A DNA stretch of 63,141 nucleotides, taken from contig CAIXXM010000054.1 in NCBI GenBank assembly GCA_903923395.1, positions 1 to 63,141 of the forward strand, written 5' to 3'. The notes under the pieces are model-generated. The model was given only the letters and a program-made list of their open reading frames with translations. It was not told where the DNA came from and made no database searches. The stretch is from an uncultured Acidobacteriia bacterium (GTDB lineage: Bacteria; Acidobacteriota; Terriglobia; Bryobacterales; Bryobacteraceae). The translations under genes and the position numbers were made by a program. Shown here one piece after another: positions 1 through 63,141 of the stretch (position 1 is the stretch's first letter; every line of letters starts with the position of its first letter).

Positions 1-295
1 CTGAGGCGAGTTTGTTTTCGATGTGGAGCCCTATCCGTTTCCCTGAATCAACCGCTTGAAATACGAATAGAATATCGGTCTCGCCTTCTCTTTGAACCAC
101 TTCGATGTGGCCAGTATCGGGATTCGGCAAGGAAACCGAGACCTTGCACCAGGGGTGGTCTGACCTTGACCAGATGTCGGCAGAGATAGTTCCGCTGAAC
201 CTCGTCTTGCCGATGAACCAGTGGCGGAAGTCAGCATTATCAATGAGGGCGCGTTCTAGAGCCTGATCGAGAACTTTCTCTGTGATATTTGGCAT
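1..295 (-). CDS. Partial PD-(D/E)XK nuclease-like protein (runs off the left edge)
   Basis: An open frame reads leftward from ATG at 295 to the window edge with no stop (98 codons, C-terminus missing). Near the visible end, TDILFVF is followed about 13 residues later by LHIENKLAS. A D preceding a hydrophobic strand and then E-N-K resembles the D...(D/E)xK core of restriction-like nucleases. An in-frame stop lies about 90 nt upstream of the ATG and no other start codon intervenes, so ATG 295 is the only sensible start. It is transcribed away from the recombinase genes and probably belongs to the cargo of the integrated element. The family assignment rests on this short motif and the rest of the protein is not visible. 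Confidence 0.55.
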   Translation of the reverse strand, partial: MPNITEKVLDQALERALIDNADFRHWFIGKTRFSGTISADIWSRSDHPWCKVSVSLPNPDTGHIEVVQREGETDILFVFQAVDSGKRIGLHIENKLAS

Positions 296-438
296 CCAGC
301 GTATTTTAAATTGTACTGAGCCTTTGAGGTGGCGTTGGAGTGGAAGTGAAAACTTGCCGAACGGAATCGGACTGGTCCTGACTCATGACCGACAACCCTT
401 TTAGAATCAGCAATGATATATATTCTGTAGAATAGTTA

Positions 439-467
439 TTGACTGCTCATGTTTACTCACCCATAAT
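439..467 (+). promoter_or_regulatory. Near-consensus sigma70-type promoter for the recombinase genes
   Basis: TTGACT (439-444) and CATAAT (462-467) are separated by exactly 17 nt in an AT-rich stretch. The expected transcription start, 6-7 nt after the -10 box, coincides with the ATG at 474. No Shine-Dalgarno sequence is visible, so a leaderless mRNA is predicted. The boxes are seen; the start site is inferred. Confidence 0.6.
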
Positions 468-473
468 CAAGAC

Positions 474-1142
474 ATGGTTAAAGCGTTCGCATATCTCAGA
501 GTCTCCGGCAAAGGCCAGGTTGAGGGAGACGGCTTCACGCGGCAGTTGGCAGCAATCCGCAAGTACGCCGAAGCGAACGATATCAAGATCGTGAAGGTGT
601 TCCGGGAAGAAGGCGTGAGCGGTACCAAGGAACTGGAGAACAGACCGGCATTCCTCGAAATGATGACCGCGTTGCACTCGAACGGTACCAAACTGGTGAT
701 GGTTGAGAAACTGGACCGGCTGGCGCGGGACCTGATGATTCAGGAAACCATCATCGGGGACCTGCGGAAAAACGGTTTTGATCTGGTGAGCGCCATGGAA
801 CCGGACCTGTTGCAGGATGACCCCTCACGCAAGCTGATGCGCCAGATCTTCGGGGCCATTGCCGAATACGAAAAGACCATGTTGGTTATCAAGCTCCGGG
901 GCGCACGGAACCGGCAGCGGGCGAAGACGGGCCACTGTGAGGGCGCAAAGGTGTACGGCACACTTCCGGGTGAGGCCGAAGTGATTGAACGGCTCAAGGC
1001 CTTGCGGGCCGAAGGAATGGGGTTTGACCGGATCGCGGCACGGTTGAACGAAGAGGGCGTTAAGCCTCGACGCGGTGCACGCTGGCACGGGCTAACAGTG
1101 AACAATATTCTAACCGGCAAGGGCCGGAAGGGGGACAAGTAG
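474..1142 (+). CDS. Serine site-specific recombinase (resolvase/invertase family)
   Basis: 222 aa. The N-terminus AYLRVSGKGQ carries the catalytic Ser11, preceded by Arg9. The family core follows with EEGVSGT, an EKLDRLARD segment that carries the active-site arginines, and an AIAEYEK helix (about residues 1-145). The C-terminus (about 165-215) is a short Hin-like helix-turn-helix containing GMGFDRIAARLNEEG, so this is a small resolvase/invertase-sized enzyme and not a large serine integrase. It acts by breaking DNA through a phosphoserine link to resolve, invert or integrate DNA. Its stop lies 2 bp before the start of the tyrosine integrase, so the two are almost certainly co-transcribed from the promoter at 439-467. 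Confidence 0.9.
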   Translation: MVKAFAYLRVSGKGQVEGDGFTRQLAAIRKYAEANDIKIVKVFREEGVSGTKELENRPAFLEMMTALHSNGTKLVMVEKLDRLARDLMIQETIIGDLRKNGFDLVSAMEPDLLQDDPSRKLMRQIFGAIAEYEKTMLVIKLRGARNRQRAKTGHCEGAKVYGTLPGEAEVIERLKALRAEGMGFDRIAARLNEEGVKPRRGARWHGLTVNNILTGKGRKGDK

Positions 1143-1144
1143 AG

Positions 1145-2326
1145 ATGGGTGTCTTCAAACGCGGCGGAACGTACTGGTTCAAGTTCAACTGGAACGGCGA
1201 AACCATTCGGGAGTCTGCAAAGACCGGCAACAAGCGGACGGCGGAACAGATCGAAGCTGCACGGAAAACGCAACTTGCCAAGGGCGAAGTGGGCATCCGG
1301 GACCGGGACCCGGTTCCTACTTTTGCCGTGTTCGTGAAGAAAGACTTCCTTCCCCACATTGAGGCGAACTTCGCCAGCAAGAAAACTACCCTTGCCTACT
1401 ACCGGACCCAATTGGCGCACCTGACCGGCTATCCTGCTCTGGCAAAGGCGAAGCTGAATGAAATCAACTCCGAAGTGATCGCGGGTTTCATCGAACGGCA
1501 GCGCGCCGAAGAGTATCAGGTTTCGAGCATCAACCGTGCTTTGCAGGTTTTACGGCGGGCTTTGAACCTTGCGGTGGAATGGGAGCGGGTTGAGAAGCTG
1601 CCGGTGAAGATTTCCCTTGTGACCGGGGAACGGCGGCGGGAACGCGTTCTCTCTGAGGATGAGGAAGCCGTATATCTCCAGGCGGCGCGGAACATCGGAG
1701 ATGAGACGATGCGGGCCTATGAAAAGGCATTGCAAGGCATCCGGGCAACTGAACGTGGGGAGCAACCAAAGAAACCGGAAGACCCGTACCTGCTCGAAGA
1801 TGTCGCTATCATCCTGCTCGATTGCGGATTGCGTCCCGAAGAGTGCTACCGGCTGCGGTGGGAATACTTCCGGGGCGATACGATTTACATCCCGCATGGG
1901 AAGACAGTCAACGCACGGCGGGAAATCCCATTGTCAGACCGGGCGCGCGAGGTTCTGGAGCGGCGGCGCGGTGGGGAATCGCCATGGGTGTTTTCTGCTC
2001 CAACTGCCAGTGGTCATATGGAACAGTCCACTCTGAAACGGCAGCACAAGAAGGCCTGTACTGAAGGGAAGCTGGCGGAATTCGTACCGTACACCTTCCG
2101 TCACACTTGCCTGACCCGGTGGGCGGGGATTCTGGACCCGTACACGCTGGCATACTTGGCAGGACACAGCGACTTCGGGACCACGCGGCGCTACGTTCAC
2201 CCCAATTTGAATACCGCACGGGAAGCACTGGAGAAGGCACGGAAGGCACAGGGTGGGCACAAATCTGGGCACAATCCAAAGACCGCTTCCAAGCCGGAAA
2301 CGGCGGCTATCCGTGCAATTGCATGA
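1145..2326 (+). CDS. Tyrosine site-specific recombinase (phage-type integrase)
   Basis: 393 aa. The N-terminal part holds a short arm-binding segment (GVFKRGGTYW) and a SAM-like core-binding domain (about 60-160). The catalytic domain (about 165-360) shows Arg230 (CGLRPEE), a possible Lys253, Y316-T-F-R319-H-T in place of the usual HxxRHT, His341 (LAGHSD) and the nucleophile Tyr350 (TTRRYVHP). The basic, Ala-rich tail is probably flexible. The gene ends 16 bp from the 3' end of a tRNA-Arg gene, the usual arrangement for an integrase beside its attachment site, which places the element to the left of the tRNA. Its pairing with a serine recombinase 2 bp upstream is unusual. Confidence 0.93.
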   Translation: MGVFKRGGTYWFKFNWNGETIRESAKTGNKRTAEQIEAARKTQLAKGEVGIRDRDPVPTFAVFVKKDFLPHIEANFASKKTTLAYYRTQLAHLTGYPALAKAKLNEINSEVIAGFIERQRAEEYQVSSINRALQVLRRALNLAVEWERVEKLPVKISLVTGERRRERVLSEDEEAVYLQAARNIGDETMRAYEKALQGIRATERGEQPKKPEDPYLLEDVAIILLDCGLRPEECYRLRWEYFRGDTIYIPHGKTVNARREIPLSDRAREVLERRRGGESPWVFSAPTASGHMEQSTLKRQHKKACTEGKLAEFVPYTFRHTCLTRWAGILDPYTLAYLAGHSDFGTTRRYVHPNLNTAREALEKARKAQGGHKSGHNPKTASKPETAAIRAIA

Positions 2327-2342
2327 GGGGAAAGAAGATGGG

Positions 2343-2365
2343 TGGTGCGCCCGAGAGGATTCGAA
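2343..2365. other. Candidate attachment site (tRNA-Arg 3' end)
   Basis: The T-arm and acceptor end of tRNA-Arg lie directly against the integrase gene. Integrases of this type usually recombine within the 3' end of a tRNA gene, and the element restores it. No second copy of this segment is apparent in the window, so the other junction should lie beyond the left edge. This is an inference from layout. Confidence 0.4.
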
Positions 2366-2419
2366 CCTCTGGCCTTTTGCTCCGGAGGCAAACGCTCTAT
2401 CCAGCTGAGCTACGGGCGC
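2343..2419 (-). tRNA. tRNA-Arg (anticodon CCG)
   Basis: On the minus strand a 7-bp acceptor stem GCGCCCG/CGGGCGC, a D-arm GCTC...GAGC, an anticodon arm TTTGC-CTCCGGA-GCAAA with anticodon CCG, and a T-arm AGAGG-TTCGAAT-CCTCT fold into a standard cloverleaf. The discriminator is A and CCA is encoded in the DNA (2343-2345). It reads CGG arginine codons. Its 3' half faces the integrase gene and is the likely integration target. Confidence 0.96.
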
Positions 2420-2502
2420 ATTAACTACATAGTAGCGCAGGGGCCGTTGTGTTATTCTCAAAAAACGACCGGCCCGTGATGTTTCGCGGGTCAACACAGC
2501 GC

Positions 2503-2596
2503 GGAGAGATGCCTGAGTGGTCGAAAGGAGCGGTTTGCTAAACCGTCGTAGTGCTTTAAAGCGCTACCGAGGGTTCGAATCCCTCTCTCTCCGCCA
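2503..2596 (+). tRNA. tRNA-Ser (anticodon GCT)
   Basis: Acceptor stem GGAGAGA/TCTCTCC, anticodon loop TTGCTAA (anticodon GCT), a long variable arm typical of class II serine tRNAs, T-loop TTCGAAT and an encoded CCA (2594-2596). It is divergent from the tRNA-Arg gene. The 83 bp between them must hold both promoters. It reads AGC/AGT serine codons. Confidence 0.96.
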
Positions 2597-2607
2597 GATT
2601 TTCCTGC

Positions 2608-3549
2608 CTATTCCCGGTCGCTCCCGGCCAGCACCACCACTTTTTGAAGACACCCGGGCCCGCTTCCAGTGGATATTCCACTTTGGGGAGCCAGCGCGTG
2701 CAATCCCCGCTCCAAATCACCGCCGAAGAGACCCAACTGATACGCCCCCTCGGGTATTCCGTCAAAAATGAACCGTCCTGCCGCGTCGGTTTCCGTATAG
2801 AACACCTCACCGCCGCGGGATAGGCCTACCGTCACCGCTGCCACGGGAGACTCCACTCTTTCAGCATCTTTCGGCCAATCCTGCCGGGGGTTGGAGGTGA
2901 CGAAACCTTCCACGCGGGTGGTGGGATGCTCTTCGTCCTCATAAAACGAAAGGTAGGCAAGATCTTCGCCGGCATCCGTCAGGCGTTTTGTCCGGTAGCA
3001 GCGACTGGTTTCGAGGCGGCCGGTTTCCTCATCACCATCGGCGTAGACCAGGTAGGTTTGGCCCTTCTGAAACGGGATGCCGCACTCACCGGTGTCAGTC
3101 CAGACCACAATCGTGTCGTCATCGGAAGCATCACCGTCATCGTCCTTGGGGAGTTTGTACGGCTTGCGCAGGCGGAATGTGGTGCGGACGCCTTCGGTGA
3201 CGAGAGTATGGAAAACCTGAGACAGTGCGGCATGGGTTGCGGCATCGGCGATGCGCTGCAGCATCTCTTTTTCGACATCGGCGAAGAGCGCGGCGTAAAT
3301 CTGCTTGCGCCGGAGCAGGCCCGCTGGAGTGGCTTCCTCTTCCAGGCGGGACATTTCGGCGACGGGAGCACCGGCAAGGACTTCGCGCGAATGATAGGGA
3401 TCCAGAAAGCGCGGCTCAACTTTCAGCACCGTGCCGGTGAAGACAGCTTCCGCGCTGGCGGTTTCCTGGCAGGCACCATAGCGGACGACGCACTTACACG
3501 GCAATGCAGGCAGCGCGGCGAGAACCAGCAGAAGCATCACACGGAACAT
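2608..3549 (-). CDS. Secreted TIMP/netrin-like protein with carboxypeptidase-regulatory-like domain
   Basis: 313 aa from ATG 3549. A GAGGG lies 9 nt upstream of this ATG, which I prefer to the TTG at 3555. A signal peptide (MLLLVLAALPALP) is followed at once by CKC and then a spaced Cys and AVFTGTV. This is the layout of the netrin/TIMP (NTR) fold, in which a Cys-x-Cys follows the cleavage site. Near residues 130-190 there is an acidic DDDGDASDDD stretch and further Cys (GECGIPF, SRCYR). The last 90 residues contain TETDAAGRFIFDGIPEGAY, typical of carboxypeptidase-regulatory/SdrD-like beta-sandwich domains. Its function is unknown; it is probably periplasmic or on the cell surface. It is the last gene of the leftward operon starting near 7728. 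Confidence 0.65.
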   Translation of the reverse strand: MFRVMLLLVLAALPALPCKCVVRYGACQETASAEAVFTGTVLKVEPRFLDPYHSREVLAGAPVAEMSRLEEEATPAGLLRRKQIYAALFADVEKEMLQRIADAATHAALSQVFHTLVTEGVRTTFRLRKPYKLPKDDDGDASDDDTIVVWTDTGECGIPFQKGQTYLVYADGDEETGRLETSRCYRTKRLTDAGEDLAYLSFYEDEEHPTTRVEGFVTSNPRQDWPKDAERVESPVAAVTVGLSRGGEVFYTETDAAGRFIFDGIPEGAYQLGLFGGDLERGLHALAPQSGISTGSGPGCLQKVVVLAGSDRE

Positions 3550-3551
3550 CG

Positions 3552-4793
3552 TCAATAACCCTCATCCAATTGGGGCAAGGGCAGAGGAAAGCGCAGTGCA
3601 CAGAGGAAGAGACAGAGCAGCACGACGGCTTTGACCTGCCCGCCGAAACCGAAGTCCTCCCACAGCAGATAACTTTGCGGTGTGAAGATAACAGCGAAGG
3701 GCACTAAGAAGAGGAGCATCTGGCGCAGAGTCAGACACGCAGCCCCGCGCGCCAGGAAGATAAGGAAGAGTCCCCAGGCGATATATAAGTGCGAGAGCGT
3801 GTAATCGTAAGAGACATAGGGGAAGGTCACCATCGCCACCAAACACGCCATAACACAGTTCAGCACGGGAAGCTTCCGCAAACGGAACCAGTAGAGAAGC
3901 AGGAAGCCGCCACCGGTAAGCGCCGCATAGGCATTGACGGTTTTTGTAAGCACGTCCGGGACGTCATCCGTGTTGCCGAACCACTGGCGCAGGATCTGCT
4001 TCCAGACGGCGAACAACGAATGGTCAAACCCGATTTCCTTATAATCCCAGTAAAGCGTGTACCATTCCTTGAAAGAGGCCATGGCATTGGATATGTGCTG
4101 CTGGGCGGCAAGGGGATTTGGCCCAATCCAGCAGAGTGAGCCATAAGTGGACCCGGCGAAGGTCAAGATACCGAAGATCAGCTCTTTCCAGCGCTGCTTT
4201 CTTACCAGCAGCAGGAATAAGATCGCGGGGAAGAACTTAGTCGCCGCGATGAGCCCGAAACAGCCTGCCGCCCAGTAATACTTCTTCCTGGCGAAGAGCA
4301 GGATCGAGAGCAGCATGACCGGCCAGATCATGCCCTCAAAGTTGCCGCGGTCCATAGTGTAAAGCAGAGGGTAATTGAGTAACAGGGTTGCCGGAATCGC
4401 CCAGAAGAAACCGGACCCCTGCAAGCTGCGCGCCAGCCAAAGTGCGGCAGTGGCGGCGGTAACTGCCACCACTCCCAGCATCAAATACCAGGGTGATGCC
4501 ATCGCCTTGCTCAGAAAGCTGAAGGCGACAAAGGCCGGGGCTCCGTAATTGAACGTATCCCCAAACTTCTCAAAGAATTCTTTGGCACTGGCCGTGCTGC
4601 GAAAGCGGGATGCAAAGACGGCAAAGTCAGAAAAGCGGTAGTCCGGATCGAAAAGGAATGTATTCGCCGGGTAACCCAGACCCCGCATCGTTTGTATCCC
4701 AACGACTAACAGCGCCAGGGCGAAGAGGATCACAAGAAGCCACGTGTAGATCCGGACCGCTCTCTTCGCCAGAGCAGCGGATGTCGCACTCAT
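3552..4793 (-). CDS. Polytopic membrane protein, GT87-like (DUF2029) glycosyltransferase
   Basis: 413 aa from ATG 4793, chosen because it overlaps the TGA of the upstream gene as ATGA; the longer open frame has a non-hydrophobic, Arg-rich extension. About ten hydrophobic helices are visible. The first (WLLVILFALALLVVGIQ) is followed by a periplasmic loop with DPDYRFSDFAVFASRF, resembling the early-loop Asp of GT-C enzymes such as the mannosyltransferases of family GT87. These use polyprenyl-phosphate sugars as donors outside the inner membrane. The acceptor cannot be inferred. The neighbouring genes are secreted hydrolases and a secreted NTR-like protein, so an envelope role is plausible. Confidence 0.6.
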   Translation of the reverse strand: MSATSAALAKRAVRIYTWLLVILFALALLVVGIQTMRGLGYPANTFLFDPDYRFSDFAVFASRFRSTASAKEFFEKFGDTFNYGAPAFVAFSFLSKAMASPWYLMLGVVAVTAATAALWLARSLQGSGFFWAIPATLLLNYPLLYTMDRGNFEGMIWPVMLLSILLFARKKYYWAAGCFGLIAATKFFPAILFLLLVRKQRWKELIFGILTFAGSTYGSLCWIGPNPLAAQQHISNAMASFKEWYTLYWDYKEIGFDHSLFAVWKQILRQWFGNTDDVPDVLTKTVNAYAALTGGGFLLLYWFRLRKLPVLNCVMACLVAMVTFPYVSYDYTLSHLYIAWGLFLIFLARGAACLTLRQMLLFLVPFAVIFTPQSYLLWEDFGFGGQVKAVVLLCLFLCALRFPLPLPQLDEGY

Positions 4794-6259
4794 TTCGCGC
4801 GGGCCTTTGCGACCATATCCTTTACGTCCTTCATCAGAGTTGGTCCGTGGTAGGGAATGCCGTCTTTGACTGTCCACTCCACGCCGCCGCCAGTGGGTCC
4901 GATCTTGGGATAGAGGACCTTGAAATCTTCGAGCGGGTTGCCGTTGACTACGATCACGTCCCCAGCCCAACCGGCCCGCACGCGGCCCAGTTTCATTTGC
5001 TGGCCGAGAATCCGGGCATTGTTCTCCGTGCAGTGCTGCACCACCTTGAGGGGATGGAAGCCGGCTTCCTGGTGCAGTTCCATCTCGCGTATCAGGCCGA
5101 TGCCGTACATCTGATAGATGAACCCGGCATCATCGCCGCAGCCGATCAAACCGCCGCGCTTGCCGAATTCCTTGAGGGCATCCATCTCAATGCGGTAATT
5201 CTCGCGCCAGAAGACTTCATCGGTGGTGGTCCAATTGACGAAGTAACTGCCGTGGTTCGCGAGATTGGGTTCAAAGTACTTTTCCAGCGTGGGGTGCAGA
5301 TAGTCTTTGAAGATAGGTTGCGTTTGTGCGCGCTGCAGGTCGCGGCTGGCTTCATAGATATCCAAAGTCGGGACCCAGGCGACGCTGGCTTTGATCATGC
5401 CGTCCAGAACATCCAGCAGGCGCTTGGGATTAGCTTCGCGCCAGAGATGGCCGGCATAGCGGAACCGGTCGGCTTCATCCAGGTAGTTATACGAAGCCGG
5501 GAAATTCTGGACGCCGCCATCAATCGCCGCATCGGGGATACCATACCAGTGTTCGATACTCGTGGTGCCGAGCCGGATATCATCCCAAGCGGTCGTTTCG
5601 CCCACACCGCCATGGTGCGCGACGGGCAGGCCGGCCTTGTGCGCTTCTTCAAGCAGGCCTTCCATCACGTCACGATAGGTGCCAACGATCTTAATGCCAT
5701 CCACGCCGGCGGCCTTGAACTGCCGGACCTTCGCGCGTGCTTCTTCAGCGTTCTTCGGCGTGGGTGCATTATTGAACATCGGATAGACGAAAATCCGCGG
5801 CGAGGCCACCTTGCCCGCAGCACTATCGGCCCGCAACTGCAGGGTCTTCTTCATGTCACTGCCCACGTCGCGGACGCTGGTGATGCCGCACGCGAGCCAG
5901 ATCTTCAGTTCGTAATCGAGCGGCTGGGGAATACCCGCACGCTCATCCTGCACATGGGCGTGAACATTGATCAACCCCGGCATGACGTACTTGCCGGCGG
6001 CATCGATCTCAGCGTCGCCAGCCGGGATTCTGCGCCCTCTCGCAGGCACGACATCCGTAATGGTGCCGTTGACGATGGCAATATCCATGGGACCGGAAAC
6101 CGGTGCGCCATTGCCCTCAATCACCATGGCGTTGCGGATCACCACGCGCCCGTAACGCTTGCCGCTCTCCGGCTTCGGTGCTGTCTGCGCACAGGCCAGG
6201 CCGGCCGACAGGAGAAGAATCCAACCAAATCTCATATCTGGGCAGGATACCGCGTTCAC
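4790..6259 (-). CDS. Secreted amidohydrolase (imidazolonepropionase-like)
   Basis: 489 aa from GTG 6259, which overlaps the previous stop as GTGA and has an AGGCGGA just upstream; ATG 6235 is an alternative that still leaves a signal peptide (ILLLSAGLACAQ). The beta-sandwich start (VVIRNAMVIEGNG) leads to the metal motif LINVHAHVQDE (HxH). An internal strand with GIKIVGT carries the likely carboxylated-Lys position, followed by VAHHGG and a metal-binding Asp region with GCGDDAGF. The C-terminal LGRVRAGWAGDVIVVNGNPLEDF is typical of this subgroup. Such enzymes hydrolyse C-N bonds of cyclic amides or dipeptides with one or two metal ions; the substrate is unknown. It is co-transcribed with a glycosidase and a GT87-like protein. 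Confidence 0.85.
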   Translation of the reverse strand: MNAVSCPDMRFGWILLLSAGLACAQTAPKPESGKRYGRVVIRNAMVIEGNGAPVSGPMDIAIVNGTITDVVPARGRRIPAGDAEIDAAGKYVMPGLINVHAHVQDERAGIPQPLDYELKIWLACGITSVRDVGSDMKKTLQLRADSAAGKVASPRIFVYPMFNNAPTPKNAEEARAKVRQFKAAGVDGIKIVGTYRDVMEGLLEEAHKAGLPVAHHGGVGETTAWDDIRLGTTSIEHWYGIPDAAIDGGVQNFPASYNYLDEADRFRYAGHLWREANPKRLLDVLDGMIKASVAWVPTLDIYEASRDLQRAQTQPIFKDYLHPTLEKYFEPNLANHGSYFVNWTTTDEVFWRENYRIEMDALKEFGKRGGLIGCGDDAGFIYQMYGIGLIREMELHQEAGFHPLKVVQHCTENNARILGQQMKLGRVRAGWAGDVIVVNGNPLEDFKVLYPKIGPTGGGVEWTVKDGIPYHGPTLMKDVKDMVAKARAK

Positions 6260-7728
6260 TCCGCCTTGCGGAACCTCACTGCCATGTAAGGCTTTGCCGG
6301 CAGCTTCATGTCGAATTTCCCTTCGAAGATACCGGGCACCGGGGTGATGGTCATTTCCCAGGGATCAATCCACTCCGCCTTGTACTTCGAACCCTTGGCG
6401 AGGTCGAAGGTATGGTCGGCTGGCTGGTTCAAATCGAAGTAGAAGAGATAGTATTTGCCGGGCTGTCCGGCACCCAGATAATAAGTGGACTGGCTGTCCA
6501 GCCCTTCAGCCGGACCCTCTTCCATCAGCTTTCGCAGAAATGCTATCCGTTTCGGGCGATCGCCCTTCAGCACACCGCCCTTCGACCACCACAGAACATC
6601 ATGCGGATCGAGATAAGTTTCTGCATGGCCGGCGTACGCCCCCTGCACAGCGGCCAGCCAGAAGCGCCGCACCATTTCCTGCGCGGAGAGATTGCCCCAG
6701 CGCTGGTGGATGTTGCCCTCGTATTTGCACTCGTCATACACGACGGGCTTGCGGTATTTCTGCACGTATTCCAGGGCTTTGTCGAGATCAGAACTCTGCA
6801 GGCTCACATGTGTGACCCAGGGCTTCAAGTGATCATAGAGAACGGTCCCGTTGTGGATACCGCGGAGATGCTGCGAGGGATCACTTTCCTGCACGATCCG
6901 GAAGTAACGGTCCCAATCCGCCATGGTCTTGTTCTTCATGAAGTCATACTCGTTCGCCATGGACCACCAGACATTCCGGTAGGCGGCGAGTCTCGCGACG
7001 ATGTAATGGAGATAGCGGTCATCCACCTCCGCGGGCATCTTCGAGTAACCCCAATTGTCGTAGGGATGAAAGAGGATAAGATCGGCTTCAATGCCCAGTG
7101 CGCCGAGTTCCTTGACCCGCTTTTCCAGATGAGCGAAGAAGGCCGGGTTGAACTGCGTGAAATCATTCACGCCCTTGGCGTCCCGCGGGAAGGGATAGTA
7201 GACAGGCTCGTTGTTATTAAACGAGTAGTGCTTCGGGAAGACGCACATGCGCATTTTGTTAAAGGGCGAGGTCTTCAGGGTGCGGAGCGTCTGTTCCTCC
7301 AGCGCGTCGCCCTGGTGAGTCCAGGCGTAGGAGGTGGTGCCGACGGGAACATACGGTGTGCCATCAGCATAAGCGAAGTGGGTGGTGTACTTCACGCCCA
7401 CCGGACCATGGTTGCCAGCCGCCGCGGGACGCACGGTAACAACACCGGTCTTGTTATTCAGCGCGGGAACATTACTGTAAGTGGAGTAACTCCACTCCCC
7501 CGTTTCATCCGGCATCAGGCGGACTTTGTAGGTTCCTCCGCCATCATAGAAGCCTTCCGCATCCAGAACACGGTTCTTGAAACGGAACTTCGCGCCGAAC
7601 TTCACATCGACAAAGGGATTCCCTGTGGCCGGACCTTGGAAAGAGGCCTCAAAGATCCCCCAGCGTTCCACATCCTGCGCGAAGGTCAGCGCGGGCATAA
7701 GCATTGCAGCAGCAAGCAACAGTCTCAT
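6256..7728 (-). CDS. Secreted DUF5060-type glycoside hydrolase
   Basis: 490 aa with a clear signal peptide (LLLAAAMLMPALTFAQ). An N-terminal beta-sandwich (about 20-110, DUF5060-like, with GFYDGGGTYKVRLMP and TGEWSY) precedes a TIM barrel. The barrel contains WWSMANEYDFM, where the Glu after Asn fits the acid/base of clan A glycosidases, and VVYDECKYEG, where the Glu fits the nucleophile. A small C-terminal beta domain follows. The family acts on plant or bacterial polysaccharides; the exact linkage cannot be read from the sequence. It heads the leftward operon and is divergent from a CE15 esterase, suggesting a small polysaccharide-use locus. Confidence 0.78.
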   Translation of the reverse strand: MRLLLAAAMLMPALTFAQDVERWGIFEASFQGPATGNPFVDVKFGAKFRFKNRVLDAEGFYDGGGTYKVRLMPDETGEWSYSTYSNVPALNNKTGVVTVRPAAAGNHGPVGVKYTTHFAYADGTPYVPVGTTSYAWTHQGDALEEQTLRTLKTSPFNKMRMCVFPKHYSFNNNEPVYYPFPRDAKGVNDFTQFNPAFFAHLEKRVKELGALGIEADLILFHPYDNWGYSKMPAEVDDRYLHYIVARLAAYRNVWWSMANEYDFMKNKTMADWDRYFRIVQESDPSQHLRGIHNGTVLYDHLKPWVTHVSLQSSDLDKALEYVQKYRKPVVYDECKYEGNIHQRWGNLSAQEMVRRFWLAAVQGAYAGHAETYLDPHDVLWWSKGGVLKGDRPKRIAFLRKLMEEGPAEGLDSQSTYYLGAGQPGKYYLFYFDLNQPADHTFDLAKGSKYKAEWIDPWEMTITPVPGIFEGKFDMKLPAKPYMAVRFRKAE

Positions 7729-7840
7729 CGCGCGAAGAATATCAGATCCGGCTCATTTGCGCTCATGGGAGGCCCACTCCTGAAATCCTCCCGGGGGCGC
7801 GGACGCACTTCCCGGGTGGTCTTCAGATAACATAACGGGC

Positions 7841-9151
7841 ATGTCATCGAAGCTCTGTCTGCTCGTGCTGCTCGGATGTAACGCCTTTGGCCAGATTCCG
7901 GATTCGCCAGACGCGGTCGTCGCCGGAATTCCCGTCAATTACACGGAGTCCAAAGCCGGCACCTACACACTGCCAGACGCGCTCAAACTCAACAACGGGC
8001 AACCGGTGCAGGATGCCCGGACCTGGGTGCAGAAGCGCCGCCCGGAGATCCGGCAACTGATCGAGCAAAACTGGTTTGGCCGCGCGCCGGGCCGCCCGAA
8101 AGACATGAGCTTTGAGGTCTTTGAGAAGGGCACGCCGGCCTTCCAAGGCAAGGCGATCCGCAGCCAGGTGACGATTTATTTTACGAAGGATCATACGGGT
8201 CCGCGGATGGATTTGCTGGTTTATTTGCCTGCCGATGCCAAGGGGCCCGTGCCGCTGTTCCTGAATATGAGTTTCTTCGCGAACAACCTCAGCGTGGCCG
8301 ATACGGGAGTGAAGATTGGCCGCAAGTGGGATAAGGCTTCGAAGACGCAGGTGCCCGCCGAACCGCCTCCCGCATCCGCGCCACCAGCGCCCGGTGCCAG
8401 AGGACTGCGGGTAGAGCAGTTCCTCACGCAGGGAATCGGCATCGCCACCTTCAACAAAGACGACCTTGCCCCGGACTTTGTGGAGAGCGAGGGTCTGGGC
8501 GTGAAGCAACTCTATCTCAAGCAGGGCCAAACCAAGCCTGCAGACGACGAATGGGGTGCCATCGCCGCTTGGGCTTGGGGTGCCAGCCGCGCCTTGGATT
8601 ACCTGGAAACCGATAAGCGGGTGGATGCGAAGCGGGTGGCGATCCATGGGGTGTCGCGTCTGGGCAAGACCGCGCTTTGGGCAGGAGCTGCCGATGACCG
8701 CTTTACGATGGTGATCGCCAGCTGTTCCGGTGAGGGCGGTGCCGCAATCGCCCGACGTAACTACGGCGAGACGCTGGCTCATATGGCCGCGCCGACACGG
8801 TATCCATACCAGTTCGCAGGCAACTATGCGAAGTTCGCGAATAAGATCAATGAGTGGCCGGTGGATGCGAACTTGCTTGTGGCGATGATCGCGCCGCGGC
8901 CGCTGCTGTTACAGACGGGCAATACCGATAAGTGGTCTGATCCGTACGGCGAGTTCTTAGCTGCCAATGCGGCCGAACCCGTGTACCGGCTTTTCGGCAA
9001 GCGCGGACTGGAAACCACGGAGTTTCCGAAAGCCGGTGAGCCGATCCTGCATGATGTCGGCTATCTTCTGCATGATGGAGGGCACGGCACCGTACCCTCC
9101 GACTTTGATGTGTATCTGCGCTTCATGGCCATGCACCTCAACAAGCCTTAG
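7841..9151 (+). CDS. CE15-type glucuronoyl esterase-like alpha/beta hydrolase
   Basis: 436 aa with a signal peptide ending near CNAFGQ. The catalytic signature GVSRLGK gives the nucleophile Ser272 and the adjacent conserved Arg of carbohydrate esterase family 15. SCSGEGGAA follows, and the catalytic His415 lies in HDGGHGT near the C-terminus. RPEIRQLIEQNWFGRAPGRP near the start is also typical. Family members cleave ester links between glucuronic acid on xylan and lignin alcohols, outside the cytoplasm. Together with the divergent DUF5060 glycosidase and the GH106 protein further on, this suggests an organism feeding on plant cell-wall material. The 3' end overlaps the convergent AAA ATPase gene by 14 bp. 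Confidence 0.85.
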   Translation: MSSKLCLLVLLGCNAFGQIPDSPDAVVAGIPVNYTESKAGTYTLPDALKLNNGQPVQDARTWVQKRRPEIRQLIEQNWFGRAPGRPKDMSFEVFEKGTPAFQGKAIRSQVTIYFTKDHTGPRMDLLVYLPADAKGPVPLFLNMSFFANNLSVADTGVKIGRKWDKASKTQVPAEPPPASAPPAPGARGLRVEQFLTQGIGIATFNKDDLAPDFVESEGLGVKQLYLKQGQTKPADDEWGAIAAWAWGASRALDYLETDKRVDAKRVAIHGVSRLGKTALWAGAADDRFTMVIASCSGEGGAAIARRNYGETLAHMAAPTRYPYQFAGNYAKFANKINEWPVDANLLVAMIAPRPLLLQTGNTDKWSDPYGEFLAANAAEPVYRLFGKRGLETTEFPKAGEPILHDVGYLLHDGGHGTVPSDFDVYLRFMAMHLNKP

Positions 9152-10670
9152 ACGCGAAGCCAAACGCCTCCTCCAGGGGACGTGAACTGCGCTTCTGGTG
9201 CTTGCGGCGATGATCCCGCGCGGTGGCGATTGCCTCGAGAAAGTAATCTTCCACTTTGCCGTCCAGTCTGCCGTTTGCGTGATCATAGGCGAACTGCAAC
9301 TTACCGTCTTCAATCACTGCCTTGAGGTCAGCGCCCGTGCAACCACGGCTGGCCGAAGATAGAAGATCAATGTCCACGCCGCAGAGCGGTGCGGGCAGAG
9401 ACTCCAGCCTCGTCTGGAAAATCCGTGCACGGGCGGCATCATCTGGCAGCCGGGTTTCGAGCCAGAGTTCCACACGGCCGGAGCGGAGAATTGCAGCCGG
9501 AAGATCCGCAGGTTCCATGGCAGTCATCATGACGCAGATGCGGCCGGTGCTGGCGCTCTCCAGCCCATCCATCTTGGTGAGCAGATAGCGGTACAGTCCC
9601 GCCTCCTTCTCACCACTGAAGATGACATCCGCATCATCAATAAAGACGATGGAGGGCGCATTCCGGGTGGCTGCATGGAAGACGCGGTCAATTTCGCGAT
9701 AGAAGTCCCCTGACCCCGCAATCATGCTGCCATCCACAAGAAAGAATTTCCCCTTGAGACGGTGGGCCAAAGCGCGCCCGATGGTGGTCTTGCCCGTACC
9801 GGGAGGTCCGGATAACAGGACACCCCGCTTGGGAACGAGATTTAGCGCGGCAGCCAGTTCGTGGTTCTCAAAAGGCAGGGCGATCTTCGCTTCCAGTTGC
9901 CGGATTACGTCTTCCACACCCTGCAAGTCATTCCAGGTGACGGCCTCTACTTCCTCAATCTTGACGTTACTGACCAGGTCGTGTTGACTCAGATAGCCCA
10001 GGAACAAAGGGGTATCGAGCGCAGGCTCATGGGCAAGCCACTGCGCCGCTTTACGCAACTGATGCGCATTCAGACTGGGGGCGAAGCGGTGGATCTCCTC
10101 GAAGTCGAGTTGAGCGGTAACTGCGGGGGCGAGACTGGCACCGCAGATGACAGCATAGTCAGTTGCGGTAAAGTCGCCGATCATCCAGCTATGGGCACGG
10201 CGGGCCAAAGGTCCGGGAATCTCTGCCGCCGCGAATAGCAACTTCTTGCCGAGTGAGGCTGCGTTGTCAAGAATTGCAGTGAGTGCTGCATCGAAGAGAT
10301 GCTGCCGTGTGTATTCATAGCTTTCAACGACCTGCTTCAGCAAGTGCAGGTCATCGACCAGCAAGTAAGTTTCTGTCTTGGCAATTTCCGTATCCAGCAG
10401 GTCGAGAAACGCCTCTTCGATCGCGAGGGGAGCATGAGAGGCCAGGGAAGAAAGAAACTCCCTGACACCAATCAGAGTGCCGCCAATTTGGGCCTGCACA
10501 AACCGCAGGACAGTGGACTTGCCATCACTTGCCATATCCTGCAGGACAACGCAATCCCCCCGCTGCAGGCCGAGAAGAACACCGTCCGCAGCTTTCTGCT
10601 GTGTCGGTGAAAGGACGATTTTGGACGCAGGTGCGCGTCCCGTTTGAGGAACCAATTCCAGGACTGGCAT
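9138..10670 (-). CDS. Tandem AAA ATPase, N-terminal module degenerate (CDC48/FtsH-like C-module)
   Basis: 510 aa, soluble. The first nucleotide-binding module (about 20-165) has a poor P-loop, DMASDGKST (45-53), and a Walker B LLVDDLH (103-109). The second (about 245-460) is a full AAA module: Walker A GPPGTGKT (288-295), Walker B VFIDDAD (342-348), an Arg-finger region ILRSGR (394-399) and a C-terminal helical lid with GCTGADL. There is no protease or membrane segment, so it is probably an unfoldase or remodeller. No partner gene is adjacent; the gene is monocistronic between convergent and divergent neighbours. A perfect inverted repeat lies just upstream of its start. Confidence 0.8.
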   Translation of the reverse strand: MPVLELVPQTGRAPASKIVLSPTQQKAADGVLLGLQRGDCVVLQDMASDGKSTVLRFVQAQIGGTLIGVREFLSSLASHAPLAIEEAFLDLLDTEIAKTETYLLVDDLHLLKQVVESYEYTRQHLFDAALTAILDNAASLGKKLLFAAAEIPGPLARRAHSWMIGDFTATDYAVICGASLAPAVTAQLDFEEIHRFAPSLNAHQLRKAAQWLAHEPALDTPLFLGYLSQHDLVSNVKIEEVEAVTWNDLQGVEDVIRQLEAKIALPFENHELAAALNLVPKRGVLLSGPPGTGKTTIGRALAHRLKGKFFLVDGSMIAGSGDFYREIDRVFHAATRNAPSIVFIDDADVIFSGEKEAGLYRYLLTKMDGLESASTGRICVMMTAMEPADLPAAILRSGRVELWLETRLPDDAARARIFQTRLESLPAPLCGVDIDLLSSASRGCTGADLKAVIEDGKLQFAYDHANGRLDGKVEDYFLEAIATARDHRRKHQKRSSRPLEEAFGFASKAC

Positions 10671-11021
10671 ATCTTCTTTCTTGTTTCTTCAGAAACGAAT
10701 GAGCGCTGCCGCCCGGTTCAGGACCGGGGGCGGGTAACTACCGAAGTAAAAAAGGGGGGCGAAGAATCAGGCGCAGGTCAAAGAAAAGAAGCCAGACCGC
10801 GTTCTGTTGCTCTTGCACGGCAATTTACTGTGAGTGAACGTGGTCAGAATCATGGCTCCTTTCCCGGAAAAGTGGGGACGTATGAAGCGTAACATGCAAA
10901 AGTGATCATGGCCAGCGCCGGAGTATTAATTCCGCATTAACCCGCATGCGTAGGGCACGTGAACAATAAGCGGAGGAATATTTGCGCCACGCCGCGGAAA
11001 AACATGCTAAAACAGAACACT
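10671..11021. other. Divergent intergenic region
   Basis: 350 bp between the AAA ATPase and the DUF3857 gene. The only clear structure is an inverted repeat GTTTCT-TC-AGAAAC (10683-10696), ending 13 bp upstream of the ATPase start, which could be an operator. An open frame across 10644-10892 is rich in charged residues, lacks family features and overlaps the ATPase start, so I do not call it. A GGAGG at 10972 has no convincing start codon at the right distance. Confidence 0.4.
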
Positions 11022-12979
11022 ATGTCCGTCCCGCGCCTTCTTTCCCTTATGATCCTGTGCGCCGCAGGCAGTTTATCAGCGGCAGACTGGAAGCCTGTTA
11101 CCCCCGCGGAGCTGGGTCTGAAAGCCCCGCAGATCGACAAAGATGCCGATGCGGAGGCCATCTTCTGGGAGGTTCGTGTACTGGATGAACTGGCCGGTGG
11201 CGATCCGCAGCGACGCGCTCACATTATTTGCGCTTGAAGATATTCCAGGATAAGGGCCGGGACCGCGCCAAGGTGGATCTGGAATACGGCGGCAAACTGC
11301 ATATCTCCGGAGTGGCAGGGCGCACCATTAAACCCGATGGACGGATTGTCGAAATGAAGAAGGATGCCATCTTCGACCGTGATGCCGTAAAAGGGAAGGG
11401 CCTTCGCATCAAGACAGTATCCTTTACGCTGCCGGATGTCCAGGCCGGAGACATCATCGAATATCAGTGGAAAGAAGTAGAGACTGGTGTGTTGTCCAAC
11501 TATCTGCGGTTGCCCCTGCAGCGAGATATTCCCGCGCAGGCGGTCCGCTATTTCGTCAAACCGTTTTCCTCACAGTACCTGAACCTTGCCATGAGCTCGC
11601 GCACATTTCATGCGCCCCAAAAAGCATTCCAAAAAGCGCCGCTGGGTTACTTTCTTCTGGAATATGCCAACATGCCTGCCTGGAAAGAGGAACCGGATTC
11701 TCCACCGGAAAATGAGACCCGCGCCTGGACGCTGGTGTTCTACACAGAAGGGGAAGTGCGGACCCCCGAGAAATACTGGCCGGATCAGGGAAGAAAGCTT
11801 TACGCCTCTTTCAAGCAGGACACAAAAGTAACAGGCGAGATGAAGAAACTCGCCGGGGAACTGATATCCGGCGCACCGACCGATGACGCAAAGATCAAAG
11901 CACTCTATACCTGGGTGCACAAGAATGTGAAGAATGTGAATGCGGCAGGCTCCACGGCGGAAGACCGCGCTGCTTTCAAGGAGAACAAAGGCAGTGCGGA
12001 TACCTTCAAGAAGCGCATTGGCACGGGTTATGACATAAATATTCTCTTTGCGTCACTGGTCTCCGCAGCGGGCTTTGATGCACGCATGGCCATGACGGGA
12101 GACCGCGGACGCCTGTTCTTTGATCCGACGCTGGCGGATACTTACTTTCTTGGCGGTGAAGCGGTCGCGGTAAAGTTGGGCGGCAAGTGGAAGTTCTATG
12201 ACCCTGCAACGCCGTTTCTCGGGTCAGGCGATCTTATATGGGAGCAGCAGGGAACCCCGGCGCTTGTTACAGACGGGAAGACGCCAGAGTGGGTGAATGT
12301 CAACCTTTCTGCCGCGGGCGCGTCGCGTGAGAATCATGTCGCCCATATCAGCCTGGGCGCTGACGGCAGCATGAGCGGAGCCTTCGAGATCTCTTACACC
12401 GGGCACCTTGCGGAAGAGGAACGCTGGGCACTGCTTCGGAAGAGCAAGGCCGAGCGTGAGCAGTATCTTACTGACCAGATGAAGCGCCAGTTCAACACAC
12501 CGGAAGTTTCAGACGTGGCGTGGGAGGCGGTAGAGGACCCCGAAGTTCCTTTGAAGGTGACGTTCAAGATGAAGGTCCCTGTCTATGTGCAACGCACGGG
12601 AAAGCGGATTTTCTTCCAGCCTGCAGTGCTGCAATTCGGCCAGGGGGCAAGATTCACAGCAAGCGAACGGAAGTTCCCGGTCTATATCCACTTTCCATGG
12701 TCAGAGACCGATACAGTAACAATCGATATTCCGGAAGGTTTCGAGTTTGATCACCCGGATCTGCCAGCACCATTTGTTGCGGGCCAAACCTGCAACTGGA
12801 AAGCCACCGCCATGATTAACGGCGGACGGCAATTGGTCTACAAGCGGGAATTTCAGTTCGGCACGGACGGCACGGTGCTGGTCGTACCTCAGAATTATGG
12901 AGCATTGAAAAGGATTTTCGACACGGCACATCAGAATGACGAATATGCCCTGGCGCTGAAGCAGACGGTGGCGAAATGA
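11022..12979 (+). CDS. DUF3857/transglutaminase-like secreted protein, interrupted by a one-base frameshift near 11213
   Basis: Two frames together make one normal protein of about 650 aa. The first (ATG 11022, signal peptide LSLMILCAAGSLSAADW) runs through GGDPQR and then stops at 11235. Reading one base back from about 11213 gives TRSHYLRLKIF and continues open to 12979 with the DUF3857 domain and a transglutaminase-like fold. The joined segment is what the family normally has, so one base appears missing. No slippery heptamer is seen. The usual Cys of the transglutaminase motif is replaced (GYDINILF instead of GDCKDK), so it is probably non-catalytic. Its stop overlaps the start of the next gene (ATGA). 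It is either a true pseudogene, a sequencing error or recoding; the intact 3' 580 codons favour a recent or technical event. Confidence 0.75.
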
Positions 12980-14934
12980 GACTCCGGCACGCTCTCCCAT
13001 TGCTTATCCTTTGCCCCGCCATTTGGGCTGCGGATGATACACCGCCATGGCTCCGGTCGGCGGCTGCAGAAAAACTTCCCACTTATGACAGCAAAGTGCC
13101 CGCCGTGGTTCTGGTGGATGAATCCAGCGTCAGTATTGATGACACCGGGCGTATCTTAACCACGGATCACTATGCGGTTCGGGTACTCAACCGCGCCGGC
13201 ATGGGAGCGGCGAGTGCCTACAAACATTACCTGCGTGATACCGATAAGGTGCGTGATCTCAAGGCGTGGGTTATTACGCCGGCCGGCGAATCCCACAGGG
13301 TTGGCAAGGAGAAGATTATTGACCTCGGTGTGGGCGACGACGCGCTCTATGAGGACGTCCGTGCGCGCGTAGTGAGTGCGGAGAAAGAGTGTGACCCCGG
13401 AGCAGTCTTCGGTTATGAATCCGTCGTTGAACAGAAGTCCGTCTTCACCAGCATGGGCTGGGAGTTTGGTGGACGCCTGCCGACCCGTGTCTCGCGCTTT
13501 AGTCTCACTGTCCCCTCGGGCTGGTCCGCCACGGCGGTGACTCTGAATAAGTCTGGTGTCAGCCCCGTGGAAAGCGGGACCACAAGAACCTGGGAAGTGC
13601 ACGACTTACCCTTCTTCGAGGGTGAGCCGCTGGGGCCTTCGTTCTCTTCTTTGCGGCCCAGGCTCACGCTCAGTATCTTCCCCCCTGTGGAAGCAAAGAC
13701 GCGGCTGGGTCCCTCTTTCGCGGACTGGAGCGATGTCGCGAAGTATGCAAATGCCCTCCATGATCCGCAGGCAGAACCAGATGCCGCCATTACTGCCAAG
13801 GTGAAGGAACTTACAGCTGGCTCGGCATCGGAGGCGGACAAGATACGCGCTCTGGCTTCCTATGTGCAGCAGATACGCTATGTCTCCATCCAAACTGGCT
13901 TGGGGCGCGGCGGCGGGTATAAGCCACACACGGCCGCCATGGTCTTCGCAAAGTCTTATGGGGACTGCAAGGATAAAGCGACTCTGTTGCGTGCGATGCT
14001 GCGGGCCGCGGGGATTGAATCCTGGCCCGTGCTGATCTTTTCCGGTGACCCTTTGTATGTACGCGCGGAGTGGCCTTCACCACAACAGTTCAACCACTGC
14101 ATTATCGCCATAGCAGCGCCCGCGGACATGACTGGTGATGCCGTGATGCAAGATCCAAACCTGGGGAAGTTATTGATTTTCGACCCCACCGATGAGTACA
14201 CAACGGTGGGTCATATTCCAGTAGATGAACAGAACAGCCTGGCCTTGATTGCCGCGGGTGCCAAAGGTGCCCTGGTTCGCATGCCCGCCGCGCAGCCCCT
14301 CGCGAACACCACCGTACGCAAGATAGAAGCAGCTATCTCGGCCGATGGGTCAGTCAAAGGAACCATGCTGGAGGAACTTAGCGGCTGGACGGCAGTGATC
14401 CAGCGTGCTTCACGCAAGGAAGGCGGCGAAAAGGAATACGCAAAGCGGGTGGAGCGCCGCATCACGGACCGGCTTCGCAGCGCTTCGATCTCAGATTTAA
14501 AGACGCAGGATCTTCCCGGTGAAGGCGCGTTCCGGATTGAGCTGGGTTTCGCATCCCCGGGCTACGCACAGCTGATGCAGAAGAGGCTGATGGTATTCCG
14601 GCCCTCCGTGCTGGAACCGGTGGACCCTTTGCCCTTCGCCGAGGCCAAGCGAACTCTGCCCGCCGTGTTGCGGGCCCGCAACTGGAGTGACACGGTCACA
14701 GTGAAACTACCCGAGGGCTTTGACCCGGATGAATTGCCGGACGCCGCCACGTTTGAGACACCCTTCGGGCGGTACCAATCGAAGGTATCCATTGAAAAAG
14801 GCGTGCTGACATTCACCAGAACACTGACCGTGAAATCGATGGTGGTGCCTCCGGAAGATTACCCGAAACTCCGGGAATTCGCGGGACGGGTTGCCGGGGC
14901 GGATCAGGCCCCGGTAGTTCTGGCGCGGAAATAG
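12976..14934 (+). CDS. DUF3857 plus transglutaminase-like cysteine protein, secreted
   Basis: 652 aa with a signal peptide ending near IWAAD. The DUF3857 domain spans about 40-230 (DHYAVRVLNRAG, GYESVVE). The transglutaminase core contains SYGDCKDKATLLRAML with the catalytic Cys, FNHCIIAI with the likely His, and IFDPTDEYT with the likely Asp. A C-terminal beta domain follows. Such proteins are predicted to act in the periplasm, perhaps on peptide cross-links; substrates are unknown. It starts within the stop of the frameshifted paralogue. Here the Cys is kept while the partner has lost it, which suggests an active/inactive pair. Confidence 0.85.
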   Translation: MRLRHALPLLILCPAIWAADDTPPWLRSAAAEKLPTYDSKVPAVVLVDESSVSIDDTGRILTTDHYAVRVLNRAGMGAASAYKHYLRDTDKVRDLKAWVITPAGESHRVGKEKIIDLGVGDDALYEDVRARVVSAEKECDPGAVFGYESVVEQKSVFTSMGWEFGGRLPTRVSRFSLTVPSGWSATAVTLNKSGVSPVESGTTRTWEVHDLPFFEGEPLGPSFSSLRPRLTLSIFPPVEAKTRLGPSFADWSDVAKYANALHDPQAEPDAAITAKVKELTAGSASEADKIRALASYVQQIRYVSIQTGLGRGGGYKPHTAAMVFAKSYGDCKDKATLLRAMLRAAGIESWPVLIFSGDPLYVRAEWPSPQQFNHCIIAIAAPADMTGDAVMQDPNLGKLLIFDPTDEYTTVGHIPVDEQNSLALIAAGAKGALVRMPAAQPLANTTVRKIEAAISADGSVKGTMLEELSGWTAVIQRASRKEGGEKEYAKRVERRITDRLRSASISDLKTQDLPGEGAFRIELGFASPGYAQLMQKRLMVFRPSVLEPVDPLPFAEAKRTLPAVLRARNWSDTVTVKLPEGFDPDELPDAATFETPFGRYQSKVSIEKGVLTFTRTLTVKSMVVPPEDYPKLREFAGRVAGADQAPVVLARK

Positions 14935-14984
14935 GGGCGCTCAACCCTCCCGATTGATAATAGAGACGGACCCTCCGGCAGACC

Positions 14985-16097
14985 ATGGCAGCCTCCGTCT
15001 CACTTCCGCATTCGCAACCAGAGCCGCCCGCCGGATTGGTCTACAGCCGCGAAAGTTTCGCGGACGTCCCCTTGCCGGAGCATGCGGCGGCCTATCCGGA
15101 ATTCCGCTACATGGGGTCCAAACACAGGCTCCTGCCGTGGCTGCATGGTGTGCTTCGCGGCCTGCCGTTTGAAACTGCCGCCGACCCCTTCGCCGGCAGC
15201 GGCTGTGTTGCTTATCTGCTGAAAGCGATGGGCAAGCGCGTGGTGGCCTCGGATTTCCTGAATTTCCCGGCGGTGATCGCTGCGGGAACCATCGTAAATA
15301 ACCACCATCAGTTGGACGGGCCCGCGCTGAGCGCCCTGCTGAAGAAACGCCGCAAGGGTCCGAACTTCATTGAGAAGACCTTCGAAGGAATCTTTTTCAG
15401 CACCGGGGACCTCCGTTTCCTGGACCGCGTTACAGCCAATCTGGAACTTCTGCCACATCCGCACCAGCAGGATCTGGCCCGGGCCGCGCTGATCCGTTCC
15501 TGCCTGAAGAAGCAGCCCCGCGGTGTGTTCACCGTATCCGGGGATCTTTCCCGCTACGATGATGGCCGCCGCGACCTCCGCCTGACACTGGAAGAGCACT
15601 TTCTGGAGCAGAGTGCCGCCTTCAATCAAGTGATCTTCGACAATGGCCGTCAACATACGGCCAAGCGTGCGGATGTATTTTCACTGCGCCCGCGCGGCAT
15701 TGACCTGGTCTATCTCGACCCGCCCTATGTTCCACGCGCCGACGATAACTGTTACATGAAGCGCTATCACTTTCTTGAGGGACTTTCCTGTTACTGGAAA
15801 GGGCAAACGATCATGGAAGACACCAAGGTCAAGAAGATTGAGAAACCTTACACGCCCTTCAGTTACCGCCGCACCGCCGTGGATGCTTTCGATAAGTTAT
15901 TCCGCCTGTACCGCGAGAGTATCATCGTTCTCTCCTACAGCTCGAACGGTTTCCCTGACCGGGAAGAGCTGGAAGGCCTTCTGCGGCGCTACAAAACCAG
16001 CGTTACTGCCTATGAGCGCCCGCACCGCTACCACTTCGGAACGCACCAGGCTGTGGAGCGTGCAACGGTGAATGAGTATCTGATTGTGGGCCGCTGA
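14985..16097 (+). CDS. Adenine-specific DNA methyltransferase (D12/Dam class)
   Basis: 370 aa. It has the D12-class order of motifs: YMGSKHRLLPWL (42-53), the SAM-binding DPFAGSG (67-73), and the catalytic DPPY (245-248) followed by MKRYHFLEGL. This class transfers methyl groups to N6 of adenine. The stop is 2 bp from the start of a PD-(D/E)XK nuclease gene, making a type II restriction-modification pair in which this enzyme protects the host DNA. The nuclease resembles the DpnII group, which cuts GATC, so GATC is the most likely target; that is inference. Confidence 0.92.
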   Translation: MAASVSLPHSQPEPPAGLVYSRESFADVPLPEHAAAYPEFRYMGSKHRLLPWLHGVLRGLPFETAADPFAGSGCVAYLLKAMGKRVVASDFLNFPAVIAAGTIVNNHHQLDGPALSALLKKRRKGPNFIEKTFEGIFFSTGDLRFLDRVTANLELLPHPHQQDLARAALIRSCLKKQPRGVFTVSGDLSRYDDGRRDLRLTLEEHFLEQSAAFNQVIFDNGRQHTAKRADVFSLRPRGIDLVYLDPPYVPRADDNCYMKRYHFLEGLSCYWKGQTIMEDTKVKKIEKPYTPFSYRRTAVDAFDKLFRLYRESIIVLSYSSNGFPDREELEGLLRRYKTSVTAYERPHRYHFGTHQAVERATVNEYLIVGR

Positions 16098-16099
16098 TC

Positions 16100-16936
16100 A
16101 TGCAGATTATTGAACAGAAGCTGGAAGATATCACCGCGGCACTTACCACGCTCGAAGCACCGTGGCAGGATGAGCATGCCGCACAGGTGGTCGGTCTGCT
16201 GGAGAACCTTCCAGTGCAAACTGTTTACACCCGGGAGGACGCCGCGAAACTCTTTGCCGGAAACTTCCGCGAAGGGTTCACCGCGGCACAACTCTTTCTT
16301 GGAATTTCCAAAGACGAGTTACAGGACAAACTGGGCGCGCTTCTTACTCCCCTCACCATCGGCCCGAAAACCCTGACACACCACAGGGAAGCCTTTCTGG
16401 CCGCACTGGACGAACTCGAACTCCCCGGCGCAATGACGGCCGCGGTGAATTTCAAGCCCGTCTGGAGTGACCTTCTGGTGGAACGCCTCCGCAGCGGGCG
16501 CGGCAAGGCGATCAAGGGGCAGAAACGCGGCCGCGATCTGGAAGATTTCACGGAGACGCTGGTCCGCGAAGTCTTCGGCGACCAGTTCGAATCCCGCTGC
16601 CAGTTCACCGGCGTGGGCGGCCAGAGCGGCAAATGCGATTTTGCCATCCCGGACCGGCACAAACCAATGATCCTGATTGAGGCCAAAGGCTATGGAGCCA
16701 CCGGCTCAAAGATGACGGACGTTGTGGGCGATGCCAATAAGATCATCGCCGCCAAACGTCCGGACATCCCGTTCATTCTAGTTACAGACGGCATCACCTG
16801 GATTCGGCGCACGAATGATCTCCGCAAGCTGATCAAGCTGCAGAATGAGGGCAGCATCATGCGGATCTACACCACCAGAATGGCCACTCAGTTCGTGGCA
16901 GACTTACGCCAGTTGAAGGCCGAGTACGGCCTATAG
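16100..16936 (+). CDS. Type II restriction endonuclease, DpnII-like
   Basis: 278 aa. The C-terminal half carries a PD-(D/E)XK core: CDFAIPDRHKPMILIEAKGYG gives D180 and E194-x-K196. SKMTDVVGDANKII and FILVTDGITW follow, matching the order seen in DpnII/MboI-type enzymes. The N-terminal half (1-120) is helical and probably helps in dimerisation or target binding. It lies 2 bp after the methylase. Its 3' end overlaps the convergent dienelactone hydrolase gene by 6 bp. The nuclease fold is clear; the GATC specificity is inferred. Confidence 0.82.
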   Translation: MQIIEQKLEDITAALTTLEAPWQDEHAAQVVGLLENLPVQTVYTREDAAKLFAGNFREGFTAAQLFLGISKDELQDKLGALLTPLTIGPKTLTHHREAFLAALDELELPGAMTAAVNFKPVWSDLLVERLRSGRGKAIKGQKRGRDLEDFTETLVREVFGDQFESRCQFTGVGGQSGKCDFAIPDRHKPMILIEAKGYGATGSKMTDVVGDANKIIAAKRPDIPFILVTDGITWIRRTNDLRKLIKLQNEGSIMRIYTTRMATQFVADLRQLKAEYGL

Positions 16937-17791
16937 CGCTTTCCCGTACAAGGCCAGCAATCTGGACCACGCCTTTTCGGCCAGCGCTTCGTTATAGACC
17001 TGCGAATCCGGCGGACACCAGCCATGGGCAGCGCCTGCGTAGACTTCAATCTCCGCCGCCAGACCTGCCTTGGCGAAGGTTTCTTTCATCACGTCCTTAT
17101 CCTTCGGGGCGCGCTGGTCATCATTCGCGGCGATCGCAATCAGGAAGCTCGCTTTGGTCTTCGCGGCCTGCGCGGTGGGACTGGCGGGCGTATCATTCAC
17201 CAGTCCGCCGCCGTGGAAGGAAGCGACGGCACCCACGCGATCCGGCACCGCTGCGGCTGTGCGGAAGGCCATCGGACCACCCATGCAATACCCCTGCGTG
17301 CCAATCTTCTTGTTCTTCGCCACGGACTTCTGGCCATCCAGCCAGGCCACGAAAGCCTTCGCATCTGTGAAGTGCGTGGTTTCGTTGAGTGTGCGCGCCA
17401 TGGGCATGACGGATTGAATGGGAGTCGCGCCGCCGGCTTCTGCCGTGGGAGCTTTCTTGGTCCGGTAGAAAGGATTGACCACCAAAACCGAGTAGCCGGA
17501 TTCGGCGAGCCGCTTGCCCATCTGGCGGAAGGCCGGGCGCAAGCCGAAAATATCAGGCCACACCACGACGCCGGGAGCCGCACCAGTGGCAGGGTGGACG
17601 AAGTACGCGTCACAGGTGCCATCCGGAGTGGTAATCATCACATCAGATTCCGTCACCGCAGCAGCATTCGCCACCTGCGGCAGCATCATCGCAATCCCGG
17701 CGCCGACCATGACACCGAACTGCTTGCGCGTCACCAGACCGCGCGCTTCAAAATCCAGGCGGTCTTCTTCAAAATGATCCTGATCACACAT
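16931..17791 (-). CDS. Dienelactone hydrolase family protein, probably exported
   Basis: 286 aa from ATG 17791, which has GGAG 6 nt upstream. An N-terminal TRKQFGVMVGAGIAMM segment resembles a weak Tat or Sec signal preceded by an acidic leader. The hydrolase shows the Cys nucleophile in GYCMGG (C169), a likely Asp in ANDDQRAP and His in AAHGWCPP, the Cys-Asp-His triad of the family. VVVWPDIFGL and HGGGL are also typical. Family members hydrolyse dienelactones or other esters; the real substrate is unknown. It is transcribed toward the restriction gene and is monocistronic. Confidence 0.88.
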   Translation of the reverse strand: MCDQDHFEEDRLDFEARGLVTRKQFGVMVGAGIAMMLPQVANAAAVTESDVMITTPDGTCDAYFVHPATGAAPGVVVWPDIFGLRPAFRQMGKRLAESGYSVLVVNPFYRTKKAPTAEAGGATPIQSVMPMARTLNETTHFTDAKAFVAWLDGQKSVAKNKKIGTQGYCMGGPMAFRTAAAVPDRVGAVASFHGGGLVNDTPASPTAQAAKTKASFLIAIAANDDQRAPKDKDVMKETFAKAGLAAEIEVYAGAAHGWCPPDSQVYNEALAEKAWSRLLALYGKAL

Positions 17792-17966
17792 GGCGTTGCT
17801 CCTTTTCTCTCTTCGACAGTGTAAACCGAAACCGTCAGTCACAGCCCTTCAAAATATTTCATTGGCGGCGTAACCCGAAGTCCATCAGTCACTTCCGGCG
17901 TGGTTGCGCACGGCTGGCCGCGACGTTCGCCAATATAGCGTTCCACACTCAAACCGGGAACTCAAC

Positions 17967-20900
17967 GTGCCAGAACGCATCTACAAACTTCAGCCAGACC
18001 GTACCCTCAGCCTTCGGGGTTTTGACACTTTCGCTGCCGCCACGAGCATCCACGACGCTTCGCCGACGGGCTTCACGGTGAGCGGCACGTTCCGCGACCC
18101 GGCGGATTTCGCCGTTGCCGTTCTCTACGATGCCGATAACTTCTACGAGCATCCCCGCATCAAATATCTTCCGGATTTTGAATTCGACGGCCTGACCCTG
18201 ACGTTTGATGTCCAATACTCCAGCGCACTGCAGCCCATTGATTCCCCCAAATTTAACTGGATTGACTGGGCCACGCTCGATTGCATTCTGAAGGACGGCA
18301 CTCCGAAGAATATCTATCTTCGTGACAATGCCATGTTGCAATCATCGGACTTTCCAGCAGCCTCCGCAGCCATCACCGTACAGACCACCAGCGACGGCAT
18401 CCAGCCCTATGACCGCTTGACTCTTTGGTTTCAGGATCTCGCCTGGGATTACATCTCGCCGCCCGGGCACCCCAGCGCGACCTTTACCTTTTATTCCCAC
18501 GGCGAAGGACATTCGCACTCCATCACCATCAATGGCCGCACTTACTCCCACACCGAAACCGGCACCGGTGGCGAGACCAGCGCCTATGTGGCTCTCGCGA
18601 TGGTAAATGCCATCAACGCCAGCGCAGGAGACCCGGATGTCACAGCATCCACCACTTCGGGTTCGAATATTATTACTTTGACCGTGAGGTACACCGGCAT
18701 CTCTGTGGCTATCAGCAGTTCTGACGGGGGGGCCAACACTCTCTACAGCAACACGACGGATCTGGTGGCCGCCACACTGGCTGCTGAAATCAACTCGACG
18801 GCCTGGGTGACAGCAAATCCAACACATGCCCTGCTGGCAAGCTGCACCGGTTCGGTGATCACAGTAACCGCAGCCCGCTATGGAACGGTCAATGTCTCCG
18901 GAACGCAGGTGATTTCCGCGTCAGGCCATACTTTCTTTGGCATGGTGCCCGGCTCTGTGATGCGTATTGGCGGCACTACCTACACAGTGGATTCCGTGCA
19001 ATCCCCCACGGCACTGACCCTGACTGCCGCGGCGGGAAGCCTGACCGGTGCGGCCTACGTTGCGCCGCGCGGGGGCCATGACGGAAATCTGATAACTCTG
19101 CTGGCGCGGAACAAGACCAGTACTTTAACCGCTGGAACCAATTCCATTCCCCTGAGTGGAGGTCGTTCTGATGTTACCTGGCGGGTCACCATTAACTTTA
19201 CTGACCAGATCCGCCAATGCTGGCTGACCTTCGCCCCGGCACTTACCATGGATATTCCGTATATCCCCGCGGAATGGCAGGCGGTGTTCTCCAACTGGAC
19301 ACTTACCGGCGATGAAACCAAGAAGATGCTGCAAGTGGCCGGGCCGGGAAGCGTACGTCTGGAGGAAACAGACACCGCCTGTACTTATACTGGCACCTGG
19401 ACGCCTAAATCCGACACGGGTTTTTATTCCCGCTATTATGCGAAATTAGCTTCGACGGCAGGAGCCTCCGTCACGGTGAAGTATACCTGCCAGAGCACAC
19501 ATGATCTCTATGTGGGAACATCGGTCGCCACCGGCCGCGGGACTGTTCACGTCACTCTGGATGGCACGCTGGTCAACACCGTGAGTACCGCCGTGACCAC
19601 CACAGAACCAGTATCGACCAGAAGGCTCCTGCAGGCCGGTGTTGCGGCCGGTACACATACCGTCACCCTCACCACCAGCGCCGATTTCTACTTTGATTTC
19701 CTCGAGGCCGCCGTACCCAGTGATATTCCCGCACCGCTCAGCGCGCGGACCAAGGTTTCCCCGGCACTCGACTTTGATACAGACCATACTTACAAGCTCT
19801 CTCCCGCACGAATACTCTGGATGTTTGACCAGCTCGGGTATGCTGCCCCCATGAATGAGTATCTCGGCGTCTTCTGGTGGAATGAGCGCAAGGTTTCCGG
19901 CGGAAGTTATGCCACAGGCATCGTGGACTTCGCCGGCACCTGGGCGGAAGGCGATTCCATCGTGTTACCGATTACTGGGACGAACCTGCGCAAGGACGTC
20001 CTGGCGACGGATGATTCCACCTCCATCGCAGCCCACTTTGCGGCTTATATCAATACGGCCTTTGTAGGTGCCATTGCCACGTCATCCGGCGGAACACTTA
20101 CGGTGAAAGGGCGCTCGCCCAGCACAATCTATACTCCAACTCTCTCCACTCCCACAGTGACTTCCACAGCGGGAACAGTCAACATCCGGCAGACGCCCGT
20201 GGATGGTGTCTATGGAGACTGGATGGTGGACGACACGGTGACGAATCCGCTGAACCGCGCCACAAGAGACTGGCATGCCGATCTGTTCGCTCTCTGCGCT
20301 GCCCGGGGGCGTGAGATTACTTCCGCGCTCTCCATGGAACTGGTGCTGCCGCCGGATGGATATGTTGCCCGCTATCCCGATGGTTCCCGCACCGCTGTAT
20401 CTACCGGAACCGTATTCGGCTCCCTGACTTCGAACCACTGCGCCATCGGCTCCTCGAAGATGCTGGCGTATCAAGCCAAAGCCTATCTCGCGCTCGCGGA
20501 GCTGCAAGCCGCCGCCGGACTAACTCCCAGCCTCCAATTCGGAGAATTCCTCTGGTGGTTCTTCGCGAGTGCCTATGGCATGGGTTTCTATGATGACGAA
20601 ACCCTGGCCACCGCACGGACAGCTCTGGGCCGGGAGTTACATGTCTTTATGACGCCGGACGATGACCCAACGGTCAACTCTTCTCAGGACGCAATCTTCC
20701 TCCGCAACCGTTTGCGCGACCACGTAGCCTCGCTGGCGGCAACCATCCGCGCCACTTATCCCACCGCGACACTGGAAGTCCTCTATCCAGATGATGTCAA
20801 TCACCCCACACCGGTGCCGGTGACTTCACCAATCATGGGCGGAAAACTCATCAATTTCATCAACCTGCCTGTAGAATGGAAAACCAAAGCCGGAAGTGGT

Positions 20901-21188
20901 CTGGATAGAATCAAAGTGGAAGCCCTGGCATTTTCCACTGCCATGCGGAATCTGGACCTCTCCGAAGAAGCGATCCAGTTATTCCCGGACTTCGGCTGGC
21001 CCAAGGACAGCGTGCGGTATCTGGTGCCGGTCTTCGGCATCGCCACACCCTGGCACAGGGAACTGGCACTGGCTTACGCGGAGGGTCTGGCCACAATTAA
21101 CTTCTGGGCCTATGACCATATCTGCCTGTATAACCTCGACGTGCCGGAGAAGGGTCTCGAAAGGCATTCCTTCCTGCTGGCAGCATAA
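17967..21188 (+). CDS. Large phage-tail-like protein (non-contractile tail sheath / TIM-barrel type)
   Basis: 1073 aa from GTG 17967 (PERIYKLQPDRTLSLRGFD); an upstream TTG at 17904 gives an unlikely Arg-rich extension. There is no signal peptide. The N-terminus resembles phage-derived proteins of acidobacteria annotated as non-contractile tail sheath; I recall this resemblance and could not check it. The middle (about 170-560) is low-charge, Ser/Thr/Gly-rich beta structure with repeated short motifs (TITVQTTSDG, ITVTAARYG), as in virion appendages. The C-terminal 350 residues look like a TIM barrel (FGEFLWWFFASAYGMGFYDDE). No other tail, capsid or terminase genes are near, so it stands alone. 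It may be a domesticated tail protein or belong to a dispersed element. Confidence 0.55.
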   Translation: MPERIYKLQPDRTLSLRGFDTFAAATSIHDASPTGFTVSGTFRDPADFAVAVLYDADNFYEHPRIKYLPDFEFDGLTLTFDVQYSSALQPIDSPKFNWIDWATLDCILKDGTPKNIYLRDNAMLQSSDFPAASAAITVQTTSDGIQPYDRLTLWFQDLAWDYISPPGHPSATFTFYSHGEGHSHSITINGRTYSHTETGTGGETSAYVALAMVNAINASAGDPDVTASTTSGSNIITLTVRYTGISVAISSSDGGANTLYSNTTDLVAATLAAEINSTAWVTANPTHALLASCTGSVITVTAARYGTVNVSGTQVISASGHTFFGMVPGSVMRIGGTTYTVDSVQSPTALTLTAAAGSLTGAAYVAPRGGHDGNLITLLARNKTSTLTAGTNSIPLSGGRSDVTWRVTINFTDQIRQCWLTFAPALTMDIPYIPAEWQAVFSNWTLTGDETKKMLQVAGPGSVRLEETDTACTYTGTWTPKSDTGFYSRYYAKLASTAGASVTVKYTCQSTHDLYVGTSVATGRGTVHVTLDGTLVNTVSTAVTTTEPVSTRRLLQAGVAAGTHTVTLTTSADFYFDFLEAAVPSDIPAPLSARTKVSPALDFDTDHTYKLSPARILWMFDQLGYAAPMNEYLGVFWWNERKVSGGSYATGIVDFAGTWAEGDSIVLPITGTNLRKDVLATDDSTSIAAHFAAYINTAFVGAIATSSGGTLTVKGRSPSTIYTPTLSTPTVTSTAGTVNIRQTPVDGVYGDWMVDDTVTNPLNRATRDWHADLFALCAARGREITSALSMELVLPPDGYVARYPDGSRTAVSTGTVFGSLTSNHCAIGSSKMLAYQAKAYLALAELQAAAGLTPSLQFGEFLWWFFASAYGMGFYDDETLATARTALGRELHVFMTPDDDPTVNSSQDAIFLRNRLRDHVASLAATIRATYPTATLEVLYPDDVNHPTPVPVTSPIMGGKLINFINLPVEWKTKAGSGLDRIKVEALAFSTAMRNLDLSEEAIQLFPDFGWPKDSVRYLVPVFGIATPWHRELALAYAEGLATINFWAYDHICLYNLDVPEKGLERHSFLLAA

Positions 21189-21197
21189 GTGACCGAC

Positions 21198-23045
21198 TTA
21201 CACCACAACCCGCTCATCGCCCTCGCGCCGCGTGATATGCAGGCGGTCCAGATGCTCCAGCAAAGGGATGGCATACTTCCGCGAGATTCCCGTCCAGTCT
21301 TTGAAGACAGGGACAGTGAACCGCTCGCCGCGCCGCGTCTGGAGTTGTGTCTTCAACGCCGAGATAGAATCCGCATGCACCACCAGTTCTTCTGCGATCC
21401 GCACCAAGCGGTTTTCCTTCAATAACTGCTGTAACAGGATCTTCGCCTGCGCCGCCTCCAACCCCGAAGCCCCCAGAACTTCCGCAACACCCGGCACAAT
21501 CAGCCCCGCGTCACGGAACACCCGCTCCATCGCAGCGCGCGCCTGTTCCTCATCCTGCCGCAACACCACCTTATGACTTTTCAGCCGGACCACTTCGTGA
21601 TCCGCCGTAATCTCCGCTGTTCCCGCCAGAGCGAGTTCGAAAACCTCCGCCGCAGCCTTCGGCATGACCTTGCTCTTGAGATCCTGCTTCGCGATGCCCG
21701 CCAGCAGGGGATTCCCCTTGTGAAACTCGCGGCACGCCTGCGCCAGAAGCTTGCGGATTTCCAAGAGCCGCGCGGTACTGATCCACCATTCCCCGGCAGC
21801 TTCAAACAGCGGTGTTTGCGGCACACTCTTGAGGCCCGTCCAGGCAATCAGATCTGCCGCCCGCAGGCCCCAGAGATGTTCCCGCAAATGCTGCTCCACG
21901 CGCTCCACCGCGGACCCTTCCAGCAGAAGCTTGAGCCGTGCGGCGCGGTCATCCGCCAATCGGTAACGCCGTGCGCTGATATCCGCGATCAACCCGCCGC
22001 CAATCGTAATCACGGGGGAAAACATCCGGATGATGAAGCGGTCCCCCGGCAGCAATTGCACAGTGTCCTTCAGCACAATCCGAACCCAGGCGGAAGCACC
22101 CGGCTGCAGCGGTCCGCCTTTCTCCAGCAAGCGGACTTCCCCTTCCACCTCCGCCGTGCCCGCGTGGAAATGGACCGGCGCACGGTTCTTCAACGGTTTC
22201 GCGGACCGCAGCAATTCCAGGCGGCAATCGAGCACCGTGACCGGACGGAACCGTCCCGCCTCCGTCAGCACCATCCCCCGCCGGACCTCTTCCGGCGCGA
22301 TGTCAGGCACATTCAACGCGGTACGCAACCCCGCGGGGGCGCGCTCCTCGGCTTTACCGAAAACCTGCACGTTCCGGACCCGCAGCAACCGCCCCAGTGG
22401 ATGCAGTTCCACCTCCTGGCCTTTCCGGACCGACCCCGCAACCAGCGTTCCCGTCAACACCGTACCGAAGCCCTTCATCGTAAAAGCACGGTCCACCGGC
22501 AAACGGAACCAGCCTGAGGCGCTCTTCTCCTCAATCACCTTCGCCGACTTCCCGATCTCCGCCAGCAATTCCGGCAACCCGGCACCCGTCATCGCGCTCA
22601 CGGCCACTTTGGGCGCGCCTTCCAGAAATGAGCCCGCGACGAACTCATCGGTCTCGAGCGCCAGCAGTTCCAGGATGTCCGCGTCCGCCAGATCTGCCTT
22701 CGTGAAAACGATGATGCCAGCTTTGACTCCCAGCAGACGGCAGATATCGAAGTGCTCGCGCGTCTGCGGTTTGATGCCTTCTTCCGCCGAGATCACGAAC
22801 AGCACCAGATCAATGCCCGCCGCGCCCGCCAGCATGTTGCGGACGAAGCGCTCATGGCCCGGGACGTCAATAAACCCCAGCCGGATGTCCTTCGTCAGCT
22901 GCAAATGCGCGAAGCCGAGGTCAATGGTGATGCCCCGCCGCTTCTCTTCGGCCCAGCGGTCGGCATCCACCCCGGTCAGCGCTTTCACCAGCGCTGTTTT
23001 CCCGTGATCGATGTGGCCGGCCGTGCCGACGATAATATTCTTCAT
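21198..23045 (-). CDS. selB: Selenocysteine-specific translation elongation factor SelB
   Basis: 615 aa, the usual SelB length. The GTPase domain has G1 GHIDHGKT (10-17), an effector [11 protein letters not shown] segment, G3 DVPGH and G4 TKAD. EF-Tu-like domains II and III follow (about 175-335, with [12 protein letters not shown]), then the long winged-helix C-terminal region (about 375-615) that binds the SECIS hairpin in mRNA. SelB carries Sec-tRNA to in-frame UGA codons. The other sel genes are not in the window. Its presence supports the in-frame TGA read at 50451 in the peroxiredoxin gene. Its ATG overlaps, on the opposite strand, the probable start of the glycosyltransferase gene. Confidence 0.96.
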
Positions 23046-24204
23046 GCCGCCGTTCTCATCGTACCCGCTGCTTCTCCTGTTGACGGGGTCGGTTGTCTAT
23101 TGCGTGATGGCGGTGATGGGCGCGCTGCGCTACCGGCGGGCCAGCAACATTCCGCTCAAGCGCCAAACCGTTCCGGTGAGCGTGTTGCGGCCCATGTGCG
23201 GGGCCGATGACAACACGGAAGCCTGTCTGCGCACCGTCTTCGCGCAGGATTACCCCGCTTTTGAGGTTCTGCTCTCCGTGCATGAGGAGAGTGATGCCGC
23301 CGTGCCTGTGGCGCGCAAAGTGATGGCGGAATTCCCGCACATTCCGTCGCGCTTGCTGGTGGTGGGCGTTTCCCCCCTGCCCAATGCCAAGGTCTGGAGC
23401 CTGCGCACCCTGGTGCCCGCCGCCGCCAACGAGATCATTATGATGACGGACAGCGACATTGGCCTGGAACGCGACTGCCTGGCCATCACCGTGGCGGAAC
23501 TGGCGCGCGAGGGCGTCGCGCTCATCACCTGCCCCTACCGCGCCGTCCCCGGCTGGAGTTTCTGGAGCCGCAGCGAAGCCATGGGTCTGAACACGGAATT
23601 CCTGGCGGGCATGCTCACCGCCCGCATGCTGAACGGCATGGATTACGCCATCGGCTGCACCATTGTTACCCGCAAAGCGGACCTCGAATCCATCGGCGGC
23701 CTGCTCCTGCTGCAGCGGTATCTGGCCGAAGATTTCGTCATGGGAAACCTGCTGCACAAGGCGAAGCGGGAGGTGGTGCTTTCCCGCAGCGTGATTGAAC
23801 ACCACATCGGCGGCAATGAGTTTTTGCGGAACTGGAAGCACCGCCTGCGCTGGGCGCGCAGCACACGCCGGTCCCGTGGCTGGGCCTATGTGGGCGAACT
23901 GTTTACCAAGACCACCGCGATTGCGCTGCTGCTCATTCTGATGAACCCGCAGGCCTGGGGCATCGCGGTTGTCGCCCTCTGCTTCCGCGCAGCCGCCGCA
24001 TTCTTCACCGGCATTTGGATTTTGAATGATCCGCTGCTTGAAAAGTACTGGTTCCTGCTGCCGCTCGAAGATATCTCCAGCTTCGTTACCTGGAGCCTTG
24101 GCTTCTTCGGCAAGACCATTACCTGGCGCGGGCGCGAGTTGGTATTGGCCGCCGATGGAACCCTCCAAGCCGCACAGGCGCAAGGGCCACACCCGGAAGG
24201 TTGA
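23044..24204 (+). CDS. HpnI/ceramide-glucosyltransferase-like family 21 glycosyltransferase
   Basis: 386 aa from ATG 23044, which keeps an N-terminal membrane helix (YPLLLLLTGSVVYCVMAVMG); upstream GTG 23011 is possible. The GT-A domain has VSVLRPMCGADDN, a DSD metal motif (MMTDSDIGL), an EDFVMG acceptor motif and RLRWARSTR, matching the D-D-D-(Q/R)xxRW pattern of ceramide glucosyltransferases and hopanoid HpnI. Two further membrane helices lie at the C-terminus. It probably adds a sugar to a lipid (hopanoid or sphingolipid-like) at the inner membrane. No hopanoid genes are adjacent. The start region overlaps the start of selB. Confidence 0.78.
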   Translation: MPPFSSYPLLLLLTGSVVYCVMAVMGALRYRRASNIPLKRQTVPVSVLRPMCGADDNTEACLRTVFAQDYPAFEVLLSVHEESDAAVPVARKVMAEFPHIPSRLLVVGVSPLPNAKVWSLRTLVPAAANEIIMMTDSDIGLERDCLAITVAELAREGVALITCPYRAVPGWSFWSRSEAMGLNTEFLAGMLTARMLNGMDYAIGCTIVTRKADLESIGGLLLLQRYLAEDFVMGNLLHKAKREVVLSRSVIEHHIGGNEFLRNWKHRLRWARSTRRSRGWAYVGELFTKTTAIALLLILMNPQAWGIAVVALCFRAAAAFFTGIWILNDPLLEKYWFLLPLEDISSFVTWSLGFFGKTITWRGRELVLAADGTLQAAQAQGPHPEG

Positions 24205-24296
24205 TCAGCAACGGCATCGTTCTTGCGGCCCGAAGCCGTCCGTTGTGCGGCGGTTCTTGAAAAATCGGATGCAACTCCAACCTAACTTTTGCCGCA

Positions 24297-24360
24297 TATG
24301 AAATTTCATACATAGAAGAACTTTCCGCACGTGGAAAGCGTCTCTAGAGTGCGTGGAAAG
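24297..24360. promoter_or_regulatory. Candidate operator region upstream of the tol operon
   Basis: TATGAAATTTCATA (24297-24310) is a perfect 14-bp palindrome. Next comes CTTTCC-GCACGT-GGAAAG (24321-24338), an inverted repeat, and the 9-mer CGTGGAAAG occurs twice (24330-24338 and 24352-24360). All lie in the 205-bp gap before tolQ, so they could be binding sites for a regulator of the envelope operon. No clear -35/-10 pair was found. Confidence 0.4.
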
Positions 24361-24409
24361 GCACATGGCCGACGTGTGCCCATGCTAACTTTGGGTTGGA
24401 GGAGACACG

Positions 24410-25096
24410 TTGCCGGGTCCGCTTACGGCTCTTTTATTGCAACAAACTGACATGTTGGACCTGATCATTCACGGGTCCACGTTACAGCAGGTGGTGCTGG
24501 GAATTCTTGTGCTGTTTTCCCTGTTTTCCTGGACCATCGTATTTTCGAAATGGTCAGCTTTCCGTGGTGCCAAGGAGGCGAACGCCCGGTTTGTGCGCGC
24601 CTTCCGCAAGTCCGCCACTCTGGATGCGATTGCCGTGGCCGCGGAACAGTTCCGTCCCGCGCCTCTAGTCAACGTCTTCGCGCTCGGTTATGAAGAGGCG
24701 AACCGCCAGCTGCGGACGCGCGGCAAGATTGTCAACCGCGAGTCCCTCAACCGCACCCTGCAACTGGGCACGAATGAGGAACTGGCCCGCATGGAGCAGA
24801 ATGTGAACTGGCTGGCGACCACGGCTTCGGTCTCGCCGTTCATCGGCCTGTTCGGCACCGTGCTTGGCATCATCCGGGCATTCCAGAATCTGGGCTCGGC
24901 CGGTTCCACCAGTCTGAAGGCCGTCGGCCCCGGCATCGCGGAAGCGCTGATTGCCACCGCGGTGGGTCTGGCGGCGGCGATTCCGGCGGCGATCTTCTAC
25001 AACCACTTCGGCAACCAGCTCAAACAGATGGGGGAGCGCATGGACGACTTTGCCCTCGAATTCCTCAATCTGATTGACCGGAGCCTGGGGGACTAA
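24410..25096 (+). CDS. tolQ: TolQ/ExbB-type proton channel protein
   Basis: 228 aa from TTG 24410, preceded at good distance by GGAGGAG. Three membrane helices: VVLGILVLFSLFSWTIVF near 30, and two in the C-terminal half (SVSPFIGLFGTVLGII and EALIATAVGLAAAIPAAIFYN) that form the MotA/TolQ/ExbB proton-channel domain. With TolR it uses the proton gradient to drive the TolA-TolB-Pal system, which keeps the outer membrane tied in during division. It heads a six-gene operon with 2-3 bp gaps or short overlaps, and the order fixes its identity as TolQ. Confidence 0.94.
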   Translation: MPGPLTALLLQQTDMLDLIIHGSTLQQVVLGILVLFSLFSWTIVFSKWSAFRGAKEANARFVRAFRKSATLDAIAVAAEQFRPAPLVNVFALGYEEANRQLRTRGKIVNRESLNRTLQLGTNEELARMEQNVNWLATTASVSPFIGLFGTVLGIIRAFQNLGSAGSTSLKAVGPGIAEALIATAVGLAAAIPAAIFYNHFGNQLKQMGERMDDFALEFLNLIDRSLGD

Positions 25097-25098
25097 CC

Positions 25099-25527
25099 AT
25101 GGCTTTCAACCTTGGCGGCGCGGGCGGACGGGGCAGGCGGTCACGCGGCATTGGCTCCATCTCGGAAATCAACGTCACGCCCTTCGTGGACGTCGCGCTG
25201 GTGCTGCTGGTGATCTTCATGATCACCGCGCATGCCATGGAATACGGCATTGAGATCGATGTGCCGAAGACGAAGAGCACGGCCTCCAGCACCAAAGAAC
25301 TGGCCGTGGTCAACATCAATAAAGACGGCGAGACGTATATCGGCAAACAACCGGTGAACATCCATAAGATGGCGGACAGCCTGCACCAGCGCTACCCCGG
25401 CCAGGAAGCCGTCTACCTTCGTGCCGACCGCGAAACGCCCTTCGACGTAGTGGCCCAGGTGATGAGCGAACTCGGTGAGGCGAAGTTCAAAGTCAGCGTT
25501 GTCACGCAGCCGATTGACAGCAAGTAA
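25099..25527 (+). CDS. tolR: TolR/ExbD-type protein
   Basis: 142 aa. One membrane helix (VDVALVLLVIFMITAH, about 29-44) is preceded by INVTPF; the Asp in PFVDVALVLL is the conserved proton-carrying residue of this family. The periplasmic domain has the TolR/ExbD fold, ending with AQVMSELGEAKFKVSVVTQP. The gene lies 2 bp after tolQ. It forms the channel stator with TolQ and contacts peptidoglycan. Confidence 0.94.
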   Translation: MAFNLGGAGGRGRRSRGIGSISEINVTPFVDVALVLLVIFMITAHAMEYGIEIDVPKTKSTASSTKELAVVNINKDGETYIGKQPVNIHKMADSLHQRYPGQEAVYLRADRETPFDVVAQVMSELGEAKFKVSVVTQPIDSK

Positions 25528-25530
25528 ACC

Positions 25531-26316
25531 ATGCGTGTTGCCATACAGATGAACGAAGCCGGACGCGGGGGCAACCCTGACGGAAAGTCGTTCGCTGCTG
25601 CCTTTGCGGCACATGCCGGGCTTGCGGCGCTGTTGATCTTTGCCGCGAAACATACGCCCGCCGTGGATACCTGGGGCGACCAGCATGCCAGCAGCGGTTC
25701 CGTGGGCGTGGCGATGGTCAAGAGTATTCCCATTCCGCAACGCGAAGCGCCGCCGAATCCGCTCGCGAACCAGTCGAAATCAGTCATTCCGCAGGCACCG
25801 CCCGAAAAGCCACAGCCCAAGCCGCAGGTGAAACAACCGCCCCCGGTAAAGGCGATTGAGATTCCAGACAAGGTCAAGAAAACCAAGGCGCAGAAGCCGC
25901 AGGAAACCACCATGTTCCGCGCGCCCACGGAATACAAGTCGAACCAGGTGACCTCAAAGACCGCGCCTGCCCTGAGCAATCCCATGTACGGCATGCAGGG
26001 TTCGGGCGGCATTGATATTGGCCCGGCCTCCGTGCTGGGGAACCGCTTTGGTGCCTATGTCAGCCTGATGCGCGACCGTATCTCGCAGCACTGGAACACG
26101 GCAGACGTGCGCGGCACACAGAAAGTCGCCATATCGTTCACCATCGCCCGCAACGGCGGGGTCAGCAACGTACAGATCTCGAAGCCAAGCGGCAATTATC
26201 TACTGGACAATTCGGCGAAGCGTGCCGTGGTGGATGCCAATCCTCTGCCCCCTTTGCCAACGCAATTTGAACGCAACGAAGCCACCGTCGAACTCTGGTT
26301 CCAACTAAAACAATGA
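25531..26316 (+). CDS. tolA: TolA/TonB-like energy transducer
   Basis: 261 aa. One N-terminal membrane helix (AAFAAHAGLAALLIFAA, about 18-34), then a Pro/Lys-rich linker (PPEKPQPKPQVKQPPP), and a C-terminal TonB-like domain from about 165 (YVSLMRDRISQHWNTADV, VSNVQISKPSG, AKRAVVDANPLPPLP). It spans the periplasm and passes energy from TolQR to the TolB-Pal complex. Sequence alone does not separate TolA from TonB; the position between tolR and tolB favours TolA. Confidence 0.85.
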   Translation: MRVAIQMNEAGRGGNPDGKSFAAAFAAHAGLAALLIFAAKHTPAVDTWGDQHASSGSVGVAMVKSIPIPQREAPPNPLANQSKSVIPQAPPEKPQPKPQVKQPPPVKAIEIPDKVKKTKAQKPQETTMFRAPTEYKSNQVTSKTAPALSNPMYGMQGSGGIDIGPASVLGNRFGAYVSLMRDRISQHWNTADVRGTQKVAISFTIARNGGVSNVQISKPSGNYLLDNSAKRAVVDANPLPPLPTQFERNEATVELWFQLKQ

Positions 26317-27665
26317 AACGGATCATCGCTTTCTCCGCACTCACCGCTCTTGCGCTGGTCTCCGCCATGACAGCGCAGGGGCCGGATATCACCACCTGGG
26401 TCAAGAGCTTTGGCGGGAAACCCAAGCTCGCCGTCATTGACTTCCGCGGCGCAGGCTCACAGGATTTCATGGCCGCCTTCAACTCCACGCTGTTCAATGA
26501 TTTGAAAAGCTCCGGCCTGTTCGAACTGGTCCCGAAAGGGATGCTGCCTCTGAATAATCCGCAGCGGCCGGAAGACTTCCGCCCGGTGGATGGCAACGGT
26601 CTGGCACTGGCCGATTGGGCGAAACCCGCCGCAAGCGCCTCCCACTTGGCCTTCGGTTACACCGCCGCAGCCGGGGGAGCCCTCGCGCTTTACGGCTACC
26701 TCGATGACGTCCGCCAGCAGAATCCGCAATCCGCCCAGCTGTTTGGCAAGAGATATGCAGGGTCTTTGGATAATGCCGGTGCCATCAAGGTGGCTCATGA
26801 ATACGCGAATGACATCATCACGCAGTTCGGCGGCACGGGTTCGCTGCTTGGCAGCCGGATCTACTTTGTCTCCAACCGCGGCAGCGCGAAAGGCAACTGG
26901 GAGATTTGGGTGATGGACTGGGACGGCAACAACGCGAAACAACTCACCAAACTGGGCGCTTTGACCAGCATGCCGAATATTTCCCCGGACGGCACGAAGC
27001 TCGCTTTCACCACCTGGGCTTACGGCCAGCCGCGCATTGAACTGATCAGCACCACCACCGGGCGCCGCCTGAACTTCTACAACCAGGAAGCTTCCCTGAA
27101 TGCCAATGTGAGCTTCACTCCGGATGGCAAACAGATCTACTACAGCTCCACCGCCAACGAAAGTCTGCCGCAGATCTATGTGGCCAATGCCGATGGCGGC
27201 GGCTTTAAGCGCGTCTCCCACCGGAATGCCATCGAAGTGGAGCCCAAGGTCAACCCGAAAAACCCCGGCCAGTTGCTCATCGTCTCCGGCCCCGGCCACC
27301 AGCAGATCTATTCCATGACCTCCGAGGGTCTGAATGTGGAACGCGTGACCAACGGCGAAGGCGAAGCATCCAATCCGTCGTGGCATCCTGACGGGCAGCA
27401 TTTTGCATTCGCCTGGACGCGCGGTTATGCCACGGGTAATTTCAATATCTTTGTGATGGATATCGGCACGAAGCAATATGTGCAGCTCACACACAGTGAG
27501 GGCCGGAATGAGAATCCAACGTGGGCTCCGGACGGGCGGCACATCGTGTTTACATCGAACCGTTCCGGGCGTCCGCAGATCTACAGCATGCTCGCCGATG
27601 GCACAGAGGTGCGGCAACTCACCAATCAAGGCGATAATAAGTTTCCAGTCTGGGGAGTACAGTGA
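26313..27665 (+). CDS. tolB: TolB, periplasmic beta-propeller protein
   Basis: 450 aa with a signal peptide (IIAFSALTALALVSAMTAQ). An N-terminal alpha/beta domain (about 30-180, KLAVIDFRGAG) precedes a six-bladed propeller with WD40-like TolB repeats: NISPDGTKLAFTT, SFTPDGKQIYYSS, SWHPDGQHFAFAW, TWAPDGRHIVFTS. It links TolA to the lipoprotein Pal at the outer membrane. Its ATG overlaps the tolA stop by 4 bp. Confidence 0.94.
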   Translation: MKRIIAFSALTALALVSAMTAQGPDITTWVKSFGGKPKLAVIDFRGAGSQDFMAAFNSTLFNDLKSSGLFELVPKGMLPLNNPQRPEDFRPVDGNGLALADWAKPAASASHLAFGYTAAAGGALALYGYLDDVRQQNPQSAQLFGKRYAGSLDNAGAIKVAHEYANDIITQFGGTGSLLGSRIYFVSNRGSAKGNWEIWVMDWDGNNAKQLTKLGALTSMPNISPDGTKLAFTTWAYGQPRIELISTTTGRRLNFYNQEASLNANVSFTPDGKQIYYSSTANESLPQIYVANADGGGFKRVSHRNAIEVEPKVNPKNPGQLLIVSGPGHQQIYSMTSEGLNVERVTNGEGEASNPSWHPDGQHFAFAWTRGYATGNFNIFVMDIGTKQYVQLTHSEGRNENPTWAPDGRHIVFTSNRSGRPQIYSMLADGTEVRQLTNQGDNKFPVWGVQ

Positions 27666-28498
27666 ATATGAAAATGACGAATCCGAGACAGATCTTGAGC
27701 CCCAAGCGGGCAATGTTCGCGACAGCCATTTTGCTGTCGCTGTTGGCAGTAAATTGCGGCGGCGGAAAAAAGCCATCTGGCGCAACGGCTCCAGTCTCCA
27801 CACCGGTCGCCAAGACGACTGAAGCTCCAGCCACCATTCCTTCACAGAAGCCTGTGATCGCCTCCTTCGCCGTGGAACCCACTGTGATTGAACGCGGCCA
27901 ATCCGCCGTGCTCCGGTGGTCGGTGACCGGCGCAGCGGAAGTCCAGATCGATAACGGCGTCGGCACCGTGCCCGCCACCGGCAACCGCCGCGTCATCCCT
28001 GCGGAATCCACCACTTATAAATTGACCGCAACCGGCCCCGGCGGGGACGTCAGCGCCACGGCGACCGTCACCGTGACCGCTCCCCCAGAGCCGCCTGCCC
28101 GCCCCGTGACCAACACGAACACCAACAAGGGCACGCTCGAAAGCCGCGTCGCCAGTGATCTGCAGGATGCCTACTTCGATTACGACTCGAACAACATCCG
28201 CGATGACGCCCGCGCTTCCCTGACCCACGATGCCGAAGCGCTCAAGAAGATCTTTGCCGACTTCCCCAACGCCAGCATCAACCTCGAAGGCCACTGCGAC
28301 GAGCGCGGTTCCGCCGAATACAACCTCGGCCTGGGCGACCGCCGCTCCACCGCCGCCCGCGACTTCCTCACCCAGCTCGGCGTGCCGGTAGACCGCATCA
28401 AAACCATCAGTTACGGCAAGGAGCGCCCCTCCTGCACGGACTCCAACGAAAGCTGCTGGCAGCGCAACCGCCGGGCTCACTTCTCCGCAGGGAACTAA
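27662..28498 (+). CDS. pal: Pal, peptidoglycan-associated lipoprotein with an added Ig-like domain
   Basis: 278 aa from GTG 27662, overlapping the tolB stop as GTGA; ATG 27668 or 27674 are alternatives. The signal peptide ends in LLAVNCGGG, a lipobox with the lipidated Cys. The C-terminal OmpA-like domain (about 160-275) has LEGHCDERGSAEYNLGLGDRR and ends QRNRRAHF; it binds diaminopimelate peptidoglycan. Between these sits an Ig-like beta domain (about 60-135: ASFAVEPTVIERGQSAVLRWSV), an extra seen in some acidobacterial proteins and absent from the standard Pal of about 170 aa. It anchors the outer membrane to the cell wall. Confidence 0.92.
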   Translation: MNMKMTNPRQILSPKRAMFATAILLSLLAVNCGGGKKPSGATAPVSTPVAKTTEAPATIPSQKPVIASFAVEPTVIERGQSAVLRWSVTGAAEVQIDNGVGTVPATGNRRVIPAESTTYKLTATGPGGDVSATATVTVTAPPEPPARPVTNTNTNKGTLESRVASDLQDAYFDYDSNNIRDDARASLTHDAEALKKIFADFPNASINLEGHCDERGSAEYNLGLGDRRSTAARDFLTQLGVPVDRIKTISYGKERPSCTDSNESCWQRNRRAHFSAGN

Positions 28499-28501
28499 GA
28501 C

Positions 28502-29383
28502 ATGAAGACACTTCTCACCATCACTCTCGCGGCGCTGCTGTTGCCGGGCGCAAGCTTCGGGGCAGCCAGCAAGGAAATGCAGGAACTGCAACGCGATGTG
28601 GCGCAGTTGCAGGAACAGGTCCGCACGCTGCAAAGCACGGTGGATAAGCAGAACGGCACCATCGTGGAACTGCTGCACCAGTTGCAGGAATCGAATGCCC
28701 GCACGGTAGCCGCACTGAACCAGCTCAGCGGCACTGCGCTCGAAAAGCTCGGCTCACAGATCCAAAGGGGTCTGGAGCCGATGAACCGCGTGCCAACCGA
28801 GGTTCGGAACGTGCAGAACGACACCACGGAGCTCAAGGCCCAGGTCAGCGAACTCACTGTGACCATGAACAAGATCATGCAGCAGTTGAATGACGTGAAC
28901 AACTCCATCAAGGTCTTGCAGGCACCACCCGCTGCACCGCCTGCCTCCGCCAACACACCCCCGCCCCCGCCGCCTGCCTCCACCCTCTGGAGCAACGCGC
29001 GCCGGGATTACAGCGGTGGCAAGATGGATCTCGCCCTCTCCGGCTTCCAGGACTTCCTGAAGTACTATCCGACCGACCCGATGGCCTCACAAGCGCAGTT
29101 CTTCGTGGGCCAGATTCACTACTCGATGGTGCAGTATGACGTGGCCGCGCAGGATTTCGATGCTGTGGTGGAGCGTTATCCCGAAAATGAAGTCACCTCA
29201 CAGGCGCAGTTCATGAAGGCCAAGAGCCTGGTGCAATCCGGCAAGAAGCCGGAAGGCATCAAGGAATACAAGGCCGTGGTCTCGAAGTACCCCGGCTCAG
29301 AAGCTGCCAAGCAGGCGACGGAACAATTGAAGGCCCTGGGCGCACTGCCCGCGGCCAAAGCCCCGGTGAAGAAGAAGCGCTAA
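28502..29383 (+). CDS. cpoB: CpoB/YbgF-like coiled-coil TPR protein
   Basis: 293 aa with a signal peptide (LLTITLAALLLPGASFG). A long coiled coil (about 22-135) begins KEMQELQRDVAQLQEQVRTLQ. A Pro/Ala linker follows, then TPR repeats (about 165-280) with LSGFQDFLKYYPTDPMASQAQFFVGQ and EYKAVVSKYPGSEAAKQATEQL. CpoB couples peptidoglycan synthesis to Tol-Pal constriction at division. It is the last gene of the tol operon and overlaps the convergent gene by 4 bp. Confidence 0.9.
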   Translation: MKTLLTITLAALLLPGASFGAASKEMQELQRDVAQLQEQVRTLQSTVDKQNGTIVELLHQLQESNARTVAALNQLSGTALEKLGSQIQRGLEPMNRVPTEVRNVQNDTTELKAQVSELTVTMNKIMQQLNDVNNSIKVLQAPPAAPPASANTPPPPPPASTLWSNARRDYSGGKMDLALSGFQDFLKYYPTDPMASQAQFFVGQIHYSMVQYDVAAQDFDAVVERYPENEVTSQAQFMKAKSLVQSGKKPEGIKEYKAVVSKYPGSEAAKQATEQLKALGALPAAKAPVKKKR

Positions 29384-29673
29384 CTCTTCCGCAACCGCTT
29401 TTCTTCCTGTTTCACGAACATCGGCATCAATCGGGCTTCGATCCAGGCAAACGCCGCGTCGAGGCCCGATTGTGCATAGACCCTGCCCAACTCCGCCTCC
29501 ACCGCGCTCGGCTCCCCCACCGAATTCAGGAACTGGTTCGACGTCATCCGGATGAACTTCGGCGCGTCAATCGCCCCATCTTCCCGCAAGATCTTTGCGC
29601 GGGCATACAGCGCCAGCACGGCATCCCCCACCCAAGCCTGTTCCAGCAGCAGTTTCTGTCTTTCCGAAGCCAT
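29380..29673 (-). CDS. Small RNase III-fold protein (mini-III-like), no dsRNA-binding domain
   Basis: 97 aa. EQAWVGDAVLALYARAKIL matches the first signature of ribonuclease III domains, including the GDAVL core, and VEAELGRVYAQSG fits the second region that normally supplies the metal-binding Glu. No dsRNA-binding domain is present, and it is shorter than the usual mini-III (about 130 aa). It could process rRNA precursors as mini-III does, or be a degenerate remnant. It overlaps the 3' end of cpoB and is divergent from the DUF2157 gene. The assignment rests on two motifs. Confidence 0.5.
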   Translation of the reverse strand: MASERQKLLLEQAWVGDAVLALYARAKILREDGAIDAPKFIRMTSNQFLNSVGEPSAVEAELGRVYAQSGLDAAFAWIEARLMPMFVKQEEKRLRKS

Positions 29674-29695
29674 TTTGCGATAGTCTTTCTAGTTA

Positions 29696-30787
29696 TTGGA
29701 ACACTGGCGCAAGAGTCTTGACCGCTGGAGCGCAGCCGGCCTGATCGACGCCGAAACCGCCAGCCGCATCACCGCCTACGAAGCCGCCGTCACCCCTGCC
29801 GCAAAACTCGAATGGCCCGTGCTCGCATCGCTGATCTTCGGCGGCATCGCCCTCGGCGCGGGAATCCTCCTGCTGGTCGCCTCCCACTGGAGCGGACTCA
29901 GCCCTGCGGAGCGCTTCGGCATCGTAATGGCGATGGTGGCGCTGCTCCACGCCGGCGGAATCTTCGCCTCCGATTCCGCGGGTTTCCGCTCGGCGTTCCA
30001 TGCTCTCGGCACTATCGCCTGCGGAGCCGGAATCTTTCTCGCCCTCGATATCTTCCATGTCAGCTCCATGACGCACGGCGTGACGCTCTGGGCTCTTGGC
30101 GCAGCCTTCGCCTGGTGGCTGCTGCGTGACACGCCGCAAACCATTCTGGTCGCGTGCCTGGCACCGGCAGCCTTTTCCGCAGAAGCGGCAAACCTCTTCC
30201 CGCACCCGTTCTACACTGCCTGGGAATTCAAGTGGCACGCCGAATGGATGGTGATGACGTCCCTGGTCTACATTTCCGCGGTGCTGCCGAACCGTGCTTC
30301 CAACGCGCGGCGCGCCCTGGTTTGGATCGGCTCCATCCTACTGCTGCCCGCCTGTCTATCCGTCGCCCTGGCAAGCGAAACCCCGCCCACCGCTTTGGTA
30401 CTCACCGGGGCCGCCGCATCCTTCGGCAAGGCATGGCTGTTGCGGCGCGAAGAGTGCTGGGTCAACCTGCTCTTCGTCTGCTGGAGCATCACCGCCGCGT
30501 TACTCCCGCACCATGCCGGAATCATCGTCTTCGCCGTTTACGGAGGCGCCGCTGCCGGTCTGGTCTGGTGGGGCATAGGGGAAGCCCGGCCCGAACGCAT
30601 CAACCTCGGCATCGCCGGCTTCGCGCTCACCGTGGTCTGCTTCTACGTCACCAGCCTGATGGACACCGCACTCCGCTCCGGCGGGCTCATTGGACTCGGC
30701 ATCCTGCTGCTCGCCGGCGGCTGGTTCCTCGAACGCGCACGGCGTCACTTCCTGTCACGGATGACAAGACCGGAGCAGGAGTCATGA
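29696..30787 (+). CDS. DUF2157 membrane protein
   Basis: 363 aa from TTG 29696. The soluble N-terminus (WRKSLDRWSAAGLIDAETASRITAYEA) is the DUF2157 signature. About nine hydrophobic helices follow from LASLIFGGIALGAGILLLVASHW. The function is unknown. The next gene starts inside its stop codon (ATGA), and that partner is a small GDYxxLxY-type protein; the two families often occur together in bacteria. Confidence 0.8.
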   Translation: MEHWRKSLDRWSAAGLIDAETASRITAYEAAVTPAAKLEWPVLASLIFGGIALGAGILLLVASHWSGLSPAERFGIVMAMVALLHAGGIFASDSAGFRSAFHALGTIACGAGIFLALDIFHVSSMTHGVTLWALGAAFAWWLLRDTPQTILVACLAPAAFSAEAANLFPHPFYTAWEFKWHAEWMVMTSLVYISAVLPNRASNARRALVWIGSILLLPACLSVALASETPPTALVLTGAAASFGKAWLLRREECWVNLLFVCWSITAALLPHHAGIIVFAVYGGAAAGLVWWGIGEARPERINLGIAGFALTVVCFYVTSLMDTALRSGGLIGLGILLLAGGWFLERARRHFLSRMTRPEQES

Positions 30788-31242
30788 AATTCTCCCCGCG
30801 CTCGACCGGCATCCTCCTGCTGGTGGTTCATCTGCTTTTGGTGGCTTGCATCGGCTTGCAATACGCTTACGACAAAGCCACACTGCCGCGCGTGTGGGTA
30901 AAAGTGCTTTGGACCAAAAACCCGGGCGGCTATGTGACACTCCGCCCCTGCCCTGTCACCGCACCCTACGGCAAGACCTTCCGCGCCCCCGTGCGCCTGA
31001 AGATCACGCCACAAGGGCTGGTTGCGGAGCCCGGCACCCGCGGGGACCGCGTGGAAGTCATGCGGGATGGCACACAGCCCGTACCCTGCCTTTACGGCAC
31101 CATGCCGTTCTATGCCGGTGACGCCGGAAGGATTCCCGCCGGCCGCGAGATTTGGGCGGAATACCTGATTCCCCGCAACGCAGACCCGCGCCCCCTGCGT
31201 CTGGGAGTGAAGGAACCGCAGGGCGTAGTACCCATCGAGTAG
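30784..31242 (+). CDS. GDYxxLxY-like small membrane-anchored protein
   Basis: 152 aa from ATG 30784, which overlaps the preceding stop. One N-terminal membrane helix (GILLLVVHLLLVACIGLQYAY) is followed by a periplasmic domain. By position and architecture it is the usual partner of DUF2157 proteins, although the GDYxxLxY motif itself is not clear (REIWAEYLIP is the nearest). A longer open frame upstream in this phase runs through the DUF2157 gene and is a shadow. Function is unknown. Confidence 0.6.
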   Translation: MKFSPRSTGILLLVVHLLLVACIGLQYAYDKATLPRVWVKVLWTKNPGGYVTLRPCPVTAPYGKTFRAPVRLKITPQGLVAEPGTRGDRVEVMRDGTQPVPCLYGTMPFYAGDAGRIPAGREIWAEYLIPRNADPRPLRLGVKEPQGVVPIE

Positions 31243-31317
31243 CACTCCACTTGCCCGGTCTTGAGGAATTCGTTATCCTCAAAGCACTTCAGGTATCCCT
31301 TTTCTTCGGAGGAAAAG

Positions 31318-32871
31318 ATGAAATCCGTCATCACCCCGGCTCGTGCGGGCGCATTCGTGCTTTTTGTCAGCGCTGCATCTCTTCTGGCCCAGTTCATCAA
31401 CCTCACCCCCATCTGGACGGGCTATGGACGTGACCCGCAACACTCGGCGCTCTCTGCCGTGGCCGCCCAGCCGTTGAACCGCATCAAGTGGAAGACCCCG
31501 GTGGATGAAAACATCATCACGGGCGAAGTTGGGGCGCACTACGGCAGCATCACCATCACGCCCAGCAACCTCGTGATGGTCCCCGTGCGACTCTACGGCA
31601 CCAACACTTTTGCGATGCGCGCGATCGACGGCAGAACAGCCTCCGGCACCAACCCAACACCTGTCTTCACGCTCACCAGCGATTACGTACTGCCCAATTC
31701 CCCGGACTGGATTCCCAGCTTCAGCGGCGTGTTGACCATCCGCAACCGCTTCTACTATCCCGGCGCGGGCGGAACGGTCTACTATGTCGATAACCCCGAC
31801 GGCCACAGCGGCAACAGCCCCACGGGACAGATTTCCTTCCTCGGCAACAGCACCTATACCGGCAACAAATCCACCTATGATTCCTGCCTGAAGGTCGCCT
31901 CCCCCATTACGGCGGACCGCTCCGGCAACATCTTCTTCGCCTACCGCGCGGAATGCAGCCTCCCCGGCGGCCTGACCAGCGGCATCGCTCGCATCTCCTA
32001 CTCCGGCGCAGGTTCTTATGTCACCGCGTCCACAGCTTCCGCCGGCAACAGTTCCGTGGTGGCCTTGAACTCCGGCCCGGCTCTGAGCAATGACCAGAAG
32101 ACGCTCTACTTCGTCACCTCCAACGGCGGCTTCAACTCCAACGGCTACCTGGTTTCCGTCAACGCAACCAGCATGGCGCCCATCGCCAAGGTGTTCCTGA
32201 AAGACCCCCAAACCGGCGGCGGCGCGAGTCTCTACGATGACGGCAGCGCCTCCCCGATGGTTGGCCCCGATGGCGACGTCTACTACGGCGTGGTGGAACA
32301 ATATTGCTGCGACCAGCGCAATGACCGCGGCTGGATGCTGCACTACAGCGCGGATTTGTCGACCACCAAGATCCCCGGCGGCTTCGGCTGGGATGATACC
32401 GCTTCCGTGGTTCCCGCCACCGCGGTCCCCGGCTACACTGGCACGTCGAAATATCTCCTGCTGATGAAGTACAACAACTACGCAGACTTCACTTACGGCG
32501 ACGGCACCAACAAAGTTGCCGTGGTGGACCCCAATGCTTCTCAGGCCGATCCCTATTCCCCCAGCGTCCAGACCATGAAGGAAGTGATCACAATTCTCGG
32601 CGTCACCCCAGACACTAACTTTACGGGCACAAAGCCGAACGCCGTGAAGGAATGGTGCATCAACTCCGCCGCCATTGACCCAATCTCCAAAGCCGGGATG
32701 GTGAACAGCGAAGACGGCGTTCTCTACTGGTGGGACTTCACCACCAACAGCTTCACGCAACGTATCCGCCTGACTGCGGGCGTGGCGGAATCTTATACCC
32801 CGACAGTCATCGGACCCGATGGCACCGTCTATGCCATTAATGATCAAGTTCTCTTCGCGGTGGGAAGGTAA
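31318..32871 (+). CDS. Secreted PQQ-like/beta-propeller repeat protein
   Basis: 517 aa from ATG 31318 with GGAGG 6 nt upstream; the longer frame from 31261 is not supported. The signal peptide ends near ASLLAQF. Repeated segments such as PIWTGYGRDPQHSALS, SGIARISYSGAG, GPALSNDQKTLYFVTSNGG and GPDGTVYAINDQVLFAVG resemble PQQ-type or quinoprotein-like propeller blades, but the tryptophan docking motif is weak, so cofactor binding is doubtful. It is probably extracellular. A PEP-CTERM gene begins 5 bp after it, suggesting a co-exported pair. Confidence 0.65.
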   Translation: MKSVITPARAGAFVLFVSAASLLAQFINLTPIWTGYGRDPQHSALSAVAAQPLNRIKWKTPVDENIITGEVGAHYGSITITPSNLVMVPVRLYGTNTFAMRAIDGRTASGTNPTPVFTLTSDYVLPNSPDWIPSFSGVLTIRNRFYYPGAGGTVYYVDNPDGHSGNSPTGQISFLGNSTYTGNKSTYDSCLKVASPITADRSGNIFFAYRAECSLPGGLTSGIARISYSGAGSYVTASTASAGNSSVVALNSGPALSNDQKTLYFVTSNGGFNSNGYLVSVNATSMAPIAKVFLKDPQTGGGASLYDDGSASPMVGPDGDVYYGVVEQYCCDQRNDRGWMLHYSADLSTTKIPGGFGWDDTASVVPATAVPGYTGTSKYLLLMKYNNYADFTYGDGTNKVAVVDPNASQADPYSPSVQTMKEVITILGVTPDTNFTGTKPNAVKEWCINSAAIDPISKAGMVNSEDGVLYWWDFTTNSFTQRIRLTAGVAESYTPTVIGPDGTVYAINDQVLFAVGR

Positions 32872-32875
32872 TCCA

Positions 32876-33457
32876 ATGAAAACGCTCTTATTGCTCCTCG
32901 CGGCAACTCTGCCCATGGCGGCCAGCACAGTCACCCTCACCGGTGCGCAATACACCACCGACGGCTTTACGTTTATCGATGCAAGCTCACTCTCCCCGGT
33001 CTACGTGCCGTCTGGAACCGTCGAGGTAGCCTTTATCGGAACCATCACCAATACGGACCCCGATCACAGTCTCTATCTGAACGACCAGTCCGCAGCCTCG
33101 CTTTCCTCCGGCCTCACCCTGGATACCAACTATTTCTTCAACACCGCAGGAGGAACGCTCGATGCCTCGGGCACCAGTGACTTCGACCACTACACCGGGG
33201 GCATCTTCGGCATATTTCTGGATGCCGGTCTCGCAAACGGCACTTACACCGGAACTTACAGCGTGCTGGGTGGTCTGGACGACACCTCCACGGACCTGGT
33301 GGGTTCCGTGCAGAACTTCTCCATCGTTGTGACCCCGGAACCCGGCACATGGGCGCTGCTCTTTTCCGCCCTTGGTGCGACTGCGCTGCTGCGCAAGCGC
33401 CTTGAATCCAACCAGCCAGGAATGCTGGATCATGAGTCGAATCGCCCCCCGGTTTGA
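32876..33457 (+). CDS. PEP-CTERM sorting-domain protein
   Basis: 193 aa from ATG 32876. The signal peptide (TLLLLLAATLPMAAS) is followed by a beta-rich Ser/Thr/Asp region and the C-terminal sorting signal TPEPGTWALLFSALGATALLRKR: PEP motif, hydrophobic helix, basic end. Such proteins are cut by an exosortase and displayed or released with exopolysaccharide. A 15-residue tail follows the basic end, which is atypical, and it overlaps the next gene by 26 bp. No exosortase is in the window. Confidence 0.88.
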   Translation: MKTLLLLLAATLPMAASTVTLTGAQYTTDGFTFIDASSLSPVYVPSGTVEVAFIGTITNTDPDHSLYLNDQSAASLSSGLTLDTNYFFNTAGGTLDASGTSDFDHYTGGIFGIFLDAGLANGTYTGTYSVLGGLDDTSTDLVGSVQNFSIVVTPEPGTWALLFSALGATALLRKRLESNQPGMLDHESNRPPV

Positions 33458-33968
33458 GAGCAACTGGTTTGAGCGCAAGTTCAAATTCAACTTTCCACTG
33501 GAGCACTTTCCAAACCTCTGCGCGCGGCTGGCAGGCACTCCCGCACGACTGCTGGACCTGATCCAGGGCACAGCACCGGAAGTTCTGACCGCGAAGCCAG
33601 ACGGCAAATGGTCCATACAGGAACAGATCGGCCACCTGCTGGATATGGAACCGCTGTGGCTCGCCCGTGTGGAAGATTTCCTGCAACCCGGCCGCACGCT
33701 GACCCCGGCTGATCTCAGCAACAGCAAGACTCACGCGGCGAATCACAACACCCGCCTGCCGCAGGACCTGATCCGCGAATTCCGCTCCGCCCGCACCTGC
33801 CTGCTGGCCCGCGTGGAATCGCTCCCGCCCAACGGCATCGGGCAAACCCTGCTTCACCCCAGGCTCCAACAGCCCATGCGCCTGATCGACCATCTCTCCT
33901 TCGTGGCCGACCATGACGACCATCACATCGCCAGAATCCAGGAGTTGCTCAGCTCGACACCTTCTTGA
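33432..33968 (+). CDS. DinB-family protein
   Basis: 178 aa from ATG 33432, which lies inside the end of the PEP-CTERM gene. It has the four-helix DinB/YfiT-like layout, with possible metal-binding His in QIGHLLDMEPLW and in FVADHDDHHIARIQELL. Members are thiol-dependent or metal-dependent transferases in detoxification; the role here is unknown. The 3' end overlaps the convergent kinase gene by 20 bp. Confidence 0.78.
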   Translation: MSRIAPRFESNWFERKFKFNFPLEHFPNLCARLAGTPARLLDLIQGTAPEVLTAKPDGKWSIQEQIGHLLDMEPLWLARVEDFLQPGRTLTPADLSNSKTHAANHNTRLPQDLIREFRSARTCLLARVESLPPNGIGQTLLHPRLQQPMRLIDHLSFVADHDDHHIARIQELLSSTPS

Positions 33969-36150
33969 GCAACTGCCCGAGTTCCTGCCGGTCATCAATC
34001 GAAAGTGTGTTCTTGCGCTGCATGGCCTGTAGAATTTCCAGGCCCTTCCGGTACTCCGCCATGGCCTTTTGCTTTTGATGCGCCGCCATCCAGGCATCGC
34101 CCAGCGTGTCATGTGCATTGGCCAAATCGCCTTCCGCGCGGGCAGACGGATTGCGCTGCAGCATCTCTTCACTCATCGCAAGACAGCGGTTCGCCAAAAC
34201 CAGCGCTTCTTTCGAGTTCCCCAGCCTGGCCTGTTGGGCCGCCAGCAGAGAGATGGTAAGTTTCAGGGAATTGAAGGGCCGCTCATTCCTGGAATCCGCT
34301 TCCAGCACTTCAGATTGCAACTGCATCGCCTTCTGGAACAACGGCAGCGCGGCTTCTGGATTGCGGCGCGAAGCCACCCGGCCCAACACCTGGAAATCCA
34401 GTGCCAGTTCACTCTTGTACGTCAAGTTTCCCGGGTCTGCGGCGAGTAACTTCTGGTGTATAGCGGTAGCGCGTTGAAACGTTGCCGCAGCAACCGCGTG
34501 CTGCCCTGACCTGGCCTGGATCTGCCCTAAACGCGGCAGGAAATTCGCGAGTTGCCCCAAATTCGCGGCGTTCGGCGGCAGCTTCTCCAGCTTCGCCCGG
34601 TGGGCTTCACAAGCTTGCAGAGCGCCCGGCAGATTCCCTGACTGCAGCAGTGCGTAACAAACATCGGAATCACTGCCGGACTTCCCCGCCCAAGCCACTG
34701 CTTCCGGAAAGTTCCCCCGCGCCAGGAAAACCACACTCAGCTTGCCGGCCACGCGCGCGGCAGCCGTCTTGTCCTGCAAGCGCTGGTACAAGCTCTCCGC
34801 CCGGCGCAGGTTCTTTTCCGCACTGTCGAGGTCTCCCGTATGCGCCGCAGTCCGGTCCCCTTCCAGCAAGCCCAGCTTTTCCTGCGCTGCCGCAAGTTCT
34901 TGCAACAGGCCCCGGTCTGTACCAGCATCCCGGGCGAGAGCATCCAGATACTGCGTGGAACGGCGAACCAGCAACTCCCGCGCCGCCGTGGTGCCCGGCA
35001 CGCCCACAATCGCATCGCTCATTTCAAACACAACAGAATGCGCGAAACTTCGCAGTTCTTCAAAGCGGTGCTGCGCGCGCCGGCCCTGCACCAGAGCATA
35101 GGAGGCCGAAGCGGTCACCAACAGCACCACCACGGCCGCGACAGCAACGGGTACGCGGTTCCGTGAGAGGAATTTCCCCAGCCGGTAGGCGAAGGAATCC
35201 GCGCGTGCAAGAATCGGCTCCGCTGCAAGCCAGCGCCGAAGGTCGGCAGCCAGGGCAGAAACCGAGGAATATCTTCTGCTGGCGTCCTCCTGCGTGGCAT
35301 TGCCGGTAATCAGTTGCAAATCCCGGTCCGGCTGGCTGTTCTGCAAGAGATTCCCCAGCAGCCGCCCCAGAGAATAGACATCCGTTGCCGTGGTGAGAGC
35401 CTGCCCCTGCTTCTGCTCCGGACTCGCCACTTGCGGCGTAAACAGCTGCAGCCCGGTGCGGGTCAATTCCTGTGTTTCGGTTTCCGAAAGAACTTTGGCA
35501 ATACCGAAATCGAGCAGCTTCGGGACACCGTCCGCGCCAACCAGGATGTTCCCCGCCTTGATATCCCGGTGCAACACCAGGTTCGCGTGTGCGTATTCCA
35601 CCGCCGCGCAGACCTGTAGAAACAGCTGCACTTTCCCCCTCACTCGCAGCGGCTCAGAAAAGCGGTCCAGGGGCTGCCCGTCAACATATTCCATGACGAA
35701 GTAAGCGAGCCCGTCGGGTGTTGTACCGCCATCAAACAATGCAGCAATATTGGGGTGTTGCAGCCGGGCAAGAAGCTGACGCTCTGCGCGGAACCTTGCC
35801 TGAATCGACTCCGTATCCATGCCGCGCTTGATGATCTTGAGTGCGGCCTTGCGTTCAAACGCGCCATCGCTGCGGGAGACAAGATAGACAACCCCCATGC
35901 CGCCGCGCCCGAGTTCACGCTCCACGCGGTAGAGCCCGACCTGGTCAGGCATGGCGGCGGGGGACACAGGTTCCAATGGAAAGAAGGCGGCGCTGTCTTC
36001 CTGGGCCAGAAGACTTTCTACTTCACCTTGCAGTTCGGAATCACCGCCACAAGCCTGGCGCAAAAACTCTGCCCGCTCCAGCCGGGGCATATCCAAAGCG
36101 TCTGCAAGTATTGCTTTGACACGTCCCCAACGTTCCCTCCCAGAAGTCAT
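33949..36150 (-). CDS. PknB-type Ser/Thr protein kinase with membrane helix and TPR-like repeats
   Basis: 733 aa. The kinase domain (about 74-340) has the Gly loop GRGGMG (81-86), Lys105 in AALKII, the catalytic HRDIKAGN (194-201) and DFG (214-216). One membrane helix follows (VAVAAVVVLLVTASASYAL, about 345-365). The rest is TPR-like (LEGDRTAAHTGDLDSAEKNLRRAESLYQ and others) and probably faces the periplasm as a sensor or protein-binding region. It lies 9 bp after an ECF sigma factor gene on the same strand, a pairing common in acidobacteria, where the kinase may act on signalling linked to that sigma factor. Confidence 0.92.
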   Translation of the reverse strand: MTSGRERWGRVKAILADALDMPRLERAEFLRQACGGDSELQGEVESLLAQEDSAAFFPLEPVSPAAMPDQVGLYRVERELGRGGMGVVYLVSRSDGAFERKAALKIIKRGMDTESIQARFRAERQLLARLQHPNIAALFDGGTTPDGLAYFVMEYVDGQPLDRFSEPLRVRGKVQLFLQVCAAVEYAHANLVLHRDIKAGNILVGADGVPKLLDFGIAKVLSETETQELTRTGLQLFTPQVASPEQKQGQALTTATDVYSLGRLLGNLLQNSQPDRDLQLITGNATQEDASRRYSSVSALAADLRRWLAAEPILARADSFAYRLGKFLSRNRVPVAVAAVVVLLVTASASYALVQGRRAQHRFEELRSFAHSVVFEMSDAIVGVPGTTAARELLVRRSTQYLDALARDAGTDRGLLQELAAAQEKLGLLEGDRTAAHTGDLDSAEKNLRRAESLYQRLQDKTAAARVAGKLSVVFLARGNFPEAVAWAGKSGSDSDVCYALLQSGNLPGALQACEAHRAKLEKLPPNAANLGQLANFLPRLGQIQARSGQHAVAAATFQRATAIHQKLLAADPGNLTYKSELALDFQVLGRVASRRNPEAALPLFQKAMQLQSEVLEADSRNERPFNSLKLTISLLAAQQARLGNSKEALVLANRCLAMSEEMLQRNPSARAEGDLANAHDTLGDAWMAAHQKQKAMAEYRKGLEILQAMQRKNTLSIDDRQELGQLLKKVSS

Positions 36151-36159
36151 GGCTACAGC

Positions 36160-36690
36160 TTATCCCGTGGGCCGCAATTCCTTCTGTAACCACAATCGCG
36201 CAGTGGACCATTCCCGCTTCACCGTCGCCGGAGATATCGCCATCAGCCTCGCGGTATCTTCCACGGAAAGGCCAAGGAAGCAGCGCAACTCCACAATCTG
36301 CCCCTGCCGCTCATCCAGCGCGCTCAGCCGTGTCAGTGCCCGGTCGAGAGAGATGGCATCCACAGAAGACGCTTCCTCCAGAGCCACCAGCGCATCATCC
36401 AGCACGACCCGGTTCGCGTACCCGCTGCGCTTTCCGGCATGGTAGGCATTGGCGTGATTGATCAGGATGCGCCGCATCATCTGCGCCGCGGCGGCGACAA
36501 ATTGCTCGCGGTTCAGCCACCCTTCCTGCTTCTGTTGCAGCAGGCGCAGATAAGCCTCATGCACCAGAGCGGTCGGCTGCAGAGTATGATCTTCCCGCTC
36601 GCTGGACATATAACGGGCAGCGAGCCGCCGCAATTCCTCGTAGACCGCAGGCATGAGGTCTTCGATGGGAGTTTCAGGTTCCAAGACCAT
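36160..36690 (-). CDS. ECF-type RNA polymerase sigma factor
   Basis: 176 aa. Region 2 contains LRRLAARYMSSER and PTALVHEAYLRLL; region 4 has LSVEDTARLMAISPATVKREW, a helix-turn-helix for -35 recognition. The sequence fits the acidobacterial/planctomycete ECF group often encoded next to Ser/Thr kinases. No anti-sigma factor is adjacent, and control may be through the kinase 9 bp downstream. Start ATG 36690. Confidence 0.9.
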   Translation of the reverse strand: MVLEPETPIEDLMPAVYEELRRLAARYMSSEREDHTLQPTALVHEAYLRLLQQKQEGWLNREQFVAAAAQMMRRILINHANAYHAGKRSGYANRVVLDDALVALEEASSVDAISLDRALTRLSALDERQGQIVELRCFLGLSVEDTARLMAISPATVKREWSTARLWLQKELRPTG

Positions 36691-36783
36691 TGGATCTCAC
36701 AACCCCAAAAAATGTTGCCAGTTTTTTGATCCGCTCTACCCCAACTTCCTGCGTTTCCTTACAAGGAGGATTTTCCAACCGCT

Positions 36784-37278
36784 ATGAAACATTTCCGCAC
36801 GCTGCTCTTCGCAGCAGCAATTCTAATCGCAGGGGCGCCACATCCCGCCCGGGCTGCAACCATCACCTGGTTCCTGGAGAACGTAGGTTTCTCCGACGGG
36901 AGTACTGCTACAGGCTCATTCACCTACGACTCCGGGTACGCAAACATCCTGAACTACAACATCGCCGTTTCCGGCGGCTCGCTCTCCAGTGAAACCTACA
37001 ACGCAACGCAAAGTGGTGCTTACACCTCTGGCGACAGCTATACCGCTACGTTTGCGCAGGACACGTCCACGCTCGCACTGAGCTTCGAGTCCCCTCTGGA
37101 TTCCGGCCCGGATACGATCGCCCTGAAAACTGGCCAATCATACGAAAATCTTTTTCCAGGCAACCGCTCGGTGACCAGCGGCAGCGTGGCGATTGTATCT
37201 TCCCCCGAACCAGCAACTGCATTCGCCATGCTGGGTGCGGGCGGAGTTCTTTTTGCACTAAGGCGCCGGAGGCAATAG
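36784..37278 (+). CDS. PEP-CTERM sorting-domain protein
   Basis: 164 aa. The signal peptide (TLLFAAAILIAGAPHPARA) is followed by a Ser/Tyr/Thr-rich beta region (ITWFLENVGFSDGSTATGSFTYDS) and the terminal signal SSPEPATAFAMLGAGGVLFALRRRRQ. It is probably exported and processed by an exosortase. AAGGAGG lies about 14-20 nt upstream of the ATG. It is divergent from the ECF sigma/kinase pair, which might control it. Confidence 0.9.
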   Translation: MKHFRTLLFAAAILIAGAPHPARAATITWFLENVGFSDGSTATGSFTYDSGYANILNYNIAVSGGSLSSETYNATQSGAYTSGDSYTATFAQDTSTLALSFESPLDSGPDTIALKTGQSYENLFPGNRSVTSGSVAIVSSPEPATAFAMLGAGGVLFALRRRRQ

Positions 37279-37339
37279 CCTCTGACCAATTCGGGCACAG
37301 GGGACGGGGCATTCGCACCATTCCCTGCCCGGTTTTTCC

Positions 37340-37732
37340 CTAAAGCAACGTCCGCAATCCAAAGTGTTCCGTAAACGGCAGGAAATCGCGGTCGTCGTGT
37401 AGTAATTCCAATTTGTTCTCAATACATCGCGCGGCAATCACCACATCCATCGTCTTGCGGACGGTGATCCCCTTCGCACGCAGCTTCCTGTAATACTGCG
37501 CACCCTTCCTTGCGATCTCAATGCCGCCAAGCTCAATGGCTTCAAGCTCACCCAGAAGCTCCTGTGCCTTATTGAAATCTGACTGCTTGCTGAAGCCCTG
37601 CAGAACCTCCAGCAGGATGAGATCTCCAATCAGAATTGGCTCATAGCCCAGCAGGAGATCAAGCATGTCAGTTTGTGGAGTGGGCACTCCTTTGAAGTAG
37701 TCGATCCAAACACTGGAATCGACCAGGATCAA
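37340..37732 (-). CDS. vapC: PIN-domain toxin VapC
   Basis: 130 aa from TTG 37732, chosen because it overlaps the antitoxin stop as TTGA and gives the usual VapC length; the upstream frame runs into vapB. The PIN residues are present: the first Asp in ILVDSSVWIDYF, Glu in LLEVLQGF, Asp in TMDVVIAARC and Asp in LHDDRDF. Toxins of this type cut tRNA or other RNA when released from VapB. It lies directly downstream of vapB. Confidence 0.88.
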   Translation of the reverse strand: MILVDSSVWIDYFKGVPTPQTDMLDLLLGYEPILIGDLILLEVLQGFSKQSDFNKAQELLGELEAIELGGIEIARKGAQYYRKLRAKGITVRKTMDVVIAARCIENKLELLHDDRDFLPFTEHFGLRTLL

Positions 37733-37938
37733 CGGGAAGGCTCCGTAACACCCAAACGCATGGCATGCAGGTCGCCTTGCCAATCCATCTTGCCGCGCAA
37801 CTGGCGGATCTGTTTTTGGCGGTCCAACCGGACAACCATCTTGAGAGCATGCTCCACCACATCGTGTTTGGTCTTCAGGCCCGCCGCACGCAACGCGTCA
37901 GCCATCAACTTATCTTCGATCTCGATATTGGTGCGCAT
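37729..37938 (-). CDS. vapB: VapB-type antitoxin
   Basis: 69 aa. MRTNIEIEDKLMADALRAAGLKTKHDVVEHALK is the typical VapB N-terminus, giving a DNA-binding dimer; the Trp-containing C-terminus (DWQGDLHAMR) would wrap the toxin. GAGGAG lies 10-15 nt upstream of the ATG. The start codon overlaps an inverted repeat that is a good autoregulation site. Confidence 0.88.
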   Translation of the reverse strand: MRTNIEIEDKLMADALRAAGLKTKHDVVEHALKMVVRLDRQKQIRQLRGKMDWQGDLHAMRLGVTEPSR

Positions 37939-37966
37939 GTGTATCTACTCCTCAACCTATACACAT
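37937..37966. promoter_or_regulatory. Candidate VapBC operator
   Basis: ATGTGTAT (37937-37944) and ATACACAT (37959-37966) form a perfect 8-bp inverted repeat with a 14-bp spacer. The near arm overlaps the vapB start codon and the spacer holds its Shine-Dalgarno sequence. VapB-VapC complexes repress their own promoter through such repeats; that role is inferred here. Confidence 0.6.
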
Positions 37967-37970
37967 CGTA

Positions 37971-38663
37971 CTATAAATCCCGCAACGCCACCACTCGAAA
38001 ACCCTGCTTCTTCCAATGCGCCAGATGCTCTTCAAACAGCGTCTGCGGCACGTTCACCCACGGATGCGCAATGTCCGGCACGCCGTGGATCGTCAGCGCC
38101 GGAATCTTCCCGGGCCCTGCTTGATTCACGAACTCCATCACCTCTGCCTTGTTGTTATCCCGCATGGTGAGGCTGGGCATGAGATAGGGATCGTCCTTGC
38201 CCGGTTCGTACACGCGGTCCAAACCCGCGCGGCCATATTTGTAGCCGCGTTGCTTCAAGACTTCTATGGCATAGGGCCGCGTCACATAGGAGGGATACGC
38301 AAAACTCACCGGCTTCGGGATTCCCAAGGACACGAACTTGTTCTCGACCCATTCCAGCTCCTGCGAAAACTGTTCCGCGTTCATCTTGTCCACGTGCTTG
38401 TGGGTCCGCGTATGACTCGCAACTTCGAAGCCCATCCGGTGCAGTTCCCGGATCTGCTCCCAGGTCATGTACTTCGACTTGTCTTCGAAATCCGGCGGGA
38501 ATTCGCAGACGAAGAACGTCGCCCCGAAGCCATATTTCTTCAGCAACGGCGCAACGATGGTGGCATGCGACGCCGGAGCATCATCGAAGCTGGCAACAAT
38601 CACTTTCTCCCCCGGGACTGCCGCTGCCAGCAGCCCCGCGGTGAATTCCCTCCGCGTCATCAT
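37971..38663 (-). CDS. Polysaccharide deacetylase (NodB domain)
   Basis: 230 aa. A possible Tat-type start (TRREFTAGLLAAAVPG) precedes the NodB domain: SFDDAP (catalytic and metal Asp), SHTRTHKHV (metal-binding H-x3-H) and FAYPSYVTRPY. Family members remove N- or O-acetyl groups from peptidoglycan, chitin or xylan. It overlaps the GH106 stop by 4 bp, so the two are expressed together and probably act on the same polysaccharide. Confidence 0.85.
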   Translation of the reverse strand: MMTRREFTAGLLAAAVPGEKVIVASFDDAPASHATIVAPLLKKYGFGATFFVCEFPPDFEDKSKYMTWEQIRELHRMGFEVASHTRTHKHVDKMNAEQFSQELEWVENKFVSLGIPKPVSFAYPSYVTRPYAIEVLKQRGYKYGRAGLDRVYEPGKDDPYLMPSLTMRDNNKAEVMEFVNQAGPGKIPALTIHGVPDIAHPWVNVPQTLFEEHLAHWKKQGFRVVALRDL

Positions 38664-41353
38664 TTCGAGACCAGTGTCACCGTGCCAAGCAACCCGCTGG
38701 GCAGAGGCTGCAAGTTGTCCATATCCTGCGGCTGGAAGCGCGAACCATAGCGCAGCGTCAGCAGCTTGTAGTCCGGCATGGTGCTGCCCGCAAGCCCGTT
38801 GATCGCCGTATTCGCCACAATCAGATTGAAGTTGTTGCGCCCTGCTTTGATGACCCTGGTGACATCAATCTGGAACGGTGGATGCCACACAGCACCCACG
38901 TTGGTGCCGTTGATCTCCACATAAACGGCTTCCCGCATGGGCGGGTCCAGCCAGGCGCGCATCCCGTTCGGCATCTTCTTCACTTCAATCGGAGTGCCCG
39001 GACCGAAATCCAGGAAGATCTTCTTCCCCTGCCCGACCATAGCCGCGGGAACGTCAATGTTCTTCACATAAGAAGCCTTGCCGGAGAAGTATTTCGTCTG
39101 CGGATCATCCGTCCAACTCTTCAGATCAGTGATCTGCGGCTGGTAATCCATCTTGTCGAAGTAGACCTGCCAGTTCTTCGTCAGGTCAAAGCGCTGCCCC
39201 GCGCCCGCGGGTACGGCGGGCTTCGCCTTGCTCTCCGCACTCAGCACCAGCACCTTGGATTCATAAGGCTCCAGGTGGAGCGCAACACTCCCGCCCGCGG
39301 TCTCAGCCCCCGTCACTTGCAGCGTGAAGGGATCCCACCATTCCCCGGGAATGCCTTTCGTCCGCAGGGTAATCGTGGTCTGCACCGGATGGTTGCTGGT
39401 ATTCGCGACAAAGTAAACCTCGGCGTTCTCCAGCTTGCGGTGGATGAAACCGATCGCGTCCTGCTCTGAAGACGCAGCGAAATCCGGCTGCAACAGTGCT
39501 GCCAGGCTGGAACCGATCTTCTCCTCATCCGTAATCATGCGGGCCCCCGTGAACAGCGCCTTCGAAATCCGCGCCACTTCCGGGGAATCCTTCGCATCCG
39601 ACAGGCCCGGCGCAACGGACGGCGCCCGCTTCACGGCCACAATCTTGCCGCCTTTCGCCACATAATCCTGCAGCTTGCGGATGGTTGCCAGCGGCATGCG
39701 CTCCACATTCGGCACAACCAGCACGGGATGCGTAATCCCCAGCGTTTGAATAGCGCCGTCATCCGTGAAGTCATACCCGAACCCGGCGTTCAAAATCTGC
39801 GGGATCAGCTTCTCGCCGAGCATCGTCTCCATCGTCCGGTCCACGGAATTCTTCCCCGCCGTGAACGACGCGAAGGCATCGGACGTGGGCAGATAAACCG
39901 CGATGTCATTCGCCGGCTTGCCCTGCCGCAACAGCCAGCTCATGCGCTGTAGATACTTCGTCACATCCGGCATCACAATCCACCAGGGGTTGTGTTCGTT
40001 GAATACAGCCGCCGCGTAGAAACGCCAGCCCGGTTCCCCCGCGGATTCCGGCGAATAGGGCCAGCCATGCCCCACCAGTTGATTGATCCCGATCAGGAAA
40101 TGAAGATCCGCCTCCACCTTCATATCGAGAGGCGTGGCGCGGAAGGCCGGCGAATGCAGCCAGGTCCAGGTCTCTGAAGATGTCACCGGACGGTTGTAAA
40201 TATGGCTCGCGGAACTGGCCCATTTCGTCGCCGTGAAGGTGCGCCAATGGGGCTTTTCACCCTCCGGCAAATCCACCAGATTGTTGCTGGACATGGTGAC
40301 CGGCGGCACGCCATAGGTCTGCGAACGGAAGCGGGTCCCGTGCTCTTTGGCCCACTTCGAAATCGGTATCAAGTAGCGTTCATCGCAGAGTTCACTCTGC
40401 GTCTTGCCCCAATCGGCACGAACCGCCGCCGTCTTCTCACCAATGTCGCCCACCAGCGCCGGCAGATAAGGCGTCAGATCATAGCCCCGGCGCTTCTGGA
40501 ATTCGGCCAGCATATCGGGCGTCCAGTCCGACGCGAAAACTTCCAGACTGTCTGAGAAAACCGAGTACGGCGGATTCGGTCCAAAGGCCGACATCAAGCG
40601 GTTCCCAACAACTTGCAGGTGCTTCTCAATCGCCTTCTGGTCATAATGATCGAGCACGAACCCTTCAGCATTGACCGCCGGACGCTTCACCTGCTGCCCC
40701 GTGCGGCCCGCAATGAAGAACATCGCCATGTAACCGCTCAGCCCGGCCGGGAGTTTCACACGCTTCCCCTCCACCACATCGAGTTTGCGCAGCGTCGTGC
40801 CGTCAAACTGGCGGCGCGTCCCCTTGGCAATCCACGCCCCCAGGAACTTCTCGCCCTCGGAAATCACCGGGAAGGAAATGTCCGCCGCGCCGGCCTCGAT
40901 CTCCACACGGTCCACCCGCAATGCCCCTGCCGCCTGCGTCACATCCGTATGGGGACCACCGAAGGGCCAGCCGCTGCCGAGCGTGATATCCATCCGCAGG
41001 CCCAGCTCTTTCGCTTTCTGCGAAGAAAACCTCAAGACATCGAGGTATTCATCCGATAAGTAGGGTAAGTTGTGAATCCCCTTGGCGGGGTCGTCATTGG
41101 CGAGAGGATAGACCGGTTGCACCTCGAAGCCACCGATCCCGCCGTCCTTCATCACCTGCATCTCGCGTTCGAGTTCCGGCTTCGTCACCGCGGTGCCGAA
41201 CCACCACCAGCGCATCATGATCCGGGCGTCGGCGGAGGGGTTGGTGAAACCCTGGCGCAAACGGTCTAAGCTGGACGGACCATTCTGAGAGAGGAGGATG
41301 CCGGCGGCGGAGACCGCAAAGACGGCGGGCAGGAGAATACGCTGAAGTCGCAT
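38660..41353 (-). CDS. GH106-type alpha-L-rhamnosidase-like glycoside hydrolase
   Basis: 897 aa from ATG 41353, which has GAGG 6 nt upstream; GTG 41365 is the alternative. Signal peptide (LLPAVFAVSAAGILLS). The N-terminal barrel has MMRWWWFGTAVT, MKDGGIGGFEVQPVYP and MDITLGSGWPFGGP, typical of GH106. Glu residues in SDSLEVFASDW and SSETWTW fit the acid/base positions. Galactose-binding-like beta domains follow. Such enzymes remove rhamnose from pectin or glycosides outside the cytoplasm. It is the first gene of a two-gene operon with the deacetylase. Confidence 0.82.
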   Translation of the reverse strand: MRLQRILLPAVFAVSAAGILLSQNGPSSLDRLRQGFTNPSADARIMMRWWWFGTAVTKPELEREMQVMKDGGIGGFEVQPVYPLANDDPAKGIHNLPYLSDEYLDVLRFSSQKAKELGLRMDITLGSGWPFGGPHTDVTQAAGALRVDRVEIEAGAADISFPVISEGEKFLGAWIAKGTRRQFDGTTLRKLDVVEGKRVKLPAGLSGYMAMFFIAGRTGQQVKRPAVNAEGFVLDHYDQKAIEKHLQVVGNRLMSAFGPNPPYSVFSDSLEVFASDWTPDMLAEFQKRRGYDLTPYLPALVGDIGEKTAAVRADWGKTQSELCDERYLIPISKWAKEHGTRFRSQTYGVPPVTMSSNNLVDLPEGEKPHWRTFTATKWASSASHIYNRPVTSSETWTWLHSPAFRATPLDMKVEADLHFLIGINQLVGHGWPYSPESAGEPGWRFYAAAVFNEHNPWWIVMPDVTKYLQRMSWLLRQGKPANDIAVYLPTSDAFASFTAGKNSVDRTMETMLGEKLIPQILNAGFGYDFTDDGAIQTLGITHPVLVVPNVERMPLATIRKLQDYVAKGGKIVAVKRAPSVAPGLSDAKDSPEVARISKALFTGARMITDEEKIGSSLAALLQPDFAASSEQDAIGFIHRKLENAEVYFVANTSNHPVQTTITLRTKGIPGEWWDPFTLQVTGAETAGGSVALHLEPYESKVLVLSAESKAKPAVPAGAGQRFDLTKNWQVYFDKMDYQPQITDLKSWTDDPQTKYFSGKASYVKNIDVPAAMVGQGKKIFLDFGPGTPIEVKKMPNGMRAWLDPPMREAVYVEINGTNVGAVWHPPFQIDVTRVIKAGRNNFNLIVANTAINGLAGSTMPDYKLLTLRYGSRFQPQDMDNLQPLPSGLLGTVTLVSK

Positions 41354-41512
41354 AGAGAACCTCACCAGCCTATCGCTAAAATGCTGTTTCGCGCTGCTGC
41401 TGGCAGAAAAAGTCTATGAGTTTTGCACCACAAAACCGGGCAAACTACAAAAAAGTGTAGAATCCCCCTCGCGCCGCGTGCGCTCGTCGGTTATCATGCA
41501 TGATTACCCCCG

Positions 41513-42415
41513 ATGAATTGGATTAATGCACACATCACCGCCGCGCCGTTGTCCCGCGCCCTGACCTGCTGCACACTCCTGTTATCGTTTTTGGTTTTGC
41601 CTGGCGACACTGCCCAGGCTGCGGTTCCCGCCAAGACGACCACTCCGGCCGCGGTTCACAAGAAGTCGGCGAAGAAGAAGGTTGTCCACAAAGCAGCAGC
41701 CAAGTCCGCCCCGAAACCGGCAGCAGCCACCGTCAAAACGGCAACGGCAGCCAAGAAACCAGCAGCACCCCTCTCGCCTAAGGCAGCCGCTGCAAAACGC
41801 GCCGCTTCTGCCCGCCGCAACTCCGCACTCCAAGCCGCCGCCCGGCGCGAACTCCTCGAATCCGAAGCAAACCCCCTCGAAATGCCCCCCATGGAACTGC
41901 CGCTGGCGGACATGGATGTGAATAAGCTTCGGAGTCAGTTCCTCGATAAACGCGTCGGCCACGTCCACCGTGCCATCGACCTGATGCAGCCCAAGGGCAC
42001 GCCAATCCTCGCCGTCGCCGACGGACACATTGCGAAACTCTATCGCAGCAAGCTCGGCGGCATCTCGGTTTACCTCTTCGACAATAACGACAAGGTCTGC
42101 TTCTTTTACGCGCACCTGGATCATTACGCCGCCGGTCTGCAGGAAGGCCAGATCGTGAACCGCGGTGATGTCCTCGGTTACGTCGGCAACACGGGCAATG
42201 CCCGCTACACCGCACCGCACCTGCACTTCGCGATCAAGCGCGTGGGTCCGGACAAAGCCTGGTCCGGCGGACCCGCGGTGGACCCCTACCCCGCCCTGCT
42301 GGCTGCCGCCGCCAAACCGCCCAAGATTGACGCCGAAACCGTCATCAGCGACGAACTGGGCGAATCGCACCCCGAGCGGGAAACCAAAGAGCGCGAGAAC
42401 AAAGATCACAAGTAG
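41513..42415 (+). CDS. M23 (LytM-type) peptidase domain protein with Lys/Ala-rich linker
   Basis: 300 aa. The signal peptide (CCTLLLSFLVLPGDTAQA) is followed by a strongly basic Ala/Lys/Pro-rich stretch (about 38-105) similar to histone H1 tails. The M23 domain (about 135-270) has HRAIDLMQPKGTPI, where His and Asp are zinc ligands, and APHLHFAIKR with the last HxH. Such enzymes cut peptidoglycan cross-bridges. The basic linker may bind teichoic-like polymers, DNA or peptidoglycan; this is inferred. It is monocistronic, with an imperfect inverted repeat around 41490-41510 upstream. Confidence 0.85.
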   Translation: MNWINAHITAAPLSRALTCCTLLLSFLVLPGDTAQAAVPAKTTTPAAVHKKSAKKKVVHKAAAKSAPKPAAATVKTATAAKKPAAPLSPKAAAAKRAASARRNSALQAAARRELLESEANPLEMPPMELPLADMDVNKLRSQFLDKRVGHVHRAIDLMQPKGTPILAVADGHIAKLYRSKLGGISVYLFDNNDKVCFFYAHLDHYAAGLQEGQIVNRGDVLGYVGNTGNARYTAPHLHFAIKRVGPDKAWSGGPAVDPYPALLAAAAKPPKIDAETVISDELGESHPERETKERENKDHK

Positions 42416-42473
42416 CGTTTCTCACCACGGCACGCCCGGGAAGTTGAGTATCATAAACCGAGGAGTCCGTCTG

Positions 42474-43343
42474 ATGAACCGCAGAGATTTTTTCCTGCGC
42501 GGTACCGTGGGTATCGCCGCACTTCACAACTTCCCCCACCATCTCTTTGCGGCCGAAAAGCCCAAGGCTGCCACGGACCGCGTCAAACTCGGACCCCGCG
42601 GCGTGGAAGTCAGCCGCCTGGCCATGGGCACTGGCACCAACGGCGTCGGCGGCAGCTCCAATCAGACCAAGAAGCTCGGCGTTCGCGGACTCGCTGACCT
42701 CTACAAGTTCGGCTATGACAACGGCGTGACCTTTTGGGATACCGCCGATCAGTACGGCACCCATCCGCACCTGAAGGCAGCCCTCGCCCAGGGCATGCCC
42801 CGCGAAAAGGTCGCCATCATGTCGAAGACCTCCGCTTCGACTGCAGCCCAAATGCGCGCCGACCTCGACCGTTTCCGCCGCGAAATGGGAACGGATTACA
42901 TCGACATCGTGCTGCTGCACTGCATGCTCGATGCCGACTGGAACAAGAAGAAGCAGGGTGCCATGGAAGTGCTGAGCGAAGCCCGAGAAAAGGGCATCAT
43001 CCGCACCCATGGGACCTCCTGCCACACGCTCGAAGCCCTCAAAACCGCCGCTGCGGAGCCTTGGGTGGAAGTGGATCTGGCCCGCATCAATGCCGCCCAG
43101 GTGGCCATGGATGCCGCCCCCCGCATCGTCCTCGGCATTCTCAAGGAGATGAAGGCCAAGGGCAAAGGTGTGATCGGCATGAAGATCTTCGGTGCCGGCC
43201 GCCTGCGCAGCAAACCCGATGAATGCCTCCAATTCACCCTCGCGCAGGAAGGCATCGTCGACGCCTTCACCATCGGCGCGGAAAGCCAAACCGAACTGGG
43301 CGATCTCATCAAGAAAATTCCCACCGCCAGCGTCCGTGGTTGA
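42474..43343 (+). CDS. Aldo/keto reductase, Tat-exported
   Basis: 289 aa from ATG 42474, with GGAG 7 nt upstream; the longer frame in this phase overlaps the M23 gene and is a shadow. MNRRDFFLRGTVGIAAL is a twin-arginine signal. The AKR tetrad is visible: Asp and Tyr in DTADQYGTH, Lys in IMSKTSAS, His in VLLHCM. NADPH-dependent reduction would be expected, which is unusual outside the cytoplasm; the substrate is unknown. Confidence 0.87.
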   Translation: MNRRDFFLRGTVGIAALHNFPHHLFAAEKPKAATDRVKLGPRGVEVSRLAMGTGTNGVGGSSNQTKKLGVRGLADLYKFGYDNGVTFWDTADQYGTHPHLKAALAQGMPREKVAIMSKTSASTAAQMRADLDRFRREMGTDYIDIVLLHCMLDADWNKKKQGAMEVLSEAREKGIIRTHGTSCHTLEALKTAAAEPWVEVDLARINAAQVAMDAAPRIVLGILKEMKAKGKGVIGMKIFGAGRLRSKPDECLQFTLAQEGIVDAFTIGAESQTELGDLIKKIPTASVRG

Positions 43344-43380
43344 CAACATTACCGGAGGCGGGTTGTGATACATTCGCCAA

Positions 43381-44340
43381 GTGACCCGCCTCCGCTGCCT
43401 GTTCGCACTCTCCCTGCTCGTCCTTCTTTCCTCCGCGTGCAACCGCTCCTCCAATAAGCGCATCGCCATGATCCCGCAGGGCAAAGCCCACATCTTCTGG
43501 CAATCCATCCACGCCGGTGCCAACTCGGTCAAAAAGGAAAATCCCGGCTACGACCTCATCTGGACCGCCCCCGACATGGAATCCGACTACGAAGGCGAGG
43601 TCAAGCTCGTGGAAGCCATGATCAACCAGCACGTCGATGCCATCTGCGTTTCCCCCATCGAACGCAAAGTGCTGGCCAGCGTCGTCGACCGTGCGGTTGC
43701 CGCCGGTATCCCGGTCTTCGTCTTCGATTCCCCCATGGATACAGATAAGTTCACCTCCCAGATCGCGACCGATAACTACGCTGGCGGTGCCATGGCGGGG
43801 GAACGTATGGGTAAACTGCTGAACGGCAAGGGCAAGGTTTCCATCGTCGCCGCCCAGCCCGGTGTGGCGTCGGCCCTCGCCCGCGAAAAGGGTTTCGAGG
43901 ACAAGATCGCGAAGGATTACCCCGGCATCAAGATCGTAGACAAGCAGTTCGGCATGTCTGACTTCGCCAAGGCGCTCAAAGTCACCGAAAACATGCTCAC
44001 CGCCGAGCCGGATCTGGCGGGCATCTTCGCCAGCAATGAATCCAGCTCCGTCGGCGCGGCGCAGGCCTTGAAGAACCGCAAGGGTGTGAAGCTCGTTGGC
44101 TTCGATTCGAGCCCGCAACTGGTGGAAGCACTCCAGAACGGCATTGTGGACTCTCTTGTGGTGCAAGACCCCTTCGAAATGGGCCGCCGCACCATGCTGG
44201 CTGCGATCTCAAAACTCAAGGGCGGGTCGCCGGAGCGCATCCAAAGCATCTCCCCCAGCCTGCTCACGAAGGAGAACGTGAACACTCCGGAGATGCAGGC
44301 GAAGATCAACGTGGATATTGCCAAGTGGTTGAAGGACTAG
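43381..44340 (+). CDS. Periplasmic sugar-binding lipoprotein (ABC-type, LacI-like fold)
   Basis: 319 aa from GTG 43381. The lipobox LSSAC marks a lipoprotein. The two-lobed binding fold shows AMIPQGKAHIFWQSIHAGA, DAICVSPIE, ATDNYAGGAMAGERMGKLL, ASNESSSVGAAQALKN and VVQDPFEMGRR. This is the RbsB/XylF-like group that delivers sugars to ABC permeases. No permease or ATPase gene is adjacent, so the partner is elsewhere or the protein acts as a sensor. Confidence 0.85.
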   Translation: MTRLRCLFALSLLVLLSSACNRSSNKRIAMIPQGKAHIFWQSIHAGANSVKKENPGYDLIWTAPDMESDYEGEVKLVEAMINQHVDAICVSPIERKVLASVVDRAVAAGIPVFVFDSPMDTDKFTSQIATDNYAGGAMAGERMGKLLNGKGKVSIVAAQPGVASALAREKGFEDKIAKDYPGIKIVDKQFGMSDFAKALKVTENMLTAEPDLAGIFASNESSSVGAAQALKNRKGVKLVGFDSSPQLVEALQNGIVDSLVVQDPFEMGRRTMLAAISKLKGGSPERIQSISPSLLTKENVNTPEMQAKINVDIAKWLKD

Positions 44341-44378
44341 CTAGACGAAGAACGGAATAGCTGGGTGCCGCATCACGC

Positions 44379-44627
44379 CTAACCCCGCAACCCATCCAAA
44401 ACCGGCACATACCGCAACCGCGCTCCGGCGAATTCGGCCAGCACACCGTGCAGATCACTCATCCAATTGCGGTACACCGGAAAACAGACCTCCGTCTGCG
44501 CCGCACCATGCCGCAATTCCGCAGCAATCGCATGCGGCAATTCCGCCAGAGCATCCAGCAAACGCTCCAGGCGCACCGGCTCAATCGTTATCGTCACTTG
44601 TAGTAAATCAGAAATTCTCACGCTCAC
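44379..44627 (-). CDS. Small conserved-looking protein of unknown function
   Basis: 82 aa from GTG 44627, with GGAG 6 nt upstream. It has no signal peptide or membrane segment. It starts VSVRISDLLQVTITIEPVRLERLLDALAELP, with alternating hydrophobic residues that suggest an alpha/beta or ferredoxin-like fold. Only one Cys is present. It lies alone, after an intrinsic-terminator-like hairpin in its own leader. I do not recognise it; the start and even the gene are uncertain, but the SD and amino-acid pattern make it more than a chance frame. Confidence 0.45.
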   Translation of the reverse strand: MSVRISDLLQVTITIEPVRLERLLDALAELPHAIAAELRHGAAQTEVCFPVYRNWMSDLHGVLAEFAGARLRYVPVLDGLRG

Positions 44628-44689
44628 GGTCTTCTCCAGAATGGACTTCGGAGCAAGCGCAAGCACCTTGCAAGAACAGCGTTCCAGGC

Positions 44690-44726
44690 AAAAAAATACC
44701 CTGGAGCCGCAGCAAGGCACCAGGGT
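44690..44726 (-). terminator. Intrinsic terminator or attenuator (minus strand)
   Basis: Read leftward, ACCCTGG pairs with CCAGGGT; after a T/T mismatch GCC pairs with GGC around a 7-nt loop, and the stem is followed by A and seven T (44696-44690). It lies 62 nt upstream of the small ORF at 44627, so it could end a short RNA starting within 44730-44940 or act as an attenuator. Confidence 0.65.
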
Positions 44727-44791
44727 CAAGAAGAAATGACCGAATCGGACGCTTGCCTTTAGCCTTTTTTTAACGTGGTTGCAAAGTAGCC

Positions 44792-44810
44792 GGTCCGAAC
44801 GGTTCGGACC
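44792..44810. promoter_or_regulatory. Perfect 19-nt palindrome
   Basis: GGTCCGAAC-G-GTTCGGACC is a perfect inverted repeat with a single central base. It lies about 135 bp upstream of the DUF1592 gene and inside the putative minus-strand leader. A dimeric repressor or activator site is likely, and an RNA hairpin is possible. Confidence 0.45.
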
Positions 44811-44946
44811 TAAATCACTCCACGCATTTCCAGTATCCCGCCAAAGTGGCAGAAATGCAAACCGGCGGGTAACTGTAACGCTTACTGAGACGCCTTTTCG
44901 GTGGTATTCTAGGCTGATCAGTCCCTCTCGGACTGTCCACAAACTT

Positions 44947-47900
44947 ATGACGTTCCGGCGCTTCCCACTTCGATTTCTGCTCGTCACACTGCTCGGCCTC
45001 GGCGGCACTGTATGGACTGTCCGTACACTCAAAGCCTTCGCCACGCCGCCCGCCCCCGTCGTCAACCAGCAGACCTTCGATGAGAAGATCAAACCCTTCC
45101 TCAAACAGAACTGCATGAATTGCCACAACACGGAGACCGGCACCGCAGGCGTACGGGTTGACACCCTCACCCCCGCCTTCGAAGACCGCCACCTCGCTCT
45201 GTGGGAATCCATGGCACGCCGCATCAACAGCGGTTCCATGCCGCCGAAAGGCCTGCCGCAACCCAGCGTGGAAGACCGCAAGTTTGTCGCCGATTGGATC
45301 AACCTCGGCATCGAAGCCGCCAAACAGCGCCCCACCCCGAAGAACGGTGTCGTCCGCCGTCTCACCGTGACGCAGTACCGCAACACCCTCAAGGAACTCC
45401 TCCAGCTCGAAGACGATCTCACGGACCGCCTGCCGCCCGATGCCATCTCCAAGGACGGCTTCGTCAACAATACCGAAACCCTGCAACTCTCCCCGCTGCT
45501 CGTCGAATCCTACTTCGAGATCGCCGAAGAAGCCCTGAAGCGCGCCATTGTCGACCCCAAAGTGCCCCCCACCATCCAGGATTTCCGCATGGATTTCGGC
45601 ACCTCCGTCAACCCCCGCCCGCTCAAAGAAAAGCTCATCCTCGGTGCCGGCAGCGCCCTGCTGGAGAACAAAGATTTCGTCGTCTCCCAGCCCATTCCCG
45701 TCAAGCCTTTCGCCTTCAACCCCTTCCACATGCGCACCAAGTGGCGCTTCATTGAGGGCTACCAGGGCAATGACACCGTGCGCGGCTGGCGCGAATACGA
45801 CAGCATTTATCACAACGTTTTCGCCGATATGCGCGGCAGCGGCGGCTACCCCAAGGGGCGCGCCTACAGCCTCGTCCAGGAAGGCCTGCTGCTCCGCCCC
45901 GCCATCCCCAACGATGAGATCTTTGGCGCGGACGGCACCTACGGACCCAAAGCGAACTTCAAGATCTCCCTCCGCGAACTCCCGGACTCCGGCCGCTTCC
46001 GCGTGACCGTGATGGCCGCGAAATACAACGACGGCCTGCTTCTCGACTCCGGCATCAAGCCCCTCAACACGCCCGAAACCATCACGGTCTCCGGTGTACA
46101 GGCGAAGCAGACAGTCACCATTCCCAAAGCTGGCATCTACCAGGTCGACGTCACCTCCGCCGCCAAAGTCTCCGCCCCGCCAGAGCCCGATTCCACACAC
46201 CTCACCGAAGGCCTCATCACCGGACTCCTCCCCGCCAGCGGCCTGCCCGCCACCGCCAAGCTGCAGGGCAAAGCGAAACTCGTTGACTCTCCCTTCGGCA
46301 AAGCCGTCTCCATCACCGCGGATGGCGACGCCGCCGCTTTCCCACACACCGACTCCATGAATACCGGTGACGGCGACTTCACCATCACCGCCTGGGTGAA
46401 GCCTAACGCCCTCCGGAAGGGTGGAATCCTCAGCCTCGGCCCGCGCAACGGCCCCAGTTGGTATCTCGAAACCTCTGATAACAAAGGCGCTCTCCGCTTC
46501 CAGACCACCAGCGCCGCCAACGACTCCAATGGCAGCGTCGCCTCCCCCGGCGGCACCCTGAAAGCCAAGACCTGGCAACAGATCTCCATCGTCGTCCGCC
46601 GCAAGCGCGCCGAAGCACTCCTCTACGTCAACGCCTACCCCGTCGGGCGCGGCGAACTCGAAGGTGCCAGCCTCGACAACCCCAAGGCCGACTTCCTCAT
46701 CGGACGCGTTGCCGATTCCGACACCTTCCGAGGTGATATCGCCGATGTGCGCTTCTACAAGCGCGCCCTCGAACGCCCGGAAATCGCCGCCCTCGTCTTC
46801 CCCGGCAAGGAGTTCGTCACCGCACCGCCCGGAGAAAAGCCGCAGGACATCACCCTCACCCTCGGTGGCAGACAGTTTGTCAGCACCCTGAAGCAACCCG
46901 CCTTCCTCGCCGTGCGCCTGGAAGCTGGCCCGCTCGAATTGGAAGAACGCCACACCGGCGTCACCGCCATCGAGAAGATCAGCTTCACACCTCTGCCGGC
47001 AACTTCAGACATCACGCCTAAATTCCTCGCGTTTGAAAAGCGCGCGCCGAAACTCGGCGTCCACCTCGGCTTCCGCCGCGATTGCGGCAGCACCTTCGCT
47101 CCCGTCGGCGGACCCGTCGTCGTCTCAGATACCAAGTTCAACAAGTTCGTCTTCGAAGGCGCGATGCGAAATTACCCGAACCCCGACGTCGAAAAAGACA
47201 ACGTCAACTACCTGGCTGGCATGCGCGAAATCGCTGTACGGAGCGAGTATACAGATGGGCGCGACATGCCCAGACTGATGATCCACTCCGTCGAATTCGA
47301 AGGTCCGTTCTATGACCAGTGGCCCCCCGCCACCCACAAGAACATCTTTATCGACTCCCCGAAGAAGAGCGACCCCAACGCCTACGCCCAGCAAATTCTT
47401 CACAACTTTGAGACCAAGGCCTACCGCCGCCCGGTCACTCCGGCCGAAGACGCTGCGATCTTTGCGGTCTACAAGAAATCCACCGCCGCCGGCCGCAGCT
47501 TCCAGGATTCCATCAAAGACGCCCTGCAGGTGGTTCTGACCTCGCCCCAGTTCCTCCTCATCACGGAGAAGAGCAAGACCCCGGAGCCAGAACCGCTCGA
47601 CAGCTACGAACTCGCCAGCAAACTGGCCTACTTCCTCTGGAACGGTCCGCCGGACCGCAAGACCCTGCAACTGGCCGCCAATGGCACCCTGCGCAAGCAA
47701 CTCGACGCCGAAGTTACCCGCATGATCGCGGATGATCGCTTCACCCGCTTCACCAAAGAGTTCGCCACGCAGTGGCTGGCGCTCGATAAATTCGCCGTTC
47801 TGGAACCCGACCGCAAGAAATTCCCCGCGCTCAGCCGGGATACCCGTTCGCAGTTGAAGCTCGAACCCATCCAGACTGTGCAATACCTCATCCGCAACAA

Positions 47901-48579
47901 CATGCCGGTGAAGAACCTGGTTTCCTCGGACTTCATCGTCGCCAATGAAACCGTTGCCAACTACTATGACCTCGGTTCGAAGACAGAAAGCGGCTTCGAG
48001 TTCGTCGCCATTCCTCACGGTCGCAAAGAACTCGGCGGCGTGCTCACCGAAGCCGCCATCATGGCCGGACTCTCTGACGGACGCGAATCGAACCCCGTGA
48101 AGCGCGGTGCATGGCTCGCCCGGAAGATCATCTCTGAACCGCCAAATGATCCGCCACCGAACGTGCCCACCGTCAAGGAAGATCCGAACCTCACCCTGCG
48201 CCAGCGTCTGGAACAGCACCGCAACCAGAACGGTTGCAAACAGTGCCACGCCAAGATCGACCCCTGGGGTGTTGCGATGGAAGAGTTCGACGCTGGCGGA
48301 CGCCTCAAGTCCGTCCACGCCGACGCCAGTTCCACCCTGCCCGACAACACCAAGGTGGAAGGCGCCAATGACCTGAAGCGCTACCTTGCGGAGGACCGGA
48401 TCGACCAGGTGGCCTACAGCGTTCTCAAGAACCTGGAGACCTATGCCAACGGCCGCACCCTGTCGGTTTACGAGCTGACGAACCTGAAGAAGGACACGCT
48501 CAAACTCAAAGCGGACGGCTACCGGATGAAAGATATGGTCCGGTATGTCGTGAACAGCAGCCTGTTTTTAGAGAAATAG
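44947..48579 (+). CDS. DUF1587/DUF1592/DUF1588/DUF1585 protein with cytochrome c-like motif and LamG insert
   Basis: 1210 aa from ATG 44947. After an N-terminal helix ([13 protein letters not shown]), QNCMNCHN gives a heme c motif (CxxCH, 56-60). DUF1587 follows ([16 protein letters not shown]), then a LamG/concanavalin-like domain (about 425-615: [17 protein letters not shown] and [13 protein letters not shown]). DUF1592, DUF1588 ([14 protein letters not shown], a second CxxCH at 1097-1101) and DUF1585 ([11 protein letters not shown]) complete it. This set is typical of Planctomycetes and Acidobacteria; a role in secreted oxidation of polymers has been suggested but not proven. The DUF1552 partner is 20 bp downstream. 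Confidence 0.9.
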
Positions 48580-48599
48580 TTAGAATAAGAGACAACGCC

Positions 48600-49946
48600 A
48601 TGAACACCTCCTCCTTACGCCTCGACCGCCGGGCCTTCCTGAAAGGCATCGGAGGAGCAGCCCTCGCGCTGCCAGTGCTCGACGCCATGGGCGCCGAAGT
48701 CGCGGAGCAGACGCCGAAGCGCTTCTGCGCCATCTACACCGCCAACGGCATGTCCCTGCCCAAGGCCGAGCATGGTCTGGATGAGTGGTCGTGGTTCCCG
48801 CGCCAGGAGAAGGATGGCCGGTTTGTGTTCGGCAAATCCACCGAACCCCTCGCGCCGTTCCGCAGCAAGCTCAGCTTCATGAGCAATCTCTACCACCCCA
48901 GTGGCCCGAAGTCTGACCCGCACACCTGCTCGGATATGTGGCTGACCGGCGCGCCGCTCTATAACCCGAAGCCCGGCACGTACAACACCGCCGGTCTCGA
49001 TCAGGTCATCGCCTCCCACACCAAGCAGTATTGCCGCCAGCCCTCTTTGATTTTGTCGATCGATGCAGGCACCGGCTATCTCTCCCGCACCGGCACCATT
49101 TCCTACAGCCTGGACGGCCGGCCGATCCCCGCGGAGAACAATCCCCGCCGCGTCTTCGACCGTCTCTTCCGCGCCGACCGCGGTTCCATCCAATCCGAAC
49201 GCGAAAAGCTGCAACGGCGCATCAAACTGGTGGACGCCGTCGCCGCCAATGCGAAATCCCTCGACCAACAGCTCGGCAAGTCTGACCGTGAGCGCATGGA
49301 TCAGTATCTGACCTCGCTCAACGAAGTGGAATCCCGGCTCATCGCTTCCGAGAAGTGGATCGACATCCCGCTCAAAAAGCAGGACTATTCGCACCTGAAT
49401 CTGGATGCGAGCCCAGAAGGCGAACCTGCGGAATACTACCGCAATATGTTCGACCTGATGGCGCTGGCCTTCGATGCCGACATCACCCGCTCGGCGACCT
49501 TCATGTTGAACCGCGAGGACGGCATGGGCATCAGCGATACCTTCCCGTTGAAGCTGGGCCTGGCCAAGACGCACCACAACCTGTCACACGCGACGGATAA
49601 GGAAGGCCAGTTGCACTTCGCGCAGTATGATCTCTTCCTGAGCAAGCAGATCGCCCACTTCCTGGAACGTATGGAGGGCTACAAGGACCGCAACGGTTCG
49701 GTGCTCGACAACACCATCGTGATGTTCGGCAGCGGCGCCAGTACGACGCACAACAGCCACAACATCCCGACCCTGATCGCCGGCGGTGCCAATATGGGCC
49801 TGAAGCACGGTCAGTTCTGGAAGGGCAAGGAAGAAACCCGGATGTCGAACGTCCACCTGAGCATTCTCCACTCGATGGGGATTGGTGAGGAAGCGTTCTC
49901 AGACAGCACGGGAACGCTGAGCGGGTCTATCTTCAGCAAGGTTTAG
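48600..49946 (+). CDS. DUF1552 protein, Tat-exported
   Basis: 448 aa. [22 protein letters not shown] is a twin-arginine signal. The body matches the DUF1552 family, with [39 protein letters not shown] and [26 protein letters not shown]. This family is usually the direct partner of DUF1592 proteins and shares a distant relation with sulfatase/phosphatase-like DUF1501 proteins. The function is unknown. A strong GC hairpin begins at its stop codon. Confidence 0.9.
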
Positions 49947-49963
49947 GGCGGCCCGGGCCGCCC
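49946..49963 (+). terminator. GC-rich hairpin at the end of the DUF1552 gene
   Basis: GGGCGGCCC-GGGCCGCCC is a perfect 18-bp palindrome whose first base is the last base of the TAG stop. It would form a very stable hairpin in the mRNA. No T-tract follows, so it is either an atypical terminator or an mRNA-stabilising end. Confidence 0.45.
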
Positions 49964-49972
49964 CAGTTGCGC

Positions 49973-50183
49973 CGCCCACCGTTCGCACGTGCTACTCCCC
50001 ACCGCCGCTTGAACCACATTCCGTTTCAATTCATCACGTCTCGTCGGTCGCCCACTGTTCGCACGTCATTCTGACGTGCGTACCCAGCCTACGCCCAACC
50101 GCCGCTTCAACCACTTCTGGTTCAATTCAGCACGCCCGTCTGCAAGATGGGCGAACAAGGCACGTCTCTTCGGTCGCCCACCG
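49973..50183. repeat. Degenerate direct repeats with internal hairpins
   Basis: CGCCCAC(C/T)GTTCGCACGT occurs at 49973-49990 and 50049-50066, with a shorter CGCCCACCG at 50175. ACCGCCGCTT(G/C)AACCAC occurs at 50001 and 50098, and CACGTCTC(G/T)TCGGTCGCCCAC at 50035 and 50161. Two hairpins lie inside: CGCACGTCA-TTC-TGACGTGCG (50060-50080) and GCCCGTCT-GCA-AGATGGGC (50134-50152). The spacing is irregular, so it is not a CRISPR array; it may be a REP-like element. It fills the gap before the peroxiredoxin gene. Confidence 0.6.
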
Positions 50184-50240
50184 ACCTTCTTTCGCCCCCC
50201 GGCAATGTTAGCCTGTGAAGACAAGGAGATGCTCACACCA

Positions 50241-50786
50241 ATGAGACTTTCACATCTTGCCTTCCTGGCCGCAGTCGCCTGCACCAGCCTGTTTGCACAA
50301 CAGGCCCCGCAGTTGACGCCGCTTAAGGTTGGCGATACAGCGCCCGACTTCACCCTCGGGTCCACAGACGGAAAGAAAGTGACACTCTCTGAGTTCAAGG
50401 GTAAGAAGGGCGTCGTCCTCGCCTTCTTCCCCGCCGCCTTCACCGGTGGCTGAACGAAAGAGATGCAAAGCTACCAGTTGGGTAGCACGAAATTCAATAA
50501 CGACACCATGGTGATGTTCGGCGTCAGCACGGACAACACTCCCTCCCAGAAAGAATTCGCCACCAAACTTGGACTCACCTTCAGCCTGCTCAGTGACTTC
50601 AGCACCAGAAGCACAGCCAAGGCCTACGGCGTTCTGCGTCCAGACGGCATGTGTAACCGCGTGACGTTCGTGATCGATGAAGATATGAAGATCACTTATG
50701 TCGAAATCGGGAACTCAGCCGTTGATGCTTCCGGCGCGGAAACCGCCTGCAGCCGTTTGGACCACAAGAAAGCCACTGCCAAGTAA
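50241..50786 (+). CDS. Selenoprotein peroxiredoxin (AhpC/TSA-Prx type, TGA read as selenocysteine)
   Basis: 181 aa if TGA at 50451-50453 is read as Sec71. Before it: signal peptide (LAFLAAVACTSLFAQ), then VGDTAPDFTLGSTDG and FFPAAFTGG. After it, in the same frame: TKEMQSYQ, VFGVSTD-like MFGVSTDNTPSQKEF and FVIDEDMKI. The family signature P-x3-T-x2-C is complete except that the peroxidatic Cys is the TGA. Further Cys at 138 and 170 could resolve the selenenic acid. A SECIS-like hairpin follows (50470-50486), and SelB is encoded at 21198. It would reduce peroxides, probably in the periplasm. ATG 50241 is chosen for the signal peptide; GGAG is 12 nt upstream. Ordinary annotation would split this gene into two pieces. 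Confidence 0.9.
50470..50486 (+). promoter_or_regulatory. Bacterial SECIS element in the peroxiredoxin mRNA
   Basis: GCTACC-AGTTG-GGTAGC forms a 6-bp stem with a 5-nt loop that has G in its second position. The loop begins 22 nt after the TGA. Bacterial SECIS hairpins lie in the coding region just after the UGA and typically carry a G among the first loop bases; both fit. SelB binding is inferred. Confidence 0.75.
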
Positions 50787-50795
50787 CTGCGTTGA

Positions 50796-51632
50796 TCAAT
50801 CCCGTATGGGCGTGCGCACAAAAGCCGCGCCCATCGGACCCACCACAAAGGGTTGCCTGGCCGCCAAGGCTTCCTCCCGCAATCGCTCCGTAAGTGTTTC
50901 CACACCGATTTCCCCTTCGCGCAAGATCCCCACAGCAATGAGCTTCGGCTCCAGGCTCTTGATCGTCTCGCCCAGCCACTCATAGTAGTTACTGTCCGCG
51001 CCACCCTCCACCATATACTCCAAACGGCACTCCGGCACCGGCAAGCCGGCATCCAGAAAGTAACGGTAGAGCATGGAACCCGCGCGCACCGCCAGTCCGG
51101 TCTCAGTGAAAAGTGCCGTGATTGCATTCCAGCAACAAGCCAGCAGCGGCATGCCGTCATACTTCGGCGTCAGACCGGAAAGATCGTACTCCTGAAACAC
51201 GATCAAACCGCCGGCGTGCACCATGGATGCAGCCTTTCGGATCAGTAACACCGGGTCTTTCGTGTGGATGAGGATATGCCGCGCGATAACTGCGTCATAT
51301 TTCGTTTTCGGCTCAAAGGAGGCCAGATCCGCCTGGATGAACTGCATATGATCCAGACCTTCGGCAGTTGCGCGACCCGCCGCGACAGCAAGTGCATCAG
51401 CATCCAGATCCACGCCGGTAACACTGCCATGCGAACCCGCCAGCCGGCCTGCAATCAGGGAAACATCCCCCACGCCACAGGCCATATCGAGTACTTGCAT
51501 GCCGCCGCTGATCCCGGCGTCGCGTAACAAACGCTCCGTATGAGGATTGATGATTGAAGCCTGTAATGCCAGACGCCGGCGCTCCGGGTCTGTGTGGCTC
51601 ATGACGTATGCGTGGGCTGGTTCAGCGGGCAT
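50796..51632 (-). CDS. Class I SAM-dependent methyltransferase
   Basis: 278 aa; ATG 51602 is an alternative start. Motif I VLDMACGVGDVS, motif II GVDLDADAL, then FIQADLASF, and motif IV region YDAVIARHILIH define the Rossmann-like SAM fold. The C-terminal 110 residues are less typical and may bind substrate. The substrate is unknown. It starts 18 bp after the stop of the BrxD-like gene on the same strand, so it could be the fourth gene of that operon. It converges on the peroxiredoxin gene with a 9-bp gap. Confidence 0.85.
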   Translation of the reverse strand: MPAEPAHAYVMSHTDPERRRLALQASIINPHTERLLRDAGISGGMQVLDMACGVGDVSLIAGRLAGSHGSVTGVDLDADALAVAAGRATAEGLDHMQFIQADLASFEPKTKYDAVIARHILIHTKDPVLLIRKAASMVHAGGLIVFQEYDLSGLTPKYDGMPLLACCWNAITALFTETGLAVRAGSMLYRYFLDAGLPVPECRLEYMVEGGADSNYYEWLGETIKSLEPKLIAVGILREGEIGVETLTERLREEALAARQPFVVGPMGAAFVRTPIRD

Positions 51633-51650
51633 CCCAGCATTCTATAATGC

Positions 51651-52922
51651 TCACGCAATGTCTCCAAGCACATCATCAATCAAACTTTGGTCGCTTCTTC
51701 CCGTATGCTTTGAGTTGCTTCGTTCGCTGTCCCGATAATCGGTATGCCACTCCGCGGTTTCCAGTTCGACCGCTTCCCCGGGGTGAAGCCGGCGTAAGTC
51801 CCACTCTGTGATCCACCGGCGAATATAAGCGCGCAGCGGAGTACTTTGTTCGCGCCGCAGAGGTGTGGTGACCGCAGGCTCCCAGTCATAAGCGGTCTTG
51901 TAGAGACCCCGTATCCGGGCAAAAGTATCATCCAGTGCGGCGAGATCCGGACGCTTCAGCGTATATCCATTCCCGGCAAGAATTCGCATGCCGGCTTCCG
52001 CCAGAACATCCTCTCCTGTACCCGCGTATGCCGCCCGCGACTTCATCAACTTCGGTATCCTGGTCCAGTCGTCCTTTTCTTCCAGCACAGCGCGTGTGTA
52101 ATCGCCAGTGATGGCCAGCACGGGCAGCACCGGTAACCCCGGCTCCGCCTTCGAGTTCATCAGCCGGGCTATCTCCACATATGACTTTCCTCTTTGGAGG
52201 GCGGAGTAAGTACCCAGTAACTCCACTTCATCCACCAGAAGTACCCAGCCCGCGTAACCTGCAGCCCTGATCAAACGGCCTGCAAACTGAAATCTCTGCG
52301 CGGCAAGCTCCCGTTGACTTGTGTATCCCGCGACATAGGGAACGCCAGCCTGACGCATTCTGGATTTCAGTGCCGTGGCTGCGATCTTCCCGCCAGCCCA
52401 AAACCGAATGATCTGGTCACGAAATTCGTGGTCGGCCTGGAAATGCTCGAACAGGAACAATGACGCAGCAAAGCGCGGATCCATTCCATTGGAAGCTTGA
52501 TTGGTCCAGCGTTCAAACTCCCGATATGCTGCGGATTGGAAGACAAGCTGGTTGGCAATTTCATTGAATGCCGGACCAGCTCTCTTGGGCAAAGTGATAC
52601 TCTCGACCGCGCCTTGATACATCTTGACTGGGTCATGCAGCGGTGTCTCTTTGTTGACATATACTCTGCTGACCGCGAAGTTGCGCTCCAGAGCAAGCTC
52701 TGCAAGATAGCCCAGAGTATGTGATTTGCCAGTGCCAAAATCACCCTTGATTAGAAATCCATTGTAAGTCTGGCTGCGGATAACAGCGTCCAGCCGGTCT
52801 CCAAACACTTGTTCCACCTTGGGTTGGTCACAGCCAAGAACCCTGACGCTGTAAGAGTTTGGGACACCGGCGCGCAGTGCCTCCACGGAACTTCTGGCAG
52901 AAAACTTTGTTTCGTCCCGCAT
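51651..52922 (-). CDS. BrxD-like (DUF2791) P-loop ATPase
   Basis: 423 aa from ATG 52922, which shares one base with the preceding TGA (TGATG). Walker A GDFGTGKS (60-67) and Walker B VLLVDEVELLG (227-237) are intact. ARSSVEALRAGVPN near the start and the length agree with the BREX-system ATP-binding family (DUF2791). In BREX, BrxD-like ATPases take part in phage defence, but no other BREX gene (pglZ, pglX, brxC, brxL) is here. It is the third gene of a coupled cassette whose second product is a degenerate relative. Confidence 0.8.
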   Translation of the reverse strand: MRDETKFSARSSVEALRAGVPNSYSVRVLGCDQPKVEQVFGDRLDAVIRSQTYNGFLIKGDFGTGKSHTLGYLAELALERNFAVSRVYVNKETPLHDPVKMYQGAVESITLPKRAGPAFNEIANQLVFQSAAYREFERWTNQASNGMDPRFAASLFLFEHFQADHEFRDQIIRFWAGGKIAATALKSRMRQAGVPYVAGYTSQRELAAQRFQFAGRLIRAAGYAGWVLLVDEVELLGTYSALQRGKSYVEIARLMNSKAEPGLPVLPVLAITGDYTRAVLEEKDDWTRIPKLMKSRAAYAGTGEDVLAEAGMRILAGNGYTLKRPDLAALDDTFARIRGLYKTAYDWEPAVTTPLRREQSTPLRAYIRRWITEWDLRRLHPGEAVELETAEWHTDYRDSERSNSKHTGRSDQSLIDDVLGDIA

Positions 52923-53860
52923 CAGCAAATCCCCTCTGTCAGGCGGACCAGCGGCGCAAGCAGATTCTGCAATCCCGCCGGACGGACATCATCGAAAATC
53001 CTCATTTTCAGAGCCTGATACCTGTCTACCCCGCGCTTCTCGTCAGACAAGAACTCAGGCGTGGTAAACACCGTAATAAAGGTACCCCGCAGTTCTGATG
53101 AGCCATCAATCAACTGCCTGAGCAGTTCATAGACTTCAGTAAGAGAACCGGTTGTGTAATAGAAACCGTCTTTGCGCTCAAGCTTCCGCGGATTCTCAAA
53201 ACATCGCGAGATATCCAGCGTGATCAACAGACCCTGCCGCCCATTTCTGTGAAGCCAGTAAGTCAGAGATTCGAAGGCAAGCCGGGCATTGTGACGGTTG
53301 ATTTTCTGGAAGATCTTGGCTGCCTTGAGTTCGGAAATCCGGGGCAATTCTCCGCGGAGCCACTGCTGCACAGGCACGGCAGAGTGCTCCAGACCCTTGA
53401 TTTGAGCCCGGCATAGTTGCAGCAGGGCCAAACGGAAATCCTGGCCCATATGGAAGTCGTCATAGAGCCCTTGCAGCCAACTCCGCAGCACAACCCGCAC
53501 TTCGGGCACCTCAACGCCATTCTCCCAGGCAATATCAGCAAGGTCGAATCCCTGGGAAACTGGTTGTTGTACCTTCCACCCGGCGGCACGAAAGCCTTCC
53601 GCGACGAATGACGCAGCCAAGCCGTCCCAATCAATCTGGCGCGCGATCTCAAAGAAGATATGATCGATCCGGTGCATCCGCGTCTGCGCGGCATGCAGAT
53701 CCACGCGGATATATTCGTGCCGTTCCGCCAGTAAGTCCACTTTGGCGGAAGCTTCAGCGAGTAACTCCAACCCGCCGACAAGAAACTTCACGGCCCCGCC
53801 ACCCGCGGGGATGTAATCTGTCAGGTATTCCCGGTCGATGATGTCAATCCATGTTTCCAT
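52922..53860 (-). CDS. DUF2791-like ATPase relative with degenerate P-loop
   Basis: 312 aa, start ATG 53860 coupled to the upstream stop (TGATG). EYLTDYIPAGGGAVKFLVGG sits where DUF2791 proteins have the P-loop, but the GKS/T is missing. LLITLDISR (211-219) matches the Walker B strand, and HRIDHIFFEIARQIDW resembles the region after the P-loop in the active relatives. It probably binds the active ATPase next door as a non-hydrolysing partner. The remote relation is inferred from layout and motif spacing. Confidence 0.6.
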   Translation of the reverse strand: METWIDIIDREYLTDYIPAGGGAVKFLVGGLELLAEASAKVDLLAERHEYIRVDLHAAQTRMHRIDHIFFEIARQIDWDGLAASFVAEGFRAAGWKVQQPVSQGFDLADIAWENGVEVPEVRVVLRSWLQGLYDDFHMGQDFRLALLQLCRAQIKGLEHSAVPVQQWLRGELPRISELKAAKIFQKINRHNARLAFESLTYWLHRNGRQGLLITLDISRCFENPRKLERKDGFYYTTGSLTEVYELLRQLIDGSSELRGTFITVFTTPEFLSDEKRGVDRYQALKMRIFDDVRPAGLQNLLAPLVRLTEGIC

Positions 53861-54627
53861 CAGGATGCGTCCCCGCCGAAGCTTATACCGTAGTATCTCT
53901 TTTCCGCACCATCTGCGCCGATGCAGACGAAAGTAGCCGCTGCATTTCTGGTACCGGTGCTGCCTGCAAACTGGAAGAGCGTGCCATCGCTCATTTGATT
54001 CACGCCGCTACTGTCCAATAGATACAGATCCGCCGCAAAGTCATCTTTGGTGTATTCCTTTGACGCGCCCGGCATCAGCGTTAACACATCATAGATAGCA
54101 GCAAAGGTGAGGACGCCGCCAGCCGCTCCGGCACAGTGCCGGTACGCGTTGTATAAGAGTTTCAGGAAGTCTGCAGGTTTGAAGCGGGTTGGCTTCGACT
54201 GGAGCTTCTGGAGAGTTGCAGCCAGAGCCGATGGGCGGATACCGCGCTCCGTTCTGCGGCCGATCTCCACCACCCGCTCCGCTGCTTTGATCCGAACCAG
54301 GAGGGGATAGCAGTAAAGTTTCCCGTCCCGCGGGAAAGCGCTGAGGCCGCGCTCTTTCGCCGCCGCCTCTAATTCGCGCAGGTACTTTTCAGGGAAGTAG
54401 CTATTCGTGTCGAACTCAAAAGCCAGAGCACTTGTCGCAGCCGCAACCTCACCTGTACTCTGCGTGATTTCTCCCAATACTTTTGAGATCTCCCGGAGGT
54501 CACCCGACTGCGCAACACTGCGAAGTTTCTTCAAGTGCCGGACCAGTGTGGAGGCATTGCCAAGTGCTGCGTCGACCCCGGCTTCCAGCTCGGCGAGGGC
54601 GGTTTCCAGGAGCAATTGTTCGGTCAT
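53860..54627 (-). CDS. Unrecognised first protein of the BrxD-like cassette
   Basis: 255 aa from ATG 54627; the longer frame upstream is Gly/Arg-rich and unlikely. The N-terminal 80 residues are helical with heptad-like spacing (LLLETALAELEAGVDAALGNASTLVRHLKKL). The middle contains DGKLYCYPLLVRI and RVVEIGRRTERGIRPSALAATLQ, the latter like the start of a helical DNA-binding or adaptor region. No catalytic motif is visible. It is the first gene of the three-gene coupled operon and may give substrate or target specificity. Confidence 0.65.
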   Translation of the reverse strand: MTEQLLLETALAELEAGVDAALGNASTLVRHLKKLRSVAQSGDLREISKVLGEITQSTGEVAAATSALAFEFDTNSYFPEKYLRELEAAAKERGLSAFPRDGKLYCYPLLVRIKAAERVVEIGRRTERGIRPSALAATLQKLQSKPTRFKPADFLKLLYNAYRHCAGAAGGVLTFAAIYDVLTLMPGASKEYTKDDFAADLYLLDSSGVNQMSDGTLFQFAGSTGTRNAAATFVCIGADGAEKRYYGISFGGDAS

Positions 54628-54644
54628 TGGGGGTATCCCGGATT

Positions 54645-55094
54645 CTACAACATTGCCAATTCCATGCAAATTGCTCCCGCCGGGTGATCTGCGTAAGGCG
54701 GGATCACCCGGAATCCCGCACTCCGGTAAAGCGCCTGCGCCGACGCCATCTCCGGCAAGGTATCGAGCCGAACGGCCCGGAATCCCGCACCGCGCGCGAA
54801 CTCGATCACCGCATCCACCAAGTGGCGGCCCAGTCCCATGCCGCGCCAAGTCGGGCGGATGTAGAGGCGTTTCAACTCACAGGTATCCGCATCCAGGGCA
54901 CGCACGGCGACGCATCCGGTTACCGCCTGGCCTTCGACGGCCAACAACACCCCGGAGTACCAGCCGCCTTCCAACTGCGCCAGTTCTTCTTCAAAGGCAG
55001 TAAAACAGATATGACCGCCGGGCAGGGATTCGGCATACTCCCGGAAGATCTTCCGGACCTCATTCCAATCCCCCTGCCCCGCGGGCCGGATCAT
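54645..55094 (-). CDS. GNAT-family N-acetyltransferase
   Basis: 149 aa from ATG 55094, overlapping the gltD stop as ATGA. The GNAT core includes [29 protein letters not shown], holding the acetyl-CoA pyrophosphate loop (R-G-M-G-L-G), and [14 protein letters not shown] near the C-terminus. It transfers an acetyl group from acetyl-CoA to an amine; the substrate is unknown. It ends 17 bp before the cassette's first ATG and is probably read together with gltBD. Confidence 0.88.
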
Positions 55095-56509
55095 GCTGGC
55101 AGCGTCGAAGTTCCCATCAGGAACTGATCGACACCCCGGGCGGCTTTCCGCCCTTCGGAAATTGCCCAAACCACCAGTGACTGTCCACGGCGCATATCAC
55201 CAGCCGAGAAGATGCCCTTTTGCGAGGTCATATAGTTTTCATCCGCCTTCACGTTACCGCGGGCATCGAGTTCCACAGCGGCCTCTTCGAGCAGACCATT
55301 CTTCACCGGACCCGTGAAGCCCATCGCCAGCAGTACGAGATCGACATCCATTTCGAACTCACTGCCCGGAATGGCTTCGAACTTCGGCGGTGCGCCCACG
55401 CGAATCCCATGCAGTTTCTTGACGTTGCCGTGCTCGTCACCCGTGAATTTCACTGTGTTGACGCTCCAATCCCGCGCGCCGCCTTCTTCATGCGCACTTT
55501 CCGTACGCAACTGCAGGGGCCAGAGCGGCCACGGCGTATTTGGCGAACGCGTTGTCGGCGGTTGCGGCATCAACTCAAACTGGGCCACCGAAAGCGCCCC
55601 GTGCCGGTGGGACGTACCCAGGCAATCCGCGCCCGTATCGCCACCGCCGATGATGATCACGCGCTTGCCCGTCGCCAGAATCTGGTTCGGAACCTGGTCA
55701 CCCAAGGCCACCTTGTTCGCATCCGGCAGGAATTCCATCGCGAAGTGGATACCCTTCAGCTCACGCCCAGGAACATTCAGGTCGCGCGGATTCTCCGCAC
55801 CACCTGCCAGCAGAATTGCGTCGAAGTTGCGCCGCAGTTCCGCCACGGTAACTGTCTTGCCGACGTGCGTATTGACCGCGAACTCCACACCTTCCGCTTC
55901 CATCTGCTTGATGCGGCGGTCGATGACGAACTTTTCCATCTTGAATTGCGGTATGCCATAGCGCAGCAAGCCGCCGATCCGGTCATTCTTCTCAAACACG
56001 GTCACCCAGTGGCCCGCTCGCGCCAGTTGCTGCGCGGCAGCCAAACCAGCCGGCCCGGACCCGACCACAGCCACGCGCTTGCCCGTGCGTTCCTTCGGAG
56101 GCTCCGGAACAATCCAGCCCTCTTCAAACGCCCGCTCCACAATGGTCTTTTCAATGTTCTTGATAGTGACCGGAGGCTCATGAATTCCCAACACGCAGGC
56201 AGCTTCGCAAGGCGCGGGGCAGATGCGTCCGGTGAATTCCGGGAAGTTGTTAGTGGAATGCAGGATACGGATTGCTTCCTGCCAGCGGCCATTCCACACC
56301 AGATCATTCCAGTCCGGAATGATGTTCGAGACCGGGCAGCCAGTGTGGCAGAACGGTACGCCGCAATCCATGCAACGGCCCGCCTGTTTCTTGAGTTTGT
56401 CTTCGGGAAATGGCTGGTAAATCTCAAACCAGTCATTGATCCGTTCGGTTGGGGACCGGCGCGCCGGCACTTCCCTCGTGAATTCCAGAAACCCTGTGAC
56501 CTTACCCAT
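55091..56509 (-). CDS. gltD: Glutamate synthase (NADPH) small subunit
   Basis: 472 aa from ATG 56509. N-terminal Fe-S ligands ([26 protein letters not shown]) are followed by FAD binding ([17 protein letters not shown]), NADPH binding ([13 protein letters not shown]) and the C-terminal LLAMGFTGP. It passes electrons from NADPH to the large subunit for 2-oxoglutarate + glutamine to two glutamate. Its start overlaps the gltB stop by 8 bp. Confidence 0.96.
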
Positions 56510-59500
56510 GCAACACCTTCTCTGTACCGGAAACACTCATCCGCTGCGCCAGAAGATCCGGCTGCGCCGCGGCCTTCTTTGCCATCACCCGCTTGAATTC
56601 ATGCGGGAACACCTTTACGAACTTGGGCAGCATCTGCGCCCAGTTCTCCAAAATCCACTTCGCCCGCGGACTGCCCGTGGCTTCGAAGTGCCGGTGAATC
56701 ATGGTCTGCAGCGTCTGCTGGTCCTGCGGATCAAAGATCATCTCCAGATCTACGGAAGCCTTGTTGCACTGGGTCCGGGCGAAGTCACCCGCTTCATCGA
56801 GCACATAGGCAATCCCGCCGGACATGCCCGCCGCGAAGTTGCGGCCCACACGTCCCAGCACCACCACTAAACCATTCGTCATGTATTCGCAGCCGTGGTC
56901 ACCCAGGCCTTCCACCACCGCGGAAGCACCCGAATTCCGAACCGCAAACCGCTCGCCGGCCATGCCGTTGAAGAAGGCTTCGCCGGTAGTGGCACCATAG
57001 AGCACCACGTTGCCGATGAGGATATTCTCTTCGGGCTGGAACGTGGAGGATTTCGGCGGATAAACAATGATCCGTCCGCCGGAAAGGCCCTTGCCCACGT
57101 AATCGTTGGCATCGCCTTCCAGTTCCATCGTCACACCCTTGGCAAGGAAAGCACCAAAGCTCTGGCCCGCGGAGCCGTTGAACTTGAACTGAATCGTGTT
57201 ATCCGGCAAGCCCGCCGACCCGTACTTCCGCGCAATTTCGCCCGAGAGCATCGCGCCGACTGTACGGTGCGTATTCTTGATCGGCAGCTTGATCTCTACT
57301 GGAGTCTGGAAGTCCAGCGCCTCACGTGCATGCTCAATCAGCTTGAAATCCAGAGCTTCTTTGAGACCATGATCCTGATCAGTGGTGCAGCGCCGCGCTA
57401 CGCGCGAAGGCACCTGCGGGTTGTAGAGGATCTGCGAGAAGTCCAGCCCCTTGGCCTTCCAGTGCTCCACTGCATGACGCGTTTCGAGCATATCCACGCG
57501 GCCCACCATCTCATCCACACGGCGGAATCCGAGCTCCGCCATGATCTGCCGCAACTGCTCGGCAATGAAGAAGAAGAAGTTGATCACGTGCTCCGGTTGC
57601 CCGGTGAACTTCGCCCGCAAGGCCTTGTCCTGCGTCGCAATCCCCACCGGACACGTGTTCAGATGGCACTTGCGCATCATGATGCAGCCCATCGCCACCA
57701 GCGGCAGCGTCGCGAAACCAAACTCTTCGGCACCCAGCAGCGCGGCAATCGCCACGTCTCGGCCCGTTTGGAGTTTGCCATCGGCCTGCACGCGGATACG
57801 GCTGCGCAGGTCATTCATCACAAGCACCTGTTGCGTTTCCGCCAGCCCCAATTCCCACGGCGCACCGGCATGTTTGATCGACGTCAACGGCGAAGCGCCT
57901 GTGCCGCCATCATGGCCGCTGATCAGGACCACATCCGCATGGGCCTTTGAAACACCGGCAGCCACCGTGCCCACCCCAACTTCCGCCACCAGCTTCACGG
58001 AAATCCGGGCCTTCGGGTTGACGTTCTTGAGGTCATAGATCAGCTGCGCCAGGTCTTCAATCGAGTAGATGTCATGGTGCGGCGGCGGCGAAATCAGGCC
58101 GACGCCCGGCACCGAGTGGCGCACTTTGGCGATGTAGTCATCCACCTTATGGCCCGGCAGCTGGCCACCTTCACCAGGCTTGGCACCTTGCGCCATCTTG
58201 ATCTGCAGTTCATCGGCATTCACCAGGTAATTGGTGGTCACACCGAAGCGGCCCGAAGCGACCTGCTTGATGGAACTGCGGCGGCGGTCACCATTGGCAT
58301 CCGGTGTGAACCGAACCTCATCCTCTCCACCTTCACCCGTATTCGAACGGCCGCCGATGCGGTTCATCGCAATGGCCAGCGTCTCGTGCGCTTCGGTCGA
58401 GATCGAACCGAGCGACATCGCTCCCGTCGCGAAGCGCTTCACGATCTCCGCTGCCGGCTCCACTTCATCGAGCGGTACCGGATTGCCCTTCTTGAATTCG
58501 AAGAGTCCGCGCAGGGTGCAGAGCTGCTTGTTCTGCTCATTCACCAGCCGCGCGTATTCCTCAAAGGTGTCGAAACGGCCCTGCGTTACGGCATGCTGCA
58601 TCTTGCTGATCGTGTTCGGATTCAGCAGGTGGAACTCACCGCGCGCGCGATAGGCGTAGCTTCCGCCCACCGGCAGTTCGGGTTCGTAATTTGTAATGGG
58701 GCGGTAAGCCAGATCATGCTTCGCCTTGGCTTCCTGCGCCAGCACTTCCAGCCCAACGCCTTCAATCCGCGATGCTGTGCCGGTGAAATACTTGTCCACC
58801 AGAGCCTTGTTCAAGCCAATGGCTTCAAATACTTGCGCACCCCGGTAGCTCTGCAAAGTGGAAATGCCCATCTTTGAGAAGACCTTGAGCAGGCCCTTCT
58901 TCACCGCTTTGACGTAGTTGTAGACCGCGTCTTCAAACGTGACCTTCGGAGGCAGCAGGCCACTGTTCGCCAGATCTTCGAGCGTCTCAATCGCCAGGTA
59001 CGGGTTCACCGCACTGGCACCATAGCCGATCAACAGCGCGAAATGCATGACTTCGCGCGGCTCGCCCGATTCAATAATCAGGGCAACTTGGGTGCGGGAG
59101 CCTTCCTTGATGAGGTGGTTGTGCACGGCCGTCATCGCGAGCAGACTGGGAATCGGCGCATACTCTTCGTCGACGCCACGGTCCGACAGAATCAGAATTG
59201 TATAGCCGGCCTGTACAGCGAGCGAGGCCCGGCGGCAAATGCCATCGAGTGCGCGCTCCAGACCCTTTTTGCCGTCATGTACGGGATACAACACCGGCAG
59301 AGTGCTGGCGAGGAAGTCGCCGTGCGAAACGCGGCGCAGTTTTTCGAGGTCGCGGTTGCTGATGATGGGGTGCGGAAGTTTCAGCGTGTGGCAATGCTGC
59401 GGCGTTTCCGCAAGGATATTGCGTTCCGTGCCGATGTAGCTCACCAGCGACATGACCATTTCTTCGCGGATAGGGTCGATGGGCGGGTTCGTCACCTGCG

Positions 59501-61103
59501 CGAACAACTGCTTGAAGTAGTGGAACAGCGGCTGCGGCTTGTCACTGAGACAGGCGAGCGGCGTGTCCGTACCCATGGAACCGAGCGGCTCTTCGCCGTT
59601 GGCACCCATGGGCGTCACCAGCATTTTGACGTCTTCATCGGTGTAGCCGAAGGCGCGCTGGCGGATGGTGATCGTGGTGTGATCGGAACCAATGACGCGG
59701 GACGGTTCGGGCAACTGTTCGAGGGTAATCTGGTTTTCTTTGAGCCATTCGCCATAAGGCTGGCGGCTTGAGAGCTGCTTCTTGATCTCTTCATCGGCAA
59801 CGATGCGGCCCTGTTCGAGATCGACCAGGAACATCTTGCCCGGCTGCAGACGACCCTTCAGGCGAACGTCTTCCGGTTTGATATGCAGCACGCCGGTTTC
59901 CGACGAGACTACAACGAGGTCGTCTTTCGTGACCAGGTAGCGCGCGGGGCGAAGACCATTGCGGTCCAGCGTGGCGCCGATGGAGCGCCCGTCGGTGAAT
60001 GCCACTGCTGCAGGACCATCCCAGGGCTCCATCAAAGAGCAGTGATATTCATAGAACGCCCGCTTTTCGGGGTCCATGTGGGGATTGCCGTCCCAAGCTT
60101 CTGGAATCAGCATCGCCATGGCATGCGGCAGGGAGCGGCCACTCATTACGAGCAGTTCGAGGGCGTTATCGAAGGCAGAGGAATCGCTGCCGTTCGGATG
60201 AATGATGGGGAAGAGCTTCTGCAGATCTTCATGGAAGAGCTCTGAGCGGAGAATGCTCTGGCGCGCGTTCATCCAGTTCACATTGCCGCGGAGAGTGTTG
60301 ATTTCGCCGTTGTGGGCAACGTAGCGGAATGGGTGAGCGAGCTGCCAGGTCGGGAAAGTGTTGGTGGAGAAGCGCTGGTGCACGAGACAGAGGGCGCTGA
60401 CGACTTCCGGATCCGAAAGCTCCTCGTAAAACTTCGCGATTTGGGGCGCGAGCAGCAGGCCTTTATAGACGATGGTGCGGGCTGAGAGCGAGGGAATGTA
60501 GAACATGCCCTTTTCCGGCATATCCGTCTTCGCGACTTCGTGCTCGGCGCGCTTGCGGACAACATAGAGCTTCCGCTCGAGGTCCTGCTCCGACATGCCG
60601 GGCTGATGAGCGATGAAAATCTGCTGTATATAAGGTTGGGTGCCGCGGGCAATGCGACCAATGGCGGCGCCCTGCGTGGGGGTGTCCCGCCAGCCGAGCA
60701 GCCGGAGCCCTTCTTCCGCGACGATCTTTTCGACTATGCCTTCCGTCTTGAGGCGCTGGTGCGGTTCGACCGGCAGGAAAACCATGCCGACGCCGTACTC
60801 GCCGGGTCCAGGCAGAGTAAAGCCGAGCTTCGCGGTTTCGCGCGAGAAGAAGGCGTGAGGAATTTGAATGAGAAGACCAGCGCCGTCACCGGTATCCGGG
60901 TCGCAGCCGCAAGCTCCGCGGTGCGTCAGGCTGATCAGAATTTGGATGCCCTTCTCGATGATGTCGTGGGTTTTGTTGCCCTTAATATGGGCAACAAACC
61001 CGATGCCGCAGGCATCATGTTCGTGGCTGGGATGGTAGAGGCCTTGCGCTTCCGGCAAACCGGAACTGCTCAGCCCTTCGCTTACGTTGGAATGGCTCAT
61101 CAT
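56502..61103 (-). CDS. gltB: Glutamate synthase large subunit
   Basis: 1533 aa. After a 31-residue leader, [12 protein letters not shown] has the N-terminal nucleophile Cys32 of the glutaminase domain, exposed by removal of the leader. The FMN/2-oxoglutarate domain ([32 protein letters not shown]) and 3Fe-4S ligands ([13 protein letters not shown]) follow, with a C-terminal GXGXG beta-helix. Ammonia made in the first domain is channelled to the second. The gene is divergent from a LysR regulator, as in Bacillus gltC-gltAB. Confidence 0.97.
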
Positions 61104-61201
61104 GGCTGCACCCGTGGCAGTTCATCAAATATAGCAATCCAGCACAGTATTACGCAAATGAATTTTACATTGCAGTGACTATTAGCTGGGCTTATGTTAT
61201 T
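61104..61201. promoter_or_regulatory. Divergent gltB / LysR control region
   Basis: The 98-bp gap between the gltB ATG and the LysR start is AT-rich and holds an imperfect dyad (TTACGCAA near 61151, TTGCAGTGA near 61171) around 61151-61180, with a spacing that would suit a T-N11-A type LysR box. No clear -10/-35 was fixed. Confidence 0.35.
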
Positions 61202-62095
61202 GTGACTGAAGTGATCTTCGAAGATTGCAAGCTCTTTCGCGATGTCGCGCAACATAGAAGTCTGAGCCGGGCGGCTCAGTTAAATGGGATCAGCCAATCC
61301 GCTGCGACACAACATGTCCAGGAATTGGAACGCCGTTTGGGGACCACGCTCCTGGACCGGTCCACGCGGCCGATGACATTGACCTATGCCGGGAAGGCCT
61401 ATGCCGATCTCTGCCGGGATGTACTCCGGCGCGAGGAAGAGTTCCTGGCGTCACTCGGACAGGTGGATGAAACCCTCCGCGTCGCATCGATCTACTCGAT
61501 CGGGCTGACGGAGATGAACCGACTGCGGGAGGCCTTGGAGCGGAATCTGCCCGGGGCGCATTTGCAGGTGGAATACCTGCGTCCGGACAAGGTGTATCAG
61601 GCTGTGTTGGAGGACCAGGCGGACCTCGGGTTTGTCAGTTACCCGCAGCACCGGCGGGAATTGACGGTTTTGCCATGGCGTGATGAGCCGATGGCGGTGG
61701 CGGCGCATCCACAGCACCGCTTTGCCGGACTCCAGACGGTGGGCGTCCGTGACCTCAACGGAGAGGCTTTTGTTGCGTTCGACGAAGACTTGGCTGTCCG
61801 GAAAGAGCTGGACCGCCATTTGCGCAACCGCGGGGTGGAAGTGAATGTTGTTGCGCAATTTGACAACATCCAATCGATCAAAGAAGCCGTGGCGTTGGGC
61901 ACGGGGATCAGCATTCTGCCGGAGCAGACGATGCGGGCGGAGGTCCGGTCACGCCGCTTGGTATCGGTGGACCTCGATTCACCTGAGTTCGTGCGACCGG
62001 TGGGGATCATATACCGGCGGCGGAAGGTGTTTACCAAGGCCGGCCGGGAGTTTCTGGAGTTGGTGATAGAAGCCGGGGCAATGGCTGGCGCGTAA
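61202..62095 (+). CDS. LysR-family regulator, probably of gltBD
   Basis: 297 aa from GTG 61202, giving the usual N-terminus (VIFEDCKLFRDVAQHRS); GTG 61175 is a possible earlier start. The helix-turn-helix is SLSRAAQLNGISQSAATQHVQELERRLG. The effector domain (about 90-290) has the PBP2 fold with DLGFVSYPQ and AVALGTGISILPEQ. Its position facing gltB points to control of glutamate synthesis, like GltC. The effector is unknown, though 2-oxoglutarate is a natural guess. Confidence 0.87.
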   Translation: MTEVIFEDCKLFRDVAQHRSLSRAAQLNGISQSAATQHVQELERRLGTTLLDRSTRPMTLTYAGKAYADLCRDVLRREEEFLASLGQVDETLRVASIYSIGLTEMNRLREALERNLPGAHLQVEYLRPDKVYQAVLEDQADLGFVSYPQHRRELTVLPWRDEPMAVAAHPQHRFAGLQTVGVRDLNGEAFVAFDEDLAVRKELDRHLRNRGVEVNVVAQFDNIQSIKEAVALGTGISILPEQTMRAEVRSRRLVSVDLDSPEFVRPVGIIYRRRKVFTKAGREFLELVIEAGAMAGA

Positions 62096-62179
62096 TTTTC
62101 TGAGACAAAGGGGTGTCCGCATCTTTGTGTTTCTTCCGCTTTTCAACTCAGGAGAGAACACGCGACCCAAAGATACCTC

Positions 62180-63121
62180 TTGCTTGCCAGCCTTAGCGTG
62201 GCGACATTAGCCAGCCCACTTCTGCAGGCCGAAATTTTCACTTATCAGAGCATCATCGACCCAATCGCGACAACCACCAGAGCCTACGGCATCAGCAACT
62301 CTGGTGTCATCAGCGGCCAAGCATGGGGTGGTTCGGCGGGCCAGGAGACATTCAGCCTTTCGGGGGGGATATTTACCCACTACATGCCACTCAACGGAGC
62401 AGGCACATATGTTGGGAAGATCAAGAATGACAACGTCATTGCGGGCCAGGTAGCGGTTCCCCAGAGCGGGGGATATAACTATGAAGGCTTTACTATCAAC
62501 ACGGCAAACGGGGCCGTCGCAGCGATCAATGTCCCGGGGGCTTCATCCACGATTGCTTGGGCGATGAACGATTCCGGTGTGTTGGTCGGCGGTTACTCCA
62601 CGGCGACTTCGAACTTGAGCTTTGTCGACAATGGCGGCACCTTTACGACCTTTGGCCTCGGCAGCGGCAGCAGCCTGTTCGACATCAATAACGCTGGCGT
62701 TTCTGTCGGTTATTACAATGACGGAACAGGAACACACGGGATGGTCCGAAGCGCGTCGGGAACCATTCAGACGCTCGATGTACCAAACTCCGGCTTGACG
62801 GAGATTTTCGGCATCAATAACCTCGGTCATATGGTGGGCGAAACTGCAGGGGGCTTTTGCGCCGGAACAGGCCAAGGATTCTGCAGCTTTTACTACAACG
62901 GATCGACGTTCTCGGTGCTTGCCGTTCCTGGCACGGTGGATACTTTCGCTTATGGCATCAACGATTCCGACCAGATCGTCGGCGAATACCTCACGTCGGG
63001 CAATCAGAACAATGGTTTTCTAGCTACGTCGGTCAGTGTGTCAAGTACACCTGAGCCCGGTACGATGGGCCTGTTGGTGGCATGTGCGGGCGCGATGTGG
63101 ATAGCGCGCAAGAAGCGGTAA
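62180..63121 (+). CDS. HAF-repeat PEP-CTERM protein
   Basis: 313 aa from TTG 62180; no ATG is in frame at the right place, and GGAGAG (62151-62156) is too far away, so the start is uncertain. Repeats of the form AYGISNSGVISGQ, WAMNDSGVLVGGY, FDINNAGVSVGYY, FGINNLGHMVGET, YGINDSDQIVGEY are typical HAF beta-propeller-like units. The sorting end is TPEPGTMGLLVACAGAMWIARKKR. It is probably an exported surface protein. There is no neighbour on the same strand before the window end. Confidence 0.85.
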   Translation: MLASLSVATLASPLLQAEIFTYQSIIDPIATTTRAYGISNSGVISGQAWGGSAGQETFSLSGGIFTHYMPLNGAGTYVGKIKNDNVIAGQVAVPQSGGYNYEGFTINTANGAVAAINVPGASSTIAWAMNDSGVLVGGYSTATSNLSFVDNGGTFTTFGLGSGSSLFDINNAGVSVGYYNDGTGTHGMVRSASGTIQTLDVPNSGLTEIFGINNLGHMVGETAGGFCAGTGQGFCSFYYNGSTFSVLAVPGTVDTFAYGINDSDQIVGEYLTSGNQNNGFLATSVSVSSTPEPGTMGLLVACAGAMWIARKKR

Positions 63122-63141
63122 GTTTGACAGAAGGTGCTGAA

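Follow-up and report, generated by a model that had tools for sequence, protein, structure and literature searches.

Peroxiredoxins (Prx) in which selenocysteine (Sec) replaces the peroxidatic cysteine are a described selenoprotein family (PF00578, TxxU type), characterized in the excerpted text of a review and a survey by a Prx domain, Sec in the motif P-x3-T-x2-U, a downstream SECIS element and Cys-containing homologs (PMC13188914, PMC1794560), all of which are shared by the gene described here. The first Sec-peroxiredoxin is dated to 2001 in the excerpt of a review (PMC13188914), and excerpts of later studies count 43 such genes in a Sargasso Sea set (PMC1088965), 253 in the GOS data (PMC2398784) and, in 2016, 91 proteins from 78 organisms (PMC5029168). 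For Acidobacteria, the excerpted 2006 survey gives three selenoprotein families with four selenoproteins, and for the Prx family as a whole it reports five Cys-to-Sec events and no Sec-to-Cys event (PMC1794560); a more recent paper, likewise excerpted, lists three known selenoprotein genes in one acidobacterium (PMC12013277).

Two individual enzymes offer further points of comparison. PrxU of Eubacterium (Peptoclostridium) acidaminophilum (reference 83 in PMC13188914) likewise has Sec for the peroxidatic Cys, and AhpE of Mycobacterium tuberculosis (Rv2238c), a 1-Cys peroxiredoxin, is the closest solved relative of the protein analysed here. The present gene lies at 50241–50786 (+) of a 63,141-nt window, the whole stretch of DNA that was analysed, which is contig C54 of an acidobacterial genome of 6.15 Mb (169 contigs, 98.5% complete). 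From comparison of sequences, we estimate a probability of roughly 0.93 that it encodes an AhpC/TSA peroxiredoxin with Sec as the peroxidatic residue.

Sequence and domain content of the interrupted frame

Translation of 50241–50786 (+) with TGA read as U yielded 181 residues ending at a TAA stop, with a sole U at residue 71 in the context FFPAAFTGG-U-TKEM. The TGA (50451–50453, +) occupies the peroxidatic position of P-x3-T-x2-U (P64-A-A-F-T68-G-G-U71), and the presence of P64, T68 and U71, together with a downstream R140 common to the relative L057, places the protein in the TxxU type of PF00578. With Cys set at position 71, the product matched PF00578 (AhpC-TSA) at 119.1 bits (gathering score 26), and the Pfam alignment ran over profile positions 1–123 of 124 in one stretch across the TGA. 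A possible ribosome-binding site, AAGGAG (50223–50228, +), can be read directly from the sequence 12 bases before the ATG. The first-pass annotation, made from the DNA letters and a list of open reading frames, had described a single TGA in an otherwise open frame, its location on the catalytic position of P-x3-T-x2-C, family motifs in phase downstream, and two truncated genes as the expected output of automatic annotation. The translation and the uninterrupted domain match bear out this description, the mechanical ORF list indeed breaks the frame into 50076–50453 and 50463–50786, and the codons aligned with the TGA, presented below, agree with its catalytic position in 163/163 rows.

Upstream of the peroxiredoxin gene, the region 44779–49946 (+) comprises a cytochrome-type gene with DUF1592/DUF1588/DUF1587 and, after it, a DUF1552 (HXXSHH) gene. 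In the interval that separates the latter from the peroxiredoxin gene, stretches resembling 'cgccgctt(c/g)aaccac' were seen by eye to be repeated at 50000–50180.

The peroxidatic codon in homologous genes

Homologous genes were collected in two sets. Of the 399 genomes searched in the class, 300 contained a match at E 1e-20; this figure is not an orthologue count, since such a cut-off also lets in PrxQ-like paralogues. The first set comprised 121 loci (L018–L138; 29 from the class search, 80 from the class match table, 2 others and 10 from the own genome), from which a filter at E <= 1e-25 removed 10, namely the nine own-genome paralogues L019–L027 and L058; as two loci carry two copies, 113 rows resulted, the window gene among them. 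The second set consisted of 50 rows new to the codon reading, 11 from the order, 2 from the same class and 37 from outside the class.

At the peroxidatic column, the 163 rows held TGA in 147 cases, TGC in 15 and TGT in one. All Cys codons came from the first set (TGA 97, TGC 15, TGT 1), and TGA occupied the column in 50/50 rows of the second, including the 37 from outside the class. The in-frame TGA is therefore aligned with the catalytic Cys of homologs. Ten TGA genomes of the order had first been classed by the count of in-frame TGA alone, and the codon reading confirmed 10/10. It also disposed of the idea that Sec might be encoded at other stop codons, because TAA or TAG inside rows proved to be terminal stops, with 0/163 cases remaining. 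In two Cys genes (L039 and L073), the single counted TGA is the terminal stop.

The division of the frame by mechanical ORF finding is what one would expect if the TGA were an ordinary stop in a pseudogene, a split gene or a sequence with an error. We regard this possibility as negligible, as the column holds TGA in 147 of 163 rows and Cys codons only in the remainder, and as the region past the TGA is constrained: over 60 residues, 35–42 identities were found against each of six relatives, with dN of 0.30–0.43 and dS above 1 or saturated. An assembly error at the TGA in particular is very unlikely, because the identical TGA occurs in many separate genomes. The earlier argument that a random or pseudogene stop would not hit the catalytic codon is thus upheld by a column restricted to TGA (147) and Cys codons (16). 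Reading of the TGA as another amino acid, for example as Trp or through a near-cognate suppressor, is scarcely more credible. Homologs without the TGA have only Cys codons at this position, a SECIS element and the full set of SelA, SelB, SelD and tRNA-Sec are present, and TGA is not simply reassigned, because it still serves as the terminal stop in 8 of the 97 TGA genes of the first set (TAG in 63, TAA in 26).

The hairpin downstream of the UGA

Bacterial SECIS (bSECIS) elements are described, in the excerpted text of a review, by a loop of 3–9 nt with G in its first two positions, a stem of 4–16 bp, a distance of 16–37 nt from the UGA and an MFE of at most -7.5 (PMC13188914). The window sequence contains at 50470–50486 (+) the hairpin GCUACC-AGUUG-GGUAGC, with a 6-bp stem and a 5-base loop starting 22 bases after the UGA, which conforms to all four published constraints (loop AGUUG, 6 bp, 22 nt, -9.5 kcal/mol). 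The folding energy is a modest signal when taken alone (z -1.9; 9/200 shuffles as good). Across the first set, the bSECIS model was satisfied by 92/96 distinct Sec rows and by 6/16 Cys rows, mostly at other spacings in the latter, while each of six synonymous-codon resamples, used as a control, gave 15–20/96 rows.

The four core pairs of the stem, 21/33, 22/32, 23/31 and 24/30 in columns numbered from the TGA, formed in 84, 95, 95 and 95 of 95 distinct Sec rows, respectively, compared with 4, 7, 11 and 6 of 16 Cys rows; the outer pairs were less constant (40–84/95 distinct Sec rows). From the Sec set, RNAalifold derived a consensus with four pairs (-2.0 kcal/mol), and from the Cys set one without pairs. 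The stem also covaries, in that a Tyr codon and the Gly/Asp codon located three codons further change together, the third base of the former with the second base of the latter. Among the 95 Sec rows, the states were TAC-GGT in 61, TAT-GAT in 24, TTC/ATC-GGA in 8, TAT-GGT in 2 and TAC-GAT in none, and the TTC/ATC-GGA state represents a compensated A-U to U-A change. Fisher's test gave p 2e-19 with relatedness ignored. On the tree, the pair state changed at least nine times, and the sign test on independent pairs (2 with starred branches, 5 with all) was not significant, so that the covariation alone loses significance after correction for relatedness because the independent pairs are too few. 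In the second set (n=50), the states were TAC-GGT in 17, TAT-GAT in 22, TTC-GGA in 5 and others in 6, and all four core pairs formed in 42/50 rows, three in 3/50 and two or fewer in 5/50. The proposal of a SECIS-like hairpin after the TGA is therefore sustained by the published constraints, the stem covariation and the synonymous-codon controls, with the hairpin mostly decayed in Cys genes, and the stem covariation further argues against an ordinary stop.

Five TGA orthologues (L156, L183, L186, L187 and L188) have only 0–2 of the four core pairs in the usual register and perhaps use a different SECIS in another register. Conversely, one Cys orthologue with TGC (L073, genome G222) retains all four core pairs, and its hairpin is likely a fossil SECIS that followed a recent Sec-to-Cys change.

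Selenocysteine machinery of the genome

The absence of selA, selC and selD, named in the first-pass annotation as evidence that would overturn its reading, was not observed. Profile searches found SelA at 507.6 bits (cut-off 267.9) and SelD at 364.5 bits (cut-off 125), and a tRNA-Sec with anticodon TCA scored 76.6 bits against 47. The SelB gene that had been noticed in the window was confirmed as a Sec-specific elongation factor of 615 aa at 21198–23045 (-), matching TIGR00475 at 344 bits with a cut-off of 242. SelA, SelB, SelD and tRNA-Sec thus occur together in the source genome.

The SelD gene itself (C67:81735-82769, +; L014:1474-2508) has an in-frame TGA (AAG-U-ASKLSP) followed by a hairpin of -12.4 kcal/mol that satisfies the bSECIS model. 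A second candidate selenoprotein of the same genome (C42:66786-67820, -; L023:853-1887) is an exported-looking Prx-like protein of the UxxC type (ADW-U-PFC), with a bSECIS-conforming hairpin past its TGA (loop GGUCG, -10.4 kcal/mol).

Elsewhere in the window, two adjoining ORFs at 51651–53860 (-) match different parts of BrxC/BrxD-type ATPases, an AAA ATPase with weak likeness to IetA is encoded at 9138–10670 (-), and a type II DNA methyltransferase at 14985–16097 (+) scored 310 bits in PADLOC. The latter two genes perhaps belong to a defence or modification region.

Relationship to known peroxiredoxins

NCBIfam NF040737, which we take to represent PrxU of E. acidaminophilum, gave 48.7 bits for the window protein and 70.5 for the relative L057, and the former score against a cut-off of 270 rules out membership in this subfamily. 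The thiol peroxidase Prx-SUH (NF045827) was likewise rejected, at 50.7 bits against a curated 298. AhpE was matched by phmmer with E of 1.3e-24 to 2.4e-23 over residues 26–156 or 28–156, and both proteins share FFPxAFTGx(U/C); however, AhpE has Cys and a single-Cys mechanism, whereas the window protein has Sec, starts with a likely signal peptide and bears a second Cys on a C-terminal tail. The PrxQ/BCP-like own-genome paralogues L019–L021 belong to the same superfamily (38–43% identity over the aligned part) but, unlike the window protein, have TxGCT-type Cys active sites and no Cys near the C-terminus. Compared with the TxxU family at large, the present clade is distinguished by being probably exported and AhpE-like and by an invariant C-terminal Cys.

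Probable export, the C-terminal cysteine and a proposed mechanism

The hydrophobic N-terminus MRLSHLAFLAAVACTSLFA, encoded at 50241–50297 (+), is a likely signal peptide with a possible cut before QQ. A 12-residue stretch above hydropathy 1.6 was found in 106/111 N-termini, scored by hydropathy only with starts set by a simple rule and 2 of the 113 rows left out as having no start, and the extracytoplasmic location suggested by the first-pass annotation is accordingly probable.

Near the other end of the protein, Cys170 (50748–50750, +) is conserved in 163/163 rows; a Cys lies 92–108 residues after the Sec/Cys column in 113/113 rows of the first set and 50/50 of the second. The 115 residues past the active site contain one Cys in 109 of the 113 first-set rows and two in the other 4. 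The first-pass annotation was right in its assignment of Sec71 as the peroxidatic residue, yet it made no mention of this invariant Cys, which probably takes part in the mechanism.

Based on these features, we propose that UGA codon 71 would be recoded by tRNA-Sec, SelB and the SECIS hairpin within the coding sequence just downstream, with SelA and SelD providing the Sec-tRNA, and that the protein would be exported to the periplasm or cell envelope. Pro64, Thr68 and Arg140 presumably hold the Sec71 selenolate in the Prx pocket, by their roles in the Prx family. The selenolate would attack H2O2, an organic hydroperoxide or peroxynitrite to give a selenenic acid, Cys170 on the C-terminal tail would then form a selenenylsulfide with Sec71, and an exported thioredoxin-like protein may reduce it. 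On balance, we favor a role of Cys170 in resolving oxidised Sec71.

In a different and less probable, though still quite possible, arrangement, the protein would work in the manner of AhpE, as a 1-Cys-type peroxidase, but with Sec: Sec71 would act alone and be reduced directly by a small thiol or redoxin, with Cys170 serving a structural or other role. AhpE is the closest solved relative both by sequence and by a weak model: an AlphaFold2 prediction from only two sequences (pLDDT 59.9, pTM 0.54) retrieved AhpE in Foldseek, with a TM-score (query) of 0.44 and an rmsd of 12.6–13.1 A, so that these hits contribute little; the prediction was of too low a quality for a reading of the Sec71–Cys170 distance. 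The enzyme is described as a single-cysteine one in the excerpted text of PMC4965862. Moreover, no neighboring gene points to a dedicated reductase, as no family occurred in more than four loci among the flanks of L018 and L028–L057 (about 1.5 kb on each side where the sequence extended so far, 3 kb for L057). Against this arrangement, an AhpE-like 1-Cys enzyme would lack a second Cys, whereas the Cys170 equivalent is present in all 163 rows, in Sec and Cys forms alike, and in the first set has almost no other Cys beside it over the 115 residues that follow the active site. In addition, a search of PDB sequences with the C-terminal 41 residues retrieved no peroxiredoxin, even with E relaxed to 10, which is weak evidence given the short query.

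Distribution and evolutionary history

In a sample of the order (115 genomes), the TGA form was present in 80/98 genomes with SelA versus 2/17 without (Fisher p 4e-8, relatedness not corrected). The 18 SelA-positive genomes without the TGA form comprised 13 without an orthologue at E 1e-30 and 5 with the Cys form only, and the 17 SelA-negative genomes comprised 12 without an orthologue, 3 with the Cys form and 2 with the TGA form. These last two, G373 and G391, are draft assemblies (660 and 390 contigs, respectively) in which SelA did not exceed the cut-off. The SelA-negative group takes in G063, G387 and G391, which have sub-cut-off matches only, while G317 (E 2.2e-64) was placed among the positives. 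In a phylum sample, 39/297 genomes matched at 1e-30. Of these, 36 lie outside the class, and each of their 37 rows carries both the TGA at the column and the C-terminal Cys. Among viral contigs, 30 stretches matched a pattern and 0 were relatives. Among plasmids, 365 records matched at less than 60% identity throughout; the best 15 of them bear redoxin, peroxiredoxin or bcp names in nine cases and ResA in one, with the rest lacking annotation.

A quick ML tree was built from the 113 rows and three own-genome paralogues; its root is unsure because the outgroup branches are long. It requires at least eight Sec/Cys changes among the 113, of which well-supported branches force four. Of the 16 Cys rows, nine fall in one clade and the remaining seven lie dispersed between Sec rows. 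The fossil hairpin and the nesting of Cys rows among Sec rows favor a history in which a single old Sec state reverted to Cys several times; the count of changes does not by itself prove the direction. Six genomes (G207, G240, G246, G249, G353 and G383) have both Sec and Cys forms, and in G353 (L051) the two stand in tandem.

Discussion

The reading of 50241–50786 as a peroxiredoxin with Sec in place of Cys stands, but since the kind is already described as TxxU peroxiredoxin selenoproteins, the find is less surprising than the first-pass annotation rated it. The present clade may well be among the acidobacterial entries already counted for the TxxU family (PMC13188914, PMC1794560). In searches of open-licence papers, we found no account of a clade of exported, AhpE-like peroxiredoxins with Sec in Acidobacteriota, of its breadth or of its C-terminal Cys. 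We tentatively put forward, at slightly under even odds, that the Acidobacteriota share an ancient subfamily of exported AhpE-like selenoperoxidases with a C-terminal resolving Cys (a Sec-Cys selenenylsulfide), which would be one of the main reasons why these bacteria retain the Sec machinery and which would have undergone repeated Sec-to-Cys reversions, leaving at least one fossil SECIS hairpin.

Reading of the raw sequence thus led to a genuine recoded gene, one that is cut in two by simple ORF calling. Several Sec-to-Cys events appear to have taken place in the clade, opposite to the 2006 survey, although this direction is inferred rather than proved. Its natural Sec/Cys pairs, including the tandem pair and the Cys form whose hairpin is intact, would be useful for comparing Sec with Cys in the same enzyme. 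Because the column carries TGA in 110 class rows and in 37/37 rows from outside the class, the data suggest that a selenium-dependent peroxide defence, probably acting outside the cytoplasm, is common in the phylum.
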